A stretch of DNA of 64,000 nt from Rhodospirillaceae bacterium (lineage in GTDB: Bacteria; Pseudomonadota; Alphaproteobacteria; MPNO01; UBA2964): assembly GCA_002720855.1 (NCBI GenBank), contig PBIN01000015.1, positions 620,001 to 684,000 of the forward strand, in the 5' to 3' direction. The position numbers and the translations under genes were made by a program. Under the pieces are notes generated by a model. It was not told the DNA's origin, did not search any database, and was given only the letters and a program-made list of their open reading frames with translations. This document shows positions 1-64,000 of the stretch, one piece after another (the stretch's first letter is position 1; every line of letters starts with the position of its first letter).

Positions 1-873
1 GGTAAGATCGCTATTGTCATTGACGCCGGCAGCGGCGTAATCGATCCAATCTGCGCCGAGATCGTCGATTGAGTTACCTGATTGTTTCGCCTCTGCCTCC
101 ATTTTACGGCGCTCGGCCCCGTCCTCATTCGAATATTCGGGTGCGATCAAGGGCAAATGTTTTAAACCCTATGTAAGGTTGTCCCGCACTGAAGTGGAAA
201 AGATATAGGCCGTCGGCCCTACATAACCGATCCGGCGACCCGAAACCGCTTCAGGTAATTTATCAAGCGCTTCGCCATCAACCGTTAGCGATCCACCGGT
301 TCCAACGACAAGGCGCGACAGCAGCATACCTAGTTGATCTTTTCCGCTGCCCCCCGCACCAACGATGGCAACGGTTTTGCCGGGCTCCAATTCAAATGAG
401 GCGGAATCCACCAGCGCGTGACCGGTTTCATCTTCCAACCGGATACCGGACGCAGAAAATTTTCCACTGAGAGAGTTAACAGTATCAGGCTCGCCAAGCT
501 GCTGATCCGCTTCCATCATTCCCATGGGTTCGAATTGCTCGATTACCTGATCATACTTGATCGCCGCATCGGCACGCCGCTGATAAAAATTCAGCAACTC
601 TTTCCACGGTGCGGCCAAATCCTTATTTGCAGCGAGAACGGCAACCAGAGTGCCAATCTCAAGCTCGCCCTGGATGACCAAATACCCGCCAACGGAGTAG
701 AAGAAAAAGGGGCCAAGATGATTGACGGTATTGTTAATGAACTTGATAACAAATTTCCACAGATACGCTTTGTAGCGTGTGAAAAATATGTCGTTAAGCC
801 GGTTGGAAAATTCCGCGAGTTCCAAACGCGCTGCTGAGCTTGGCATGGTCAAATGTCTTGTCGACGACGGCAA
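1..873 (-). pseudogene. ABC exporter (permease-ATPase), decayed and running off the window
   Basis: The readable frame has the end of a type I exporter membrane domain (hydrophobic stretch at about residues 50-82, GPFFFYSVGGYLVIQG), a coupling region (KDLAAPWKELL) and a nucleotide-binding domain with Walker A GAGGSGKD at about residues 172-179. The frame is cut by a TAG at 171-169, just after RDNLT. The same frame then continues open to the window edge with typical family sequence (GLKHLPLIAPEYS, then ADWIDYAAAG), so one base substitution separates the halves. No recognisable upstream membrane domain is found beyond about 850, and the 873 start would be a TTG. I infer an inactivated gene whose 5' half is lost. 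An amber read-through or a sequencing error could explain the stop but not the missing N-terminal half. Confidence 0.75.
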
Positions 874-1054
874 TCGGGACCCCAGAATGATGGCAACTGC
901 ACTACGTCATTTGCCACAGCAGACCAGGCCGTCCGAAATCGTTGTTCCGGGCCTTCTTGACGGATTGCAAAATGTAAATCGATTAACCGACCGCATATTG
1001 TCAAATCGCCCACTGCGACAGGTGATCCTGGCACATCAGAACGGATAACACCGA

Positions 1055-2320
1055 GTGAGCTCGGTTGCAGTCATTCTGAAGGGCTACCCGCGACTTTCTG
1101 AAACCTTTATCGCACAGGAAATCCTCGGCCTCGAAGAAGCAGAAATAGATATACAAATCTATTCATTACGCAAGCCAACCGATAAAACCTCTCACCCAAT
1201 TCATCAGGAAATCAGGGCACCGGTCGTATATTTGCCGGAATATCTGTATAAAGAGCCGGTACGACTTTGGAGGGCCTGGAAGTATGTCCGGGCACTACAG
1301 TCATACCGAAAAGTATATTCATTATGGATCAATGACTTAAAGAGGGATTTCACGCCAAATCGGGTGCGGCGATTTGGCCAGGCGGTAGTGCTAGCAGCTG
1401 AAATTCCTACCCAAATTTCGCATCTATATGCCCACTTTCTACATACACCTGCGTCAGTTACACGTTATGCCGCACAACTTTTAGGTATATCATGGTCTGT
1501 TTCAGCACATGCTGTCGATATATGGACGACACCTGATTGGGAGAAGCGAGAAAAGCTAGATGACTGCAGCTGGGCCACAACATGCTCCGATATCGCGTCA
1601 AAGCACCTCAAAGAACTGGCCGCTAACCCGGAACAGGTTTCCTTAATTTATCATGGATTGGATCTGACGCGATTTTCAAAGCCCGCTAAGGCAAAATCGC
1701 CAAGGAACGGATCGTCTAAAAGCGACCCAATTAGGCTTCTAACGGTAGGACGCGCCGTCGAAAAAAAGGGTCATGACATTGTCATCGCCGCTCTGAGCGC
1801 GCTTCCACCATCACTAAATTGGCGATGGACACATATTGGCGGCGGATTACTTGTGAAAAAACTCAAGAAACAGGCCGCTTCTGCTGGCATCTCCGAAAAA
1901 ATCGATTGGCGCGGCAGTCTTCCGCAAAATGAGGTTATGGAGGCCTATAATTCAGCGGATTTGTTCGTTTTGGCCAATCGGGTCGCAAAAAATGGAGATC
2001 AGGATGGACTGCCAAATGTGCTGATGGAGGCGCAAAGCCAAGAATTGGCCTGTATTGCCTCAAACGTCGCGGCGGTTCCAGAGCTTATTCAGGATGATAT
2101 AAATGGCTCTCTCGTTACCGCGGACGAACCTCTGGCTCTCGCAGAAAAGATTTATGAACTCGCAGAATTGCCTGAAAAACGCATCCAAATGGGAAAAAGG
2201 GGCCGAGAGATCATTGAAGCGCGTTTTTCTCACACAGCAGGCATCAAAGCTCTTGTAAAAAAATTCCATTTAGAACCTGGAAAATCAGCGCAAATCAAAG
2301 CCAACAGCCCCGAAAGGTAG
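1055..2320 (+). CDS. Glycosyltransferase family 4 protein
   Basis: A 421-residue GT-B fold glycosyltransferase that probably moves a sugar from a nucleotide sugar onto a surface glycan or lipid-linked acceptor at the inner face of the inner membrane. The C-terminal half has the GT4 donor-binding features: a GRAVEKKGHD loop near residue 230, and an acidic EAYNSADLFVLAN stretch followed by DGLPNVLMEAQ near residues 297-328, which corresponds to the EX7E region. The start is GTG. It heads an operon with the genes at 2333, 3484, 4070, 5248 and 5751, which are spaced by 12 bp or overlap. The acceptor and sugar cannot be read from the sequence. It resembles WcaL-like colanic acid glycosyltransferases in general form only. 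Confidence 0.85.
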   Translation: MSSVAVILKGYPRLSETFIAQEILGLEEAEIDIQIYSLRKPTDKTSHPIHQEIRAPVVYLPEYLYKEPVRLWRAWKYVRALQSYRKVYSLWINDLKRDFTPNRVRRFGQAVVLAAEIPTQISHLYAHFLHTPASVTRYAAQLLGISWSVSAHAVDIWTTPDWEKREKLDDCSWATTCSDIASKHLKELAANPEQVSLIYHGLDLTRFSKPAKAKSPRNGSSKSDPIRLLTVGRAVEKKGHDIVIAALSALPPSLNWRWTHIGGGLLVKKLKKQAASAGISEKIDWRGSLPQNEVMEAYNSADLFVLANRVAKNGDQDGLPNVLMEAQSQELACIASNVAAVPELIQDDINGSLVTADEPLALAEKIYELAELPEKRIQMGKRGREIIEARFSHTAGIKALVKKFHLEPGKSAQIKANSPER

Positions 2321-2332
2321 CCATTAAGTTCC

Positions 2333-3487
2333 ATGCGGATCGCATTTTATGCTCCGATGAAACCGCCGACATCGCCAAGACCATCCGGCGAGAGATTTAT
2401 GGCGCGCCTACTGATTTCCGCATTAAAATACGCAGGGCACGATGTTTTGCTCGCATCCAAGCTCCGCAGCTGGAATGCAAAAGGCGAAAATCAGGCGCAA
2501 AAACGAATAGAAAGCCGGGCCTCAGCGTCTATAAATCGCCTAAAAAAGAGATTTCTGAGTGAACCCGTCGGAAAACGCCCCGATGCCTGGTTTACATACC
2601 ATCTGTACTATAAAGCCTCCGACTTAATAGGCCCGGAGATCAGCAAAGCGCTTGGTATTCCCTATAATGTCGCAGAGGCTTCGCACGCCCCAAAAAGGGC
2701 TAAAGGAGAATGGGCATCCGGACACGAGGCAGCCGAGGCCGCAATCCGACACGCAGATCACATAATTTCTCTCAATCCGACCGACACACCTTGCGTTCAG
2801 CCCCTGCTTAAGCAGAACGCCGCAATCACACATCTAAAGCCGTTTCTGGACGCTTCAAACCTATTCAAAGCCGCAAATCAATCTGCGCGAAACAGGGATA
2901 TTTTAGTCAGGAAACTAGACCTTGACCCTACTGTCCCGATTTTGGTGACGGTAGCGATGATGCGCGACGGTGACAAATTTGCATCCTATCGAAATTTGGC
3001 CGATGCGCTTGAACGGCTCAAGCAAACACCCTGGCAACTTGTAATTGTCGGGGACGGACCAAAACGAAAATCCGTTGAGGATCTATTTGCAAATTTTAAT
3101 AAGAAAATAACAAGATTCCTTGGCAAAAAGGCCTCAAGGGAGATCGCAGACATACTGTCTTCAGCCGACTTGTTTCTATGGCCTGCTGTCAATGAAGCCT
3201 ACGGCATGGCAATACTGGAAGCGCAAGCAGCCGGACGACCCGTTATCGCGGCAAATTCAGGTGGCGTAGGACAGTTAATTCGCGACGGAAGCACTGGTAT
3301 TTTAACGGAAAAGGGCAATATACAAGACTTCGCAGACGCGATTAAATCGCTGTTAAGTGATCCGAATCGACGCTTGGCGATGGGTGAGGCGGCAAAAAAT
3401 ACGGTTGAAAAGGATCACACACTAGAAGAAGCATCAAAAATCATCGATTTCATTTTAGTCGAATCAAATAAAGGATATTCAAAATGA
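2333..3487 (+). CDS. Glycosyltransferase family 4 protein
   Basis: A 384-residue second GT4-type enzyme. The N-terminal domain begins MRIAFYAPMKPP, and the C-terminal domain carries LVTVAMMRDGDKFASY near residue 203, a VIVGDGPKRKSVE strand-loop, and the signature EAYGMAILEAQAAGRPVIA near residues 287-305 that binds the donor nucleotide. It lies 12 bp after the first glycosyltransferase, and its stop overlaps the next start by 4 bp (ATGA), which indicates translational coupling. It probably acts in the same glycan pathway as its neighbours. Donor and acceptor are unknown. Confidence 0.85.
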   Translation: MRIAFYAPMKPPTSPRPSGERFMARLLISALKYAGHDVLLASKLRSWNAKGENQAQKRIESRASASINRLKKRFLSEPVGKRPDAWFTYHLYYKASDLIGPEISKALGIPYNVAEASHAPKRAKGEWASGHEAAEAAIRHADHIISLNPTDTPCVQPLLKQNAAITHLKPFLDASNLFKAANQSARNRDILVRKLDLDPTVPILVTVAMMRDGDKFASYRNLADALERLKQTPWQLVIVGDGPKRKSVEDLFANFNKKITRFLGKKASREIADILSSADLFLWPAVNEAYGMAILEAQAAGRPVIAANSGGVGQLIRDGSTGILTEKGNIQDFADAIKSLLSDPNRRLAMGEAAKNTVEKDHTLEEASKIIDFILVESNKGYSK

Positions 3488-4077
3488 CAGCGCTGGCTCT
3501 TATCCGGCATGGTCCAACCGTTTGGAACGAGCAAAAAAGACTACAGGGACAAACAGACATTCCATTGAGCCCGGACGGGCAAGAGCGCGTGAAGAGCTGG
3601 AAAGTCCCAGAAGAATTTACTGCTTTTAACTGGTTTGCCAGCCCTTTGTCGCGAGCTCAGCAGACTGCCAAGCTACTTGGCCTGACCGTTGAAACAGAGG
3701 CCGCAATTATCGAAATGCATTGGGGCGACTGGGAAGGCCAGACAGGTCCCGATCTACGGGAAAAATACGGAGAAGAATTTATTCGTCGCCAAAAGATGGG
3801 CATCGATCTTCGTCCTGATGGCGGAGAAAGCCCGCGTGACGTTCGCGCTCGAGTAAAAGAATGGGTATCTCGGATCGCCGAATCCGGCACCGACACCGGC
3901 GCTGTTGCGCATCAGGGCATTATCCGCGCGATGATATCCCTTGCAACGGGCTGGGATATGATTAATCCGCCGCCGGAAAAAATGGAGTGGGATGCGGTTC
4001 AACTGTTTTCTGTATCACCGGGCGGTGAGGTGGAAATCGATCGTCTCAATATAAGTCTTCTAACCGAAAATGGATAA
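3484..4077 (+). CDS. Histidine phosphatase (phosphoglycerate-mutase-like)
   Basis: A 197-residue member of the histidine phosphatase superfamily branch 1. The RHG motif is at residues 8-10 (LIRHGPTVWNEQ), with the phospho-acceptor His9, and the second catalytic His143 lies in VAHQGIIRAM. The protein is short and lacks the insertions of true cofactor-dependent phosphoglycerate mutase, so a phosphatase acting on a small phosphorylated metabolite is likelier. It sits between glycosyltransferases with a 4-bp overlap upstream and an 8-bp overlap downstream, so the substrate may be a sugar phosphate of the glycan pathway. That link is inferred from context only. Confidence 0.85.
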   Translation: MTALALIRHGPTVWNEQKRLQGQTDIPLSPDGQERVKSWKVPEEFTAFNWFASPLSRAQQTAKLLGLTVETEAAIIEMHWGDWEGQTGPDLREKYGEEFIRRQKMGIDLRPDGGESPRDVRARVKEWVSRIAESGTDTGAVAHQGIIRAMISLATGWDMINPPPEKMEWDAVQLFSVSPGGEVEIDRLNISLLTENG

Positions 4078-5251
4078 GACACCTCCCAAACGAAACACCA
4101 GAGTTCTGTTTTATGTGCAGCATTTGCTTGGAATTGGGCACCTTAAGCGCGCGGCGACGCTATGCCGTGCGCTGGAGTCCGAATGCTTTGATGTAACGAT
4201 GGTCTCAGGCGGCAAAGACGTGCCGGGAGTTAATATCGGGAACGCACAGTTTGTTCAGCTGCCTGCCATGCGGTCGAAGGACGAAAATTTTTCAGAAATG
4301 CTCAATGATAAAGACGAGCCGGTAGATGAAGCCCTGCGGGCCGCAAGACGTGAAATGCTCCTGGATACCGTCGCCGCCACAAAGCCGGATTTGATCATAA
4401 CTGAGCTATTTCCGTTCGGTCGGAGGCATTTGCGGGATGAGATCATTCCAATGATTGAAGCAGCGCTTGCCCTCTCGCCAAAATCTAAAATTGTTTCCTC
4501 TGTTCGCGATATCTTGGTCGAACCGAGCAAAAAGGAGCGCGGGCCCGAAATGGTTGCGTTGGTGCAGCGCTACTACGATCTAGTGCTGGTTCATGGCGAC
4601 CCCAATCTGGTTCCATTTGAAAAAACCTTTCCCCTGGCAAACCAGATATCTGACAGACTGAACTATACCGGCTACATCGTCGATCCTCCGCCGGAATCCA
4701 AAGACGACATCGGGAGCAATGATGTGATCGTATCGGCCGGGGGCGGCGCCCTGAGTGAGCCACTATTTGACGCCGCTATTAAAGCGCGTCCTGATACAGT
4801 TTTTGCAAATCACCCATGGCGCCTTTTAGCCGGGCCCTCGATGCCGCTGGAGGCTGTGCAAAGGCTAAAGGCGAAGCTGCGTGAAGGCATAACCCTCGAA
4901 CCAGCAAGACCAGACTTCACGGCTTTGCTCCAAAATTGCGCTCTATCAATTTCCCAGGGTGGTTACAACACCGTCATGGACGTTCTCGCAGCCAGGGTGC
5001 GCGCAGTCATTGCCCCTTACGCCGGCGGCAAAGAAACAGAACAGACGCTTCGCGCCAAATTATTGAGTGCAAACAATTTGCTGCAGGTTGTCTGGGAGGA
5101 GGAGCTAAACGCGGAACGATTGGTTGAGGCAATTAACACGGCCGCTAATCACAGCAAACCATCGGCAGGTGGAATAGCAACAAACGGCGCGCAACAATCT
5201 GCTTCAATTCTTGCAAGAATGATGCTCGGTGACGCAAGAATAGCGATATGA
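4070..5251 (+). CDS. MurG-like glycosyltransferase (COG4671 type)
   Basis: A 393-residue GT-B protein of the predicted glycosyltransferase group related to MurG. The N-terminal glycine-rich acceptor-side loop is LLGIGHLKRAA (residues 19-29). The C-terminal donor site is around residues 295-330, with ISQGGYNTVMDVL followed by the basic and acidic stretch APYAGGKETEQ. This is the SxGGxNT pattern seen where MurG binds UDP-GlcNAc. The gene overlaps the phosphatase by 8 bp and the following gene by 4 bp. Its function is probably transfer of a sugar to a lipid or polysaccharide precursor, but the sugar is not determined. Confidence 0.8.
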   Translation: MDKTPPKRNTRVLFYVQHLLGIGHLKRAATLCRALESECFDVTMVSGGKDVPGVNIGNAQFVQLPAMRSKDENFSEMLNDKDEPVDEALRAARREMLLDTVAATKPDLIITELFPFGRRHLRDEIIPMIEAALALSPKSKIVSSVRDILVEPSKKERGPEMVALVQRYYDLVLVHGDPNLVPFEKTFPLANQISDRLNYTGYIVDPPPESKDDIGSNDVIVSAGGGALSEPLFDAAIKARPDTVFANHPWRLLAGPSMPLEAVQRLKAKLREGITLEPARPDFTALLQNCALSISQGGYNTVMDVLAARVRAVIAPYAGGKETEQTLRAKLLSANNLLQVVWEEELNAERLVEAINTAANHSKPSAGGIATNGAQQSASILARMMLGDARIAI

Positions 5252-5754
5252 AAATGAACCGCTATCCCCGGACCGATATTATAAGTGATTATTTGCGCGG
5301 CAGCGTCGGTTTGTTGCTTACAGCCGGGCCACTATTGATCGTTCCGGTCACTGCTGTCGCCACCACTATTTTGGGCAGCTTTGCGATGTTATTTGCAATA
5401 TTCATTGCCCGAACAGCGGTGCGGCAGAAAACTGTCGTCAGCCTCAATGCCAATGAAATCCAAACACAAGGTTTGACGACAAAATCAATAGAGTGGGCCG
5501 CACTAACCCAACTCCATTTGCGGTATTTCGCTGTAAAAAGGGATCGGTCCCAGGGCTGGATGCAACTGATTTTAAAAGATGGCAAAACTGCCATGAGATT
5601 TGACTCGACTCTCGTGGGATTCGACGAGATAACCAGTGCGGCCTATAAGGCTGCTGAACGAAACGATCTTGTCTTGTCACCCTCGACTATGGAAAATCTC
5701 GGCGCACGCGGCATAGTTAAAATTTTCCAAACTCCGTCGGACTTAGTTACATGA
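5248..5754 (+). CDS. Small membrane protein with PH-like soluble domain, unknown function
   Basis: A 168-residue protein I do not recognise at family level. The N-terminus has two closely spaced hydrophobic segments (about residues 18-34 and 38-55) followed by a soluble region with alternating beta-strand-like stretches (VVSLNANEIQTQGL, then SIEWAALTQLHLRYF). This resembles bacterial PH-domain membrane proteins in layout only. It overlaps the glycosyltransferase upstream and the ABC ATPase fragment downstream by 4 bp each (ATGA). Position suggests a role in the same envelope pathway. The strand-loop prediction is by eye. Confidence 0.6.
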   Translation: MKMNRYPRTDIISDYLRGSVGLLLTAGPLLIVPVTAVATTILGSFAMLFAIFIARTAVRQKTVVSLNANEIQTQGLTTKSIEWAALTQLHLRYFAVKRDRSQGWMQLILKDGKTAMRFDSTLVGFDEITSAAYKAAERNDLVLSPSTMENLGARGIVKIFQTPSDLVT

Positions 5755-6176
5755 AGGAACTTCTTACGATTTCAAATCTGGAAGTCGAGTTCCGCCTGCA
5801 CGAAGCGACAGTTCAGGCAGTTAAAGGTGTGTCCTTTAGCATTCCCGAAAACAAGACTGTTGCCCTGGTAGGTGAGTCGGGTTCCGGAAAGTCCGTCGTT
5901 TCACAATCAATCATGCGAATTTTGCCGCAATCAGCTTCGATCACCGGCGGTGAGATTATTTTTCGGGATCCCCGCAAAGTTGGTTCCGAAATTGATATCG
6001 TAAAAATGGATGCCGAGAGCAACGAGATGCGTGCGGTGCGGGGAGGCAGCATCTCCATAATCTTTCAGGAGCCAATGACTTCACTGTCGCCATTACACAC
6101 CGTTGGCGATCAAATTTCCGAAGCGCTTCACGCGCCTGTCCCTCGCCGGCGCTCACCTCTTGTTCGGACGCAGTAA
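5751..6176 (+). pseudogene. Oligopeptide-type ABC transporter ATPase, truncated
   Basis: The first roughly 127 residues match a DppD/OppD/YejF-like ATPase. Walker A GESGSGKS is at residues 41-48, and the Q-loop stretch IIFQEPMTSLSPLHTVGDQ is at about 103-121. After SEALHA the frame runs into the antisense of a neighbouring cyclase gene and ends in the unrelated tail PVPRRRSPLVRTQ. The signature motif, Walker B, H-loop and oligopeptide-specific C-terminus are all missing, so the product cannot work as an ATPase. The gene starts by ATGA overlap at the end of the glycosyltransferase operon. The break lies at or beside the palindrome at 6120-6129. Confidence 0.85.
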
Positions 6177-6951
6177 TCTGCTGGGCGATTTCGGGCGCAA
6201 AAAATCGTGCTAAATCATGTGCGGCCGCACCCTCAACAACGGCGCTTATCAGAAGTCGCCGGGCGCGAGCAATTGCCACAGCAATGATTGCGGTAACCGT
6301 TAAAATTGAAACAACTTTATCAATTTCCGCACCGATCAGTACGCTATTGGATGTCATATAGTGAATGTAGTCCCGCGTGATCATCTTCATACCGTCGGGA
6401 CCCGCCATCGCATACATCGCAAGCGCCGTCCAACCGGCCGCAGCTACCAGGCCCGCAACAACGACAAATCGAGCCTCGAACCTTAATGCCCGCAACGCAA
6501 TAAATATAAAAACGTAAAGCAGGGTAGGTACTTTTAAATAAAAGGTAGGCGGCTGCATATATTGAAGATGAAAACTCCAAATGAGCCCGAACAAGAGACC
6601 CATATCAAGCACGACCGACATGTATAGAAGCCAGTCGGGCGCCCGACGCTTATGAACGACCGCAAGCTTAAACAGGCTAAAGGCGAGATATCCGCCAAGC
6701 ACCCAGGGAACGGGGGCAAACTCGGCATCGGTTGAAAATGTTTTGGGCGACAAAAGATATAACGCACCAAACAGACTCACGACCGCCAGCTGCACCCAGC
6801 CAATAAGAATTTCACTAGCGTCCTGCTGTTTCCGAATTGCGTTTCTGACTCGCTCCGGCAGCTGCTGATAATCGATATCGCTTGTCTTCTGAGGCGGAGG
6901 CTTATCCGAATCAACAACGGTCACTGTGTTGGAGGCGTTTGTTGTTGTCAT
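5956..6951 (-). pseudogene. Membrane adenylate/guanylate cyclase-like protein, truncated before its catalytic domain
   Basis: The N-terminal 276 or so residues look intact. A hydrophilic lead is followed by about six hydrophobic segments between residues 48 and 228 and a linker (ARFFAPEIAQQITASEQEVSAGEGQAREA) of the kind that precedes a class III nucleotide cyclase domain. Instead of the usual catalytic start (ILFVDIRGFT-like) the frame crosses into the antisense of the ABC ATPase gene near 6124 and ends in unrelated residues. It is coupled to the metallo-hydrolase gene upstream by a 4-bp overlap (6948-6951). The identification as a cyclase rests on the linker and membrane layout, because the catalytic domain itself is absent. 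Confidence 0.7.
6120..6129. repeat. 10-bp palindrome at the ABC/cyclase fusion junction
   Basis: The sequence GAAGCGCTTC is a perfect palindrome. On the plus strand it encodes SEAL of the ABC ATPase, and on the minus strand it encodes EAL just after the last cyclase-like residues. Both genes lose recognisable homology within a few codons of it. This fits a rearrangement or an assembly join through microhomology. Confidence 0.7.
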
Positions 6952-7787
6952 AGCGATAGCGTGTCGCCTTCTTTTGCGATAAAGGCCCCGCTGAAATGGC
7001 TTGCAGCTTCTTTTCCAATGGCGTCCAGAGCATCATCGCTACGACCCGGGTCATGATGAAATATTGCAAGCTGTTTTACGTTGGCCTGTTGCGCCAGCCG
7101 TACACCCTCTTGCCATGTCGAATGGCCCCAGCCTTCGTAGTCCAAGAACTCGTCGTCGCAATAGGCGCCGTCATAGATCACAAGATCGGCACCCTCTATT
7201 AAACCAAGAACATTTTCATCATGCTTGCCTGGTATGTGTTCGGTGTCGGTTACATAGCAGGCAGAGTGTCCGTTAAACTCAACCCGATATCCTGTTGCTT
7301 CGTTCGGGTGATTGAGGGTTGCTGTGCGGACAACAATACCATCACCCAGATCCAGGGTTTCACCTGCTGTAAAGTCTTGAAAAGAAATCTCAGCGTGAAA
7401 TACATCGAGCGGTACCGGAAAAAGTGGTTCAGTCATCGCCTGTCTGAGAACGGCTTCGATATCGCTGCTGGGAAGCAGGTGTCCGGCCCAAATACGAATT
7501 TCATTTCCCTTACCATATGCCGGACAAAAGAAAGGAAGGCCGACAATATGATCCCAATGGGTATGGGAAAAGAAATGGTCTAGCTTGAACGGCCCTGAAG
7601 TCTTTTCGTCCAGCGACAATCCAAGCGGCCGGGCCCCCGTACCAGCATCGAATACCAACAACCTGTCACCACACCACATCTCTATGCAGGAAGTATGTCC
7701 TCCATAGCGTTGCGTTTCCGGTCCCGAACAAGCGATAGACCCTCGAACACCCCAGAATGTGACGTTAAAGTCTTGTTTTCCAGCCAC
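6948..7787 (-). CDS. MBL-fold metallo-hydrolase
   Basis: A 279-residue metallo-beta-lactamase-fold enzyme. The metal-binding motif HTHWDH is at residues 75-80. Further ligands are likely in the TLNHPNEATGY stretch, the CYVTDTEH stretch (Asp) and the final FHHDPGRSDD. The opening NVTFWGVRGSIACSGPETQRYGGHTSC is typical of the family that includes phosphodiesterase-like and RNase Z-like hydrolases. It is translationally coupled to the truncated cyclase by a 4-bp overlap. A link to cyclic-nucleotide or second-messenger breakdown is a context-based guess only. Confidence 0.85.
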   Translation of the reverse strand: MAGKQDFNVTFWGVRGSIACSGPETQRYGGHTSCIEMWCGDRLLVFDAGTGARPLGLSLDEKTSGPFKLDHFFSHTHWDHIVGLPFFCPAYGKGNEIRIWAGHLLPSSDIEAVLRQAMTEPLFPVPLDVFHAEISFQDFTAGETLDLGDGIVVRTATLNHPNEATGYRVEFNGHSACYVTDTEHIPGKHDENVLGLIEGADLVIYDGAYCDDEFLDYEGWGHSTWQEGVRLAQQANVKQLAIFHHDPGRSDDALDAIGKEAASHFSGAFIAKEGDTLSL

Positions 7788-7958
7788 TAATTCTATAGCT
7801 CCGCATCTTCCGTCAGGGCATACATATCATTGATATAGTGCTCATTCGCGAACTTTGCCACGGAATAAAATACGAGCAGTAGACTGGCCCTGGCACACAG
7901 TGTATCTCTCGCATGGATACGCAATGTCGCGATAAATAGAATCAGGGTGTAAAAACAC

Positions 7959-8834
7959 ATGGTGCAACTTGTAACGTTCTCGGTTGACGGATCTAAGCGT
8001 CCAGGCGCCATCAAAGACGACCGTGTTTTGGATCTACAGGCGGCTGGCCTTCCAGCAGGACAAGCAGGCGATCTCTCAGAAATTGTTCAGGGTGGCGAGC
8101 CTTTGTTGGCTCGCGTCAGGTCGGCAGTCGCCGATTGGAAAGCTCAGGACTATGCCGTTGATGCCGTAAGGCTTGAGGCACCCATTCAGCACCCTCCCAA
8201 AGTAATTGGGATTGGCCTCAACTATATTGATCATTGCCGCGAAGCCAATATGGATGTTCCGACAGAACCTGTCATTTTTACCAAGCACTCTACTTCCGTC
8301 ACCGGACCGTATGACGACGTGCACTGGTATGAAGATGTATGCCACGACATGGATTACGAGGTTGAGCTTGGTGTTGTGATCGGTAAAAAAGCGTCCCGCG
8401 TGTCCGAAAGTGACGCCCTCGACTATGTTTTGGGATACACCGTGGTAAACGATGTTTCTGCACGCGACCTTCAGCTTGGCGGTGCCGGACAATGGGATAT
8501 CGGAAAATCATTGGATACGTTTTGTCCCTATGGTCCATCAATCGTAACTGCCAATGAGATTGCTGATCCGCACGATCTCGATTTGAGCTTGTCGGTAAAT
8601 GGAGAAATCCGGCAAACCTCGAATACCTCCAATCTTATCTTTAAGATTCCCGCTTTGATTGCCTATCTCAGCAAGGGCATAACGTTGTTACCAGGGGATT
8701 TGATTGCGACCGGCACGCCGTTTGGTGTCGCGCTGGGCATGAAAGAGCCCAAATGGCTAAAGGATGGTGATGTTTGTGAGGCTAGCGTCGATGGAGTAGG
8801 CACTATCCGCAACACGATGCGATTGCGTTCCTAG
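7959..8834 (+). CDS. Fumarylacetoacetate hydrolase family protein
   Basis: A 291-residue FAH-superfamily enzyme, which uses a divalent metal to hydrolyse or decarboxylate beta-diketo acid-like substrates. The family core is visible: KVIGIGLNYIDHC near residue 80, VIFTKHSTSVTGP near 105, the metal-binding DYEVELGVVIGKKA near 130, then VVNDVSARDLQ and the C-terminal LLPGDLIATGTPFGV. It lies divergent from the metallo-hydrolase with a 171-bp gap. The start ATG is weakly supported by a ribosome site. Substrate is not assignable, but aromatic or acylpyruvate-type compounds are usual for the family. Confidence 0.85.
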   Translation: MVQLVTFSVDGSKRPGAIKDDRVLDLQAAGLPAGQAGDLSEIVQGGEPLLARVRSAVADWKAQDYAVDAVRLEAPIQHPPKVIGIGLNYIDHCREANMDVPTEPVIFTKHSTSVTGPYDDVHWYEDVCHDMDYEVELGVVIGKKASRVSESDALDYVLGYTVVNDVSARDLQLGGAGQWDIGKSLDTFCPYGPSIVTANEIADPHDLDLSLSVNGEIRQTSNTSNLIFKIPALIAYLSKGITLLPGDLIATGTPFGVALGMKEPKWLKDGDVCEASVDGVGTIRNTMRLRS

Positions 8835-8841
8835 ATTAAAT

Positions 8842-9531
8842 TTACGGGATCAATCTGTAGCCGCCCGGCTCGGTTACAAGAATTTGGGCGTTCGAGGGGT
8901 CGGCTTCCAGTTTCTGGCGCAACCGGTAAACATGCGTTTCAAGCGTGTGCGTCGTAACACCTGAGTTATACCCCCATACCTCATTGAGCAATTCATCACG
9001 TCCGATCACGGCGTCGCCAGCCCGAAAAAGATACTTTAGTATTGAGGTCTCTTTTTCGGTAAGCCTGATCTTCTTGTTCTCTTCTGGCTCCAACAACAAT
9101 TTTGCCGCCGGCCTAAAGCTGTAGGGTCCAAGATTAAAAATTGCATCTTCACTCCGCTCGTGCTGCCGAAGCTGAGCACGAATGCGTGCCAGCAAAACGC
9201 CCAAACGAAACGGTTTCGTGATGTAATCGTTGGCGCCGGAATCCAGACCGAGGATAGTGTCTGCTTCGCTATCCGCACCTGTTAGCATTATAATTGGTGC
9301 CTTCACATCTGATCGCCGCATAAGGCGGCAGAGCTCGCGACCGTCCATATCGGGAAGACCAACATCCAGAATTAAGAGATCAAAATGTTGTTCTTTGATC
9401 TGAGCAAGTGCCTCGGCGCCGGAGTCCACTGCATAGGTTTCAAACTCCTCATGTAGCTTTAGTTGCTCAACGAGCGAGTCCCGCAATGCCTCGTCATCTT
9501 CTACAAGGAGGATATTCTTGCCACCTGCCAT
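8842..9531 (-). CDS. OmpR-family response regulator
   Basis: A 229-residue two-component regulator. The receiver domain spans residues 5-120, with acidic pocket E11/D12/D13, phospho-acceptor Asp56 (LILDVGLP) and Lys106 (YITKPF). The winged-helix DNA-binding domain follows, with RLTEKETSILKYL, then GYNSGVTTHTLETHVYRLRQKLE as recognition helix region and wing GGYRLIP. I place the start at 9531 because an AGGAG lies 7 bp upstream; an upstream ATG at 9573 lacks one. The wing pattern THTLETHVYRLRQK recalls alphaproteobacterial envelope regulators such as CenR, but I cannot settle orthology. No partner kinase gene is in this window. Confidence 0.88.
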   Translation of the reverse strand: MAGGKNILLVEDDEALRDSLVEQLKLHEEFETYAVDSGAEALAQIKEQHFDLLILDVGLPDMDGRELCRLMRRSDVKAPIIMLTGADSEADTILGLDSGANDYITKPFRLGVLLARIRAQLRQHERSEDAIFNLGPYSFRPAAKLLLEPEENKKIRLTEKETSILKYLFRAGDAVIGRDELLNEVWGYNSGVTTHTLETHVYRLRQKLEADPSNAQILVTEPGGYRLIP

Positions 9532-9701
9532 ATTTAGCTCCTGCCCATCTCCAAAGAATTCAATTGTCGCCATAAGGCGACAAGCCAGCGCGCCATTACC
9601 AATCCCGTTCAGCGCGTCCTAATAGATGGGAAATTTCGTGCCAAACACAACCCCGTTGGCCGGTTTGTCGTTCCAAATAGAGTTCACGTTTTGTCGATGA
9701 C

Positions 9702-9721
9702 GGCAAACATTACCGGGCAAA
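9702..9721 (+). promoter_or_regulatory. Tandem GGCAAA half-sites upstream of the sigma-54 promoter
   Basis: Two GGCAAA words start 14 bp apart (9702 and 9716), about 80-95 bp upstream of the -24 element at 9798. That is the usual distance for an enhancer-binding activator site. No activator is identified, and the repeat could be chance. Confidence 0.25.
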
Positions 9722-9797
9722 ATACACCGTTTTCGGCGGTTATTCTAAGTTTTAAAAAATTTATATCACGATATCAATGGCTTAAAAGGCGGATCTG

Positions 9798-9813
9798 TGG
9801 CATGACATTTGCA
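9798..9813 (+). promoter_or_regulatory. Sigma-54 (RpoN) promoter
   Basis: TGGCATG-ACAT-TTGCA matches the -24/-12 consensus, with GG at 9799-9800 and GC at 9811-9812, exactly 12 bp apart. The expected transcript start is near 9823-9825, only about 10 nt before the ATG at 9835 and just before the AGGAG ribosome site at 9824-9828. It implies activator-dependent transcription of the next gene. Confidence 0.8.
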
Positions 9814-9834
9814 TTTAGTGGGGAGGAGCACCCT

Positions 9835-10830
9835 ATGTCTCAAACCATTTCCTCTCTCCCCCCTGCCACCGCCCCGATTCCGCATGAATCTAATCCAGAT
9901 GGCGTGCCCGATACCGACGAAATAGCGTTTAGTGAGTTATGGCAGGACAAAGAAAGCGGATTCGGATTTGCCGATATTTTGGACATTATTAATCCGCTTC
10001 AGCATATCCCAATAATATCAACCGCCTATCGCATGATTACCGGTGATGAAATAAGCACTGGTGCGCGGATTGCTGGCGGGACCCTTTATGGCGGTCCACT
10101 GGGAATGATTGGTGCCGGCGTCGTCGCCGCGGTGGAGGAGGCAACGGACGGAACCATTGAGGAACATGTCGCGTCGATATTCAGCGACAAACCATCACAA
10201 AATGAGCAGACCGCAACTCAAAACCAACATCCCGCTGCGGAAAAATTAGAGGACAACAACCGTTCGTCGATGGCTGAATCGGGAGAAGTTATCTCTGCCG
10301 TCCCGGCCGCCGGCAAAAACAGGAACCAACAAGAAGCCTCCATAAGCCGTATACCACCGGAAAATATTCTGTTTAACCGATCTAATGCGTTTGCCGCCGC
10401 GGATAGTAGCGATAGGAAATCTGTCGCGACAAACCTTTCAAAACTGGATGAACAAAAACTCCAGCAATTTATAGCCGATCGCCGCAAAGCAACCGGTATC
10501 GCAGCCACAAATGACGCTGCGGAAAAAAAGCGGATTTCTGATGAGGTCCTAAGAGCCCAACAGGCCCAAGCGGGATTACTATTGGCAAATTTGGCATCAG
10601 CGCCCGACAAAAACGTCGAAAATGATAAAAGTAGTGATGTCCGTCAGCCCGGCGATCTAAAGCCGCCAGCGGCTACGCCCTTTTTTAAGCCGCACCCCTA
10701 TATGTTGCCGCGCGGCGCACCACCTTCGTTGGTCGCGAAAGCCATGGAACATGCGCTGGAAAGATATAATTCGTTGAATGCCAGGCGCGACGCGTCAATC
10801 TCGGAATCGCAAGCGGTAACATCAAGATAG
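9835..10830 (+). CDS. Conserved-looking protein of unknown function under sigma-54 control
   Basis: A 331-residue protein I cannot assign. It has a Pro/Ser-rich N-terminus, a GFADILDIINPLQHIPIISTAYRMITGD segment (about residues 44-71), then a glycine-rich hydrophobic stretch with GG and GAG repeats (about residues 76-97) that resembles a glycine zipper. A long polar, Gln/Ala-rich low-complexity region follows, with a Pro-rich tail PFFKPHPYMLPRGAPPS. No signal peptide is visible. The start at 9835 is chosen because of AGGAG 6 bp upstream and the sigma-54 promoter immediately before it; the frame is open further upstream to 9691. The glycine-rich segment may insert in or oligomerise at a membrane, which is inference only. 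Confidence 0.7.
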   Translation: MSQTISSLPPATAPIPHESNPDGVPDTDEIAFSELWQDKESGFGFADILDIINPLQHIPIISTAYRMITGDEISTGARIAGGTLYGGPLGMIGAGVVAAVEEATDGTIEEHVASIFSDKPSQNEQTATQNQHPAAEKLEDNNRSSMAESGEVISAVPAAGKNRNQQEASISRIPPENILFNRSNAFAAADSSDRKSVATNLSKLDEQKLQQFIADRRKATGIAATNDAAEKKRISDEVLRAQQAQAGLLLANLASAPDKNVENDKSSDVRQPGDLKPPAATPFFKPHPYMLPRGAPPSLVAKAMEHALERYNSLNARRDASISESQAVTSR

Positions 10831-10840
10831 TTTGATCGCA

Positions 10841-10868
10841 CACATGGGCAGGTTATAACGCCCATGTG
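10841..10868 (+). promoter_or_regulatory. Hairpin covering the start codon of the L,D-transpeptidase gene
   Basis: CACATGGGC (10841-10849) and GCCCATGTG (10860-10868) form a perfect 9-bp stem with a 10-nt loop. The right arm contains the GTG start at 10866. There is no following T-tract, so it is not a standard terminator. It could hide the start from ribosomes or block 3' decay of the preceding mRNA. Confidence 0.5.
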
Positions 10869-11366
10869 AATTTAAATGTGTATCCAAATGGCATGGCCGC
10901 ATGGAACCACCAAGAGCTTCGATGTGCTTTAGGTAACGGTGGAATTTCAGCAACAAAACAAGAAGGGGACGGCGTGACACCTGCGGGCGTGTTTAGCCTT
11001 CGCCGCGTTTTATATCGTCCGGATCGGATTGAGCCGCCGAAATCCATTTTACCCGTTTCCGCTTTGACTGCAGCAGATGGCTGGTGCGACGAGCCTGGTC
11101 ACCCCAAGTACAATCAACAAATTTCTACGCCGTTTGGTGGCCATCATGAAAATCTCTGGCGGGAGGACGGGCTGTACGACGTCATCGCCATTGTCGGACA
11201 CAATGACGATCCCATTGTATCAGGAGCAGGCAGCGCCATCTTTTTACACGTAGCAAAACCTGACTTTTCAGCAACAGAGGGCTGTGTTGCTTTCTCGAGG
11301 ACGGGTCTTTTAAAGATTTTAGACCAGTGGAACGAAAGCAGCCTGTTGGATATTCGCACCGAGTAA
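10866..11366 (+). CDS. L,D-transpeptidase (YkuD) family protein
   Basis: A 166-residue YkuD-domain protein. The catalytic pattern is IFLHVAKPDFSATEGCVAF, with His128 and nucleophile Cys140. This is the HX-S/T-x-GC arrangement of enzymes that make 3-3 peptidoglycan crosslinks or attach lipoproteins to the wall. The N-terminal part (GDGVTPAGVFSLRRVLYRPDR) also fits the family from its first residues, which supports the GTG start at 10866 rather than the ATG at 10893. No signal peptide is evident, which is common in this short subgroup, so the site of action is uncertain. It is 35 bp downstream of the sigma-54 gene and may share its transcript. Confidence 0.85.
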   Translation: MNLNVYPNGMAAWNHQELRCALGNGGISATKQEGDGVTPAGVFSLRRVLYRPDRIEPPKSILPVSALTAADGWCDEPGHPKYNQQISTPFGGHHENLWREDGLYDVIAIVGHNDDPIVSGAGSAIFLHVAKPDFSATEGCVAFSRTGLLKILDQWNESSLLDIRTE

Positions 11367-11383
11367 AATCTAAGGGCTTATTC

Positions 11384-12055
11384 TTACCGCGCGGGACGAT
11401 TTCCAAAGATTGCTGTTCCAATGCGGACATGCGTAGAGCCAAGTTTAATTGCAGGCTCAAAGTCTGCACTCATCCCCATGCTCATAACATTCAATTCGTT
11501 GCGACGAGCCATCTCAGCTAAAAGAGCAAAATGCATCGCAGGTTCATCGCCGGCCGGCGGAATACACATCAGGCCTTCTATCGGCAATTCGAGCTCGTCC
11601 ACACACAATCGAATAAATTCATCGGCTTCTGTGGGAAAAACACCAGACTTTTGTGGCTCTTCTCCGGTATTAACCTGAACCAATAATTTTGGACGGCGGT
11701 CCTGCCGATCCATCTCCTTCGCGACAGCTTTCGCGAGTTTTGGCCGATCAATGGTCTCAATAACATCAAACAAACGAATTGCGTCTCGTGCCTTGTTGGT
11801 CTGCAGTGGTCCGATCAAGTGAAGCGTGATATCGGAATATTTTTCCTTGAGCGATGGAAACTTTTCGGCAGCTTCCTGTACGCGATTTTCGCCAAATTCG
11901 CGATGACCAGCTCCGATGGCCTCTGCAACCGCTGCCGTCGAGTGGAACTTACTGACAGCGACAAGCTCAGTTTCACCTGGCTTTCGATTTGATGATCTTT
12001 CCGCGGTAGTCATGCGTTCCCGCACAATCTGGATATTTTCTTTTATGGAGGACAT
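11384..12055 (-). CDS. YggS-family pyridoxal-phosphate homeostasis protein
   Basis: A 223-residue single-domain PLP-binding protein of the YggS/PROSC family, which controls vitamin B6 and amino/keto acid pools rather than catalysing a known reaction. The PLP lysine is Lys36 in ELVAVSKFHS. The family signatures FGENRVQEA and the TIM-barrel end MSMGMSADFEPAIKLGSTHVRIGTAIFG are present. I place the start at 12055 (MSSIKENIQ) because a weak GGTG precedes it and the upstream ATG at 12070 has no ribosome site. It is convergent with the L,D-transpeptidase and just downstream of the porin, separated by the terminator at 12125-12159. Confidence 0.9.
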   Translation of the reverse strand: MSSIKENIQIVRERMTTAERSSNRKPGETELVAVSKFHSTAAVAEAIGAGHREFGENRVQEAAEKFPSLKEKYSDITLHLIGPLQTNKARDAIRLFDVIETIDRPKLAKAVAKEMDRQDRRPKLLVQVNTGEEPQKSGVFPTEADEFIRLCVDELELPIEGLMCIPPAGDEPAMHFALLAEMARRNELNVMSMGMSADFEPAIKLGSTHVRIGTAIFGNRPAR

Positions 12056-12124
12056 ATGCACCAGATTCATTTGTTATGAAAAACAATCATAACGGTTAGC
12101 GCTAGCGACGAGAATAAGCATCAT

Positions 12125-12159
12125 CAAATAAAAAAGAGGGGCAGCTTATGCTGCCCCTC
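12125..12159 (-). terminator. Rho-independent terminator after the porin gene
   Basis: An 11-bp perfect stem (AGAGGGGCAGC at 12134-12144, GCTGCCCCTCT at 12149-12159) with loop TTAT. In the minus-strand direction it is followed by a T-rich tract (complement of 12125-12134). It is about 55 bp beyond the porin stop and is the strongest terminator in the window. Confidence 0.93.
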
Positions 12160-12213
12160 TCCCGATCTCCCCGAAGGAAGAATCTATAGCCTTTAGGCTA
12201 GACGTAGATCGTC

Positions 12214-13323
12214 TTAGAAGCCAAGACGGACCGATGTCGTGATGGCATAACCATCATTGTCATCAGCAGAACCAGCGTCCTCACCCGTGTAGTCAGTCCA
12301 CATCAGGTTCAAACGGTACTGCACGCCTTTGCCAAGCACGCGACGATAGGACAGCATTGCATTCTGTACTTCGTCAACACCAGCGGCATTGTCACCTTCG
12401 GTTTCTTGCGTTGAATAACCAAAGCTGAACTTGTTCTTGCCGCCGTCATACTTGATACCAAAGTCGTAAGCGAGGTTGCCATCATTACCCGTCGTGGAAC
12501 CATCAGAGCGGAGATTCATCTCATGATGATAACCACCAGCGACAGTGATCTTGCCAAAGGTCAGTTTCAGACCAGCAGCAATACCCTTCGGATCCGAATC
12601 GTTACCCGGAGCCGTTCCAGCAGCAGGGCTAGCCACGGCATAACCGATGGCGGTGCTGATGCCAACACTGTCCCACTTGCCATCATAACGCGCTGCAACA
12701 GCAAATCCGGAATGGTTCGCTGTCGAATAACGTTCTGGCTGGCTATTAACACCTTCGCTGAAGCTCGGCGTGTAGGTCACACCAACACGGAAGCCACCGA
12801 CACGCGGTGTGAAGTAAGAGATTTTTTCAGAGTCCGCATCACCAAGGTCAAGACGGTTAACCGTGCTAATCTGGTTTCCTGTCGGTTTCTCAATCCAGTC
12901 ACCGGTATCAAAAGCGAGGTTCTGACCAACGTTGGTCGCCCATGAACCCATAGTCCCGGTAGTCATGAGATGAGCCGCGTTATCTTCTGAACCAATCCGA
13001 ATTTCACCGAATTTACCTTTGATGCCCATGTAGGCTTCGTCGATAGTATCCGATGAGTTCGAGCTTTGTCCTTCAAGCTCCGTACGGGTGGTGATCTTGA
13101 TTCCGTTATCGAGTTTCACAGAACCCTTGAAGAAGATTTCAGCATCTTGCTGGATATCAAGTCCAACGCGATTGCCTACGGCATCTTCGTCCTGATCAAC
13201 GGCACCAATAATACCTTCCCAGTAACCACCGAGCGAAAGCTTCGGCTTAGCAATTGCAGCACCAGACGTGGCAAGTACGCCCGCCGCGACAAGTGCTGTC
13301 GTTGTCATAAGTTGCTTTTTCAT
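12214..13323 (-). CDS. Outer-membrane porin
   Basis: A 369-residue beta-barrel porin of the alphaproteobacterial Gram-negative porin type. A signal peptide spans residues 1-25, with cleavage likely after AIA. The mature part alternates short hydrophobic strands with Gly/Asp/Asn-rich loops and ends in aromatic SVRLGF, the usual terminal-Phe signal for BAM assembly. The SSDTIDEAYMGIKGKFGEIRIGSED stretch is characteristic of the constriction-loop region of such porins. A GGAGGG ribosome site precedes the ATG. Strong terminator, good ribosome site and long regulated upstream region all suggest an abundant, controlled protein. Solute specificity cannot be read. Confidence 0.92.
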   Translation of the reverse strand: MKKQLMTTTALVAAGVLATSGAAIAKPKLSLGGYWEGIIGAVDQDEDAVGNRVGLDIQQDAEIFFKGSVKLDNGIKITTRTELEGQSSNSSDTIDEAYMGIKGKFGEIRIGSEDNAAHLMTTGTMGSWATNVGQNLAFDTGDWIEKPTGNQISTVNRLDLGDADSEKISYFTPRVGGFRVGVTYTPSFSEGVNSQPERYSTANHSGFAVAARYDGKWDSVGISTAIGYAVASPAAGTAPGNDSDPKGIAAGLKLTFGKITVAGGYHHEMNLRSDGSTTGNDGNLAYDFGIKYDGGKNKFSFGYSTQETEGDNAAGVDEVQNAMLSYRRVLGKGVQYRLNLMWTDYTGEDAGSADDNDGYAITTSVRLGF

Positions 13324-13408
13324 TTTCCCTCCAAAAAGGTTGAGGTAGGTTTACTTTATAAACACGGACGCGCGCCTTCTTAGAGAGGGCATAACATCAC
13401 GCAGTGTG

Positions 13409-13437
13409 TCATAACGTGTACTTGGTTAATGGGTCAA
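13409..13437 (-). promoter_or_regulatory. Candidate sigma-70-type promoter of the porin
   Basis: Reading the minus strand, TTGACC (complement of 13432-13437) is followed after exactly 17 bp by TTATGA (complement of 13409-13414). The implied leader is about 80 nt. The -10 match is only moderate. Confidence 0.35.
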
Positions 13438-13453
13438 GAATACAAGCCCCCAA

Positions 13454-13470
13454 TTGCGATAAAATCGCAA
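13454..13470. promoter_or_regulatory. Candidate operator dyad upstream of the porin promoter
   Basis: TTGCGAT-AAA-ATCGCAA is a perfect 7-bp inverted repeat with a 3-bp centre. It lies 17 bp upstream of the proposed porin -35 element, a typical activator position. The binding protein is unknown. Confidence 0.4.
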
Positions 13471-13502
13471 CGCTGTGATAAAAATACAACAAACAATTTT
13501 GG

Positions 13503-13631
13503 CGTTATTTCAATAGTTTACATTATTGTGACAAAAATTGTGTCGAAAATCGCGTAAATCCCAAGTCAAATTTGATGGAGCCGACTGATATTCAAAATCA
13601 TCTAATATTAGACCGCTATATTGAAATAACG
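13503..13631. repeat. 13-bp perfect inverted repeat with 103-bp spacing
   Basis: CGTTATTTCAATA at 13503-13515 recurs as its reverse complement TATTGAAATAACG at 13619-13631. Both arms lie inside the porin/lipoprotein gap. Such spacing fits looping by one regulator bound at two sites, or the ends of a vanished small element. Confidence 0.55.
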
Positions 13632-13727
13632 ATAAGAACCGAATAAGTTGTAATATAAGGATTATGACCTTTTCGAAATTAGGGAAATTCTCGCGCTAGA
13701 ATTTTCTAAACACGGAACCAAAAGCCA

Positions 13728-14279
13728 ATGTTTCTAAAACCCGCAAAACTCACGGGCCTTATTAGTGGTGCACTTTTACTAAGCGCCTGTGGAGTGGACG
13801 TAGTAGAAGACTATCTCGTAGAACACCCGGAAAGACAGGGCGAATATGTATACGAGTCGGAATTGAAGAACAAAGATGCATCGGTCTTTGGTGACGGGGG
13901 ATTCGACTTATTCAATCTTGGAAAACCTAAGAAAACGGGGGGTGGCTCAGGTATAGCTGTTAACAGTTATTTGTGGCGTGCTTCCCTCGATACCGTTTCG
14001 TTTATGCCACTCTCATCTGCGGATCCTTTCGGTGGCGTTATTATTACGGATTGGTATTCACCCCCGGAATCTCCCCGGGAACGCTATAAGATGAGTGTAT
14101 ATATTCTAGGCCGGCAGCTTCGGGCCGACGGGATTCGGGTTTCGGTATTTCGGCAACAGGTAGGAACCGGAAATATTTGGCAGAGCAGGACAGTTTCTAA
14201 AGACACGGCCGTCAATCTCGAAAACCAGATTTTAACGCGTGCGCGCCAATTAAGATTGGTTGCCGCCAAAGCCAACTAG
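13728..14279 (+). CDS. DUF3576 lipoprotein
   Basis: A 183-residue outer-membrane-type lipoprotein. The signal peptide ends in the lipobox LLSAC with acylated Cys21. The soluble domain (GIAVNSYLWRASLDTVSFMPL, then GGVIITDWYSPPESPRERYK and a C-terminal VNLENQILTRARQLRLVA helix) is the DUF3576 family. Its biochemical role is unknown. In alphaproteobacteria the gene commonly precedes leuS and lptE, as here, which suggests an envelope role tied to the same neighbourhood. There is a 131-bp gap to leuS. Confidence 0.88.
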   Translation: MFLKPAKLTGLISGALLLSACGVDVVEDYLVEHPERQGEYVYESELKNKDASVFGDGGFDLFNLGKPKKTGGGSGIAVNSYLWRASLDTVSFMPLSSADPFGGVIITDWYSPPESPRERYKMSVYILGRQLRADGIRVSVFRQQVGTGNIWQSRTVSKDTAVNLENQILTRARQLRLVAAKAN

Positions 14280-14295
14280 CTGCCTGTTCTCATTT

Positions 14296-14352
14296 CACGC
14301 TAAATTCGCTCTGCTTGAAGCTCTCTACGCTTGCGAGCCTTGAGCTAGCGTG
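14296..14352 (+). promoter_or_regulatory. Possible structured leader upstream of leuS
   Basis: CACGCTA (14296-14302) can pair with TAGCGTG (14346-14352), enclosing further short complementary stretches, in the 131-bp gap before leuS. It ends 58 bp before the leuS ATG. It is a by-eye fold only and could equally be a weak terminator for the DUF3576 gene. Confidence 0.25.
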
Positions 14353-14410
14353 AGAAAGTTATTGCGTGTAAATCCCTTGAGGGACAACCCCAATACAAGA
14401 CGTTCTCTTA

Positions 14411-16987
14411 ATGACGAGCGAAACCGCAACATCTCGATACAACTTCAAGGAAACCGAAGCAAAATGGCAGTCGCTTTGGGAGGAAAGTGGTTGCTTTAAC
14501 GTCGAGATTGATCCTGAAAAGCCCAAATATTACGTCCTGGAAATGTTTCCTTATCCTTCCGGACGCATTCACATGGGGCATGTAAGAAACTACACCATGG
14601 GAGATGTCGTTGCCCGGTACAAAAGGGCACAAGGCTTCAACGTCCTGCACCCCATGGGATGGGATGCGTTTGGCATGCCCGCCGAAAATGCGGCGATGGA
14701 ACAACGGGTTCATCCAGGTAAATGGACTTACGAAAATATCGCGATGATGCGTTCTCAGCTCCGAAAAATGGGACTCGCGCTGGATTGGAGCCGCGAGCTC
14801 GCCACCTGTCATCCCGGATATTATGAAAGCGAACAGAGGATGTTCCTGAAGTTTCTGGAACAAGACCTCGTCTACCGCCGACGAAGTTCGGTGAATTGGG
14901 ATCCGGTGGACAATACCGTTCTAGCAAATGAGCAAGTCATCGATGGTCTTGGCTGGCGATCAGGCGCTCCGGTAGAGCGTCGCGAACTGGATCAATGGTT
15001 TTTCAGGATTACGGATTTTTCGGAGGAACTCCTGGAGGGCCTGAAAAATCTCGAGCGATGGCCCGCAAAAGTTCGAACAATGCAGGAAAACTGGATCGGC
15101 CGTTCTGAAGGGATGAAAGTCTGGTTTGAGCTCGAAGGTCATGATGATCGGCTTCAAATTTTTACCACACGACACGATACAATTTTTGGCGCAACTTTTT
15201 GCGCAATATCACCGGATCATCCGCTAAGTAAGGATCTGGCACAAAACGATGCTGACTTGACCACTTTTATCGAAGAATGTCGATCACTCGGCACTACCGA
15301 AGCGGCGCTGGAAAAAGCCGAAAAGCGCGGCTACAAAACGGGCCTCCGCGCAAAGCACCCCCTCACTGAAGGCAAAACCATTCCAGTTTTTGTCGCCAAC
15401 TTTGTTCTCATGGAATATGGCACGGGCGCAATATATGGGTGCCCCGCACATGACCAACGGGATCTGGATTTTGCGCGAAAATATAATTTGGATGTCATTC
15501 CCGTTGTTATCCCTCCGGACGCCGATCCTGCAGATTTTGCAGTGGATGATGTGGCGTACACCGATGATGGCCTTCACGCTAATTCGGACTTTCTGGATGG
15601 GTTAGGTCTGGCTGACGCCAAAGAAGCGGTCGCGAACGTCCTAGAAGAGAAAGAAATAGGCAACCGGGAAATCAATTTCCGTTTGCGCGATTGGGGTGTC
15701 TCGCGGCAGCGATATTGGGGATGCCCGATCCCAATCATTAACTGCCCTGATTGCGGCACAATCCCGGTACCGGAAAGTGAATTACCCGTATGCCTGCCGG
15801 ATGACATTGATTTTGAAAAACCTGGCAACCCCTTGGATCGCCACCCAACCTGGAAATTTGTTGATTGTCCCAAATGTGGATCAGCAGCAGAACGCGAAAC
15901 AGATACGCTGGATACTTTTGTCGAATCGTCCTGGTATTTTTCACGGTTTTGTTGTCCGCGTTCCGAAGACCCCGTCGACAGTGAGGCGATGGAATATTGG
16001 ATGCCGGTCGACCAGTATATCGGCGGCATTGAACATGCGATTTTACACCTTTTGTATTCCAGGTTTTTTACCCGCGCGATGCAAAAATGTGGCTATATTG
16101 ATTTTGATGAGCCGTTCGCGGGACTGTTCACCCAGGGAATGGTTTGTCACGAGACCTATCGCACGGATGATGGCGAATGGCTGATGCCAACGCAGGTCGA
16201 GTCAGACGATGGCGGATCCCTAAAAAGCGTTGAGAACGGGGCTGCCGTTCAAGTTGGCCGCTCCGAAAAAATGAGCAAGTCGAAGAAAAATGTCGTCGAT
16301 CCTGAGGACATTATTGAAACCTACGGCGCCGATACCGCGCGTTGGTTCATGCTTTCAGATAGTCCGCCAGACCGCGATTTGGAGTGGACGGATTCAGGTG
16401 TTGCGGGATCATGGCGCTTCGTGAACCGTTTATGGCGGCTGGTTGCGGAAAATGCAGACCAGGAAAGAGCGGCGGAACCGGAGAAATTTGATAAGGAATT
16501 ACGAGCAGTTAGACAACAGGTTCATCAAACCATTGGTGGCGTAACAGACGATCTTGAAGGATTTCATTTTAATCGGGCCGTAGCGAGAATTTATGAACTG
16601 GTAAACGCATTGTCAGGCGTTGGCGCCGGAACAACTGAAGAAAGATGGGTTCTGCGCGAAGGTTTAAAAATTATGGTTCAGCTGATTGGGCCAATGATGC
16701 CACATTTAGCAGAAGAGCTATGGAGCCGACTTGGAAATACTACGAGTCTGGCGGATGAGCCGTGGCCAAAGGCGGATAAAGATTTGATGGCAAGTGAGAC
16801 CGTTACACTGGCTGTTCAAGTCAGAGGTAAATTGCGGGCTACGATCGAAGTTCCGCATGACGTGGATCAGGAATCCGCAGAAGCGGCGGCGTTGGCCGAG
16901 CCAGCCGTGGTGGCAGCGCTAGAAGGAAAGACCGTAAATCGAATTATATACGTTCCCAACAAAATCATTAATGTCGTTCATGGGTAA
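14411..16987 (+). CDS. leuS: Leucyl-tRNA synthetase
   Basis: An 858-residue class I aminoacyl-tRNA synthetase that charges tRNA-Leu with leucine in the cytoplasm. The HIGH motif is HMGH at residues 54-57 ([15 protein letters not shown]), and KMSKS is at residues 620-624. The CP1 editing domain has the threonine-rich [12 protein letters not shown] near residue 255. Two CPxC knuckles (CPDCG near 447 and CPKCG near 488) mark the zinc-containing insertion. Length is normal for bacterial LeuRS. It overlaps the beginning of the open lptE frame, suggesting co-transcription with lptE and holA. Confidence 0.97.
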
Positions 16988-16997
16988 TGGACATCAA

Positions 16998-17552
16998 ATG
17001 CCGAACGCCATAATTAATCGACATCTCGTATCAATGTTTGTGGTTGCTCTTGTCAGTCTCTTTCAAGTGGGCTGTGGCTTTCAGCCTCTATACAGCCAAG
17101 CTGGCGCGGCTAATTCTCAGGCGCTTTCCTCTGTGGCCATTCTCCCAATTTCAGATCGTCGCGGGCAAATTTTACGAAAATTTTTGCTTGAGCGGATGTC
17201 GACGAACCTTGGGACGCAAAGCACAAAATTCACGTTGCGAGTCGAACTTAGTGAGTCCAAATCAAATATCAATATTGGACGAGATGAATCTGCGACGCGA
17301 GCCAATTTGTTTATTACTGCGAAATTTGCACTCACCAGAAGGGCTGGTGGCGGCAAATATTCTGGTCAGATTCTCTCAACGAATAGTTACAACGTGCTTG
17401 ATTCTGACTTTGCAACATTGAGCGCTGAAAATGACGCTCGAAATCGCGCGCTTAAATCGTTGGCAGAAGAAATCCGCTTAAGGGTAGCAACGGCGTTGAA
17501 TAATCCATCCGTGTTCACCGTGCCAGCGGTCGTGGAGCGTCGCGTTCAGTAA
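16998..17552 (+). CDS. lptE: LPS-assembly lipoprotein LptE
   Basis: A 184-residue outer-membrane lipoprotein that plugs LptD and delivers lipopolysaccharide to the cell surface. The signal peptide leads to lipobox VGC with Cys26, followed by the family hallmark GFQPLY. The middle is RVELSESKSNINIGRDESATRANL, typical of alphaproteobacterial LptE. The start is placed at 16998; an ATG at 16971 would overlap leuS and lengthen the signal peptide unusually. It is followed directly by holA with no spacer (TAAATG). The order leuS-lptE-holA is common in this class. Confidence 0.92.
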   Translation: MPNAIINRHLVSMFVVALVSLFQVGCGFQPLYSQAGAANSQALSSVAILPISDRRGQILRKFLLERMSTNLGTQSTKFTLRVELSESKSNINIGRDESATRANLFITAKFALTRRAGGGKYSGQILSTNSYNVLDSDFATLSAENDARNRALKSLAEEIRLRVATALNNPSVFTVPAVVERRVQ

Positions 17553-18590
17553 ATGAAAATTTCAGCTGCCAAGGCACCTGGGTTTATTTCATCGCCACCG
17601 GATTCTGTTCGCGCGATTTTGCTCTATGGACCCGATACCGGACTGGTGCGGGAACGTACTGGGATGCTTACAACTGCCGTTGTGGACGACCCAAAAGACC
17701 CGTTTCGAATTGCTGATATCCAGGTAAATGAATTGCGCGAGGATGCCGCGCGCCTTTCAGATGAAGCGGCGGCACTATCTTTTACAGGTGGCCGCCGCGT
17801 AGTAAGGGTCAGAGACGTTACAGACGTCACAGCAGGTCCAATTATTGAATTTTGTGCTGCGCCCGTTGGCGATGCGCTCGTTATTGTTGAGGCAGGAAAT
17901 TTGGGCCCACGTTCCAAATTACGCAAGTCTTTTGAAGACACCGATTTTGGCGCCGCCATTCCCTGTTACGGTGATGAGGGAAAGGCCTTGCGGGACGTCA
18001 TTGCTGAAACACTCGGGAAATCCAATATCCGGGTTTCAGCCGACGCGATGTCATACCTGTTGGACAACCTTGGCAATGACCGAATGGTCAGCCGATCGGA
18101 GCTTGAAAAGCTTCGGCTGTATATGGGTGAAGAAAGCGAGGTATCTCTGGAAGACGCTGCTGCGTGTGTCGGCGATAGCGCAGCAATGGCACTTGATGAT
18201 ATCGCCTTTGCGGCGGGGTTTGGCAATATTGATAAGTTGACACATCTAATGGACAGGATGCGTCGCGAGGGAACGGCGGCGATAACGGTATTGCGCGCTG
18301 TTGCGCGTCATTTTCAGAGGCTTCATTTTGCGTCTGGATCTATTGATGACGGAAAGTCTGCCGATATTGCATTGAAAGCATTGCGGCCTCCTGTGTTTTT
18401 TAAACAGGCGGACTCCTTCCGGGCACAACTTCGTATTTGGCCAACCAACCGATTGGGACAGGTAATCGAATCCCTCGCGGAAGCAGAAGTTCAATGCAAA
18501 TCTACCGGGATGGCAGCAGAGACAGTATGTGATCAAACCATGCTTCGAATAGGCGCGATGGCCCGCGCGCTAAGGGGACAAAACAAATAA
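17553..18590 (+). CDS. holA: DNA polymerase III subunit delta
   Basis: A 345-residue clamp-loader delta subunit, which opens the beta clamp as part of the DnaX complex. The N-terminal RecA-like fold without a P-loop is recognisable from ILLYGPDTGLVRERTGML, then SFTGGRRVVRVRDV near residues 75-88 and the conserved FFKQADSFRAQLRIW and AEAEVQCKSTG near the C-terminus. It starts immediately after the lptE stop and ends 15 bp before the convergent parB stop. Confidence 0.95.
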   Translation: MKISAAKAPGFISSPPDSVRAILLYGPDTGLVRERTGMLTTAVVDDPKDPFRIADIQVNELREDAARLSDEAAALSFTGGRRVVRVRDVTDVTAGPIIEFCAAPVGDALVIVEAGNLGPRSKLRKSFEDTDFGAAIPCYGDEGKALRDVIAETLGKSNIRVSADAMSYLLDNLGNDRMVSRSELEKLRLYMGEESEVSLEDAAACVGDSAAMALDDIAFAAGFGNIDKLTHLMDRMRREGTAAITVLRAVARHFQRLHFASGSIDDGKSADIALKALRPPVFFKQADSFRAQLRIWPTNRLGQVIESLAEAEVQCKSTGMAAETVCDQTMLRIGAMARALRGQNK

Positions 18591-18605
18591 ATCTTCACCA
18601 GGGAA

Positions 18606-19499
18606 TTAGTCACTCAATCGTCGAATAATATCGTCTAGCTGGTCAAGATTCGAATAATTGACAGCAACTATTCCGCTGCTGCCGTTAAAGTCGATCTCAA
18701 CCGTCAGCCCCAGAATATCGGTCAGCGATCTTTCAAGCGCCAAAGTATCTGGATCTTTTTGCGGCGATTTGACTCTCGGCGACTCTGTTCCGGATTTCGA
18801 CGCTTTAACGAGTTTTTCTGTCTGCCTAACATTTAGGCCGCGTTTAATTATTTCATCGGCAATGTCCTTCGGATTTGCAGCGCCGATCAAGGCCCTCGCA
18901 TGTCCGGCAGATAATTTTCCGTTTTCAAGAAGAGACTTTACGCCATCGGGCAGCGTTAGCAGCCGCAAGGTGTTTGCTATTTGACTCCGGCTCTTTCCAA
19001 TGACTTCAGCGAGGCTATCCTGCGTGTGAGAAAATTCGTCAATTAGTCGACGATATCCCAACGCTTCTTCTAGAATATTTAAGTCAGCACGCTGAATATT
19101 TTCGATAAGCGCAACTTCGAGCACTTCTTCATCATTAAGCTCCTTTATCATTACAGGAACTTCATGAAGTTGAGCCGCTTGCGCTGCACGCCATCGACGT
19201 TCACCGGCTATTATCTCATATTCATCTGCATTTTTTGGATTTGGCCGCGCCAAAATTGGTTGCAAAATTCCCCGCTCTTTAATGGATGTGGCAAGCGAAT
19301 CGATCTCTTCCTGAGAAAAAATTCGGCGTGGCTGTAAAGGGCTTGGAACCAGGAACTCTACCGGGATTATCGAAATACCTTGTCCAGAAATGGAACTATC
19401 TGAGCGTGTATCAGAATGAGGTATTTCTACCGTATCGTCGCCCAAAAGAGCAGAAAGCCCGCGCCCAAGTTTTGCTCCACGAGATTTAGGTGAGCTCAT
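18606..19499 (-). CDS. parB: Chromosome partitioning protein ParB
   Basis: A 297-residue CTP-dependent DNA clamp that loads at parS and spreads to build the partition complex near the origin. The N-terminal tail has the conserved LGRGLSALLGD (residues 11-21), which contacts ParA. The CTP-binding box GERRWRAA is at residues 99-106. The helix-turn-helix is near residues 155-176 (DSLAEVIGKSRSQIANTLRLL), and the C-terminus is a dimer domain. The start at 19499 gives the standard N-terminus and a 4-bp overlap with parA. Two matching parS sites lie 1.4 and 3.4 kb away. Confidence 0.97.
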   Translation of the reverse strand: MSSPKSRGAKLGRGLSALLGDDTVEIPHSDTRSDSSISGQGISIIPVEFLVPSPLQPRRIFSQEEIDSLATSIKERGILQPILARPNPKNADEYEIIAGERRWRAAQAAQLHEVPVMIKELNDEEVLEVALIENIQRADLNILEEALGYRRLIDEFSHTQDSLAEVIGKSRSQIANTLRLLTLPDGVKSLLENGKLSAGHARALIGAANPKDIADEIIKRGLNVRQTEKLVKASKSGTESPRVKSPQKDPDTLALERSLTDILGLTVEIDFNGSSGIVAVNYSNLDQLDDIIRRLSD

Positions 19500-20341
19500 T
19501 GACTTAATCCTTCCTCGCGGCGCAATACTTCGCCGGCTAAGTGAACATACGCTTGAGCACCAGGACACTGAAAATCGTATAACAGCACAGGCTTGCCATG
19601 CGACGGCGCCTCTGAGACGCGGACGTTTCGGGGTATCATGGTCCCATAAACGATATCGCCAAAATATGACCTGACATCGTCCGCAACTAAACTGCTCAAA
19701 TTGTTTCGCGCATCGTACATTGTCAAAACGATACCCTGTATACCGAGGCCTGGATTGAAGCCATCCCTCACTCTCTCAACAGTCCTTACCAGCTGGCTCA
19801 ATCCCTCCAATGCCAAATACTCGCATTGCAGCGGCACAATCACGCCGTCAGAGGCGACCAGAGCATTTAATGTCAGCAATCCGAGGGCAGGCGGACAATC
19901 GATCAGTATGTAGTCAAAGTTTACAGCAAGGTTGTTGAGTGCCATTTTTAGACGAAATTCACGGCGTTCAAGCTCTACAAGCTCTAGCTCCGCTCCTGAT
20001 AAGTCAATTGAAGCTGACACCAAAGAAAGATTAGGCACATCGGTTTCAATTAAGGCGTCTGAAATCAGGGCGCCATCAATCAGGATTTCATAACTCCCCA
20101 ATTCGACCGAATTTCGATCAACCCCGACACCCGTTGAGGCATTTCCTTGTGGATCCAGGTCAAAAAGAACAACACGCCGCCCTACAGCCGCCAGAGCGGT
20201 TGCAAGATTTATAGCGGTCGTTGTCTTGCCGACACCGCCCTTTTGATTAGCAATTGCTAGAATTTTTCCACGACCAGCGCTCGGTGACTGTTTGAACCCT
20301 GAGTCCGGTCTTTGATCTTTTAGGGTTTCGTTATCCGACAC
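19496..20341 (-). CDS. parA: Chromosome partitioning ATPase ParA
   Basis: A 281-residue ParA/Soj ATPase, which binds the nucleoid non-specifically and drives origin movement through ParB-stimulated hydrolysis. The deviant Walker A KGGVGKTT is at residues 34-41, Walker A' is VLFDLDPQGNAS, and Walker B is YILIDCPPALG. I prefer the GTG start at 20341 (a CGGGA lies upstream) over ATG at 20374, which has no ribosome site and would overlap rsmG by 44 bp; the chosen start still overlaps the rsmG stop by 11 bp. The operon order is rsmG-parA-parB. Confidence 0.95.
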   Translation of the reverse strand: MSDNETLKDQRPDSGFKQSPSAGRGKILAIANQKGGVGKTTTAINLATALAAVGRRVVLFDLDPQGNASTGVGVDRNSVELGSYEILIDGALISDALIETDVPNLSLVSASIDLSGAELELVELERREFRLKMALNNLAVNFDYILIDCPPALGLLTLNALVASDGVIVPLQCEYLALEGLSQLVRTVERVRDGFNPGLGIQGIVLTMYDARNNLSSLVADDVRSYFGDIVYGTMIPRNVRVSEAPSHGKPVLLYDFQCPGAQAYVHLAGEVLRREEGLSQ

Positions 20342-20951
20342 GTGCAATATCCCGAATCGAGAGAATAACGCCATTTGGGTCCGTCACGCTTTGAAAGCGT
20401 TCAACTGTCATATTCCGCGTTTTCTGCGCCTCGGTCAATTCCTCGTCCACCCGCGCACCCTTTAAAAACAAACAGATTCCATCGGGTGCTAGGTTTGGCT
20501 CCGCATAATCCAATAGTTTGCCAAGCGGCGCCAAAGCACGGGCGGTAACAAGGTCGCTTTTTGGGAGTTTCAGATTTTCGATACGGGCTTGATGTAAAAC
20601 AACTTTTGCATCAACCGTACGGGCAACCTCTCTCAGAAAAGCGATCTTTTTCCCCGAAGATTCAACAAGGTTTACTTCGATACCAAGCAGAATAGAAAGC
20701 GCCATGCCTGGAAAGCCTGCGCCGCTGCCCAAGTCAGTAAATATTCTGGTTTCGCTGGGCACATAATCGGCAATTTGAACTGAATCCAGAATATGGCGAC
20801 GCCAAATATCGTCGAGCGTATCGCCGCCAACCAAATTTATCGCCTTTTGCCATTTTTGCAGAAGCTCCACGTATTTTTGAAATTTATGCAATGTTTCACG
20901 TGAAACATTTGCCTTGTCGGCGAATTCATCCGCGGTCAGCGGTTGGACCAT
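20331..20951 (-). CDS. rsmG: 16S rRNA (guanine-N7)-methyltransferase RsmG
   Basis: A 206-residue SAM-dependent enzyme that methylates N7 of G527 in 16S rRNA. The SAM-binding motif DLGSGAGFPG is at residues 73-82, with IEVNLVESSGKKIAFLREV as motif II. The N-terminal residues VSRETL (16-21) are encoded by the parS palindrome at 20892-20907, so the DNA serves as both codons and ParB site. It is 10 bp downstream of mnmG and overlaps the parA start, in the classic mnmG-rsmG-parA-parB arrangement. Confidence 0.96.
   Translation of the reverse strand: MVQPLTADEFADKANVSRETLHKFQKYVELLQKWQKAINLVGGDTLDDIWRRHILDSVQIADYVPSETRIFTDLGSGAGFPGMALSILLGIEVNLVESSGKKIAFLREVARTVDAKVVLHQARIENLKLPKSDLVTARALAPLGKLLDYAEPNLAPDGICLFLKGARVDEELTEAQKTRNMTVERFQSVTDPNGVILSIRDIARVG
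20892..20907. promoter_or_regulatory. parS site within rsmG
   Basis: TGTTTCACGTGAAACA is a perfect 16-bp palindrome identical to the core parS consensus recognised by ParB. The symmetry extends one more pair of bases on each side twice, to 20890-20909. It lies in the rsmG coding sequence. Confidence 0.95.
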
Positions 20952-20961
20952 TCAAAACCCT

Positions 20962-22824
20962 CTATGTCGTCGCGCGATCGCGGCGGCGGACGTAACGCAG
21001 CAGAGCGGTAAGGGCGGCTGGGGTTACACCCGAAATACGGGCAGCTGCGCCGAAGCTTGATGGACGCGCCGACCGTAATTTTTCGCGCACTTCGTTTGAC
21101 AGCCCGCCAACCATATCCAAATCGAGATCGGGTGGGATTTCCAGCGCCTCGTCACGGCGAAACGCTTCGATATCAGCATTTTGTCGCTCAAGATAAGTTG
21201 CGTAGCGGGCCTCGATCTCCATTTGTTCAGCAATATCTTCCCGCATTTGCCCTAATTCGGGCCATATTGAAGCGAGTTTTTTAATATAGATATCAGGATA
21301 GGCTAAAAGCCGCATTGCGCTGCGTTTTTTACCATCTTGTGTGATGGCCATGCCGTGCCCCGAAATTACTTTTGGCGTCTCACTCAGTACAGCGAGCTGT
21401 CGTCGAGCTGCCTCAAGCGCTGTCGATTTAGCTCTAAAAATTTGCGATCGCTCCGAAGAAACACAGCCGATTTCAATTCCTTTGGGTGTTAGTCGCTGAT
21501 CAGCATTGTCCGCCCGCAGAAGCAACCGGTATTCAGCCCGCGATGTAAACATTCTATAAGGTTCAGAGGTTCCGCGCGAAACCAGATCATCAATAAGAAC
21601 GCCGATATAGGCATCGGCCCGATCAAGAATAAACGGCGGGCTTCCACCACATGCCAAAGCGGCGTTCAGGCCGGCCATCAGCCCTTGGGCTGCAGCCTCT
21701 TCATATCCCGTGGTTCCATTAATCTGGCCAGCCAGATAGAGGCCCGAAAGCTTGCGGGTTTCGAGGGTTGGCTCTAGCTCACGCGGATCAACATAATCAT
21801 ATTCAATCGCATATCCCGGCCGGATTACCTTCGCAGTTTCTAGGCCAGGTATGGTTTTCAAAAACCCCGCCTGAACATCACGCGGCAGGCTGGTTGAAAT
21901 CCCGTTCGGATAGACCGTGTCATCATTCAGGCCTTCTGGCTCCAGGAAAATCTGATGACGCTCCTTTTCCGAAAAACGCACCACTTTATCCTCTATCGAG
22001 GGACAATATCTCGGGCCGGTTCCCTCAATTTGCCCCGAATACATTGGCGCACGATCAAGGTTATTGCGAATGACCTCATGCCCGGCCACCGTTGTAAACG
22101 TAATGTGGCAATCGATTTGCGGTGTGGTGATCTCCTCGGTCAAATAAGAAAACGGGACTGGTTTGGAATCTCCAGGCTGCACAATCAGACTATTCCAATC
22201 GATCGTCTTGCCATCCAACCTGGGCGGGGTCCCCGTTTTCAGCCGATCAAGGGCAAAACCGGCATTATCAAGTGTGGCAGATAGCCCAAGGCACGGCGCC
22301 TCTCCAACGCGGCCGGCGGGATGTCTTTCTTCCCCAATGTGAATTTCGCCACGCAAAAAGGTACCGGTTGTTAAAATTACTCTTGCGCATCCAATTTCGC
22401 GGCCATCCAGTAATTTTACGCCCGAAATTTGATTATTTTTCCCGATCAGGAAATTTTCTGCAGCGCCCGCCCATATCGACAGGCTCTCCTGTTCTTGCAA
22501 CTCGGCCTGCATTGCTTCTCGATAGAGCTTACGATCTGCCTGCGCCCTCGGACCCCGCACAGCAGGCCCTCTGCTGCGATTTAGAATTCGAAACTGTATA
22601 CCAGCGCGATCAATGACCCGCCCCATGACCCCGTCAAGCGCATCGATTTCCCGCACAAGATGGCCTTTGGCGAGTCCCCCAATCGCTGGGTTACAAGACA
22701 TTTCGCCAATTGTTTCTACTTTATGGGTCAACAACAAAGTAGACGCGCCCATTCGAGCGGCGGCGGCGGCGGCTTCACACCCCGCATGCCCGCCCCCTAT
22801 TACGATTACGTCAAACGTTGTCAT
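20962..22824 (-). CDS. mnmG: tRNA uridine-5-carboxymethylaminomethyl modification enzyme MnmG
   Basis: A 620-residue FAD protein which, with MnmE, makes the 5-carboxymethylaminomethyl group on wobble U34 of several tRNAs. The dinucleotide-binding motif [12 protein letters not shown] is at residues 8-19. Family signatures include [20 protein letters not shown] (about 45-64) and the C-terminal [18 protein letters not shown]. Length is normal. The partner gene mnmE is 95 bp upstream, with a parS site in the gap, and rsmG follows 10 bp downstream. Confidence 0.97.
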
Positions 22825-22893
22825 GCTGCGTATTTAGAAGTGTCGACGGGTTCTGTCAAAGAAAACCCGTCGTAAATTGAGATTCGATTCCAA

Positions 22894-22909
22894 TGTTTCA
22901 CGTGAAACA
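22894..22909. promoter_or_regulatory. parS site between mnmE and mnmG
   Basis: A second exact copy of TGTTTCACGTGAAACA, in the 95-bp gap downstream of mnmE. It is 2.0 kb from the site in rsmG and about 10.5 kb from the proposed origin. Confidence 0.95.
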
Positions 22910-22919
22910 GTGATGGACT

Positions 22920-24254
22920 TCATTTTCCAATACAAAACTCATCAAAAATAACCCCAAGCACCTCCTCAACATCCACCCGACCAGTAATCCGACCCAGCGC
23001 GCGTGTCGCGAGACGCAAGTCCTCCGCCATTAATTCGGCCGCATCAGCTGATAATCCACGACGAAGTGTATCGCAACATTCCTGGAGCGCTTCCCGATGC
23101 CTAAGGCGGGTCAAGGGTGGAGGCCCTGAATGATCTAAAAATTGGCCAGCTCTTTCTGCCAACACTTTTACAAACACATCGAATTCAGCGCCCGTTTTCG
23201 CCGATATTCCTAGAGGGCTTCTCCCCGCAATTGGCGTGGTGAGATCAATCTCCTCGACCAGGTCAATCTTGTTCAGAAGCACGATATCCTCAGGCCCCAC
23301 AATTCCGATGACGTCTTTGTCGGCCTCCGGATCCTGTGCATCTAAAATAAGCACCCTAAGATCAGCCTGCTCGGCCCGGTTTTTGGCACGGCGGACACCT
23401 TCGGCTTCGATTTCGTCCTTCGTTGAACGAACGCCCGCAGTATCAGCAATAGTTACCGGATATCCGCCGAGATCGAGCCTAACCTCCACAATATCCCTCG
23501 TTGTGCCTTCTTCTTCCGAAACGATCGCAACATCTCGTTCCGCAAGACAATTCAACACGCTAGATTTCCCGACATTGGGAGGGCCTATAATAGCAATCTG
23601 AAATCCGGCCCGGGTCCTCTCGCCACGCCTATTATCCAACATATAGTGGGTTATGGAATCCGAAATACCCAACATCTGGTGTTTTGACTGTTCTATCAAA
23701 TTCTCTGGCAGATCTTCTTCGGGAAAGTCGATTGCCGCCTCGGTTTGAGCCAATAGATGCAATAAAGACTCGCGCCAGCCTTCATAAATTTCGCTCAAGC
23801 CCCCAGCGAGCTGTCCTAATGCCTGTATTCTTTGAGCCTCGGTTTCCGCAGCAATAAGATCCGCCAGGCCCTCAATCTCTGCCAGATCCAGCTTCTCATT
23901 TTCAAAAGCGCGTCGACTAAACTCGCCGGGCTCTGCCAAGCGACAACCCTCACAATCGCTCAATACTGAACAAATGGCTTCGACGGTCGCCCTCCCGCCA
24001 TGCACATGAAGCTCCGCGACGTTCTCTCCTGTAAAGCTGTCCGGTCCGGGGAACCAAATCACTAGCCCTTCATCCAAAAAAACTTTGTCACCGGGGCGAC
24101 ATAGCGTCACTCGTTTCGCATAGCGTGGGTTTGGCAAATCGCCACCCGCCAGCAATTTCAGTATTTCTCCAGCGCGCTCGCCAGAAATACGAATTATGGC
24201 AATGCCTGCCGGAACCCCGCCGCTGGACGGTGCAAAGATTGTATCCGAATTCAT
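22920..24254 (-). CDS. mnmE: tRNA modification GTPase MnmE
   Basis: A 444-residue GTPase partner of MnmG in wobble-uridine modification. The N-terminal formyl-THF-binding domain begins DTIFAPSSGGVPAGIAIIRISG. The G domain has P-loop GPPNVGKS at residues 223-230, a switch region EEGTTRDIVEV, DTAG and NKID. The helical region ends in the conserved FDEFCIGK, whose cysteine is the family's C-terminal CxGK motif. Genes upstream in its direction are unrelated (a plus-strand insert starts at 24387). Confidence 0.97.
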   Translation of the reverse strand: MNSDTIFAPSSGGVPAGIAIIRISGERAGEILKLLAGGDLPNPRYAKRVTLCRPGDKVFLDEGLVIWFPGPDSFTGENVAELHVHGGRATVEAICSVLSDCEGCRLAEPGEFSRRAFENEKLDLAEIEGLADLIAAETEAQRIQALGQLAGGLSEIYEGWRESLLHLLAQTEAAIDFPEEDLPENLIEQSKHQMLGISDSITHYMLDNRRGERTRAGFQIAIIGPPNVGKSSVLNCLAERDVAIVSEEEGTTRDIVEVRLDLGGYPVTIADTAGVRSTKDEIEAEGVRRAKNRAEQADLRVLILDAQDPEADKDVIGIVGPEDIVLLNKIDLVEEIDLTTPIAGRSPLGISAKTGAEFDVFVKVLAERAGQFLDHSGPPPLTRLRHREALQECCDTLRRGLSADAAELMAEDLRLATRALGRITGRVDVEEVLGVIFDEFCIGK

Positions 24255-24386
24255 GCGGCTCTATAGGCCGGGCAATACACAAACGACAAGAGAAATCATT
24301 ACGACGTCATTGAGATTAATTGCCCTCAGCACCACCCTCCTCTAGGGTGCGAAATACACCCGATCATCTTCCTGCCGAGAGTACTT

Positions 24387-26417
24387 ATGGCCCAAAATCG
24401 CCTTGCCGACCAAACAAGCCCATACCTTCTACAACATGCCGATAATCCCGTGGATTGGTGGCCTTGGGGACCAGAGGCGTTGTCTGAGGCAAAAGAAAAT
24501 AACAAACCGATTCTTTTATCGGTTGGCTACGCAGCATGCCACTGGTGCCATGTTATGGCTCATGAAAGCTTTGAAAGCGAAGAAATCGCGAAGCAGATGA
24601 ATGAGCTCTTCGTGAACATCAAAGTCGATCGAGAGGAGCGTCCCGATCTCGACACGATCTATCAGCACGCTATTCAAATTCTCGGACAGCAAGGTGGCTG
24701 GCCGCTGACGATGTTTTTGACACCCGATGGCGAGCCGTTTTGGGGCGGTACATATTTTCCTGCAGAGTCGAAATTCGGGCGACCCGGGTTTCCTGACGTT
24801 CTGAATACGATCCACAGCTACTGGACAGACAAACAAGACTCAGTGAGCCAAAATGTTACCGCTTTGCGGGAATCGCTCGCTCAAATGGGTGTGTCTGAAA
24901 GCGGCGGCGAGATCGATCTCAGCCTGGTCGAGCGCGCTGCCCAACGGCTTGTGCAAGAATATGACACGGTAAATGGCGGCATCGGCACGGCGCCTAAATT
25001 TCCCAATCCATCCATTCTCGAATTGCTTTGGAGAACATACAAACGGTGCGGTCATGAAGATTTAAAACAGGCCGTGCTTCTATCCATGGAGAAGATGTCC
25101 CAGGGCGGAATTTATGATCATCTCGGCGGCGGTTACGCCCGTTACTCGACCGATGCCATATGGCTCGCCCCGCATTTCGAAAAGATGCTCTATGACAATG
25201 CTCAACTTCTCGATCTCTTGACCTGGGTTTGGCAGCAAACAGACGACCCCCTTTTCAAACAACGAGCACACGAAACCGTTGACTGGGTTCTACGTGAAAT
25301 GATTGCCGATGGTGGTGCATTCGCCGCGACGCTTGATGCCGATAGTGAAGGCGAAGAGGGAAAGTTTTACGTCTGGAATCAATCGGAAATTGAAGAGGTG
25401 CTGGAAGCAGACGCGCCGCTTTTCATCGAAGCTTACGATGTGCAACCGGATGGGAACTGGGAAGGAAAAACGATCCTCAACCGTACAAATAATTCCCGGA
25501 GCTACTCCGGTGACGAAGAGGACATTCTTGCCAATTGCCGAAATAAATTATTGGCCGAAAGAGATAAACGAATTCGCCCTGGATGGGATGACAAGGTTCT
25601 CGCGGACTGGAACGGGTTGATGATTCCTGCAATGGCACAGGCTGGCGTCGTCTTTGGCAAATCAGACTGGATCATCGCAGCCAGGAAAGCGTTCGCATTT
25701 GTCTCCGAAACGATGAATGAAAACGGTAAGCTTTTTCACGCCTATCGGAACGGCAAGGTTAACCACGATGCCACCCTTGATGATTACGCCGGTATGATCC
25801 GGGCGGCGTTGTCTCTCTATGAGGCGGCAGGTGACAAAGAATATTTGCAGAATGCACAAGAGTGGGTGGCAACTGTCGACAAACAATTTTGGGATCATGA
25901 AAACGGTGGTTATTTCTTTACCGCCGATGATGCGGAAGCTCTTATTGTTCGTACAAAAACAGCGGCTGACAATGCCACACCTGGCGGCAATAGCGTCATG
26001 ATAACCAATCTCGGTCGACTTTATTACCTGACCGGTGAGACAAAATATCGTGACAGAGCGGACCAAACGATTGCGGCCTTCTCCGGCGAACTTTCTAAGA
26101 ATTTTTTCCCATTTGCAGCATTGATGAATTCTGCCGAGTTCCTGCAACAGGCAATCCAAATCGCTATAATCGGAGAACGTGGCAAAGAGGATTGTGAAGC
26201 GATATTAAGCGCAGTCTTTAAATCTCCAAATCTAAACAAGGTTGTTTCTGTCATATCGCCCAATGAAGCGTTGCCAGAGAACCATCCTGCCAGCGGAAAA
26301 GGTCAATTGAACGATGCTGCAACCGCCTACATTTGCGTAGGACAAACTTGTTCGTTGCCAATCACCGAAGCTCAGGATGTAGCCATCCAGCTCGATTCCG
26401 CACCCCAGCGACAATGA
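24387..26417 (+). CDS. Thioredoxin-domain protein of the DUF255 (YyaL/SPATA20) family
   Basis: A 676-residue protein. The N-terminal DUF255 thioredoxin-like domain has the redox-type CHWC at residues 51-54 and the block [16 protein letters not shown]. The C-terminal two thirds look like an alpha/alpha-barrel glycoside-hydrolase/epimerase-like repeat domain ([43 protein letters not shown]). The cellular function of the family is not settled. It is the first gene of a plus-strand group that interrupts the mnmE-rho order and overlaps the ogt remnant by ATGA. Confidence 0.9.
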
Positions 26418-26878
26418 GCAGTATCTCGTTTTCATCGCCACTGGGCCCACTAACCGTCGTCGAAGAGAATGGTGCAATCGTTGAATTAGATTGGACCACA
26501 GTAAAAGGACAAACCGAAACGGATCTCCTCATTCAAACGCGTGATGAGCTCCTCAGGTTTTTCGATGGTAAATAAAAAAAGTTTTCCGTCCCGTTAAATC
26601 CAAAAGGGACAGAGTTTCAAAAAAATGTTTGGCGAGAAATGCTGGAAATTCCTTTCGCTGCAGTTCGGACTTACGGTGATATCTCTAAAATCCTTTCTTC
26701 ATCGCCCCGGGCCGTGGGAACCGCATGCGGCCTCAATCCGATTCCAATAATAATCCCATGTCATCGTGTCGTTGGCGCCAACGGCGCATTGACCGGTTAT
26801 TCCGGCGCCGGCGGCGTCAAAACGAAGGCTTTTCTGCTTGAGCATGAGAGTGGGCAAGGGGCCCTGAAATTCAACTAG
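26414..26878 (+). pseudogene. ogt: Methylated-DNA-protein cysteine methyltransferase broken by an in-frame stop
   Basis: The frame from ATG 26414 encodes an Ogt-like protein that would repair O6-alkylguanine by suicide transfer to its active-site Cys. Codon 54 is TAA (26573-26575), inside an A-rich run. Reading past it, the same frame continues as KKFSVPLNPKGTEFQKNVW and then the full catalytic domain, with PCHR (Cys at codon 116) and the GYSGAGGVKTKAFLL tail. No frameshift is needed. One substitution, or a base-call error in the homopolymer, explains it. Translation restarted at ATG 26639 would give a short piece with the active site but no N-terminal domain and only part of the DNA-binding region. 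Confidence 0.85.
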
Positions 26879-26884
26879 CAAGAC

Positions 26885-27439
26885 ATGGAAAACATGACAA
26901 TTGCCGACGAAATAATCCGCGAACTAGACAACTGTTTCACCATCCTCATTCTCGATAATGAGGTAACGCTGGACGCATTTATCGCTGAGCCACCTTTAAA
27001 ATGGGTGCGACTGATCAATGTTGACGGCTCCTATAAGATTCCCGATTCATACCCCACCTCCCTAACCAAATCGGAATCAGACCGTGAAGAACTAAACTGG
27101 GACAAGGTAGATCTTGAGCTACTCCGACGTCATCTTAATGACCTCAATCCGCAAATCGATCTCGTTGCCATTGGCAACAATGCTGCTCAGGGTTTACCGC
27201 TCGCAGAAGCTCTTCCCGCATCAATGCGAGCTGAAAACGGTGTTATCATCTACGGTTCCTCGTTACCTGAACAGCCCATTTACGGCGCTCTCGGTTACAA
27301 GAATTTTTGCGCTCGCAGCGACCTTTTGGACTTTGCCCTTCCGTTGGCAAAATCGAATGGCTGCGATCCGGCTCTCGCTTTTATCAACACAATCGAACAC
27401 AACGATCAGAACTATCACGCGCCCTGGACTGGACGATAG
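26885..27439 (+). CDS. Hypothetical protein, unknown function
   Basis: A 184-residue soluble, acidic protein that I do not recognise. It has no signal peptide or membrane segment. Visible features are an N-terminal helix-like ADEIIRELDNC, several alternating hydrophobic strands (FTILILDNEV, QIDLVAIGNNAAQGLPLAEAL, GVIIYGSSLP) and a C-terminal QNYHAPW. The strand-loop-helix pattern with AIGNNAAQGLPL suggests an alpha/beta sandwich. It starts 7 bp after the ogt remnant and is probably co-transcribed with it. Confidence 0.6.
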   Translation: MENMTIADEIIRELDNCFTILILDNEVTLDAFIAEPPLKWVRLINVDGSYKIPDSYPTSLTKSESDREELNWDKVDLELLRRHLNDLNPQIDLVAIGNNAAQGLPLAEALPASMRAENGVIIYGSSLPEQPIYGALGYKNFCARSDLLDFALPLAKSNGCDPALAFINTIEHNDQNYHAPWTGR

Positions 27440-27531
27440 AAATCTCGCTTTTCGATGACATCGCCATGGCACCACGTTAAGCTGCGCCCGATTTAATCCA
27501 ACCAATTCCAGTTATGAGGGAGATGACAAAA

Positions 27532-28230
27532 ATGGCTGACATTACGATCGAAGGCGCAGACGGCACTTTTGGCGCCTATATCGCAAAACCGGAATCGGGT
27601 AGCGGCCCGGGTCTGGTCGTCATCCAAGAAATTTTCGGCGTAAACCAGGTTATGCGTGATCTCTGCGACAGCTTCGCAGCACAGGGATATATCGCTGCTT
27701 GCCCAGATCTATTCTGGCGTATCGAGCCAGGCATTCAACTCACAGATCAAACCGAAGATGAATGGAATCAGGCATTTGAATATATGAACAAGTTCCTTCC
27801 AGAATTCGAAAAAGGTCAGGCCGATCTCCAGGCAACGATGACACATCTAAGGGGAGTAGAGGGATGCAGCGGAAAAGTCGGATGCGTTGGTTATTGTTTG
27901 GGCGGCAGCCTCGCCTACTCAATGGCATGTTCATCTGATTCGGATGCATCGGTCGGATATTATCCTGTTCAAATCGACGATTACCTTCCCTACGCGGAGT
28001 ACATCAAAAATCCGGCAATGTTCCACGTCGCGGAAAAAGACGGTTTTTGCCCTCCGGAATCCCAGGCAGCAATTGCTGAAGCCTTCGCAAAAAATGACAA
28101 AGTTACACTCCATACCTACGCTGGTGTGGACCATGCTTTTGCGCGTATAGGCGGTGGTAACTTTGATCAAGCGGCAGCCGATCTAGCTAACGGCCGCACA
28201 GCTGATCTTTTCAAATCAGCATTGAGCTAA
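27532..28230 (+). CDS. Dienelactone hydrolase family protein
   Basis: A 232-residue alpha/beta-hydrolase of the dienelactone hydrolase family. The likely triad is Cys122 (GYCLGGSLAY), Asp170 (VAEKDGFCP) and His201 (GVDHAFAR), and Glu33 (VIQEIFG) is the residue that activates the cysteine in this family. The start at 27532 is chosen because GGGAG lies 9 bp upstream; an in-frame ATG at 27514 would add six residues. Substrate is unknown. Possible ring-cleavage lactone hydrolysis is suggested by family only. A strong hairpin follows the stop. Confidence 0.88.
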   Translation: MADITIEGADGTFGAYIAKPESGSGPGLVVIQEIFGVNQVMRDLCDSFAAQGYIAACPDLFWRIEPGIQLTDQTEDEWNQAFEYMNKFLPEFEKGQADLQATMTHLRGVEGCSGKVGCVGYCLGGSLAYSMACSSDSDASVGYYPVQIDDYLPYAEYIKNPAMFHVAEKDGFCPPESQAAIAEAFAKNDKVTLHTYAGVDHAFARIGGGNFDQAAADLANGRTADLFKSALS

Positions 28231-28241
28231 TCCTTCAATTC

Positions 28242-28275
28242 GGGGCGCTGACGCCATTTCAGGTGTTGGCGCCCC
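28242..28275 (+). terminator. Hairpin after the dienelactone hydrolase gene
   Basis: GGGGCGC (28242-28248) pairs with GCGCCCC (28269-28275), and the inner bases extend the stem to about 14 pairs with G-U wobbles and a 6-nt loop. There is no T-tract, so it may be a processing or Rho-assisted end rather than a classic terminator. Confidence 0.5.
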
Positions 28276-28300
28276 TATCAAAATCGAGATCGGCAATTTG

Positions 28301-29275
28301 ATGGTGCATGCAATTAGAATTCACAAAGCGGGGCCGGCGTCGGTTCTAAAATGGCAGGAAGTTGATATTGGAAACCCGCGAAAGGGCGAGGTCTTAATCC
28401 GCAACACGGCGGTCGGTTTAAACTTTATCGACACCTACCACCGCAAGGGTCTTTATCCCATCCCAACGCCTTTTACGCCGGGTGTCGAGGGTGCTGGTGT
28501 TATTGAAAAAATTGGCGCGGGCGTTATGGGACTAAAAGCAGGTGACAGGGTTGCATACTGTTCTGATCCCATTGGCTCTTATGCAGAGAAAAGACTGTTT
28601 CCAGCAAATCGGTTGATCAAGATTTCGCGAGGGATATCTGACGAGCAAGCTGCATCAATGATGCTAAAAGGCCTAACAGCATCAATGCTTCTCAAACGGA
28701 TCCACAAACCGGCGAAAGGCGAAAAAGTTCTTATCCATGCTGCGGCTGGAGGTGTCGGCCTCATATTGTGTCAGTGGGCCAAACACTTAGGGGCAACGGT
28801 CATTGGCACGGTTAGTTCCCGCCAAAAAGCCAATTTGGCGAGAGCAAATGGCTGTGATCATACTATCAACTACGCAGAAAAAGATTTTGTCCAACAGGTA
28901 AGGCGTTTGACAAAAGGCGAGGGCGTTCCGGTCGTATATGACGGGGTAGGTAAGAACACCTATCCAGGTTCACTTGATTGTCTTCAATCTCGCGGCATGT
29001 GGATTACGTTCGGAAACGCCTCTGGGCCTGTCCCGCCGGTTGCACCTCTCACGTTGCTGCAAAAGGGTTCTCTATTTATGACCCGGCCGATGTTGAATCA
29101 TTATATCGAAACAGATGACGAGCTAAGATCATTGGCCCGCGAACTATTCTCCGTGGTTCGGAAGGGCGCTGTTAATATACAGGTCAATCAGCGCTACAAA
29201 CTCAAGGATGCAGCCAAGGCGCACAGAGATTTGGAGAAACGAAGAACCTCGGGATCAACAGTTTTAATCCCCTAA
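28301..29275 (+). CDS. NADPH:quinone oxidoreductase (zinc-free MDR family)
   Basis: A 324-residue medium-chain dehydrogenase/reductase of the quinone oxidoreductase type. The N-terminal GroES-like domain begins AIRIHKAGPASVLKWQEV and has the NFIDTYHRKGLYP signature typical of QOR rather than alcohol dehydrogenase. It lacks the zinc-binding cysteines of the alcohol dehydrogenases. The nucleotide-binding glycine motif is AAAGGVGLILCQWAKHLGA near residues 146-164. It ends 29 bp from the convergent rho stop. The upstream TTG at 28298 is less likely than ATG 28301. Confidence 0.9.
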   Translation: MVHAIRIHKAGPASVLKWQEVDIGNPRKGEVLIRNTAVGLNFIDTYHRKGLYPIPTPFTPGVEGAGVIEKIGAGVMGLKAGDRVAYCSDPIGSYAEKRLFPANRLIKISRGISDEQAASMMLKGLTASMLLKRIHKPAKGEKVLIHAAAGGVGLILCQWAKHLGATVIGTVSSRQKANLARANGCDHTINYAEKDFVQQVRRLTKGEGVPVVYDGVGKNTYPGSLDCLQSRGMWITFGNASGPVPPVAPLTLLQKGSLFMTRPMLNHYIETDDELRSLARELFSVVRKGAVNIQVNQRYKLKDAAKAHRDLEKRRTSGSTVLIP

Positions 29276-29303
29276 CACCTAGGACTTGATCCGCTGTGCG
29301 TTC

Positions 29304-30560
29304 CTATTGATTCATTGAATCGAAGAAGTCGGCATTGTTCTTTGTTGCCTTCATCTTCTCGAGCAAAAATTCCATTGCATCGACCGTCCCCATTGGATTG
29401 AGGATACGACGCAACACCCACATCTTTGCGAGATCGTCTTTTTCGATAAGCAGCTCTTCCTTGCGTGTTCCCGATTTGGCGATATCCATAGATGGGAACG
29501 TCCGCTTATCGGCCAGTTTACGATCGAGAACGATTTCGCTGTTACCTGTCCCCTTGAACTCCTCAAAGATCACTTCGTCCATCCGGGAACCCGTGTCGAT
29601 AAGAGCCGTTGCAATAATCGACAAAGAACCACCATCTTCGATGTTACGGGCGGCACCAAAGAAGCGCTTAGGGCGCTGTAGAGCGTTAGAGTCGACACCG
29701 CCGGTCAATACCTTGCCCGAAGACGGAACAACGGTGTTGTACGCACGCGCAAGGCGCGTTATCGAATCCAGTAAAATAACAACATCAAGACCGTGCTCCA
29801 CAAGTCGCTTGGCTTTTTCAATGACCATGTCTGCGACCTGAACATGTCGTGATGCCGGTTCATCGAATGTTGAACTAATTACCTCTCCATCGACGGATCG
29901 CTGCATATCCGTCACTTCTTCGGGACGCTCATCAATCAGCAAAACGATTAGATAGACACCCTTATTATTTTCGGTGATTGCGTGTGCGATTGACTGCAAC
30001 ATCATCGTTTTGCCGGTCCGGGGTGGAGCCACAATCAACGCCCGCTGTCCTTTGCCCAATGGTGCCGTCAAGTCAACGATACGGGTTGTAAGGTCTTTTG
30101 CTTCGGGGTTGTCGTGATCGAGGATGAATTTTTCTTCGGGATAAAGCGGCGTCAGGTTATCAAAATTGATACGATGCCGAACCTTCTCAGGATCCTCAAA
30201 ATTGATCTTGTTAACCTTTAGAAGCGCGAAATACCGTTCACCATCTTTAGGCGATCTGATTTCACCCTCTACGGTATCGCCGGTCCGCAGGCTAAATCGC
30301 CTTATTTGACTTGGCGAAACATAAATATCATCAGGCCCTGGTAAATAATTTGCTTCTGGCGCTCGCAGAAATCCAAATCCATCCTGTAGGACCTCAAGAA
30401 CCCCGTCTCCGGATATAACGACCTCGTTCTCAGCCAGCTGTTTCAAGATCGCAAACATCATTTCCTGTTTGCGCATGGTCGATGCATTCTCAATCTCCAG
30501 TTCCTCGGCAAAAGCCAGGAGATCGGCGGGTGGTTTTCTCTTAAGTTCCTGTAAATTCAT
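29304..30560 (-). CDS. rho: Transcription termination factor Rho
   Basis: A 418-residue hexameric RNA helicase that terminates transcription. The N-terminal Rho domain and RNA-binding cold-shock-like fold include [22 protein letters not shown] (RNP1-like, near residues 61-82). P-loop VAPPRTGKT is at residues 177-185. The Q-loop/R-loop regions and [10 protein letters not shown] near the C-terminus are also present. Length and all motifs are standard. It lies in the block rho-hemJ-hemH-hemE read away from the origin. Confidence 0.97.
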
Positions 30561-30770
30561 GATTTTCGTACGCTTATATTAATAAAAGTCGATGGGATTT
30601 TGGTTGATCACGTGTTCTAAAACGACAACTGGGCAGCAAGGGCCGGGTTCATTTTATGTGATTTTTGGATTGTTGCTCGCGAAGAGAGCTATGAAAAACT
30701 AACAGCGCATCGGTAGCTGATTGGCTTTAATCTGTCAATCTCAGATAAAAATTTCCTTAAGTCAGATTTA

Positions 30771-31226
30771 TTATGCGCCGGGCTTTACCACGACCAGTAT
30801 TACAATTCCAATCATCAAGACCGTCGGTATCTCATTCGCTATTCGTAGTGTTCTCGTGGAAATCGTATTTTGATCTTTCTCGAAATCTTTCCGCCACCGC
30901 GAGAAGACGCCGTGCACCCCCGTGAGAATTAAAACCAAAACTAATTTCAAATAAATCCACCAACTACTCCAATCAACAATCCCGGGTGTTGCCAACAGAA
31001 TGCCACCAAAGGCAAAGCTTGCGATCATCGCTGGATTTATAATTGCGCGTAAAAGACGCCGTTCCATCACCTTAAATGTTTCAGACTTGTCTGATCCAGG
31101 TTCTGCATCACAGTGATAGATAAATAGCCGCGGCAAATAGAGCATTCCGGCCATCCAGGCGATGACTGAAATTATATGGAAAGACTTTATCCAAGGGTAA
31201 AAAGAGATCAGCCAATCGAAATCCAC
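30771..31226 (-). CDS. hemJ: Protoporphyrinogen IX oxidase HemJ (CopD-like)
   Basis: A 151-residue integral membrane protein with four predicted helices (about residues 9-31, 60-77, 87-105 and 129-147). HemJ oxidises protoporphyrinogen IX to protoporphyrin IX, the penultimate haem step, in bacteria that lack HemG or HemY. The conserved WIKSFHIISVIAWMAGMLYLPRLFIYH near the N-terminus carries the family histidine. Neighbouring hemH and hemE are the adjacent steps of the same pathway, which supports HemJ over a copper-export CopD role. Confidence 0.9.
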   Translation of the reverse strand: MDFDWLISFYPWIKSFHIISVIAWMAGMLYLPRLFIYHCDAEPGSDKSETFKVMERRLLRAIINPAMIASFAFGGILLATPGIVDWSSWWIYLKLVLVLILTGVHGVFSRWRKDFEKDQNTISTRTLRIANEIPTVLMIGIVILVVVKPGA

Positions 31227-31238
31227 GGCAATTTTCCT

Positions 31239-32255
31239 CTACGACAAAGGACAAATCGAACACATTTGCCCATCGACCCCCGGAACTGATTCCGTAGTAC
31301 TGGCCGCGATCCTGACTAGTTCAGCCAATCCAGTGATAAATTCATCCTGAACTTTAACTGTAGGAACTCGTAAATAGGATGGCGCGCCATTCTCGATTGC
31401 AAGATCACGATATTCGATGTCGAGTTCGACAAGTGTCTCTGAATGTTCAGAAACAAAGGCTATTGGCACAACAATTATGGGTCGAGCCGCCTCAGCTGCA
31501 TTAATAATTACTTCATCGGTATAGGGTTTTAACCATTCAACCGGCCCCACTCGACTTTGATAGCAGGTTATATAATCAAGATCCGGAATAGATAGTTCAT
31601 CAAGAATTGCATCTACTGTTATCTCAATTTGCTTTTGATAGGGATCACCTGCCTCAACGAACTTTTTTGGAATTCCATGTGCCGAAAACAGAATTTTTGG
31701 CGCGCCAAGATTCTCGTCCTTCCGGTTTATAGTATCCCGCAAAAGCGCGCTAATTGATCGTATAAATCCTTTATCATTCGGATAACTACAAATTGCCATT
31801 GTCGGAATATCCAGTTTTCTACGTTTTATGATCGACTTCCAAACGCGCATAAATGACTCTGTTGTCGTTGTCGAAAACTGTGGATAGAGCGGCAACAAAA
31901 CGATTTTATCCGGTTCAAATTCCAACACTTCATCTAAACATTCTTCTGCATAGGGATGCCAATAGCGCATCGCAACAAAGACACGATAGGTGTCAACCGG
32001 TCCCAAGACTTTCTGCAAAGCCTCAGCTTGCTGCTTGGTTTCCTCCAAAATTGGTGATCGACCGCCGATTTCCCCATATATTTCTTTTGCTATCGGAGCT
32101 CTTCGAGAAGAAATTATTTTTGCCAATATCCAACGGATTGGGCTCGGCTGCCTCAAAATGAGAGGATCATTGAACAAGTTAAAAAGAAAGGGCTGTACAG
32201 CTTCCAGAGAATCTGGGCCGCCAAGATTATAAATTACAACCGCCGTTCGCGGCAT
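31239..32255 (-). CDS. hemH: Ferrochelatase
   Basis: A 338-residue enzyme that inserts ferrous iron into protoporphyrin IX to make haem. The family signature LFSAHGIPKKFVEAGDPYQKQ holds the active-site His near residue 193, and QSRVGPVEWLKPYTDE follows. The start at 32255 overlaps the hemE stop as TAATG; a GTG-like upstream extension is not needed. The C-terminal QMCSICPLS has two cysteines, which recalls the iron-sulphur C-terminus of some ferrochelatases but is too short to call. Confidence 0.95.
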   Translation of the reverse strand: MPRTAVVIYNLGGPDSLEAVQPFLFNLFNDPLILRQPSPIRWILAKIISSRRAPIAKEIYGEIGGRSPILEETKQQAEALQKVLGPVDTYRVFVAMRYWHPYAEECLDEVLEFEPDKIVLLPLYPQFSTTTTESFMRVWKSIIKRRKLDIPTMAICSYPNDKGFIRSISALLRDTINRKDENLGAPKILFSAHGIPKKFVEAGDPYQKQIEITVDAILDELSIPDLDYITCYQSRVGPVEWLKPYTDEVIINAAEAARPIIVVPIAFVSEHSETLVELDIEYRDLAIENGAPSYLRVPTVKVQDEFITGLAELVRIAASTTESVPGVDGQMCSICPLS

Positions 32256-33304
32256 TATCGATTGTCCCGGAGCCAACTAGACACAAACTCGCGCAAGTCG
32301 GCAACGTGATCAGGGGGTGTTGGCGGTAAAACACCATGACCAAGATTAAAGACAAAAGGTTTTTTCGACAGAATATTGAGAATGCGTTCTGCTTCCGCCT
32401 TCATCGCATCACCCCCTGCCAACAAAAAGATCGGATCCAGATTTCCTTGCACAATAGTCCCTGGCTGCAATGTTTCACGTACCCAATTGAGTGAAATAGT
32501 CTGATCCAGACTTACAGCAGACACGCCATTAATTGCCGCCACCTTCAAATAGCGATGTCCTGCCAATCTCGGAAAGACAATTATCGGAACATTTGGGCAC
32601 TTACACTTGACCCCGGCAACAATCCGCGAAATAGGATCCAACGACCATTTTTCAAAAGCAGTATCCGGCAACATTCCGGCCCAACTATCAAAAATTTGCA
32701 GTGCATCGGCACCAGCTTCGACCTGCGCAATTAAATGATCCGTGATTGCAGAAATCAGAATTTCGATTAATTGACTGAACTGGTCTGGTTCAGAAAAAGC
32801 CCAAGTTTTTGTCTTGGCAAATTCGCGACTTGTACCTCCCTCCACCATATAGGTCGCAATCGTCCAGGGCGCTCCTGCAAATCCGATCAATGCGGTATCG
32901 ATTGGTAACTCAGCACGAACTATTTTAAGCGCGCTATAAACTGGTTCTAGAAAGTCTCTTAGCCCGTCAAATCTTAATTCTTTAATGTCGCCAGAATTTG
33001 CAATAGGCGTAAGCACCGGCCCGATACCCTCCTTGAAGGAAACCTGTTGGCCCAAGGCATCGGGAACAACCAGAATATCGGAGAAAATTATCGCAGCATC
33101 GAATCCGAAGCGATTGATTGGTTGTAATGTAACTTCCGCTGCCTGGTCAGGTGAATAACAAAGATCAAGGAAAGTACCGGTGTTTTTACGGACCTCGCGA
33201 TACTCCGAAAGATATCGACCAGCCTGCCTCATCAACCAAATCGGTATCTGATCTGATTCGATTCCATTTAAGGTGTTGATGAATAAAGAATTGGTTTTAG
33301 GCAC
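32255..33304 (-). CDS. hemE: Uroporphyrinogen decarboxylase
   Basis: A 349-residue enzyme that decarboxylates the four acetate side chains of uroporphyrinogen III to give coproporphyrinogen III. The N-terminal signature PIWLMRQAGRYLSEYR (about residues 21-36) provides the substrate-binding Arg and Asp region, and GFAGAPWTIATYMVEGG is the second family block. It overlaps hemH by one base (TAATG). Its 5' end borders the proposed origin, as in Caulobacter. A partial parS-like word lies inside it at 32470-32479 but is not symmetrical. Confidence 0.96.
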   Translation of the reverse strand: MPKTNSLFINTLNGIESDQIPIWLMRQAGRYLSEYREVRKNTGTFLDLCYSPDQAAEVTLQPINRFGFDAAIIFSDILVVPDALGQQVSFKEGIGPVLTPIANSGDIKELRFDGLRDFLEPVYSALKIVRAELPIDTALIGFAGAPWTIATYMVEGGTSREFAKTKTWAFSEPDQFSQLIEILISAITDHLIAQVEAGADALQIFDSWAGMLPDTAFEKWSLDPISRIVAGVKCKCPNVPIIVFPRLAGHRYLKVAAINGVSAVSLDQTISLNWVRETLQPGTIVQGNLDPIFLLAGGDAMKAEAERILNILSKKPFVFNLGHGVLPPTPPDHVADLREFVSSWLRDNR

Positions 33305-33341
33305 AGTCTTTAATCGAGATTACTCAGCGTGAAGAACCTAC

Positions 33342-33393
33342 CTACTACTAATATTCTATATATAAAAGAATTGTAGTTGTAGTAGTGGTGCGG
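33342..33393. repeat. DnaA-trio-like repeats flanking an AT-rich core
   Basis: CTACTACTA (33342-33350) and TAGTTGTAGTAG (33374-33385) form inverted trinucleotide arms around the AT-rich core. On the bottom strand, going from the DnaA boxes, the order is GC-rich patch, CTACTACAACTA, AT-rich core. This is the same order as the bacterial origin basal unwinding system (GC cluster, DnaA-trios, unwinding region). Confidence 0.6.
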
Positions 33394-33421
33394 AAATTGG
33401 GGATTGTTTTTAATCCGGAAT

Positions 33422-33680
33422 TTATCCACGGGGCTCTTTGTAGTTGATAAAGTTTGGACAAGTTGTGAATGATTGTATTTCAACGAAGAAAATACCGCCT
33501 TTCTGTTAAATTAATTGACGCAGCTAAGTATAGAATCCGTTGTTGATAACCTTTAATTGTGGATATTGAAGGTTATCCCGCCATGTGAATTTGCTATGCA
33601 CAATCTAAATACCTGTTCATGGATTCTGCGTAAAAAACATTGTGTAAATTACGTTGTGCATAAAGCTGGTTTTATCCACG
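33422..33680. promoter_or_regulatory. Cluster of DnaA boxes
   Basis: Box-like 9-mers are on both strands. Plus: 33422 and 33672 (TTATCCACG), 33594 (CTATGCACA). Minus: 33464 (TCATTCACA), 33541 (TTATCAACA), 33558 (ATATCCACA), 33655 (TTATGCACA). Density is far above chance for 260 bp. Confidence 0.88.
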
Positions 33681-33705
33681 GTTTGAGAATTTTTTGGAGA
33701 GAGTT

Positions 33706-34566
33706 TTGAACAAGAAATTTCACTTGCATCTGGTGTCTGATTCAACAGGCGAAACAACCCATAACTTGGCACGCGCTTGTTTGGTTCAGTTTGAAAATCT
33801 GGAAATAAATACTCTCGAACATAGTCAGATACAAAATCAAACACGAATGGACCGTGTAATTTCTTCAATCGAAGAGCTGCCAGGCGCTGTCATTTATACC
33901 ATGGTGGATAAATCACTGAGCGCAGAATTGGAACGTGAATGTTCCCGTCTGAGCCTACCCTGCATAAATGTGCTTGGGGGTATAATCTCGAAACTCGAAA
34001 ACTATTTCGGACAACAAATCCGCCGCCAGCCGGGCCGACAGCATCAACTTGATGCTGGCTACTTTGATCGGATTGAGGCAATGCAATTTGCCTTGAGTCT
34101 TGATGATGGACAAAATCCCAACTCATTACAGGAGGCTGAAATTGTTCTGGTTGGTGTATCACGGACATCAAAAACACCAACATCTCTTTATCTGGCAAAT
34201 CAACGCGGTATCAAGGCAGCCAATATCCCATTTGTTCCTGGTGTGCCGTTGCCGTCCGAACTTTTTTCGGAGAAGACTAATTTTGTTATCGGTTTGACGA
34301 CATCGCCTGAACGCCTGGTGCAAATTCGCCGTAACAGGATGCTTCAACTCAACGAGTTAAAGGAAACGGACTATATAGATTTGGAGCGCGTGCGTAGCGA
34401 AGTCCTTGATGCACGAAAACTATTTACCAAAATGGGATGGCCAATCATTGATGTCAGCCGAAAATCAATTGAAGAAACGGCATCGGAAATTCTAGAGCAT
34501 TATGCGGCTTACAATGAAAATAGCGTTGCATCAAACGCTGTTCCGTCTCACATCGAGCAAACGTGA
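33706..34566 (+). CDS. ppsR: Pyruvate phosphate dikinase / PEP synthase regulatory protein
   Basis: A 286-residue bifunctional kinase/phosphorylase (DUF299) that controls PEP synthase or pyruvate phosphate dikinase by ADP-dependent threonine phosphorylation and Pi-dependent reversal. The opening FHLHLVSDSTGETTHNLARACL and P-loop GVSRTSKT at residues 150-157 (VLVGVSRTSKTPTSLYLA) are family signatures. I place the start at TTG 33706 because GGAGAG lies a few bases upstream and the upstream TTG at 33694 overlaps that site. It corresponds to the gene that borders oriC opposite hemE in Caulobacter (RP001). Confidence 0.93.
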   Translation: MNKKFHLHLVSDSTGETTHNLARACLVQFENLEINTLEHSQIQNQTRMDRVISSIEELPGAVIYTMVDKSLSAELERECSRLSLPCINVLGGIISKLENYFGQQIRRQPGRQHQLDAGYFDRIEAMQFALSLDDGQNPNSLQEAEIVLVGVSRTSKTPTSLYLANQRGIKAANIPFVPGVPLPSELFSEKTNFVIGLTTSPERLVQIRRNRMLQLNELKETDYIDLERVRSEVLDARKLFTKMGWPIIDVSRKSIEETASEILEHYAAYNENSVASNAVPSHIEQT

Positions 34567-34577
34567 GATAGCACAGG

Positions 34578-35174
34578 ATGGAGACTATTACCCTTGCTTC
34601 GCAGAGCGAAACGCGGCGTAAGCTTCTTACGTCCGCGGGGGTGGAATTTACAACGCTTCCCGCAGCAATTGATGAAGAGGAAATAAGGTCATCCCTGGAG
34701 TCGGAGGGGGCTGATCCTGCCGCGATTGCGGAAACACTCGCTGAACATAAAGCGCGCGTTATTTCCAGAAAGCGACCAGGTGATTTGGTGATTGGCGCTG
34801 ACCAGATTCTGGAATGCGAAAAAACGATTTTCAGCAAACCTGTTGATTTTGATACCGCAAAAGATCAGTTGACGAAACTTCGTGGCAAAGATCATCAGTT
34901 ATGCAGCTCTGTTGTGGTTTTTCATAACAGTGAGCGCGTCTGGCATAATACGGATACAGCGCACTTACGGATGCGGAATTTTTCAGATGATTTTCTCAAC
35001 ACATACATCGAGAAGCTTGGCGAAAAGCTGTTGTACGGGCCCGGCTGTTATCAGGTGGAGGGGTTGGGAATTCAACTATTTTCGCGAATAACGGGTGATC
35101 ATTTTACGATCCTCGGATTGCCCCTGCTTCCTCTTCTTGATTATCTTCGCTTGAGAGGAGCGATCAGCGAATGA
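34578..35174 (+). CDS. maf: Maf-family nucleotide pyrophosphatase
   Basis: A 198-residue Maf/YhdE protein that hydrolyses non-canonical or methylated nucleoside triphosphates to monophosphates, a house-cleaning function. Family signatures are LASQSETRRKLLTSAGVEF (residues 6-24), a conserved IDEEEI, and LVIGADQILECE near residue 73. The loss of the usual second DADQI form (here GADQI) is within family range. It overlaps aroE by 4 bp (ATGA), and ppsR ends 11 bp upstream. Confidence 0.92.
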   Translation: METITLASQSETRRKLLTSAGVEFTTLPAAIDEEEIRSSLESEGADPAAIAETLAEHKARVISRKRPGDLVIGADQILECEKTIFSKPVDFDTAKDQLTKLRGKDHQLCSSVVVFHNSERVWHNTDTAHLRMRNFSDDFLNTYIEKLGEKLLYGPGCYQVEGLGIQLFSRITGDHFTILGLPLLPLLDYLRLRGAISE

Positions 35175-36019
35175 GTATAACCGGTCAGGCCAAGGTAGCG
35201 GGAGTTGTTGGGTGGCCAGTTGCACAATCATTGTCCCCGAGCCTGCACGGGTACTGGCTGCAACAATACGGAATAAACGGGTCGTACATTCCGCTTGCAG
35301 TTAGGCCTGAAGATTTGGCCGAGTCCCTTCAGACGCTGCCAAAGTTGGGCTTTGTGGGTGCAAATCTAACGGTTCCCCATAAAGAAGCCGCTGTCGAAAT
35401 TGTTGACAAGATCGACGATACTGCTGCTCGCATAGGCGCGGTCAATACAATTGTCATTTCAGATGATGGTCTGATTGAGGGTCGCAATACCGACGGGTTT
35501 GGATTCATCGCAGCTTTATCTGCCGCTACGGATCTAAGCACAGCAAAGAATGAGCCCGCTGTTGTTATCGGCGCTGGCGGAGCAGCGAGAGCTGTTGTCA
35601 CATCGCTTCTCGACTATGGGGTATCGTCGATCCGCCTCGTTAACAGAACTTACGAGCGCGCCGAGGCGCTGCGAGATGAAATGGGCGATAAAATCGAACC
35701 CGTTCGCTGGGCCGAGTGCTCCGATGCGCTTTCGGGTGCGAAACTGCTGGTAAATACCACGACATTGGGGATGGTTGGGAATCCACCTTTGAAAATCCCT
35801 CTAGATGATCTGTCGCCGACCGCAATCGTCAATGACATCGTTTATAGTCCGCTGATGACCAATCTTTTAAAAAATGCAAATGAACGCGGCAATCCGATTG
35901 TTGACGGGTTGAATATGCTTTTGCACCAAGCCCGTCCCGGTTTCGCGGCCTGGTTTGATAAGGAGCCCGAGGTAACTGACGCGCTAAGATCTCATATTCT
36001 GGACCAGAAAGAGGCCTAA
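35171..36019 (+). CDS. aroE: Shikimate dehydrogenase
   Basis: A 282-residue NADP-dependent enzyme that reduces 3-dehydroshikimate to shikimate for aromatic amino acid synthesis. The substrate-binding SLSPSLHGYWL (residues 20-30), catalytic Lys71 (LTVPHKEA), NTDGFGF near 106-112, and the glycine-rich GAGGAARAVV near residue 136 are visible. It overlaps maf at the start, and coaE begins 1 bp after its stop. Confidence 0.95.
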   Translation: MSITGQAKVAGVVGWPVAQSLSPSLHGYWLQQYGINGSYIPLAVRPEDLAESLQTLPKLGFVGANLTVPHKEAAVEIVDKIDDTAARIGAVNTIVISDDGLIEGRNTDGFGFIAALSAATDLSTAKNEPAVVIGAGGAARAVVTSLLDYGVSSIRLVNRTYERAEALRDEMGDKIEPVRWAECSDALSGAKLLVNTTTLGMVGNPPLKIPLDDLSPTAIVNDIVYSPLMTNLLKNANERGNPIVDGLNMLLHQARPGFAAWFDKEPEVTDALRSHILDQKEA

Positions 36020-36020
36020 T

Positions 36021-36608
36021 ATGACGACGGTAATTGGTCTTACCGGCTCAATAGGTATGGGAAAGACAACAGCGTCGAACATGCTGAAGGGCATGGGGCT
36101 GCCGGTTTGCGACTCAGATTCATTGGTGCATCAGCTGTTGGGAAAGGGCGGCGCTGCGGTGTCGCCTGTCGGAAAACATTTTGACAATGTTGTTGTTGAT
36201 GAAGCTGTCGATCGAGCCGCCCTCGGGCAAAAAGTTTTTGGTAATGCTGATGCTCTCAAACAACTCGAAAATATTATTCATCCGCTGGTGCGCGCTGCGC
36301 AGCAGCGGTTCATAAAAACTTGCAGAAGCCAGAAGCGTTTTGCTGTGGTGTTGGATGTACCACTGCTTTTTGAGGTCGAAACTGACAAAATCTGCGATTT
36401 AACGCTGGTTGTCTCCGCACCACGATTTATTCAAGCGCAAAGGGTATTATCGCGTCCCGGAATGAAGGAAGAGCGGTTTCATGCCACCCTAAAGCGGCAG
36501 ATGTCGGATCGAGAGAAGCGGAAGAGAGCTGATTTTGTCGTTCAGACAGGGCTCAACAAAAGAGAGACATTGAACAGACTGCGCGAGATCGTCAAACTGT
36601 TGCGATAG
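36021..36608 (+). CDS. coaE: Dephospho-CoA kinase
   Basis: A 195-residue P-loop kinase that phosphorylates the ribose 3'-hydroxyl of dephospho-CoA, the last step of CoA synthesis. The P-loop GLTGSIGMGKTTAS is at residues 6-19. The DSDSLVHQLL region and LDVPLLFE near residue 112 are family hallmarks. It continues the aroE-coaE-dnaQ series with very short gaps. Confidence 0.95.
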   Translation: MTTVIGLTGSIGMGKTTASNMLKGMGLPVCDSDSLVHQLLGKGGAAVSPVGKHFDNVVVDEAVDRAALGQKVFGNADALKQLENIIHPLVRAAQQRFIKTCRSQKRFAVVLDVPLLFEVETDKICDLTLVVSAPRFIQAQRVLSRPGMKEERFHATLKRQMSDREKRKRADFVVQTGLNKRETLNRLREIVKLLR

Positions 36609-36622
36609 CAGGAACAGTCATT

Positions 36623-37294
36623 ATGCGTGAAATCGTATTGGATACTGAAACAACCGGTCTGTCACCAAAAGACGGTGACCGCCTCGTTGAAATTGGCTGC
36701 CTAGAATTAATCAATCACGTACCAACAGGAGAGACCTATCATCAGTATATAAATCCTAGAATGCCAATGCCCTCGGCGGCGCAAGACGTTCATGGATTAA
36801 GCGATGAGTTTCTTGCCGACAAGCCGGAATTTTCCGATATCGTTGAGGCTTTTCTGGAATTTATCGGCGATGCGCAATTAATAATTCATAATGCTGCATT
36901 CGATATGGGTTTCATCAATGCGGAGTTGTCTCGTATTGATGGGAACCCGATTCCCCACAATCGCGCAGTCGATACCGTGTCGATGGCCCGAAAAAAATTT
37001 CCAGGATCTCCTGCGAGTCTTAACGCTTTGTGTCGACGCTTCAACATCGATAATTCGGCGAGAACATTACACGGCGCACTTCTAGATGCTGAATTGCTGG
37101 CTGAGGTTTACTTGGAGTTGATTGGCGGTCGGCAGCCTGGTCTGGTGCTTAGCGCGGAGGCGTCCAAGTCCGACAGTGTTCAGGCGATTGAAAGAGTGGC
37201 CCGTGCGCCGCGCCCGCATCAGCCGACAGCAGAGGAGCTTGCGGCACATGCAGAATTTATCGCACGCTTGAACGATCCAATGTGGAACAAATAA
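36623..37294 (+). CDS. dnaQ: DNA polymerase III subunit epsilon
   Basis: A 223-residue 3'-5' proofreading exonuclease of the replicative polymerase. ExoI is VLDTETTGL, with Asp7 and Glu9. ExoII is HNAAFDMGFINAEL near residue 89, and ExoIII is H-containing LHGALLDAELLAEVY near residue 149. The C-terminal tail binding the alpha subunit is shorter than in E. coli but present. It ends the plus-strand block to the right of the origin. Confidence 0.96.
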   Translation: MREIVLDTETTGLSPKDGDRLVEIGCLELINHVPTGETYHQYINPRMPMPSAAQDVHGLSDEFLADKPEFSDIVEAFLEFIGDAQLIIHNAAFDMGFINAELSRIDGNPIPHNRAVDTVSMARKKFPGSPASLNALCRRFNIDNSARTLHGALLDAELLAEVYLELIGGRQPGLVLSAEASKSDSVQAIERVARAPRPHQPTAEELAAHAEFIARLNDPMWNK

Positions 37295-37311
37295 GAATAT
37301 TTCTGCGCCAG

Positions 37312-37824
37312 TTATGCGGTGCCCGCACCGTTTGCAGCGCCCTCATCGAGATGCTGTTCTCGGTAGAGCTGAACAAAATCGATCGGGTTTATGAATAGGG
37401 GTGGAAAGCCGCCGTCTCGAGAAACGTCCGCTACAATATTTCGGGCGAATGGGAATAAAAGTCGCGCGCCTTCAATAAGCAGGATCGGTCCAATCGCATC
37501 TTCGGGCACATCGGCAATCGTCAAAACCCCGGCATAAGTGAGTTCAACGATGAAAACGGTTGTCTCAGGGGTTTTGGCTTCTCCTCGTATGACGAGCGTC
37601 ACCTCGTACATTCCGTCTTCGAGGGCGCGTGCGCTTGTCGTTACCTCCACACCAACCTCTGGTGATTGCCCAACGATTTGCGGAGCATTTGGCCCTACCG
37701 GATTCTCAAAAGACAGGTCTTTAATATATTGATTTTCGATGCCGATTTGCGGTTGGATCATTTCCTCATCGATATCTTCTATTAGAGCATCATCTTCTGA
37801 TGCTTCGGGTGGTACATCAGCCAT
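37312..37824 (-). CDS. secB: Protein-export chaperone SecB
   Basis: A 170-residue homotetrameric chaperone that keeps preproteins unfolded and hands them to SecA. The conserved block QIGIENQYIKDLSFENP, the strands TTSARALEDGMYEVTLVIRGEAKT and the C-terminal GGFPPLFINPIDFVQLYREQ are diagnostic. The acidic N-terminus is typical of alphaproteobacterial SecB. The start at 37824 has CGGAG upstream; an open extension to 37881 has no supporting ribosome site. Confidence 0.96.
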   Translation of the reverse strand: MADVPPEASEDDALIEDIDEEMIQPQIGIENQYIKDLSFENPVGPNAPQIVGQSPEVGVEVTTSARALEDGMYEVTLVIRGEAKTPETTVFIVELTYAGVLTIADVPEDAIGPILLIEGARLLFPFARNIVADVSRDGGFPPLFINPIDFVQLYREQHLDEGAANGAGTA

Positions 37825-37931
37825 TAAAATCTCCGGCGTCAAAGATAAGCCGTCGCTAGCATGTATTTGCCAGCGAAACAAGGAAGCCCCGATGCTTTAA
37901 CACCGAAATTAGTGAAAACATGACTTGTTGA

Positions 37932-38432
37932 TTAACTGTTGCGTCCTGGCGGAAGTTTGCGGTCGTCATTTTTTTTGTTGGGGTTTACTTCACGAAAGCT
38001 GCCGTCGATTGTATTGGGGGAGCTCCTTGACGATGAATCCGCATAATCTTCGTTGACCCAGGCACCAGAATTTTGGGTGCGCGCTAAAATTGTCCAGATC
38101 CAGGCCCGCAAAAGAGTCCTTATAAACGGCAAGAACAGCAAGAACCCTGCGGCATCGGTTACAAAGCCGGGCGTTAATAACAAGACGCCAGCGACAATCA
38201 GGCACAACCCGTCGAACACTTCTGTCATCGGAAAAATCTGTTGTTCCAGGCTTAGTTGCGCACGTTGCAGTGTGGCGAGACCTTGGCTTCGAAGCAGCCA
38301 GGTCCCGGCGAAGGCAGTCAGAACAATAAGAATAAACGTATTCCAAAGTCCTATTTCACCGCCGAGCTGGATAAAAACCGCGATTTCGATCACGGGAATA
38401 AGGATGAATGCCAGGGTAATAAAAAGAGCCAT
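37932..38432 (-). CDS. fxsA: FxsA family membrane protein
   Basis: A 166-residue inner-membrane protein with three or four hydrophobic segments (about residues 1-25, 30-46, 77-95, 96-115) and a polar, charged C-terminal tail. FxsA overproduction relieves T7 exclusion by F plasmids in E. coli, but its normal function is unknown. The family signature EIAVFIQLGGEIGLWNTFILIV is clear. It is divergent from the Tim44-like gene, with a 140-bp gap. Confidence 0.88.
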   Translation of the reverse strand: MALFITLAFILIPVIEIAVFIQLGGEIGLWNTFILIVLTAFAGTWLLRSQGLATLQRAQLSLEQQIFPMTEVFDGLCLIVAGVLLLTPGFVTDAAGFLLFLPFIRTLLRAWIWTILARTQNSGAWVNEDYADSSSRSSPNTIDGSFREVNPNKKNDDRKLPPGRNS

Positions 38433-38572
38433 GCTTGCGATTTAGGTTGGAAGTCCCTAGTTTCTAGGTCTAATAGTGTTATGTGGTCGAAATTTCGGGG
38501 ATAAAATCTTAATATTATCCCTGCGATTATGTAACAATCACTATCCAGCAATAGGTTGATCGGCAAACTAAC

Positions 38573-39262
38573 ATGGGCGACGGGTTTCAAGCACTCGAAA
38601 TTATACTTTTCGCATTAATTGCAGCATTCCTGGTTCTGCGACTCCGTAGCGTATTGGGGCGGCGTACGGGGCATCAGCGCCGACCGTCTGATAATGTTTC
38701 AGATAGCCGCCGCGAGGCCCAATCAAACGACAATGTCGTGGAATTACCGGATCGCAATACTGATATGTCTGATGATCCACCCGAATTCGAAAATATTGAT
38801 CCGGATGATCCCATTGCGGCGGGTTTGAACGAGGTCAAGAATGCTGATTCCTCCTTTGATCCGTCTACATTTACCGAGGGCGCCAAGGCGGCTTTCGAAA
38901 TCGTTGTTCAGGCTTTTGCAGACGGCGATAAAAACGCCTTACGTGGTCTTTTGAATGACGAAGTGCTTGAAAATTTCTCGGTTGCCATTGACGAACGCGA
39001 AAACAACGGCGAAACACTTGAGACAACAGTCATCGGCATCAAGAAAGCAGAAATAATCGAAGCGCGTATCGATGGCAGAACCGCCTTCGTGACGGTCAAG
39101 GTAATTTCGGAACAGGTCAATGTTACGCGTGATAAAGACGATGCCGTTGTAGATGGTGACGAGAATTTGGTTGCAGATGTTACTGACATTTGGACCTTTG
39201 CACGAAACACTCGTGCCCGCGATCCGAATTGGACCTTGGTTGAAACCAGAAGCCCCAATTAA
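38573..39262 (+). CDS. Tim44-like domain protein (TimA type)
   Basis: A 229-residue protein. The N-terminal hydrophobic segment at residues 9-24 is followed by a basic and then acidic linker and a C-terminal Tim44-like domain (about residues 98-225), with FEIVVQAFADGDKNALRGLLNDEVLENF as the family signature. Mitochondrial Tim44 is a motor component of protein import; the alphaproteobacterial proteins are inner-membrane proteins of unsettled role. It partly overlaps the mltA start. Confidence 0.88.
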   Translation: MGDGFQALEIILFALIAAFLVLRLRSVLGRRTGHQRRPSDNVSDSRREAQSNDNVVELPDRNTDMSDDPPEFENIDPDDPIAAGLNEVKNADSSFDPSTFTEGAKAAFEIVVQAFADGDKNALRGLLNDEVLENFSVAIDERENNGETLETTVIGIKKAEIIEARIDGRTAFVTVKVISEQVNVTRDKDDAVVDGDENLVADVTDIWTFARNTRARDPNWTLVETRSPN

Positions 39263-40373
39263 AAATTTAGGCCAAATCGCTGCGGTATTATTTGCTGTCG
39301 GCAATTTATATGGATGTGTTGAGCGGCAAGCGGTTAAAGGCGAGTCCGAACTTAATTTTATTCCTGCAAAATTCGATAATCTTCCGGGATGGTCTGAAGA
39401 TAACCATGCGGAAGCATTGCTGGCTTTTTGGCGGAGTTGTCAGGCGCTTCTGAGGAAACCCGCTACTGGCTGGCTCGGAAAGAGACGGTTTGGGTCAGTT
39501 CGGGATTGGCAAGACTCTTGCAAGCGATTGGACACAAAAAACTTTCAGGATCGGAACCATGCAAGACGGTTTTTCGAAACATCGTTTCGACCCTATCTGG
39601 TAACCCGAACTCCTTCGGGCGAGTCTAAAGGCCTGTTTACAGGTTATTATGAGCCCGAGTTAGCGGGAGCCTTAAGTCGCCACGGAAAGTATCAAACACC
39701 TATCTATGGCCCTCCCGCTAATTTAAAGCGAAATTCTGACAGATATTTTTCAAGAGCAGAGATCGAAAAGGGCATCAAAAAAATTCACGCCAATCCAATT
39801 GCATGGATAGCCGACCCCATAGATGCATTCTTTTTGCACATTCAGGGGTCTGGTCGCATTCGAACAGAAAATGGCACGGTCATCCGAGTTGGTTTTGCAG
39901 GTCACAACGGTCATCCATATACCGCGATTGGGAAAGTGTTGATCGACCGCGGAGCCGTCGCACGGGAAAATATCTCGATGCAGTCTATTCGGTCCTGGCT
40001 TTCAAAAAATCCGGAGCAGTCTAAGGAGGTCATGCGACTGAATGCCCGCTATGTATTTTTTCGTCGGCTGACAGGCGCGGGGCCCATCGGGGCTCAGGGG
40101 GTCGCTTTGACACCTGGCCGGAGCATCGCCATTGATCCTAAATTTCTTGTTTATGGATTGCCTGTCTGGCTTGATACAACGGATCCGTTGTTGGCGAGAA
40201 AACCCTTTCGGCGACTATTGATCGCGCAAGATACCGGGGGCGCAATCAAAGGCGGTATTCGTGGCGATGTTTTTTTTGGCCCGGGAAAGTTGGCTGCAAA
40301 CCGTGCCGGAAAAATGAAGCAGCCCGGTAGCTACTACATCTTAATTCCCAGGACAGCAGATTTGTCTTCATGA
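39240..40373 (+). CDS. mltA: Membrane-bound lytic murein transglycosylase MltA
   Basis: A roughly 377-residue peptidoglycan lytic transglycosylase. The MltA core is present: LFTGYYEPELAG near residue 128, FFLHIQGSGRI, and the 3D domain with IDPKFLVYGLPVWLDT, LLIAQDTGGAIKGGIRGDVFFG containing the catalytic Asp. The N-terminus has a short hydrophobic stretch ending in LYGC, a weak lipobox, from a TTG at 39240. Start assignment is uncertain because the frame is open further upstream inside the Tim44 gene. It overlaps the next gene by 4 bp. Confidence 0.88.
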   Translation: MKPEAPIKNLGQIAAVLFAVGNLYGCVERQAVKGESELNFIPAKFDNLPGWSEDNHAEALLAFWRSCQALLRKPATGWLGKRRFGSVRDWQDSCKRLDTKNFQDRNHARRFFETSFRPYLVTRTPSGESKGLFTGYYEPELAGALSRHGKYQTPIYGPPANLKRNSDRYFSRAEIEKGIKKIHANPIAWIADPIDAFFLHIQGSGRIRTENGTVIRVGFAGHNGHPYTAIGKVLIDRGAVARENISMQSIRSWLSKNPEQSKEVMRLNARYVFFRRLTGAGPIGAQGVALTPGRSIAIDPKFLVYGLPVWLDTTDPLLARKPFRRLLIAQDTGGAIKGGIRGDVFFGPGKLAANRAGKMKQPGSYYILIPRTADLSS

Positions 40374-41338
40374 AAATCGGGGCATATTGGGCGGGATTGA
40401 CGATGCTTCAGTTGGCATTCAACCTACATGCCAAACCCCTAAAACTTGAAACCTCTGTAATCCCGCTATCCATCGAGAAACCGGATTTGCGCACTGTTGG
40501 CGAATTGGAGTTTCGCGGCGGTCTCAAAATCCAGTCGAAAAAAGAGACTTTTGGCGGACTCTCCGGGCTGGCTATATCGGCAAATGGCAGCTTTTTGAGA
40601 GCCGTTAGTGACAAGGACAATTGGATTCGGGCGCAGCCCGTTCTGGATAAACGAGGCAATCTTGTCGGCCTCGCCTCCGCAATGATGGGCCCTCTTATCG
40701 CTCCAAACGGAAAACCCATCAGCCGAAAAGAATGGAATGACGCCGAGTCTTTATTTCGAGTACCAAACGGGTATGTCGCGTCGTTCGAACGCATCCATCG
40801 GTTGATGCATTATCGTGGAACGCGCACGCCTATGGCTTCTGCAGGAATCCCGACGCTTGCGCCCCATCGGCTAGAAGATGGCCCCCCGAATAAATCGATT
40901 GAAGCGGCTGTCAGTCTTAGGGACGGCCGATGGGTGGTGTTTGCTGAAAACTTTCCGGAAGCCGGAACGGTGATTTCGGGCTGGATACTTCAGAAACAGC
41001 GCTGGCGGCCTTTTGATTTAGTGCGAACCGAGCTTTTTCATCCTGCAGGAGCGGCGTTGCTGCCATCCGGCGATGTTCTTCTTCCTGAGCGCCGCTTCAC
41101 TTTTTTGGGCGGATTTGGATCCCGCCTGTCCATAATACCTGAGAAAAGTTTTCGCCCGGGCGCGCAGTTGCAGGGCCGGGAAATCGCTCGTATTGACCCG
41201 CCCCTAGTTGATGAAAACTTCGAAGGAGTGGCTGCGTTTAAAAATAGAAAGGGTGAAACGATTGTTTTTATTGTTTCTGACGATAATTTTTTTCCGCTTC
41301 AATCAACGTTACTTCTAATGTTTCGTTTAATCGAATAG
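40370..41338 (+). CDS. Esterase-like activity of phytase family protein
   Basis: A 322-residue secreted-looking beta-propeller-like protein (PF13449 type). A signal peptide spans about residues 1-21 (AYWAGLTMLQLAFNLHA). The remaining sequence is built of strand-turn units, including FGGLSGLAISANGSFLRAVSDKDNW near residue 62 and FEGVAAFKNRKGETIVFIVSDDNF near the C-terminus, which are family signatures. Its substrate is unknown. It follows mltA with a 4-bp overlap, implying co-expression. Confidence 0.85.
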   Translation: MKIGAYWAGLTMLQLAFNLHAKPLKLETSVIPLSIEKPDLRTVGELEFRGGLKIQSKKETFGGLSGLAISANGSFLRAVSDKDNWIRAQPVLDKRGNLVGLASAMMGPLIAPNGKPISRKEWNDAESLFRVPNGYVASFERIHRLMHYRGTRTPMASAGIPTLAPHRLEDGPPNKSIEAAVSLRDGRWVVFAENFPEAGTVISGWILQKQRWRPFDLVRTELFHPAGAALLPSGDVLLPERRFTFLGGFGSRLSIIPEKSFRPGAQLQGREIARIDPPLVDENFEGVAAFKNRKGETIVFIVSDDNFFPLQSTLLLMFRLIE

Positions 41339-41408
41339 CTGGCTTTAGGCACTTTCGAGATTACGCAATTGGTTGGTGAATAGAATCCGTATCGCATAAT
41401 GTTGAAAT

Positions 41409-41987
41409 ATGGCTAAGCACAAACAAAAAAGATCAGGAGATAAAGAGGAGCGCGCGTCGCTAAAACCTGACGATGAAGCTCTATTTTTATCTGCCATGAA
41501 AAATGTTGAACCATCTGATAGCCCTCGTTCAACGGCGTCAGGCTCTGCAGTAGAATCAACCCCCCATCGGTTGTCGGGCCGCAAGGGACGTTTGCCGCCT
41601 CAACCCCAATCCGCCCCCCGGAAACGAAAAACATATGCGCCGTTGGCTGCGGGCCGTTCTGGTGATGTAGACGGACGGACGCTTGATCGTTTAAAGCGCG
41701 GTCAGATCCGACCTGAAGCCCGGCTCGATCTACATGGCCTTACACAGGAAAATGCACACAGAGAGCTGGTTTCTTTCATTGTTGAGGCGCAAGCATCGGG
41801 AAAACGCAGCGTGATTGTCATAACGGGTCGTGGCCGACTTAGCGAAGGCGGGGGTGTTTTGCGCAACCAAACCCCAAACTGGCTGAACGCGCCAGCACTT
41901 CGCGCTCGTATCATTGCCTTCGCGACGGCCCAGCCGCGCGATGGTGGCACAGGTGCGCTTTATGTTTTGTTGCGCCGCGCTAGATAA
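41409..41987 (+). CDS. Smr domain endonuclease-like protein
   Basis: A 192-residue protein with a charged, Pro-rich N-terminus and a C-terminal Smr (small MutS-related) domain. Key signatures are RLDLHGL near residues 99-105, the second block SVIVITGRGR and TGALYVLL at the C-terminus. Smr domains nick DNA or RNA in repair and ribosome rescue pathways. Here the role is not shown. It ends directly next to the convergent hslU stop. Confidence 0.88.
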   Translation: MAKHKQKRSGDKEERASLKPDDEALFLSAMKNVEPSDSPRSTASGSAVESTPHRLSGRKGRLPPQPQSAPRKRKTYAPLAAGRSGDVDGRTLDRLKRGQIRPEARLDLHGLTQENAHRELVSFIVEAQASGKRSVIVITGRGRLSEGGGVLRNQTPNWLNAPALRARIIAFATAQPRDGGTGALYVLLRRAR

Positions 41988-43295
41988 TTAAAGAATGAAC
42001 TTGCTGAGATCTGCGTTTTTGGCAAGGTCGCTCACGCGCTCGCGGACCATATCTGCTTCGATCACAATGGTTTCGCCTGCCCGATCGGTTGCAGTAAAGC
42101 TAATATCATCAAGGAGTCGCTCAAGAACGGTTTGAAGTCGGCGTGCACCGATATTTTCAACGGCACGATTTACTTCTGCCGCAACCGTTGCGATTTCACC
42201 AATGGCTTCATCAGTAAACTCGAGCGTTACATCTTCTGTGCCGATAAGTGCAATGTATTGACGGATCAAACTGGCTTCGGGTTCGACGAGGATCGCTTTC
42301 AGGTCCTCGACTTCCAAAGCCTTCAGTTCGACACGGATTGGTAACCGCCCCTGAAGCTCCGGCAACAGGTCAGATGGCTTTGCGATGTGGAAAGCGCCTG
42401 ATGCAATGAAAAGAATATGATCTGTTTTTACCGGGCCATGTTTTGTGGAAACAGTTGTCCCTTCGATAAGCGGTAGCAAATCTCGTTGAACCCCTTCGCG
42501 ACTGACGTCAGCGCCATGCCGCTCACTGCTTGCACAAATCTTGTCAACCTCATCAAGAAACACGATGCCGTTCTGTTCGACGGCTTCGGTTGCGTCGCGC
42601 AGAACGGTTTCTTCATCCAGTAATTTGTCGCTTTCTTCCGCGACCAGCACATCATGGGATTCTGCAACGGTAAGCTTTCGTGTTTTGGTCTGACCACCAA
42701 AAGCTTTGCCAAAAACATCATTTAGATTGAGCATGCCCATTTGCGCGCCAGGCATGCCGGGCACCTCAAATGTTGGCAAGCCCCCACCACTGTCGGAAAG
42801 CTCAAGCTCTATTTCGCGGTCATCAAGCGAGCCCTCCCGCAACATTTTGCGGAATTTCTGTTTGGTCTCCTCGCCGGCATTTTCACCCACCAGCGCTTCT
42901 ATGACCCGTTCTTCTGCCGCGAGCTCGGCCTTTGCGGTGACGTCTTTTCGAAGCCTTTCACGAGTTTCGTGAATCGCTACTTCCATCAAATCCCGAACGA
43001 TCTGTTCAACATCACGACCGACATAGCCCACCTCTGTGAACTTTGTTGCCTCAACTTTGACAAAAGGTGCTTGCGCCAGCCTTGCAAGTCGCCGGGCAAT
43101 TTCTGTTTTGCCCACGCCCGTTGGCCCGATCATCAGGATGTTCTTGGGCAATACTTCTTCGCGAAGATCGTCTTCAAGCTGCTGGCGCCGCCAGCGATTC
43201 CGGAGTGCGATAGCAACCGCGCGCTTGGCGTCGCCTTGCCCGACAATAAACCTGTCGAGCTCGGATACGATTTCCCTGGGGCTGAAACTAGTCAC
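41988..43295 (-). CDS. hslU: ATP-dependent protease ATPase subunit HslU
   Basis: A 435-residue AAA+ unfoldase of the HslUV protease. P-loop GPTGVGKT is at residues 57-64, with [19 protein letters not shown] as the pore-loop region. An I-domain spans about residues 110-230. Walker B is VFLDEVDKI and sensor motifs sit in the [16 protein letters not shown] region. The C-terminus ends SKFIL, the tail that inserts in HslV. It overlaps hslV by 8 bp. Confidence 0.96.
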
Positions 43296-43848
43296 CGCTT
43301 TGTAGACTTTCTATTGTTAAATTGGTGTTTGTATAGACACAAATTCCGGCTGCTATTTCCATTGCCTTTCGCGCTACATCTTCGGCTTCCAGCTCATCTA
43401 TATCATGCAGGGCCTGAGCCGCTGCCAATGCATAGGATCCACCTGAACCAATACCAATGAGACCAAGATCGGGTTCCAGTACGTCACCGGTTCCTGTCAT
43501 GACAAGGGAGACATCCTTGTCAGCAACCGCCATCATCGCCTCAAGCCGCCGCAAATATCGGTCCGTGCGCCAATCCTTGGCAAGATCAACACAGGCACGC
43601 GTCAATTGACCCGGATGTTGTTCCAGTTTTGCCTCGAGTCGTTCGAACAACGTAAAGGCATCCGCTGTTGCGCCAGCAAACCCTGCAATTACGGATCCAT
43701 CGCCGAGTGGCCGCACCTTGCGGGCTGTTGCCTTGATAACAGTAGGTCCGAGACTAACCTGACCATCACCCGCAATGACGACCTTACCATTTTTTCGCAC
43801 GGACAGGATTGTTGTCCCGTGCCATATATTTGAATCTTCGCTCGCCAT
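43288..43848 (-). CDS. hslV: ATP-dependent protease peptidase subunit HslV
   Basis: A 186-residue N-terminal-nucleophile peptidase. The catalytic threonine is Thr12 in [25 protein letters not shown], preceded by an 11-residue propeptide-like extension ([11 protein letters not shown]), which must be removed. Such extensions are common in alphaproteobacteria. It is translated just before hslU with an 8-bp overlap. No sigma-32 promoter was recognised in the 118 bp upstream. Confidence 0.96.
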
Positions 43849-43925
43849 ATTTTCCCATTCCTCGTTGGGCTCAATTATTCTGAAATTACATGATGATCAA
43901 GTGGTGCGTTTTAAACATGTGGTTG

Positions 43926-43943
43926 TTGACGCTCAAGCGTCAA
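43926..43943. repeat. Inverted repeat between hslV and the FHA gene
   Basis: TTGACGCT-CA-AGCGTCAA has perfect 8-bp arms with a 2-bp centre. It lies 24 bp downstream of the FHA-gene stop and 78 bp upstream of hslV. It has no T-tract, so it is more likely a regulator site for hslVU or a weak terminator of the FHA gene. Confidence 0.4.
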
Positions 43944-43966
43944 GTCCCGTTGATGCCGTTTATGGA

Positions 43967-44773
43967 TCAAATCCAGCAGGTGAACTGAAACTTGGAAATC
44001 AGGGTTCCTGCAATAATTTCATTTTCACCAGGTGTTAGAACAGCCCGGAATCCAATGCTGTTGCCACCCAACAAAACGCCGTTAACGATTGTGCCATTGT
44101 GGCTTCCGCAATCACGAACAATGATGCCATCCTCATCCTGATCGATCATGAAATGTCGTCGTGACATCTGAAAGGGCTGGGTATCGGGAATGGTCAATGT
44201 CACCGGCGGCGACATGGCATCTGATGATCGCGAAGATTGTCGTCCAACGACAAACGGAAACCGTTCAATTGTCATAGGGTCGCTTTGCAGTTGCCGCGCT
44301 ACTTCGGGCTTAACGGCGGAAATTCTCACAAGTTGTTTGGCCATTGTCATGCCCATCTCAGACGTTTTAAGAGCGACGGGTTTTGCGTTTGGAGCGTGAC
44401 CATTAACTCTCTGGTCCGTGATCTGGGGCTGAAAGGGTGCGGGTGTTGGTTGGCGCGCGGGGTTTTGTGCCGGCGGACCAACGCCCGGTTGAGAGTTTGG
44501 CTGATTTGTGGAAACTGCAGACAAAACTTCAGCTGACGACATGATCTGTACAGCAGCCTGTCCGCGCGCATGGGCCATCGCAGAAGGGTTTGGGCCGCCC
44601 ATCGCCTCGGCAGCGCTAAAAATTGTTCCCTGGCCGGCCGTTCTCTCTGTTCCGTTTTGTTCGGTCTGTGGCGGTGCAAGGACGATCGTGCCATTTAAAA
44701 TTATATAGAATGAATCTGGGGGATCGCCTACACGATAGACGAATTCGCCATCATTCAAATAACGCTCACGCAT
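43967..44773 (-). CDS. Cyclic-nucleotide-binding-like domain fused to FHA domain
   Basis: A 268-residue two-domain signalling protein. The N-terminal part resembles a cAMP/cGMP-binding (CRP-type) domain (ERYLNDGEFVYRVGDPPDSFYIILNGTIVL), but the phosphate-binding cassette reads FSAAEAMGGPNPSAMAHA, with proline in place of the usual arginine, so nucleotide binding is doubtful. A Pro/Gln-rich linker spans about residues 90-140. The C-terminal FHA domain (FPFVVGRQSSRSS, SRRHFMID, DCGSHNGTIVNG) binds phosphothreonine. I place the start at ATG 44773; the frame is open upstream to a TTG at 44860. No kinase partner is in the window. Confidence 0.8.
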   Translation of the reverse strand: MRERYLNDGEFVYRVGDPPDSFYIILNGTIVLAPPQTEQNGTERTAGQGTIFSAAEAMGGPNPSAMAHARGQAAVQIMSSAEVLSAVSTNQPNSQPGVGPPAQNPARQPTPAPFQPQITDQRVNGHAPNAKPVALKTSEMGMTMAKQLVRISAVKPEVARQLQSDPMTIERFPFVVGRQSSRSSDAMSPPVTLTIPDTQPFQMSRRHFMIDQDEDGIIVRDCGSHNGTIVNGVLLGGNSIGFRAVLTPGENEIIAGTLISKFQFTCWI

Positions 44774-44961
44774 GGGCCAAGCAGGCGTATCGGCCTGCAA
44801 TTGTTGGTGCCACCACAAGGCCCGATATCGCAGAATTGCCAAATTTGATAAATTTCGCAATAAAAAAACGCCTATTCCAGTTATTGTGAGTTCTATCGAA
44901 AGGCTAGCCGTGTTCGAACTGTCCTGCTAAAACGGCGCCGCTGGGCAAAAGGATTCTCTAA

Positions 44962-45555
44962 ATGCGTGAAGGAAGTGTTACCCGTAAAACGAAGGAAACG
45001 TCGATCGAGGTTCGAGTAAACCTTGACGGAACAGGTACTTACGACGTTTCAACGGGAATCGGTTTTCTCGATCATATGCTGGAACAGCTTTCTCGCCACA
45101 GCCTGATCGATCTTTACGTACGTGCGGAAGGCGATCTACACATCGATTTTCACCACACCACCGAAGATACCGGCATTGCGCTGGGACAGGCGGTAGATCA
45201 GGCATTGGGTGACCGTGGTGGCATCACCCGTTTCGGTTCGTCCTATGTTCCAATGGACGAAACATTATCCAGGATCGCGCTGGACATCTCGGCACGCCCC
45301 TATTTGATTTGGCGCGTTGGTTTTTCCAAACCCAAGCTTGGCGATATGGACACGGAGTTATTTAAAGAGTGGTTCCAGGCCTTTGCACAGGCGGCGGGGA
45401 TTACGCTGCATATAGAAAACCTATATGGCGAGAATAATCACCATATTATCGAGTCCTGTTTTAAAGGGCTCGCGCGATCATTGCGGGTTGCGGTTACTAT
45501 CGACCCGCGATCATCCAATTCAGTGCCCTCGACCAAAGGTACACTGGGCGGCTAA
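44962..45555 (+). CDS. hisB: Imidazoleglycerol-phosphate dehydratase
   Basis: A 197-residue enzyme that dehydrates imidazole glycerol phosphate in histidine biosynthesis. The two metal-binding histidine signatures are [13 protein letters not shown] (near residue 61) and [13 protein letters not shown] (near residue 155). Here it is the single-domain dehydratase, without the phosphatase found in E. coli HisB. It begins the his cluster with a gap of 188 bp from the FHA gene, divergent. Confidence 0.96.
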
Positions 45556-45557
45556 AC

Positions 45558-45938
45558 GTGCGTATTTATATGGTTCACCTTGCGGGCAACACGAGCGCTT
45601 CGGATGCCGAGCCGGTGTTGGTTAAAGAGGGGTTTTCCTATTTAGCCTTCCTGTTTTCAGGATTTTGGGCTCTTTGGCACCGGATGTGGCTTGTCGCAGC
45701 TACAATTTTTAGTATCTGGATAATTCTTGGCGTGATTTTCGAGCTTTTTCATGTCTCCCAAGTGTTTCAGATAACTGTAACATTAGCGGCTTCCATCATT
45801 ATCGGATTTAGTGCAAATGACTGGCGAAGCGCTTCTTTATCGAGGCGGGGTTATAATTTTTCTGGTCTTGTTGCGGGCACGCGGTCAGACGCGGCACTAC
45901 GTCGTTGGTATGATCTCCACGGATTTTTAGGAACTTAA
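45558..45938 (+). CDS. DUF2628 membrane protein
   Basis: A 126-residue inner-membrane protein with an N-terminal soluble lead (AEPVLVKEGFSYLAFLFSGFWALWHRMW) and about three hydrophobic segments (residues 28-44, 46-62, 70-87). The FSYLAFLFSGFWALWHRMW pattern is the DUF2628 signature. Function is unknown. It starts with GTG, 2 bp after hisB, and lies between hisB and hisH, where it is a frequent passenger in alphaproteobacteria. Confidence 0.75.
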   Translation: MRIYMVHLAGNTSASDAEPVLVKEGFSYLAFLFSGFWALWHRMWLVAATIFSIWIILGVIFELFHVSQVFQITVTLAASIIIGFSANDWRSASLSRRGYNFSGLVAGTRSDAALRRWYDLHGFLGT

Positions 45939-45947
45939 GAAGTTCCA
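45931..45947 (+). terminator. Small hairpin at the end of the DUF2628 gene
   Basis: GGAACTT-AAG-AAGTTCC is a perfect 7-bp stem with a 3-nt loop that includes the DUF2628 stop, followed by ATTTTGG. It may dampen transcription into hisH or be chance; the T-tract is short. Confidence 0.35.
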
Positions 45948-45963
45948 TTTTGGATACCTCATT

Positions 45964-46608
45964 ATGAATGTCGTTATTGTCGATTATGGGTCGGGAAATT
46001 TACGGTCTGCTGCGAAAGCACTTGAGCTGGCCGCAGCCGATACCGGAAAAAACCCAAACGTTAGGGTTATTAATGACGCTAATGAACTAGCCGCCGCCGA
46101 CTATATCGTATTGCCGGGTGTTGGGGCCTTCGGCGACTGTTTAGCAGGCCTGTCTTCTCAAGATGGTATGATTAACGCCCTCAATGAAGCGGTAGTGTCC
46201 CAGGGAAAACCATTTTTAGGCATTTGTGTCGGGATGCAGTTGATGGCGGACCGCGGCATCGAACACGGTGAGCACGCCGGACTCGGATGGATTGCTGGCG
46301 ATGTCCTGCCAATTGAGCCGGAGGACCAAGCACACAAAATACCTCATATGGGTTGGAACGACCTTAGACTAAATGACACCACTCACCCGGTGCTCAATGG
46401 GATTCGCGACGGCTCGCATGCTTACTTTGTGCATAGCTATTCGATGCAGTGCGCCGACGAAAAATGTAACCTGGCAGCTGCGGAATATGGGTCGGCAATT
46501 ACCGCGATCATTGGTCGAGACAATATGGTAGGTACCCAGTTTCATCCTGAGAAAAGTCAGGAGACGGGGCTTGCGCTCTTGAGAAACTTTCTTAAGTGGC
46601 AACCATGA
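45964..46608 (+). CDS. hisH: Imidazole glycerol phosphate synthase, glutamine amidotransferase subunit
   Basis: A 214-residue class I glutamine amidotransferase that supplies ammonia to HisF. The triad is visible: Cys88 in FLGICVGMQLM, His194 and Glu196 in FHPEKSQ. The N-terminus VVIVDYGSGNLRSAAKAL is the family signature. It is followed after 30 bp by a GNAT gene that separates it from hisA. Confidence 0.96.
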   Translation: MNVVIVDYGSGNLRSAAKALELAAADTGKNPNVRVINDANELAAADYIVLPGVGAFGDCLAGLSSQDGMINALNEAVVSQGKPFLGICVGMQLMADRGIEHGEHAGLGWIAGDVLPIEPEDQAHKIPHMGWNDLRLNDTTHPVLNGIRDGSHAYFVHSYSMQCADEKCNLAAAEYGSAITAIIGRDNMVGTQFHPEKSQETGLALLRNFLKWQP

Positions 46609-46638
46609 CCCCATCTAAAACCGCAGGCGAATAGCAGG

Positions 46639-47199
46639 ATGTCCGAAAACACTCCAAACCTCTCCGTCGATCAGGCATTTGACCTATCCGATACGGACAT
46701 TGCGGATCTTTGCGATGCATCAGAGTCCGCTATTCTGGATGGTGGCGGATTCGGTTGGCTTAAGCCTCCGCCGCGAGATTTGCTAGAGCGTTATTGGCGG
46801 GGTGTTTTGCTCGTTCCTGAGCGTGAGTTATTTGTCGGGCGTTATGATGGGCGCGTTGTCGCGTCAGCGCAGCTCGTGTTGCAGCCGCGAAACAATGAAG
46901 CGCAAAATAGAATAGCGACCATAACGACAAATTTTGTTGCGCCCTGGGCCCGCGGTCACGGATTGGCCAGAGATTTGGCGGTCGCCTGTGAGCGCTCCGC
47001 GAGGCAACACAGCGTACGATTTATAAATCTTGATGTTCGTGAAACCCAGGAAGCTGCAATTCAACTTTATGAAACATTGGGCTATGAGCGATGGGGCACC
47101 AATCCCAACTATGCTGTTGTCAATGGAAAGACCATTGCCGGACACTTTTATACGAAGTCACTAAGAGGCGGCTCTCGAAAGAAAGGGCGTAAAAAATGA
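46639..47199 (+). CDS. GNAT acetyltransferase
   Basis: A 186-residue N-acetyltransferase. The acetyl-CoA-binding core is motif A, near residues 96-120 (TTNFVAPWARGHGLARDLAVACERSARQ, Q/R-x-x-G-x-G/A form), with LYETLGYERWG as the typical terminal motif B. Substrate is unknown. It lies between hisH and hisA, overlapping hisA by 4 bp. It does not belong to the histidine pathway by family, so the overlap points to co-transcription rather than shared chemistry. Confidence 0.85.
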   Translation: MSENTPNLSVDQAFDLSDTDIADLCDASESAILDGGGFGWLKPPPRDLLERYWRGVLLVPERELFVGRYDGRVVASAQLVLQPRNNEAQNRIATITTNFVAPWARGHGLARDLAVACERSARQHSVRFINLDVRETQEAAIQLYETLGYERWGTNPNYAVVNGKTIAGHFYTKSLRGGSRKKGRKK

Positions 47200-47948
47200 T
47201 TTTGTTTCCCGCAATTGATCTCAAAGATGGTTTGTGCGTACGGCTTTTGCGGGGCGATATGGATCAGGCCACAATTTTCAATCCTGATCCAGTGCAGCAG
47301 GCCCAGGAATTTCAGGCGGCAGGCTTCGAATGGCTGCACCTGGTCGATCTAAATGGCGCCATCGAAGGAAAGCCCGTAAACGCTGACACGGTTGCAAAGG
47401 TTGTTTCGTCAGTTGATATGCCTGTCCAGCTTGGCGGCGGCATTCGCAATCGAGAAATTCTGGATCACTGGATTGACATTGGCGTCAGCCGGATCGTGCT
47501 CGGGACGGCGGCATTGTCCGACCCGGACTTTGTATCGCAAGCTTGCGCTGACCATCGCGGAAAAATTGTTATCGCCATCGACGCTCGAGACGGAAAGGTA
47601 GCAGTTGAGGGATGGACAAAAGATTCAGGTGTTCGTGTGTTGGATCTCGCGCTTCGGTTTGAGGACAGTGGGGCCGCAGCAATTCTATACACCGATATCA
47701 ATCGTGATGGCGCGATGGGCGGTGTAAATGTTGAAGCAACGGTTGATCTCGCCTTTGCACTTACCACACCGGTTATCGCATCTGGCGGGGTCTCCTCTCT
47801 AAACGATCTGAAAGAGCTCAAAGAAAAATCTGAAGCTGGTATTGAGGGCGTCATTTGCGGACGCGCGCTCTATGACGGACGCATTGAGCCCGAGAAAGCA
47901 ATAGCGCTATTGCGGGGAGATGAAGTTCAGGATGTTGCCCAATGCTAA
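47196..47948 (+). CDS. hisA: Phosphoribosylformimino-5-aminoimidazole carboxamide ribotide isomerase
   Basis: A 250-residue TIM-barrel isomerase (ProFAR to PRFAR). Catalytic Asp8 lies in FPAIDLKDG, and Asp in [12 protein letters not shown] near residue 169 is the partner acid. Phosphate-binding GGGIR and [10 protein letters not shown] stretches are present. It overlaps the GNAT gene upstream by 4 bp and hisF downstream by 7 bp. Confidence 0.96.
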
Positions 47949-48709
47949 AAATGCGGGTTATCCCCTGTCTCGACGTCAAGGATGGGCGCACTGTGAAGGG
48001 CGTCAATTTTGTTGATCTCGTTGATGCGGGTGATCCCGTCGAACAGGCCAGACTTTATGATGAGGCAGGTGCAGACGAATTGTGTTTTCTGGATATTACG
48101 GCCTCGCATGAAAATCGCGATACCTTATTTGATGTCGTCGGGCGTACGGCGGAACAATGCTTTATGCCTTTGACGGTGGGCGGCGGCGTGCGCACAACTG
48201 AAGATATTCGCAAACTTCTGGTTACGGGTGCCGACAAAGTTTCGATTAACTCTGCAGCGGTTCAGCGGCCCGAATTCGTCGGCGAGGCAGCAGAAAAATT
48301 CGGGTCGCAGTGTATAGTTGTCGCGATTGATGCAAAGGAGACAGCACCAGAAAAATGGGAGATATTTACGCATGGTGGCCGCAATCCGACGGGCATCGAT
48401 GCAGTCGAGTGGGCGACGCGTATGGCTGCTCTCGGTGCCGGTGAAATTTTACTGACATCAATGGACAAGGATGGCACCAAATCCGGCTTTGATATTGCTC
48501 TCACCCGCGCCGTATCTGACTCAGTGTCTATTCCTGTGATTGCCTCCGGCGGGGTTGGTACATTGGACCACATGGTTGAAGGAATACGGGATGGCCATGC
48601 GACAGCAGTGCTTGCGGCGTCGATCTTTCATTTCGGGGAGTTTACAATAGCCGAGGCAAAGGCCCATATGGCGGATGCCGGTGTTGCCGTGCGCCCCGTT
48701 GTTAGATGA
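47942..48709 (+). CDS. hisF: Imidazole glycerol phosphate synthase cyclase subunit
   Basis: A 255-residue TIM barrel that uses HisH-derived ammonia to form imidazole glycerol phosphate and AICAR. Asp11 region is [16 protein letters not shown], and the second catalytic Asp lies in [14 protein letters not shown] near residue 176. Start is ATG 47942 ([12 protein letters not shown]), overlapping hisA by 7 bp. Confidence 0.97.
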
Positions 48710-48736
48710 GCTTTTAATTTAATACTGGACAGCACA

Positions 48737-49072
48737 ATGGTTGACGCAAAAATTGACATTGAAGTTCTGGAGCGGCTCTACACCGTTATCCAATCTCGTA
48801 AAGATGGCGATGCCGATTCTTCCTATACAGCGTCCTTGCTGAAGGCCGGCATGCCCAAGATGGCACAGAAACTCGGGGAAGAAGCCGTCGAGACGGTCAT
48901 CGCCGCAACTGAGGGCGATAGCCAACAGCTTGTTGGAGAGAGTGCTGATCTGTTGTACCACCTTCTTGTCGTTTGGGCGGCCAGCGGCATAACCCCAGAC
49001 GATGTCTGGGCGGAGCTCGCCGGGCGCGAAGGGATATCGGGTATAGAAGAAAAGGCGGCTCGAGAGAGCTAG
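48737..49072 (+). CDS. hisE: Phosphoribosyl-ATP pyrophosphatase
   Basis: A 111-residue all-alpha MazG-like hydrolase that turns PR-ATP into PR-AMP. The signature SYTASLLKAGMPKMAQKLGEEAVETVIAA near residues 29-57 gives the acidic metal site. It ends the his cluster after hisF, with 27 bp between, and is followed at 49103 by the HIT gene. Confidence 0.95.
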   Translation: MVDAKIDIEVLERLYTVIQSRKDGDADSSYTASLLKAGMPKMAQKLGEEAVETVIAATEGDSQQLVGESADLLYHLLVVWAASGITPDDVWAELAGREGISGIEEKAARES

Positions 49073-49102
49073 CCGATCATGTAAATTCGCGGAGGCAAAC
49101 GC

Positions 49103-49501
49103 ATGGCCGAATATGATGACAACAACATCTTCGCTAAAATTCTCAGGGGCGAGCTTCCGAGCAACAAAGTTCTGGAAACGGAGTACGCGCTAGCATTCCA
49201 TGATATTAATCCGCAGGCGCCGACCCACGTTTTGGTAATTCCGAAGGGTCCCTATGTGTCGATGGATGATTTTTCCGCGAACGCCACCGCTGCTGAAATC
49301 GAAGGTCTTTGGCGCGCGGTTGGTGATGCCGCACGGATGCTGGGGCTGATCGAAGGCGGTTATCGAATTATGGCCAATCACAATGCGCATGCGCACCAAG
49401 AAGTATTTCATCTCCATATTCATATTCTTGGAGGACGGCCGCTCGGCCCGATGCTTGAAGGTGGTGATGTGCCGCCGGATGGAACCTGGCAAAGAAACTG
49501 A
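49103..49501 (+). CDS. HIT-family nucleotide hydrolase (HinT-like)
   Basis: A 132-residue purine nucleoside phosphoramidase-like HIT protein. The histidine triad HLHIHILGG has His103, His105, His107 near the C-terminus, and an early FAKILRGELPSNKVLE block matches HinT. A ribosome site (GGAGGC) precedes the ATG. The usual place next to hisE is common in alphaproteobacteria. Confidence 0.93.
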   Translation: MAEYDDNNIFAKILRGELPSNKVLETEYALAFHDINPQAPTHVLVIPKGPYVSMDDFSANATAAEIEGLWRAVGDAARMLGLIEGGYRIMANHNAHAHQEVFHLHIHILGGRPLGPMLEGGDVPPDGTWQRN

Positions 49502-49513
49502 TAGCCTTTCTTC

Positions 49514-49903
49514 ATGGCTGACCCGATAAGACAGCCTAACACCTCTACACCTGCTGCTTTTATGCAGCGCGCGCTGGACCTTGCCGCGGAGGCGGAAAAA
49601 TCCGGCCGTGGAAATGCCTATGGAGCGGTGATCGTGCAAGAGGATAAAATTATTGGTCAGGGGACGAACGCGATTTATGCCCAAAATGATCCGACGGCCC
49701 ATGGCGAGGTCGAGGCGATAAAAGACGCATGTCGGCGAACGGGAAGCAACGATCTTTCGGGCGCAGTGATCTACACAAGCGGCGGATCACCCTGTCCCAT
49801 GTGCGCTACAGCATGCTACTGGGCAAATCTCGATCGCATTTTTTATGCCCATCGCGCCGATGAAATAACGGATGGTGGCGCGCCGGGGTATGGAAAATGT
49901 TGA
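49514..49903 (+). CDS. Nucleoside deaminase, cytoplasmic copy
   Basis: A 129-residue cytidine/guanine deaminase-like zinc enzyme. HxE is His63-Gly-Glu65 (TAHGEVEAI), and the zinc cysteines are Cys94 and Cys97 (SPCPMCATA). The protein ends in GAPGYGKC, without the longer C-terminal region of guanine deaminases. No signal peptide is present. It overlaps the following paralogue by 7 bp, so the two are expressed together. Substrate could be guanine, cytosine or another base. Confidence 0.85.
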   Translation: MADPIRQPNTSTPAAFMQRALDLAAEAEKSGRGNAYGAVIVQEDKIIGQGTNAIYAQNDPTAHGEVEAIKDACRRTGSNDLSGAVIYTSGGSPCPMCATACYWANLDRIFYAHRADEITDGGAPGYGKC

Positions 49904-50328
49904 AACGTCGCGCATTGCTCTCAGGTGTTGCCAGCATGTGGGCATTCGGCCCGGCGTTTGTCCACCAGGCCGTTGCGCAATCCAATGAAATTCATGAACG
50001 ATTCATTGCTCAAGCATTTTCCATGCGCGACTGGGCGGTTTCTGAGGGCGATCAGGCTTTTGGTGCGATCGTCGTAAAGAATGGTCAGGTCGTCGGTTTG
50101 GGGCCGTCACGTGTCGTTACGAATTGGGATGCCACCGCCCATGCTGAAATGGAAGCGCTGCGTGCGGCAGGTCGAACGCTAGGCACCCATGATCTTTCGG
50201 ACTGTATTTTGTATACGACGTCGCCGCCCTGTCGCATGTGCGAAACAGCGGCATACTGGGGAAACATTGAGCGGGTCTATACTGGAAGATCGATTTCTGA
50301 TCGCGGCAAGCCCGGATACGGATGTTAA
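49897..50328 (+). CDS. Nucleoside deaminase with export signal
   Basis: A 143-residue paralogue of the previous enzyme with an N-terminal twin-arginine-type signal: MLKRRALLSGV, a hydrophobic core to about residue 21, and a cleavage-like AVA-QSNE at residue 27. The deaminase core is intact, with His82-Ala-Glu84 (TAHAEMEAL) and Cys112/Cys115 (PPCRMCETA), and the C-terminus ends GKPGYGC, as in its sister. A zinc deaminase sent to the periplasm is unusual, and Tat transport would suit a metal enzyme folded in the cytoplasm. It is convergent with yifB after 14 bp. Confidence 0.8.
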   Translation: MLKRRALLSGVASMWAFGPAFVHQAVAQSNEIHERFIAQAFSMRDWAVSEGDQAFGAIVVKNGQVVGLGPSRVVTNWDATAHAEMEALRAAGRTLGTHDLSDCILYTTSPPCRMCETAAYWGNIERVYTGRSISDRGKPGYGC

Positions 50329-50342
50329 CTTTGTCGATAGCC

Positions 50343-51866
50343 TCACCGACCCGGCTGTGTTCGGCGCCAGGATAACGCTTCAGCAATGTGTAGCCGTCCA
50401 ACGGCTTCATCACCGTTTAGGTCCGCCAGTGTTCGGGCGACCCTCAAAACACGGTGATAACCGCGGGCCGACATCCGTAACCTGTCGGTTGCAGCGGTTA
50501 GAAGTGCCCGGCCCGCTTCATCGGGTGCGGCGACTTTTTCGAGCAGAACGCCATCGACATCTGCATTGGTTCGAATTTTAGTTTGATTGCCGCCATAAGA
50601 TTCATATCTTTCGCGCTGTATGGCGCGGGCTTTGGCGACCCTCGCCGCGACTTCCTGCGAGCCTTCGCTGGCTGGCGGCAAAGTCAAATCCGCTGCGGTA
50701 ACCGCAGGAACCTCGACATGTATATCTATTCGATCAAACAACGGTCCTGAAATCTTGGCCTGATAGTCCTGGCCACACCTTGGTACCCGAGAGCAGGCTT
50801 GCGACGCGTCATCAAGATTACCGCATCGACAAGGGTTCATCGCCGCAATCAGCTGAAACCGCGCCGGATAGGTTTGATGAGCATTGGCGCGCGCGAGAAC
50901 GGCAAGCCCTGATTCCAATGGCTGCCGAAGAGATTCAAGCGCCTGGCGCGAAAATTCGGGCAGCTCGTCGAGAAACAAAACGCCGAGATGTGCAAGCGAG
51001 ACTTCGCCCGGTTGGGCTTTGCGGCCACCACCGATCAAGGCAGCTAGGGATGCCGAATGATGAGGATCGCGAAACGGGCGCACCTGCAGCAAATGCCCGT
51101 CTCCCAAATTGCCCGAAACTGAATGTATCATACTTACCTCAAGGGCTTCTGCCGGATCGAGCGGTGGCAAAATTCTGGGCAGGCGCGCAGCAAGCATCGA
51201 TTTACCGGCGCCTGGTGGGCCCATCATCAGCATGTTATGACCACCCGCCGCCGCGACTTCCAAGGCGCGTTTCGCGGTTTCCTGGCCCTTGATGTCGCGC
51301 AGGTCAGGTGCATTGTTACTAACCTCAGCAAGCTTGGGTTCAGGCTCACTAAGGAGCTGCGTGCCTTTCAAATGGTTGATAAGAGATAAGAGGTTGGGAG
51401 CTGCTATGATTGGTATATCGCCCGCCCAGGCGGCTTCGCCACCACATGAAGCAGGACAGATCAGGCCGGTGCCGCGAGCCGATGCGCCTATTGCTGCCGG
51501 CAGAACGCCTGTGACTGAGGTAATCGCTCCATCGAGTGCAAGCTCACCTAAAACGGTATAGCCAGCGAGCTCGTCCTCGATCAAAACACCCATCGCCGAT
51601 AAAAGGCCGAGGGCAATTGGCAGGTCAAAGTGGCTGCCCTCCTTCGCCAGATCGGCCGGTGATAAATTCACGGTAATGCGTTTTGGCGGCAGTGCCAGAC
51701 CAATGGCGGCCAATGCAGATCTCACCCGCTCGCGGGATTCACCGACCGCCTTATCCGGCAAACCCACGATGGTAAAGGATGGTAAACCGGCACCCATTTG
51801 CACCTGGACGTCAATCGGCAACACCTCGATGCCGGCAAAAGCAACCGTCCCAACCCGCGCAGCCAT
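50343..51866 (-). CDS. YifB/ComM-type Mg-chelatase-like AAA ATPase
   Basis: A 507-residue AAA+ protein. The N-terminal ChlI-like/Lon-protease-like domain opens ARVGTVAFAGIEVLPIDVQVQMGAGLPSFTIVGLPD. Walker A is GPPGAGKS near residue 213. DEAD-like LFLDELPEFSRQALESLRQPLE is Walker B, and the C-terminal Mg-chelatase domain (RGYHRVLRVARTLADL) closes the protein. Homologues ComM act as branch-migration helicases in natural transformation. I place the start at 51866, with AGGAC upstream. An open upstream extension lacks a ribosome site. Confidence 0.93.
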   Translation of the reverse strand: MAARVGTVAFAGIEVLPIDVQVQMGAGLPSFTIVGLPDKAVGESRERVRSALAAIGLALPPKRITVNLSPADLAKEGSHFDLPIALGLLSAMGVLIEDELAGYTVLGELALDGAITSVTGVLPAAIGASARGTGLICPASCGGEAAWAGDIPIIAAPNLLSLINHLKGTQLLSEPEPKLAEVSNNAPDLRDIKGQETAKRALEVAAAGGHNMLMMGPPGAGKSMLAARLPRILPPLDPAEALEVSMIHSVSGNLGDGHLLQVRPFRDPHHSASLAALIGGGRKAQPGEVSLAHLGVLFLDELPEFSRQALESLRQPLESGLAVLARANAHQTYPARFQLIAAMNPCRCGNLDDASQACSRVPRCGQDYQAKISGPLFDRIDIHVEVPAVTAADLTLPPASEGSQEVAARVAKARAIQRERYESYGGNQTKIRTNADVDGVLLEKVAAPDEAGRALLTAATDRLRMSARGYHRVLRVARTLADLNGDEAVGRLHIAEALSWRRTQPGR

Positions 51867-52034
51867 AAATTTGCGTCCTATGGTTGTGTTTTCGTTGGGG
51901 TCTTTTACCCCTAATACGATTGTGGTGCTACCCTCTGGCATAACAATCTCCAGTTTAGTATTCGTGCAAATGTTCGCATTTTGTTCTCACTATGGCAAGC
52001 ATTTGTTGGGGCGTTCAATAAGCGCTAAAATCCA

Positions 52035-52057
52035 CGCGATTGAAAATCTAAATCGCG
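52035..52057. repeat. Inverted repeat upstream of the GST gene
   Basis: CGCGATT (52035-52041) and AATCGCG (52051-52057) form 7-bp arms with a 9-bp centre, ending 31 bp before the GST start. It may be a regulator site. Chance is possible at this length. Confidence 0.3.
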
Positions 52058-52087
52058 CTTACTTGATCAATCAGGAGATTTTTAGAA

Positions 52088-52885
52088 ATGCTAATACTGT
52101 ATGACGGCACAACGTCGGTTTGCGGCATAAAGGCGCGAGTGACCCTGGCGGAAAAGGGCTTTGATTTTGAAAGCCGTAATGTTGATTTGAGGAAGGGAGA
52201 GCAGTTTGCGCCGGAATATCTGAAGCTCAATCCAAATGCAGTTGTTCCAACCTTGATTGACGGCGAGGAAATTATCGTCGAGTCGTCAGTGATCATTCAG
52301 TATCTTGATGATATCGGCACAGATGGACCTTCTTTGCTTCCGAAGACTCCGCTGGACAGAGCGCAAATGCGCCTATGGCTAAAAAGAATTGACGACCCAA
52401 TCCACCCAGCGACAGGTACGCTAACCCATGCAACGGCCTTTCGGCCCTTATTCCTTAAAAAGTCGCCCGAAGAACAAAAGGCGCATTTTGAAGCGATGCC
52501 AGATCCGGCGCGCCGTGCCAGGCAGGAAGCCGTTTATAAGGACGGGCTGGATGCGCCAATTGTGGCTAACGCAGTCCGGACCTTCGATCAATTTGTAAAA
52601 GACGCCGAAACCGCTCTTACCCGAAATGAATATCTTGCAGGCCCCGCATATTCGTTAGCCGATGCCGCGGCGACGCCCTATATAAATCGGCTCGATGTTC
52701 TGAAATTGCTGTCAGTTTGGCAGACGGAATGTCCCAATGTTATGGGCTGGTATGACCGAATCCGTGAGCGACCATCATTCAAGTCGATGATTACAGATTA
52801 TATGACCGTTGAAGACGTGGCCCGGTTTGAGGCAATTGATGACAGCACGGCCGACAAAGCGCGTCAGATATTACAACAGTCTTGA
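52088..52885 (+). CDS. Glutathione S-transferase family protein
   Basis: A 265-residue GST-fold protein. The thioredoxin-like N-terminal domain starts LILYDGTTSVCGIKARVTLAEK, with serine/cysteine at the usual activation position, and the cis-Pro loop VPTLIDGEEIIVESSVIIQYLDD supplies the glutathione-binding ES motif. The C-terminal helical domain holds SLADAAATPYINRLDVL. It is longer than typical bacterial GSTs because of a central loop (residues 100-160). It is convergent with gshB, which makes glutathione. Confidence 0.88.
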   Translation: MLILYDGTTSVCGIKARVTLAEKGFDFESRNVDLRKGEQFAPEYLKLNPNAVVPTLIDGEEIIVESSVIIQYLDDIGTDGPSLLPKTPLDRAQMRLWLKRIDDPIHPATGTLTHATAFRPLFLKKSPEEQKAHFEAMPDPARRARQEAVYKDGLDAPIVANAVRTFDQFVKDAETALTRNEYLAGPAYSLADAAATPYINRLDVLKLLSVWQTECPNVMGWYDRIRERPSFKSMITDYMTVEDVARFEAIDDSTADKARQILQQS

Positions 52886-52917
52886 TATCTATTTGTTTTT
52901 GGGACAGAGCAGCCAAT

Positions 52918-53856
52918 TTACAGACGCGCCTCAATTGCATTCCAAATTAATTTTTCGATCTGGATGCCATCGAGTTCATTGATTTCCTGAATACCTGTCG
53001 GTGAAGTTACGTTTATTTCCGTCAGGTAGTCGCCGATAACATCTATGCCAACAAAAATGAGCCCGCGTTCTTTGAGCGCTGGCCCGATTGCCTCGCAAAT
53101 TTCCTGTTCGCGCGATGTCAGAGTGGTCTTGAGCGCTGAGCCGCCAGCGTGAAAATTAGCTCGCGCGTCGCCATCGGCCGGTATTCGGGAGACACCGCCG
53201 GCAGGAACGCCATCGACAATAATGATGCGTTTGTCACCTTGGCGCACCTCTGGCAGGTAACGCTGGACGATGATCGGTTCGCGGTATTTTTCGGCAAACA
53301 TTTCAAGAAGCGCGCCCATATTTTCGTCGTCTGGCTTCATGTGAAAGACATCTGCGCCGCCATTTCCAAATAGCGGCTTTACGATGATATCTTTCTGCTC
53401 TTCCCTGAATGCCTGAATCTCTCGCGTGTCCGACGTTATGAGCGTCGGCGGAAGCACACCTTCGAAATGTGTCACGAACAACTTTTCCGGAGCATTCCGG
53501 ACTTCCGCCGGATCGTTTACGACAAGCGTGTCGGGATGGATATGTTCCAGCAAATGCGTTGCAGTAATGTAGGCCATATCGAACGGTGGGTCCTGACGCA
53601 TCAGGACGACATCGACAGATGAAAGGTCGATTACCTCTTCTTCTCCAGCGGTAAAGTGATTTGATTTGTCGCGGCGTACTTCGATTTTCTGTGCACGCGC
53701 AAAAAGGCGGCCATCACGAAACACCAACGCTGTGGGCAGATAATAATACAACGCGTGTCCACGAGCCTGTGCTTCCATCGCCAGCATGAAGGTGCTGTCG
53801 GCAGTTATGTCAATCGATTCGATCGGATCCATCTGGATCGCGACGGTTAAACTCAT
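52918..53856 (-). CDS. gshB: Glutathione synthetase
   Basis: A 312-residue ATP-grasp ligase that joins gamma-glutamylcysteine to glycine. ATP-grasp signatures are [17 protein letters not shown] near residue 155, [18 protein letters not shown] and the C-terminal [21 protein letters not shown], which holds metal-binding acidic residues. The start is ATG 53856. It is followed upstream by the SirB1-like gene. Confidence 0.96.
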
Positions 53857-53891
53857 CTAATCCCCCGGCGCATTAATAAGCTTGGTTGATC

Positions 53892-54743
53892 CTAGTTAAG
53901 GCGCGACCGCACCTTATGCAACAGTGTTGCGGCTTCATGACGATTGGCATCATCGGTTGAGAGAGTTAAGAATTTTTCCAGCGAAACCGCGGCGCGGCGC
54001 AAATTTCCAATCTTCGTATAAAATACACCCGCTTCCTGCAACAAGCTAAGCCGCTGCGGTGCTATTAAAAGCATTCGTTCCATAATTTCGGCGGCACGCT
54101 CTGGATTGTTTTCGGACAATGCGCGCAACTTGATATTGTTAAGAAGCCTGATAAGCGTGTCACGACTACTGACCGGCTCATAGTGATCGGGTTGTAGTTC
54201 CGCTTCCAGGCCGGCTACCTGTTTTAGAAGCGCTCGAAGATCAGCGACATTACGCTCGGTACCCCGATTGAATGGGTCCATTATGCAGCGCACTGTTCCT
54301 CGTTCCAGCCTGATTAAAAAATGCCCAGGAAAGTTTATTCCCGTTGCCTCCCAGCCGACCCGATGTGCAACATCAAGATAAATGATCGCAAGACCGACAG
54401 GCAGACCCATACGGCGGTCAATAATGCTCATCAAGTTTGCGTTTTGCGGGTCGTCGTAAGTAGCCGTATCGCCCTCATAGCCCTGTTTGTCGGCAATCAC
54501 CTCTGCGAGAGATTTCGCTCGCTTCGCGATATTGTTTGCAGTATTCCCTGGAACCAGTGCCGAGACGTCCTCGGCCATATCTGCGAGATGGTTTCGATAG
54601 GTTTTGATATCGACGCCGGTTTGGTCCAGCGCAGCCAACTGAAGCGCCGCTTCACCTATCTCAATTTCGTTGTCCGCCTGTTCCCCGATTTCCTCAAGAG
54701 CGGAGACAATTTCATCCTGAGAGCCTGATATTTTTTGTTTCAT
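53892..54743 (-). CDS. SirB1-family transglutaminase-like/TPR protein
   Basis: A 283-residue protein. The N-terminal transglutaminase-like SirB1 region is recognised from SLAEVIADKQGYEGD and MSIIDRRMGLPVGLAIIYLDVAHRVGWEATGINFPGHFLIRL. The C-terminal region has tetratricopeptide-like helices (ERAAEIMERMLLIAPQRLSLLQEAGVFYTKIGNLRRAAVSLEKFL). Molecular role is unknown. It overlaps the BON gene by 4 bp at its start. Confidence 0.88.
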   Translation of the reverse strand: MKQKISGSQDEIVSALEEIGEQADNEIEIGEAALQLAALDQTGVDIKTYRNHLADMAEDVSALVPGNTANNIAKRAKSLAEVIADKQGYEGDTATYDDPQNANLMSIIDRRMGLPVGLAIIYLDVAHRVGWEATGINFPGHFLIRLERGTVRCIMDPFNRGTERNVADLRALLKQVAGLEAELQPDHYEPVSSRDTLIRLLNNIKLRALSENNPERAAEIMERMLLIAPQRLSLLQEAGVFYTKIGNLRRAAVSLEKFLTLSTDDANRHEAATLLHKVRSRLN

Positions 54744-55366
54744 TTTTTTGCCGGGCGAGCTTTGCGTCGCGGGTCATCCTTCATGATCACATGGCTTACA
54801 ATACGTCGTACGTATTTTATCTGACGCGCATGATTTCTTACGCGCTCAAGTTCGGACGGACTTTGTGCAATCCCTATTAAATAGACGGTTCGGTTTACAG
54901 TATCGATTGAATAATTGATCGATGTAACCTGTTTATCGAGCGTGAGTCTCGTTTTTAGAGTCGCAGAAATCCAACCGTCGCGAGCAAGGTCGGAGGCGCT
55001 TTCCGATTTAAAGACCTCGATTTCATTGATGACCTCTTTTACCCCTGATGCCTGCCATGAAAGGCGTACTGCATCGCCGCGAAGTTTCTCCGTTGGCACG
55101 ACGCCGGTTAACAACACGCGTCCTTCTGATATCGAAATGTCAGCTTTGGCTATCAGGGTATCGTCGTGTTGCAGCCACAATGCATTTATCCGAGTGCGAA
55201 TGGCGAGATCGCGTGCCGCAGTATTTAGACCCCTCTCTTCCGAGGCTGCTGTCGCGACCGATGCGCCTGCCCCAACGGCGGCGCCTACACACCCCGCTAG
55301 AGCTGGTGCGAAAATTATCAAAACTGCAATAGATGAAATTTTGCGGCAATCCACCCTGGAAACCAT
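54740..55366 (-). CDS. BON-domain lipoprotein
   Basis: A 208-residue outer-membrane lipoprotein with two BON (phospholipid-binding, OsmY-like) domains. The signal peptide ends in lipobox LAGC with Cys26. The first BON domain is ISEGRVLLTGVVPTEKLRGDAVRLSWQ (about residues 80-106), and the second is DTVNRTVYLIGIAQSPSELERVRNHARQIKYVRRIVSHV (about 155-193). The E. coli counterpart (YraP/DolP) sits near yraN-lpoA, and that neighbourhood is preserved here. Confidence 0.9.
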   Translation of the reverse strand: MVSRVDCRKISSIAVLIIFAPALAGCVGAAVGAGASVATAASEERGLNTAARDLAIRTRINALWLQHDDTLIAKADISISEGRVLLTGVVPTEKLRGDAVRLSWQASGVKEVINEIEVFKSESASDLARDGWISATLKTRLTLDKQVTSINYSIDTVNRTVYLIGIAQSPSELERVRNHARQIKYVRRIVSHVIMKDDPRRKARPAKK

Positions 55367-55407
55367 TTGTTATGCCCAAATTGGCGCTTTCCGCATTTTG
55401 CACCGGC

Positions 55408-55785
55408 TCATGAATCGCGCCAAGCATCCATTATATGGTGAGGCCACTTATTTGGGACAATCAAAATTACATCGAATCTTAGTTCGCAATTCAGATATTC
55501 TGGATACAGCTGAAGAAAACTTTGTGCAGCGCGTGCAATGCGCTGCTTTTGGCGGGGCGTTATGGAATCAAGAGCCTGGCCAATTTCTTTGCGAGCTTTT
55601 ACCTCCACAAAAGCAATCGCTTTGCCGCGTTTAACAATGAGATCAATTTCACCGGCTGGACATTTATAACGACGCGCCAGGATTCGATAACATTTTAGAC
55701 GCAGCATTATTGAGGCGAATTTCTCAGCGGCGCGCCCTTGCGCCTCGCGCGCCTGTCTTTCAGATTTGATTGACCCCCTAGTCAC
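55408..55785 (-). CDS. YraN family (UPF0102) protein
   Basis: A 125-residue protein with a predicted PD-(D/E)XK-like nuclease core: Glu46 and Asp48 in PAGEIDLIV, then Glu61 and Lys63 in IAFVEVKAR. Cellular role is not settled. It overlaps rsmI by 8 bp and follows the rsmI-lpoA divergent pair seen in E. coli. Confidence 0.9.
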   Translation of the reverse strand: MTRGSIKSERQAREAQGRAAEKFASIMLRLKCYRILARRYKCPAGEIDLIVKRGKAIAFVEVKARKEIGQALDSITPRQKQRIARAAQSFLQLYPEYLNCELRFDVILIVPNKWPHHIMDAWRDS

Positions 55786-56674
55786 CGCTGCCGGAGTTTT
55801 CCGATTTTAGTGTAATCGCGCGCTGGTATATACCACGTCGCGGCTGACCTGTTGCATCGGCGACGGAGCTGGCGGCGTCTTTTACGCTCATACTCTCAAG
55901 GGCCTCGACCAGAAGACCATCAATTTCACCTTTTGTTGGAACAACAGTTTCCGCAGGTGGTCCGACAACAATTGTGATTTCTCCTTTCGGCGCCGCCGCC
56001 GTTAAAGTCGAATTTGATAATTCTATCAAAGTGCCCCGTGTTATTTCTTCAAACCGTTTTGTAATCTCGCGCGCAATTATCGCAGGCCGACCGCCCAGTA
56101 TCGACGCCATATCGGCAAGCGATTTTGAAAGACGTTTTGACGACTCAAAAAAGATCAATGTCGCTTTCACTTTTGCCGCGCTTTCCAGAGCCTTATGCCT
56201 TGCCGCAGTCTTGGTCGGCAAAAACCCCTGAAAAATAAATCTGTCGGTCGGCAGTCCCGAAACACTTAACGCGGCGAGAGTGGCGGATGCGCCGGGAACA
56301 GGTATCACTCTCACGCCGATATCAAGTGCGGCATTGACCAGACGGTAACCGGGGTCCGAGACGAGGGGTGTTCCAGCGTCTGATACGAGTGCCACAATCT
56401 CGCCTGATTTGAGCCGTTCAATGATATCTGGAGTCGCTCGCTCGGCATTGTGTTCATGATAGGGGATCAAGCGGGCCGTCAGGCCGAATTCAGATTTGAG
56501 TTTGCCGGTAACCCGGGTGTCTTCGCAGGCGATGGCATCCGCCGCCCGCAAAACAGCTATTGCCCGTAACGTAATGTCGCCGAGATTACCGATCGGTGTC
56601 GCAACAATATGAAGGCCAGGATCAATATGCGTCGCAGAGAGTTTACTTGCCAGAAGCTCAGAGATAGGCTCCAT
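55778..56674 (-). CDS. rsmI: 16S rRNA (cytidine-2'-O)-methyltransferase RsmI
   Basis: A 298-residue tetrapyrrole-methylase-fold enzyme that 2'-O-methylates C1402 of 16S rRNA. The signature LHIVATPIGNLGDITLRAI (near residues 20-38) and IACEDTRVTGKLK, VSDAGTPLVSDPGYRLV are diagnostic. I place the start at 56674 (MEPISELL). The frame is open upstream to 56803 but would overlap the divergent lpoA-like gene. Family length supports the shorter form. Confidence 0.9.
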   Translation of the reverse strand: MEPISELLASKLSATHIDPGLHIVATPIGNLGDITLRAIAVLRAADAIACEDTRVTGKLKSEFGLTARLIPYHEHNAERATPDIIERLKSGEIVALVSDAGTPLVSDPGYRLVNAALDIGVRVIPVPGASATLAALSVSGLPTDRFIFQGFLPTKTAARHKALESAAKVKATLIFFESSKRLSKSLADMASILGGRPAIIAREITKRFEEITRGTLIELSNSTLTAAAPKGEITIVVGPPAETVVPTKGEIDGLLVEALESMSVKDAASSVADATGQPRRGIYQRAITLKSENSGSGD

Positions 56675-56760
56675 ATCGTTCAGGCCGGTGGGGGTCGGTT
56701 TGCTTGGAAGATCGCTGGATGCGTTGCGTGAACCCGTTTCCTTTTCTGCTTCATAGCGCA

Positions 56761-58248
56761 GTGACTCTCGTTCGCTGTTCGCGCCGGATGGGGGCTGCCG
56801 CATGGGTTTTTACTCTTTGCTTCGGCCTCGCTGCTTGCGAGCCCCGTAACGTTAAGAACCCTCTGCGAACCACGCAAGCGCAACAAACCAAGCCACTACC
56901 ACCGCCACCCAAGCCGACCGAGCCACCAACTGCAAAACCAGCAGTGCAACCGACACCAAATGCTGCGCCAAACCCTGCATTGGCATCATTGCCTCCACCT
57001 CCCAAGGTCACATTAACGCCGCCAAAGGGTCTCAGGGATCAGGTGCCGATCGGCTTGCTATTGCCGCTGTCGGGAAGGCACAGCGAGCTCGGTAAATCTC
57101 TATTGCAGGCAGCACAATTGGCGATGTTCGAAGTTGCGGATCAAAACTTTGTGCTTTTGCCCCGCGATACTAAGGGGACCCCGGAAGGCGCTGTAGAGGC
57201 CGCTCAAGATGCTATCGAGTCGGGCGCTCAGCTCTTGTTAGGCCCTGTTTTCGGCAGGTCGGCCCGCGCTGTAACGCCGTTGGCGTCGAAGGCGGCAATC
57301 AATGTTATATCATTCACCAACGATCGCTCCGCCGCTTCGGACGGAACTTACGTGTTTGGTTTTTTGCCGGAAGAACGCGTTCGCAGAGTAGTATCGTTTG
57401 CCGCCTCTCAGGGAATTCAAAGGTTCTCGGCCTTAATTCCACGCGGGCCTTTTGGCGATATTATCGCTGCTGATTACGCAAGAGCGGTAAATAATGCTGG
57501 TGGAATCCTTGTGCGCTCGGAGAGGTACAGCCGTAGTACTGCAGCCTTGACCGAAGCGGTGAAACGGCTGGGCGACTATAATATTCGTCGAGCAGCGCTG
57601 ATTGCTGAAAGAAAAAGATTAAAAGAAATTGACGACGATGAAGCCCGTCTCGCCTTAAAACGACTCGAGAAAAAAGATGCTTTGGGAGAGGCTCCTTTCG
57701 ATGCGGTTTTTTTGTTGGAAGCCGGTGAAGCGCTTAAAGCAACCGCACCATTACTGCCTTATTATGAGATCGATACCAGAAACGTTCGGATACTCGGTAT
57801 AGATGATTGGTCTCCGCGCTCCCTCAGACGCGAGCCCTCAATGGCCGGCGCATGGTACACGGGGCCGTCGCCGGATGCTCGCGCGGAATTCGCCAAACGA
57901 TTTTCCGCCATTTTTAAATCAGCGCCCCACGCGCTCGCAGCGCTGGCCTATGATGCAACAGCTTTGGCAGCAGTGAAGGGCAGCAAGGGCGGTGGCGGAT
58001 ATTCGGCAAACGAGCTAACAGTCGATAATGGCTTTGCCGGCAGTGCCGGACTTTTCCGGCTACGGCCCGGCGGTTTGGTGGAACACCGGTTTGCTGTGAT
58101 CGAAGTTCAGCCCGATGGCGTTAAAGTCGTTAGTCCGTCGCCTGAATCATTTGTCACGGCGCAAGAGCAAAAGCCCGCGTCAACGCCACCGCAAAATCCC
58201 GCTGCGACGGCGGATCCAAAAGATTCACAAACTCCTCTAACCCAATAA
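56761..58248 (+). CDS. LpoA-like penicillin-binding protein activator lipoprotein
   Basis: A 495-residue lipoprotein with a periplasmic-binding-protein-like fold. From the GTG at 56761 the product starts MTLVRCSRRMGAAAWVFTLCFGLAAC, a regular signal peptide with basic n-region and lipobox LAAC (Cys26). A Pro-rich linker follows (residues 30-85), then the binding domain PIGLLLPLSGRHSELGKSLL and LLLGPVFGRSARAVTPLAS. The C-terminal Pro/Ala tail is disordered. In E. coli LpoA is needed for PBP1A function. Other ATG/TTG starts at 56704, 56719 and 56788 are possible. Confidence 0.8.
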   Translation: MTLVRCSRRMGAAAWVFTLCFGLAACEPRNVKNPLRTTQAQQTKPLPPPPKPTEPPTAKPAVQPTPNAAPNPALASLPPPPKVTLTPPKGLRDQVPIGLLLPLSGRHSELGKSLLQAAQLAMFEVADQNFVLLPRDTKGTPEGAVEAAQDAIESGAQLLLGPVFGRSARAVTPLASKAAINVISFTNDRSAASDGTYVFGFLPEERVRRVVSFAASQGIQRFSALIPRGPFGDIIAADYARAVNNAGGILVRSERYSRSTAALTEAVKRLGDYNIRRAALIAERKRLKEIDDDEARLALKRLEKKDALGEAPFDAVFLLEAGEALKATAPLLPYYEIDTRNVRILGIDDWSPRSLRREPSMAGAWYTGPSPDARAEFAKRFSAIFKSAPHALAALAYDATALAAVKGSKGGGGYSANELTVDNGFAGSAGLFRLRPGGLVEHRFAVIEVQPDGVKVVSPSPESFVTAQEQKPASTPPQNPAATADPKDSQTPLTQ

Positions 58249-59418
58249 AGCGGCAAGAACGGCGTTTAACCGCAGGCGACCACTTGCTGTGGCTCTGATA
58301 CCATCGTTGTCCAATATCAGAAATTCACCCTCAAGCAGTTGCCGAAGCCGCCGCGGCTCAACCGCATCCTCAATCTCAAGCCCTGAGCGATCAAAAAACA
58401 CATCTCGGGAAATTCCGTCGGTAAGGCGCAGCCCCATCAAAAAAAGTTCCTCAATCCGGCTTTCTGAATCCACGGTATCACGCCGCCGCGTCCCATGCCC
58501 TGATTCTTCTACATTAGAAAGCCAGTTTTCAGGCCCTGGTATTTGCTCAGTCGCATACACCGCTTCGTTGATTGTTAGCCGCCCGTGTGCGCCGGGGCCA
58601 ACGCCAATATAGTCGCCGCCCTCCCAATAGGTGATGTTGTGACGGCACTCGTTGCCGGATCGTGCATGGTTGGAAATTTCATAGGCTGGTAGCCCGTTAT
58701 CCTCACAAATCTCCTGTGTGATCTCAAAAAGGGCGGCGGCACGATCATCGTCTGGAGTAACAAGGATGCCGTCGCGTTGATAGGCAAAAAAGGGTGTGCC
58801 TTTTTCGATGGTCAGTTGATAAAGGGAGAGATGATCACTCGCGAAGTTGAGCGCTTCTTGCAGTTCTGTTGTCCAAGCCTCGGCTGTTTGATCAGGGCGG
58901 GCGTAGATAAGGTCAAAGGAAAACCGCGGAAATATTTCGTGCGCCAGTTTTAGGGCTTCGAGCGCCTGATCACGATCATGCTCCCTGCCGAGAAACGACA
59001 ACGCGCTATCGTCTAAGGCCTGCACGCCGATTGAAACGCGATTTACGCCGGCATTTCGGATGTCTTTAAATTTAGCCGCTTCGATAGAAGTCGGATTAGC
59101 CTCAAAAGTAATTTCAATATTGTCGGCGAATGACCAATGATCTGCCGCATTCTCGATGACGGCAGCCGTTGTCGCTGGGTCCATTAGTGAGGGCGTGCCG
59201 CCACCAAAGAATATACTGGTTATTGTTCGGCCACCTGTTTCCGTTGCCCAGTAATTCATTTCGGTCAGGATCGCCTGGCGCCACCTCTTCTGATCAACTG
59301 TCTCGCGCACATGGGAATTAAAGTCGCAATACGGGCACCGAGAGGCGCAAAACGGCCAGTGGACATAAAGCGCTATGGCGTCTCTGTTTTGAACGTCTAT
59401 GTTTGTGTCAACTTGCAA
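58237..59418 (-). CDS. hemW: Radical SAM haem chaperone HemW
   Basis: A 393-residue radical SAM protein, long annotated as oxygen-independent coproporphyrinogen III oxidase but now seen as a haem chaperone. The iron-sulphur motif is CASRCPYC, Cys24/28/31. SAM-binding [10 protein letters not shown] is near residue 74, and the HemN-like C-terminal domain is present. It overlaps rdgB by 11 bp at its start and overlaps the lpoA-like stop by 12 bp convergently. Confidence 0.93.
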
Positions 59419-60013
59419 AACAAGCGCGTGTCAGTTTTTCAAAGGCGTCGGCTCGATGACTGATCGTGTGCTTCACGGCAGGGTCCAGTTCACCAAAGGT
59501 CATATCACCGCCCTCAGGTAAAAAAATGGGGTCGTAACCAAATCCAAGATTGCCACGCGGCGGGAAAACCAGCGCCCCATCTACGCGGCCTTCAAAAATT
59601 TCACAATGTCCGTCCGGCCAGCAAAGTGCTAGTGCCGCAACAAAATACGCTCTGTGATCTTCGCTTTCTTTAAGCCCATCTTCGACCAGCCCCATCGCCA
59701 TTTCAAAATCTTTCTCCGGTCCCGCCCAGCGGGCCGAATAAATACCAGGAGCGCCATCGAGTGCTGGAACAACCAGACCAGAATCATCCGATAGCGCGGG
59801 TTTGTTACAGGCGGTTGTGGCAGCGCGGGCTTTCAGCTCAGCATTGGCGATAAAGGTCTTGCCCGTTTCTTCCGGCTCGTCCAGCCCAAGTTTGCCAGCG
59901 GACACCACATCCACATTGTATGGCTTCAGCAAGTCTTCTATCTCGCGGACCTTGCCTTCATTATGGCTTGCGATCACCAGCTCCGGTTCAGAAAAATGGC
60001 GGTGTTCGGCCAT
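59408..60013 (-). CDS. rdgB: XTP/dITP diphosphatase (RdgB/HAM1)
   Basis: A 201-residue house-cleaning NTPase that removes dITP, XTP and dXTP. The signature [14 protein letters not shown] is near residues 16-29, [24 protein letters not shown] (about 75-98) is the substrate loop, and [12 protein letters not shown] closes the core. It is 6 bp downstream of rph and overlaps hemW. Confidence 0.95.
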
Positions 60014-60019
60014 CTGAAA

Positions 60020-60745
60020 TTATTCTGCTTTGGCCGCCGCAATCTGCAGGGCAGTGAGCTCTTCTACGCCCTTAAAAGCGAGATCAAGGAGTTGATTAAG
60101 TAAATCACGGCTAAAGGGATTTTCTTCGGCGGTACCTTGCACCTCGACAATGCCGCCATTGCCCGTGAGCACAAAATTTGAATCAGCTTGTGCATTCGAA
60201 TCTTCCGCGTAATCGAGATCGAGCACCGCGACACCGTCATAAATGCCGCAAGAAACCGCTGCCACGGAATCATTCATAGGAATTTCGGAAAGTTCGCCGT
60301 CAGCAACCAGCTTGGCGAAGGCGATATGCAGCGCGACCCAGGCACCGGTAATGGAAGCGGTGCGGGTACCGCCATCCGCTTGAATAACATCGCAATCGAG
60401 CCTGATCTGTCGCTCTCCCATGGCCGAAAGATCCGTTATTGCACGTAGCGAACGACCGATAAGACGCTGGATTTCCTGGGTGCGACCACTCTGTTTGCCT
60501 CGCGCTGCTTCGCGACCGGTTCTCGTATGTGTCGAGCGCGGCAACATGCCATATTCGGCGGTTACCCAGCCGGTACCGGAATTTCGCAAGAAAGGCGGAA
60601 CGTTTTCCTCAACGGATGCCGTACATAAAACATGCGTGTTACCAAACTTGGCCATGCAGGACCCCTCTGCATACGGGCTAAACCCGGACTCGAGGCTTAC
60701 ATCCCGCATTTCGTCGAACGCTCTGGCTGAAGGGCGGCTACTCAT
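60020..60745 (-). CDS. rph: Ribonuclease PH
   Basis: A 241-residue phosphorolytic 3'-exoribonuclease that trims tRNA precursors. Signatures include [36 protein letters not shown] (near residue 76), [31 protein letters not shown] and a C-terminal phosphorolysis site. It is divergent from hrcA with a 171-bp gap that may hold promoters for both. Downstream are rdgB and hemW in one unit. Confidence 0.96.
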
Positions 60746-60844
60746 ATTGATTGAACTCCCATTTTTCGCGAATTTTTATATGTGCGGCGCAAGCTATCGT
60801 GCGCAACGATTGTCGTCCACCGGGTTTGGGCTGAATGCAGCTTA

Positions 60845-60873
60845 TTGACGCTGAAAATCAGCATCACTACATT
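60845..60873 (+). promoter_or_regulatory. Candidate promoter upstream of hrcA
   Basis: TTGACG (60845-60850) and TACATT (60868-60873) are 17 bp apart and lie about 44 bp before the hrcA ATG. The -35 is good and the -10 is weak. Confidence 0.3.
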
Positions 60874-60880
60874 CGCCTAA

Positions 60881-60899
60881 AATTGGCAAACGGCCAATT
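60881..60899. promoter_or_regulatory. Inverted repeat in front of hrcA
   Basis: AATTGGC (60881-60887) and GCCAATT (60893-60899) are perfect 7-bp arms with a 5-bp centre, 17 bp before the hrcA ATG. It does not match the CIRCE consensus. It could be an operator or a leader hairpin that limits translation. Confidence 0.35.
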
Positions 60900-60916
60900 G
60901 TGGCCAAGTTATTGAT

Positions 60917-61978
60917 ATGAAACCCGCTCCGAAAAGCATCATCAGCGAATTAAATGATCGTTCGCGCACGGTCTTTTCAGAAATCGTTTCGTCGTATCTG
61001 GATGATGGCGAAGCGGTCGGATCACGCACGCTTTCGCGACGATTGGCGGAACCGCTGTCTGCGGCGAGTGTACGAAATGTCATGGCAGACCTGGAGGAGT
61101 TGGGGCTCCTCTATTCAGAGCATACGTCTGCAGGAAGATTGCCGACCGACCTGGGATTGCGGCTATTTGTCGATGGGCTTATGGAGGTCGGCAGCCTAAG
61201 CGATGAAGAGCGCCTGACGATTGAGACCCAGTGCACAACAGAAGGCAAGACGATTAACGAGGTCCTGGAGGAAGCATCTGGAGCTCTTTCAGGTTTATCG
61301 CGTTGTGCAGGATTGGTTGTGGCACCAAAAAGCGACAGGGCACTCAAACATATTGAATTTGTGAGCGTCGGTGACGGGCGCGCATTGGTTGTCATGGTCG
61401 CAGAGGACGGTTTTGTCGAAAACCGTGTTATCGATATTCCGGTCGGAACGCCGCCTTCTGCGTTGGTACAGGCAACGAATTATCTCAATGCACGGCTTTC
61501 CGGACAGACGCTGGAAAGTGCTGGCAAGATGATCGAACAGGAAATTGTTCAGCATCGGGCGCAGATTGACGAGCTGACCCGTGGTCTTGTTGAAGCGGGT
61601 CTTGCTACCTGGTCGGGCGAAGATGATGGTGGCGCATTGATTGTCAAAGGCCATGCGCGGCTTCTAGATGACATCAATGCGGTCGCAGACCTCGAACGTG
61701 TTCGCGCGTTATTCGATGCGCTCGATACACGCGATCTCATGGCAAGACTTCTGGATCTGACACAAACAGGAGACGGCGTACAAATTTTTCTGGGTGCGGA
61801 AAACAATCTATTTAATGTTGCGGGGTGCGCTATGGTTGCCGCGCCCTTTACGGGAACGCGCGGTGAGATTGTCGGTGCGGTCGGTGTAATTGGGCCAGCC
61901 CGCATAAATTATGCACGGATAATTCCGATTGTAGATTATACAGCACAGGTTGTTGGACGACTGCTTGGCAAACAATAG
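60917..61978 (+). CDS. hrcA: Heat-inducible transcription repressor HrcA
   Basis: A 353-residue repressor that binds CIRCE elements and controls groESL and related genes. The N-terminal winged helix-turn-helix includes VGSRTLSRRLAEPLSAASVRNVMADLEELGLL (residues 35-66). The GAF-like domain has the conserved IGPARINYARIIPIVDYTAQVVGRLL near the C-terminus. It precedes grpE by 9 bp. No CIRCE sequence was found in this window, so its targets lie elsewhere. Confidence 0.95.
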   Translation: MKPAPKSIISELNDRSRTVFSEIVSSYLDDGEAVGSRTLSRRLAEPLSAASVRNVMADLEELGLLYSEHTSAGRLPTDLGLRLFVDGLMEVGSLSDEERLTIETQCTTEGKTINEVLEEASGALSGLSRCAGLVVAPKSDRALKHIEFVSVGDGRALVVMVAEDGFVENRVIDIPVGTPPSALVQATNYLNARLSGQTLESAGKMIEQEIVQHRAQIDELTRGLVEAGLATWSGEDDGGALIVKGHARLLDDINAVADLERVRALFDALDTRDLMARLLDLTQTGDGVQIFLGAENNLFNVAGCAMVAAPFTGTRGEIVGAVGVIGPARINYARIIPIVDYTAQVVGRLLGKQ

Positions 61979-61987
61979 GATTGAACG

Positions 61988-62671
61988 GTGGATACGAAGG
62001 ACGAAAACAACAAAAACGGCGAAGATAAAAACAGCGAAAAGGATCCGCTGGCCGAAGCTATGTCTCAAACAGAAGATGAGGCTGTTACAGAGGATCCCGC
62101 AGAAACTTCGGAAGAAAGTGGGGAAGAAACCTCCCCCGATAAGGACAAAGAATCGCCCTGGGCGGAAGGTGGGCCAGAAGCTGAAATCGCTGACCTCAAA
62201 GACAAGTTACTGCGCGCACTTGCCGATAACGAAAATACGATTCGTCGAGCCAAACGGGAACGCGAAGATACGGCAAAATACGCTGCAGCTAATTTCGCGC
62301 GCGATATGCTGACAGTGGCCGACAATTTGCAGCGCGCGCTCGATGCAACGCCGGAAGCACTTCAGGATGGTGATGACGAAACAAAGTCTTTTCTCGAAGG
62401 CATTGATTTGACCAGTCGCGAACTCCTTAGTGTTCTTGAGCGGCATGGCATCAAACGGATTTCGCCTATGGGTGAAAAATTTGACCACGATCAGCATGAA
62501 GCTTTGTTCGAAGTCCCGACCTCAGACACCGAGCCCGGCACGGTTGTTCAGGTCGTCGAAGATGGGTTTATGATCCATGATCGCCTTTTGCGGGCGGCAA
62601 AGGTTGGGGTCTCAAAAGCGATTGACGGACCTGACGAAGGTGAGGGCCATAACGTCGATACAACGGCCTAA
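61988..62671 (+). CDS. grpE: Nucleotide exchange factor GrpE
   Basis: A 227-residue co-chaperone that releases ADP from DnaK. An acidic, Lys/Glu-rich disordered N-terminus spans about residues 1-65. The coiled coil (LKDKLLRALADNENTIRRAKRERED) and the beta-domain signature GVSKAI at the C-terminus are present, with ISPMGEKFDHDQHEALFEVP in between. The start is GTG 61988, 9 bp after hrcA. Its end overlaps the DUF1848 stop by 4 bp convergently. Confidence 0.95.
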   Translation: MDTKDENNKNGEDKNSEKDPLAEAMSQTEDEAVTEDPAETSEESGEETSPDKDKESPWAEGGPEAEIADLKDKLLRALADNENTIRRAKREREDTAKYAAANFARDMLTVADNLQRALDATPEALQDGDDETKSFLEGIDLTSRELLSVLERHGIKRISPMGEKFDHDQHEALFEVPTSDTEPGTVVQVVEDGFMIHDRLLRAAKVGVSKAIDGPDEGEGHNVDTTA

Positions 62672-63519
62672 CTAAAACTTTTATAATTTTTAGCCGCCTT
62701 CGCGTTGTTTGACACGGCATAGCAATAGACGCATCCCATAGGGCAGGTATCGTATTGACCGATGTCGCGGGATTCCGAGCATAAACATCCCGACCGGTTT
62801 CCTTTTTGCCTGGCCGCAATTTCCCGACCCGCGATTTCTGAAAGCCGGTCAGCATCGATGCATCGCGCGGCACTGACGCCCGGCACCGATAATTCGGGTT
62901 GTGCACATGTTGTTAGGCGGATGTTTTCAGCCTTAGCGATTTCCGCGAGTCGGGCGATCAACGCTTGCTTCTCGTCAATTGACGGATCGCGCCAGTCGAA
63001 ATCATGAATTTTTGCTGCAATCTTTATATTTTTTTCGGACTTTCGGTAGGGTTGGGCATAAGACACAACCACCTCATCGGTCATACCTGATAGTTTCTTT
63101 GCGATTCCGGCAAAGTTGGCGAAATGCCAGGCGTGGTCTGTCAGACTCGTGACAAGAATAGGATCATATCGCCAAACAACTGATTTTGAACCGAATCTCC
63201 TGCTGAGTTCTTTGAATGTGTCTACCGACCGATTAACAGAAGGCGTGTTTGCCTCAAGCGCATTTGGGCTTCCGGTGATGGTATACTGGAAAACAGAATA
63301 GGCACCTTGCTCCGCCATCGTCTGAGCAATTTCGATAAAGGGCGCAGCGTTCTTTGTCCAGAACACATAGCCGTCCACGTCGGACGAGTTCAGAGAAACC
63401 CGATAGGATTTTCTGCTATAGGGATTGGGCACTTCGCAGAAGCCCGCCTCCAGTTTTTCTACGAACCATTTGCTGAAATAGGCGGGAATATCGGTGCGGT
63501 AGCTGGCAGACACAATCAT
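62668..63519 (-). CDS. DUF1848 protein with C-terminal radical-SAM-like cysteine cluster
   Basis: A 283-residue DUF1848 family protein. The N-terminal part begins VSASYRTDIPAYFSKWFVEKLEAGF and contains FWTKNAAPFIEI, and the YTITGSP and VVWRYDPILVT stretches look like TIM-barrel strands. The C-terminus has CLCSES (Cys245, Cys247) and a CX3CX2C motif, Cys259/263/266 (TCPMGCVYCYA), the spacing that binds a 4Fe-4S cluster in radical SAM enzymes but at the opposite end of the chain. Pfam notes this similarity for the family. It lies on the minus strand between grpE and dnaK. Confidence 0.9.
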   Translation of the reverse strand: MIVSASYRTDIPAYFSKWFVEKLEAGFCEVPNPYSRKSYRVSLNSSDVDGYVFWTKNAAPFIEIAQTMAEQGAYSVFQYTITGSPNALEANTPSVNRSVDTFKELSRRFGSKSVVWRYDPILVTSLTDHAWHFANFAGIAKKLSGMTDEVVVSYAQPYRKSEKNIKIAAKIHDFDWRDPSIDEKQALIARLAEIAKAENIRLTTCAQPELSVPGVSAARCIDADRLSEIAGREIAARQKGNRSGCLCSESRDIGQYDTCPMGCVYCYAVSNNAKAAKNYKSFS

Positions 63520-63626
63520 GCGCGTAAAATAGCCCTGAAATTCGCGAATTTTGATCTAAATTTTTTGGTTCATGCAAAAAATCTCCCAAAATGCGAAAAA
63601 ACATGTAAAAACATCGCCCAACAGAG

Positions 63627-63658
63627 CTTGCGACCCTAAAATAACGTGCCTATATAGG
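63627..63658 (+). promoter_or_regulatory. Heat-shock (sigma-32/RpoH) promoter of dnaK
   Basis: CTTG (63627-63630), then exactly 18 bp, then CCTATATAGG (63649-63658). This matches the alphaproteobacterial RpoH consensus CTTG-N17/18-CYTATNTNNG at every defined position. It lies 122 bp before the dnaK ATG. Confidence 0.85.
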
Positions 63659-63683
63659 CCCTAGAAACCCGAGCCTTGAATAA

Positions 63684-64000
<317 letters not shown>

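Follow-up and report, generated by a model that had tools for sequence, protein, structure and literature searches.

A very probable chromosomal origin in an alphaproteobacterial hemE-ppsR gap, with trio arrays facing each other across its AT-rich core

We propose that the gap between hemE and ppsR in the genome of a Rhodospirillaceae bacterium is very probably its chromosomal replication origin. Furthermore, we consider it highly likely that this gap is an oriC whose AT-rich core would be opened by DnaA by way of two weak boxes (box1 and box2) and an adjoining array of trios, in a manner like that of the Bacillus subtilis basal origin unwinding system (BUS), and that a mirror array between hemE and the core constitutes a second, inverted trio array.

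The hemE-ppsR gap as chromosomal origin

The window analyzed here is the whole stretch of 64,000 nucleotides at positions 620001-684000 of contig C15 in the source genome, labelled G000 (G000:C15:620001-684000). The gap, 404 bp long, is flanked by genes with Pfam URO-D (hemE) and Kinase-PPPase (ppsR) matches, with ferrochelatase, UPF0093 and Rho on one side and Maf, shikimate dehydrogenase, CoaE and an RNase_T exonuclease on the other; the gene names are those usual for these Pfam families, and COG1806 corresponds to ppsR. The dnaA gene lies away from the gap, at C15:754447. The origins of Caulobacter crescentus and Rickettsia prowazekii are placed between hemE and the COG1806 gene in the published account (PMC1914354), and the likeness to the Caulobacter oriC location that had been originally predicted is borne out by these flanks.

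We call the gap the origin based on this shared gene order together with a change in the sign of the GC skew and an excess of DnaA boxes. In GC skew measured on sampled 20-kb stretches of contig C15, all eight stretches to the left of the gap are negative and all four to the right are positive. The complete genome G002, from the same genus, has its gap at 2778 kb; the 12 stretches measured from 350 to 2750 kb are all negative, while from 2790 kb round to 200 kb nine of 10 stretches are positive and one stands at -0.003, a further stretch having been masked. The skew switch that had been suggested as a check is hence located at the gap in the sampled stretches of both genomes. Within the gap five boxes come within one mismatch of TTATCCACA (0.19 expected; none of 1000 shuffles reaches five) and nine within two (1.78 expected; none of 1000 shuffles reaches nine), in line with the at least eight box-like 9-mers first noticed there. 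In its position between hemE and ppsR, its skew switch in the sampled G000 C15 and G002 stretches and its cluster of DnaA boxes, the gap corresponds to the hemE-COG1806 type of alphaproteobacterial origin.

33305..33708, no strand: oriC, the hemE-ppsR intergenic gap (Pfam flanks, skew switch, box enrichment), very probable
33422..33430, plus strand: DnaA box TTATCCACG, 1 mismatch; 8 of 9 columns invariant in four genus genomes
33442..33472, minus strand: three weaker boxes with 2 mismatches, at 33442 (TTATCAACT), 33453 (TTGTCCAAA) and 33464 (TCATTCACA)
33541..33549, minus strand: DnaA box TTATCAACA, 1 mismatch
33558..33566, minus strand: DnaA box ATATCCACA, 1 mismatch
33594, plus strand: fourth weaker box, 2 mismatches
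33655..33663, minus strand: DnaA box TTATGCACA, 1 mismatch
33672..33680, plus strand: DnaA box TTATCCACG, 1 mismatch

Our family sample comprised 13 genomes, of which 11 have a hemE match and supply the family origins compared below, G001 and G004 being excluded for want of such a match. The start codon of hemE is apparently GTG (window 33302-33304; a GTG is aligned in G002, G003 and G007), with no Shine-Dalgarno sequence obvious by eye. The ppsR gene (window 33709-34566) appears to be in decay within the genus: it is open in G000, G003 and G007; in G002 (C1:2778357-2778641) matches are confined to residues 1-62 and 246-280; and in G005 and G006, each about 70% complete, there is no ppsR match (loci L229 and L230 are also listed for ppsR), with frames that by eye are aroE- and maf-like adjoining the origin and hemE. 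The origin module is retained.

The unwinding module and its conservation

On the hemE-proximal side of the strong boxes, the minus strand reads, in order, box1, box2, a CCA spacer, the triplets CTA CTA CAA CTA CAA and an AT-rich core.

33398..33406, minus strand: box1 CAATCCCCA, weak DnaA box with core TCCCCA, ending 12 bp from the first trio
33389..33397, minus strand: box2 ATTTCCGCA, degenerate second box, ending 3 bp from the trios
33386..33388, minus strand: CCA spacer at the GC-cluster position, where the class consensus is GGC
33371..33385, minus strand: right trio array CTACTACAACTACAA; predicted DnaA-bound strand plus (TTGTAGTTGTAGTAG)
33351..33370, no strand: AT-rich core, 20 bp, probable unwinding element; 18 of 20 columns invariant in four genus genomes

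The original prediction had placed the AT-rich stretch, the run of CTA/CAA triplets and the GC patch CCGCACCA correctly, with the exact limits now set at 33371-33385 for the trios and 33351-33370 for the core; the GC patch overlaps box2. The prediction had also placed the nearest box 36 bp from the trios and had worried over the loading geometry. This was incorrect, in a way that favors the interpretation: the strong box that comes next is the one 36 bp off, and box1 and box2 lie only 12 bp and 3 bp away, though these nearer boxes are weak. Each has three mismatches to TTATCCACA, and a scan allowing two mismatches consequently overlooks them. The core of box1 is identical to TCCCCA, the W-box consensus reported for Caulobacter (PMC4285127).

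The distance of the better box from the trios is described as peaking at 10-13 bp with a limit of 16 (PMC8287927), and the 12 bp of box1 falls inside that peak, as the 3 bp of box2 falls inside the limit, both boxes having three mismatches. The complement of the triplets supplies N-A-N trios in the number that characterizes a BUS, three or more, with GAT as the preferred form. The published search rule further has the first-located box within two mismatches of TTATCCACA (PMC8287927); in the window both boxes stand at three, so that the rule would not call this module, whereas box1 is at two mismatches in G005, G008 and G012. By analogy, then, the module probably works like a BUS, though it is no hit by the published search rule.

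In all 11 family origins the trios are preceded by a box1 that fits [CT]AATCC[CT]C[AG], a pattern composed after inspecting the sequences. At offset 21, eight of these origins carry the triplet CTA, while G003 and G009 have CCA and G012 has TCA; the boxes and trios of B. subtilis have a 21-nt offset identical to that of the window.

We also examined loci across the class. From a training set of 109 loci, 84 were anchored (E<0.1) and 25 were unanchored; 77 of the 84 are nonredundant and long enough, and 72 of these lie outside the family handles, loci L033-L111 carrying no family label. The first HMM was seeded with sequences bearing the left arm, and a fresh set of 68 loci was scored with a right-side-only model, itself derived from the same 84 training loci; this anchored 31 on the right strand at E<0.1 and none on the wrong strand, with 37 unanchored, among them one locus that duplicates a training locus. 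The 103 loci outside the known family handles (72 plus 31) yield a gapless consensus, TAATCCCCG-nTATCCACA-GGC, in which TAATCCCCG is box1 and nTATCCACA is box2; beyond it comes a tract almost devoid of G. Its layout is that of the window. In the second check that had been suggested, boxes and trios prove to be kept both in close relatives and as a consensus over the anchored alphaproteobacterial loci. Box1 lies within two mismatches of TTATCCACA in 19 of the 103 and box2 in 40. In the trio window TAG occurs 100 times against 49.5 expected by composition in the 72 loci and 51 times against 24.9 in the 31 fresh ones; a 3-nt lag ranks first in the training set and, in the fresh set, first for TAG, but a lag of 4 ranks first for AG. 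On the trio-complementary strand G stays at or below 6% per position over about 20 nt past the boxes (103 loci). GANTC, the CcrM methylation site, peaks within the class AT core, with 22 occurrences in one 10-bp bin in 77 loci and nine in the 31 fresh loci; the gap of the window has two, at 33533 and 33622, and its AT core none.

An inverted trio array on the hemE side

The left flank of the core, absent from the original prediction, holds a second array.

33342..33350, plus strand: mirror array of trios, CTACTACTA (minus strand TAGTAGTAG), oriented toward the right array

On the top strand CTACTACTA is followed by the AT core and then by TTGTAGTTGTAGTAG; since CTACTACTA faces TTGTAGTTGTAGTAG across the 20-bp core, each strand bears TAG trios. 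A further CTAC adjoins the array at 33338-33341. Within G000, CTACTA and TAGTAG facing each other at a distance of 8-38 nt are found at two places, the origin and once in contig C12; the reversed pattern occurs 22 times. Read on the bottom strand, TAGTAG follows the core on the hemE side in eight of the 11 family origins (G000, G002, G003, G005, G006, G007, G010 and G011) as against 0.23 expected by shuffling, the eight not being independent events as the genomes are related, and the controls GATGAT and CTACTA are found there in none of the 11. Its offset from box1 is 56 in G000, G002, G003, G005 and G007, 53 in G006, 54 in G011 and 63 in G010, the offset in G005 being kept despite a core sequence unlike that of G000.

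The array might alternatively be a relic or a chance run of trinucleotides with no role. It is missing or reduced in three of the 11 family origins (G008, G009 and G012), and in fresh class loci left CTA is at composition level, as such a reading would have it; we nonetheless regard it as unlikely, given the count of TAGTAG origins, even among related genomes, and the strong invariance of the array within the genus beside a diverged leader. In four genus genomes 12 of 13 columns at 33338-33350 are invariant versus 10 of 34 in the adjoining hemE leader (Fisher on 13 versus 33 columns, P = 0.0002).

We considered the mirror array as a class-wide trait and rejected it on the fresh set. The raw left-bin counts in 77 loci were 28+43 for CTA and 0+4 for TAG, with 24+27 for the same-base ATC. 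In the 72 training loci left CTA numbers 55 against 38.2 expected and ranks 8 among the 64 trinucleotides; in the 31 fresh loci it numbers 15 against 15.3 (rank 30), and its excess there is restricted to the next window, the core (13 versus 6.6). Pyrimidines are abundant to the left in loci outside the family, and composition accounts for left CTA in the fresh set and in part for that in the training set. A 3-nt period on the left side is not clear, the CTA counts at lags 3/4/5 being 4/5/3 and 2/0/0, from few pairs. Exact left CTACTA outside the family is sporadic, with four of 72 loci (1.1 expected) and two of 31 fresh loci (0.5 expected), and left ATCATC and TAGTAG are at zero in the 72 and the 31. 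The gap of L061 (Candidatus Endolissoclinum faulkneri) also has TACTACTAG left of its core; this locus, for which not enough sequence upstream is available, was omitted from the counts. As TAGTAG occurs in eight of the 11 family origins and left CTA in fresh class loci is at the level of composition, the mirror array is a family-level variant of an ordinary origin, common to most members of the family.

A minority of other alphaproteobacteria carry an inward box on the left, and the window's family does not. Over the leftmost 60 bp, nine of 72 loci have an inward TTATC[CA] versus 2.4 expected by shuffling (opposite orientation, one), as do six of 31 fresh loci versus 1.2 (opposite, none), three of these six (L142, L143 and L155) coming from one family, f44; combined, 15 of 103 class loci have it on the hemE side versus 3.7 expected, with one in the opposite orientation. 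Neither the window nor any of the 11 family origins has an inward-facing box next to the mirror array, and a DnaA filament there would consequently lack an obvious dsDNA anchor.

It is also rather improbable that CTACTACTA is no DnaA element and belongs instead to hemE transcription running leftwards out of the origin, as part of the promoter or of the early transcript. The array does lie 37 nt upstream of the hemE start, directly past TATA-rich minus-strand DNA, and the Caulobacter origin contains a strong hemE promoter. However, a sigma-70 scan, which leaves other promoter types outside its scope, gave one site in total, on the plus strand at 33444 (1.9 expected by chance), and no minus-strand promoter here, and in-phase TAG repeats that are retained as the core changes (G005, G006) are not what a promoter would lead one to expect. 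Very unlikely is a hairpin, cruciform or dimeric protein site to whose palindrome the TAG repeats would be incidental: the window does hold an inverted repeat, its strand folds better than shuffles (z -2.9) and in G010 and G011 the arms by eye pair slightly past the trios, but among the four of 11 family origins folded the effect is not conserved (z -1.6 in G002, -1.3 in G005, +0.2 in G006).

Proposed opening and related systems

Upon the computed skew, boxes, synteny, module geometry and conservation, and the mirror array observed in most family origins, we infer by analogy the following steps of DnaA binding and opening and any role of the mirror array. DnaA would first occupy the stronger boxes at 33422-33680 and then take the weak tandem pair box1/box2 (33389-33406). 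These would position an ATP-DnaA oligomer for entry onto the plus-strand trios (33371-33385), and the oligomer would open the AT core (33351-33370) as in the B. subtilis BUS. After opening, the minus strand would also present TAG trios through the mirror array (33342-33350), the likeliest role of which may be to maintain or enlarge the open complex through DnaA engaged on the second strand. The DnaA of G000 aligns over residues 23-465 with chain 8btg_A, which we take to be B. subtilis DnaA; I193 of that chain, presumably a second ssDNA-binding residue, aligns with L217. R264, the arginine finger, and I190, which functions in ssDNA binding in B. subtilis DnaA (PMC8287927), align with R288 and I214, respectively.

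With the Caulobacter Cori and other hemE-COG1806 origins the gap shares its flanking genes and DnaA boxes (PMC1914354). It differs from Cori in its mirrored trio arrays and in having no exact match to the CtrA site TTAA-N7-TTAA, for which reason we do not file it as a Cori-type, CtrA-controlled origin. With the B. subtilis BUS it shares the order box-box-GC-trio-AT core, the 12-bp and 3-bp spacings and the TAG-type trios; its boxes, however, are weaker, it has a second, inverted array, and the genome codes for a DciA-type protein (10 of the 13 family genomes, G000 included, have a protein of the DciA family). The Thermotoga maritima eTrio and the Escherichia coli AT-cluster are similarly extra elements beside the first trio or DUE, reported to aid opening or helicase loading (PMC10316083, PMC12122000), but the latter, as described, is AT-rich and not a trio, unlike the mirror array. 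The B. subtilis DnaD recognition element (DRE), the complement of the same trios, is reported to bind DnaD (PMC10201434); like the mirror array it is a sequence signal lying on the strand that the DnaA filament does not occupy, whereas the second strand of the window has trios of its own. Our search found no description of inverted trio arrays in literature represented partly by abstracts, though one may exist.

One could further envisage that two inverted arrays around one AT core allow two DnaA oligomers to form on opposite strands, each guiding one helicase, a prospect we hold to be quite unlikely. If true, such dual-strand loading would amount to sequence-encoded placement of the second helicase without a DnaD-type element. 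How the second helicase is placed on the other strand is called unclear in published accounts of B. subtilis (PMC10201434, PMC10721633), and an origin found in nature that bears a trio array on each strand would be a direct test case for this step. More generally, the consensus of weak box, box, GC and trios offers an easy guide to where many alphaproteobacterial origins probably open.
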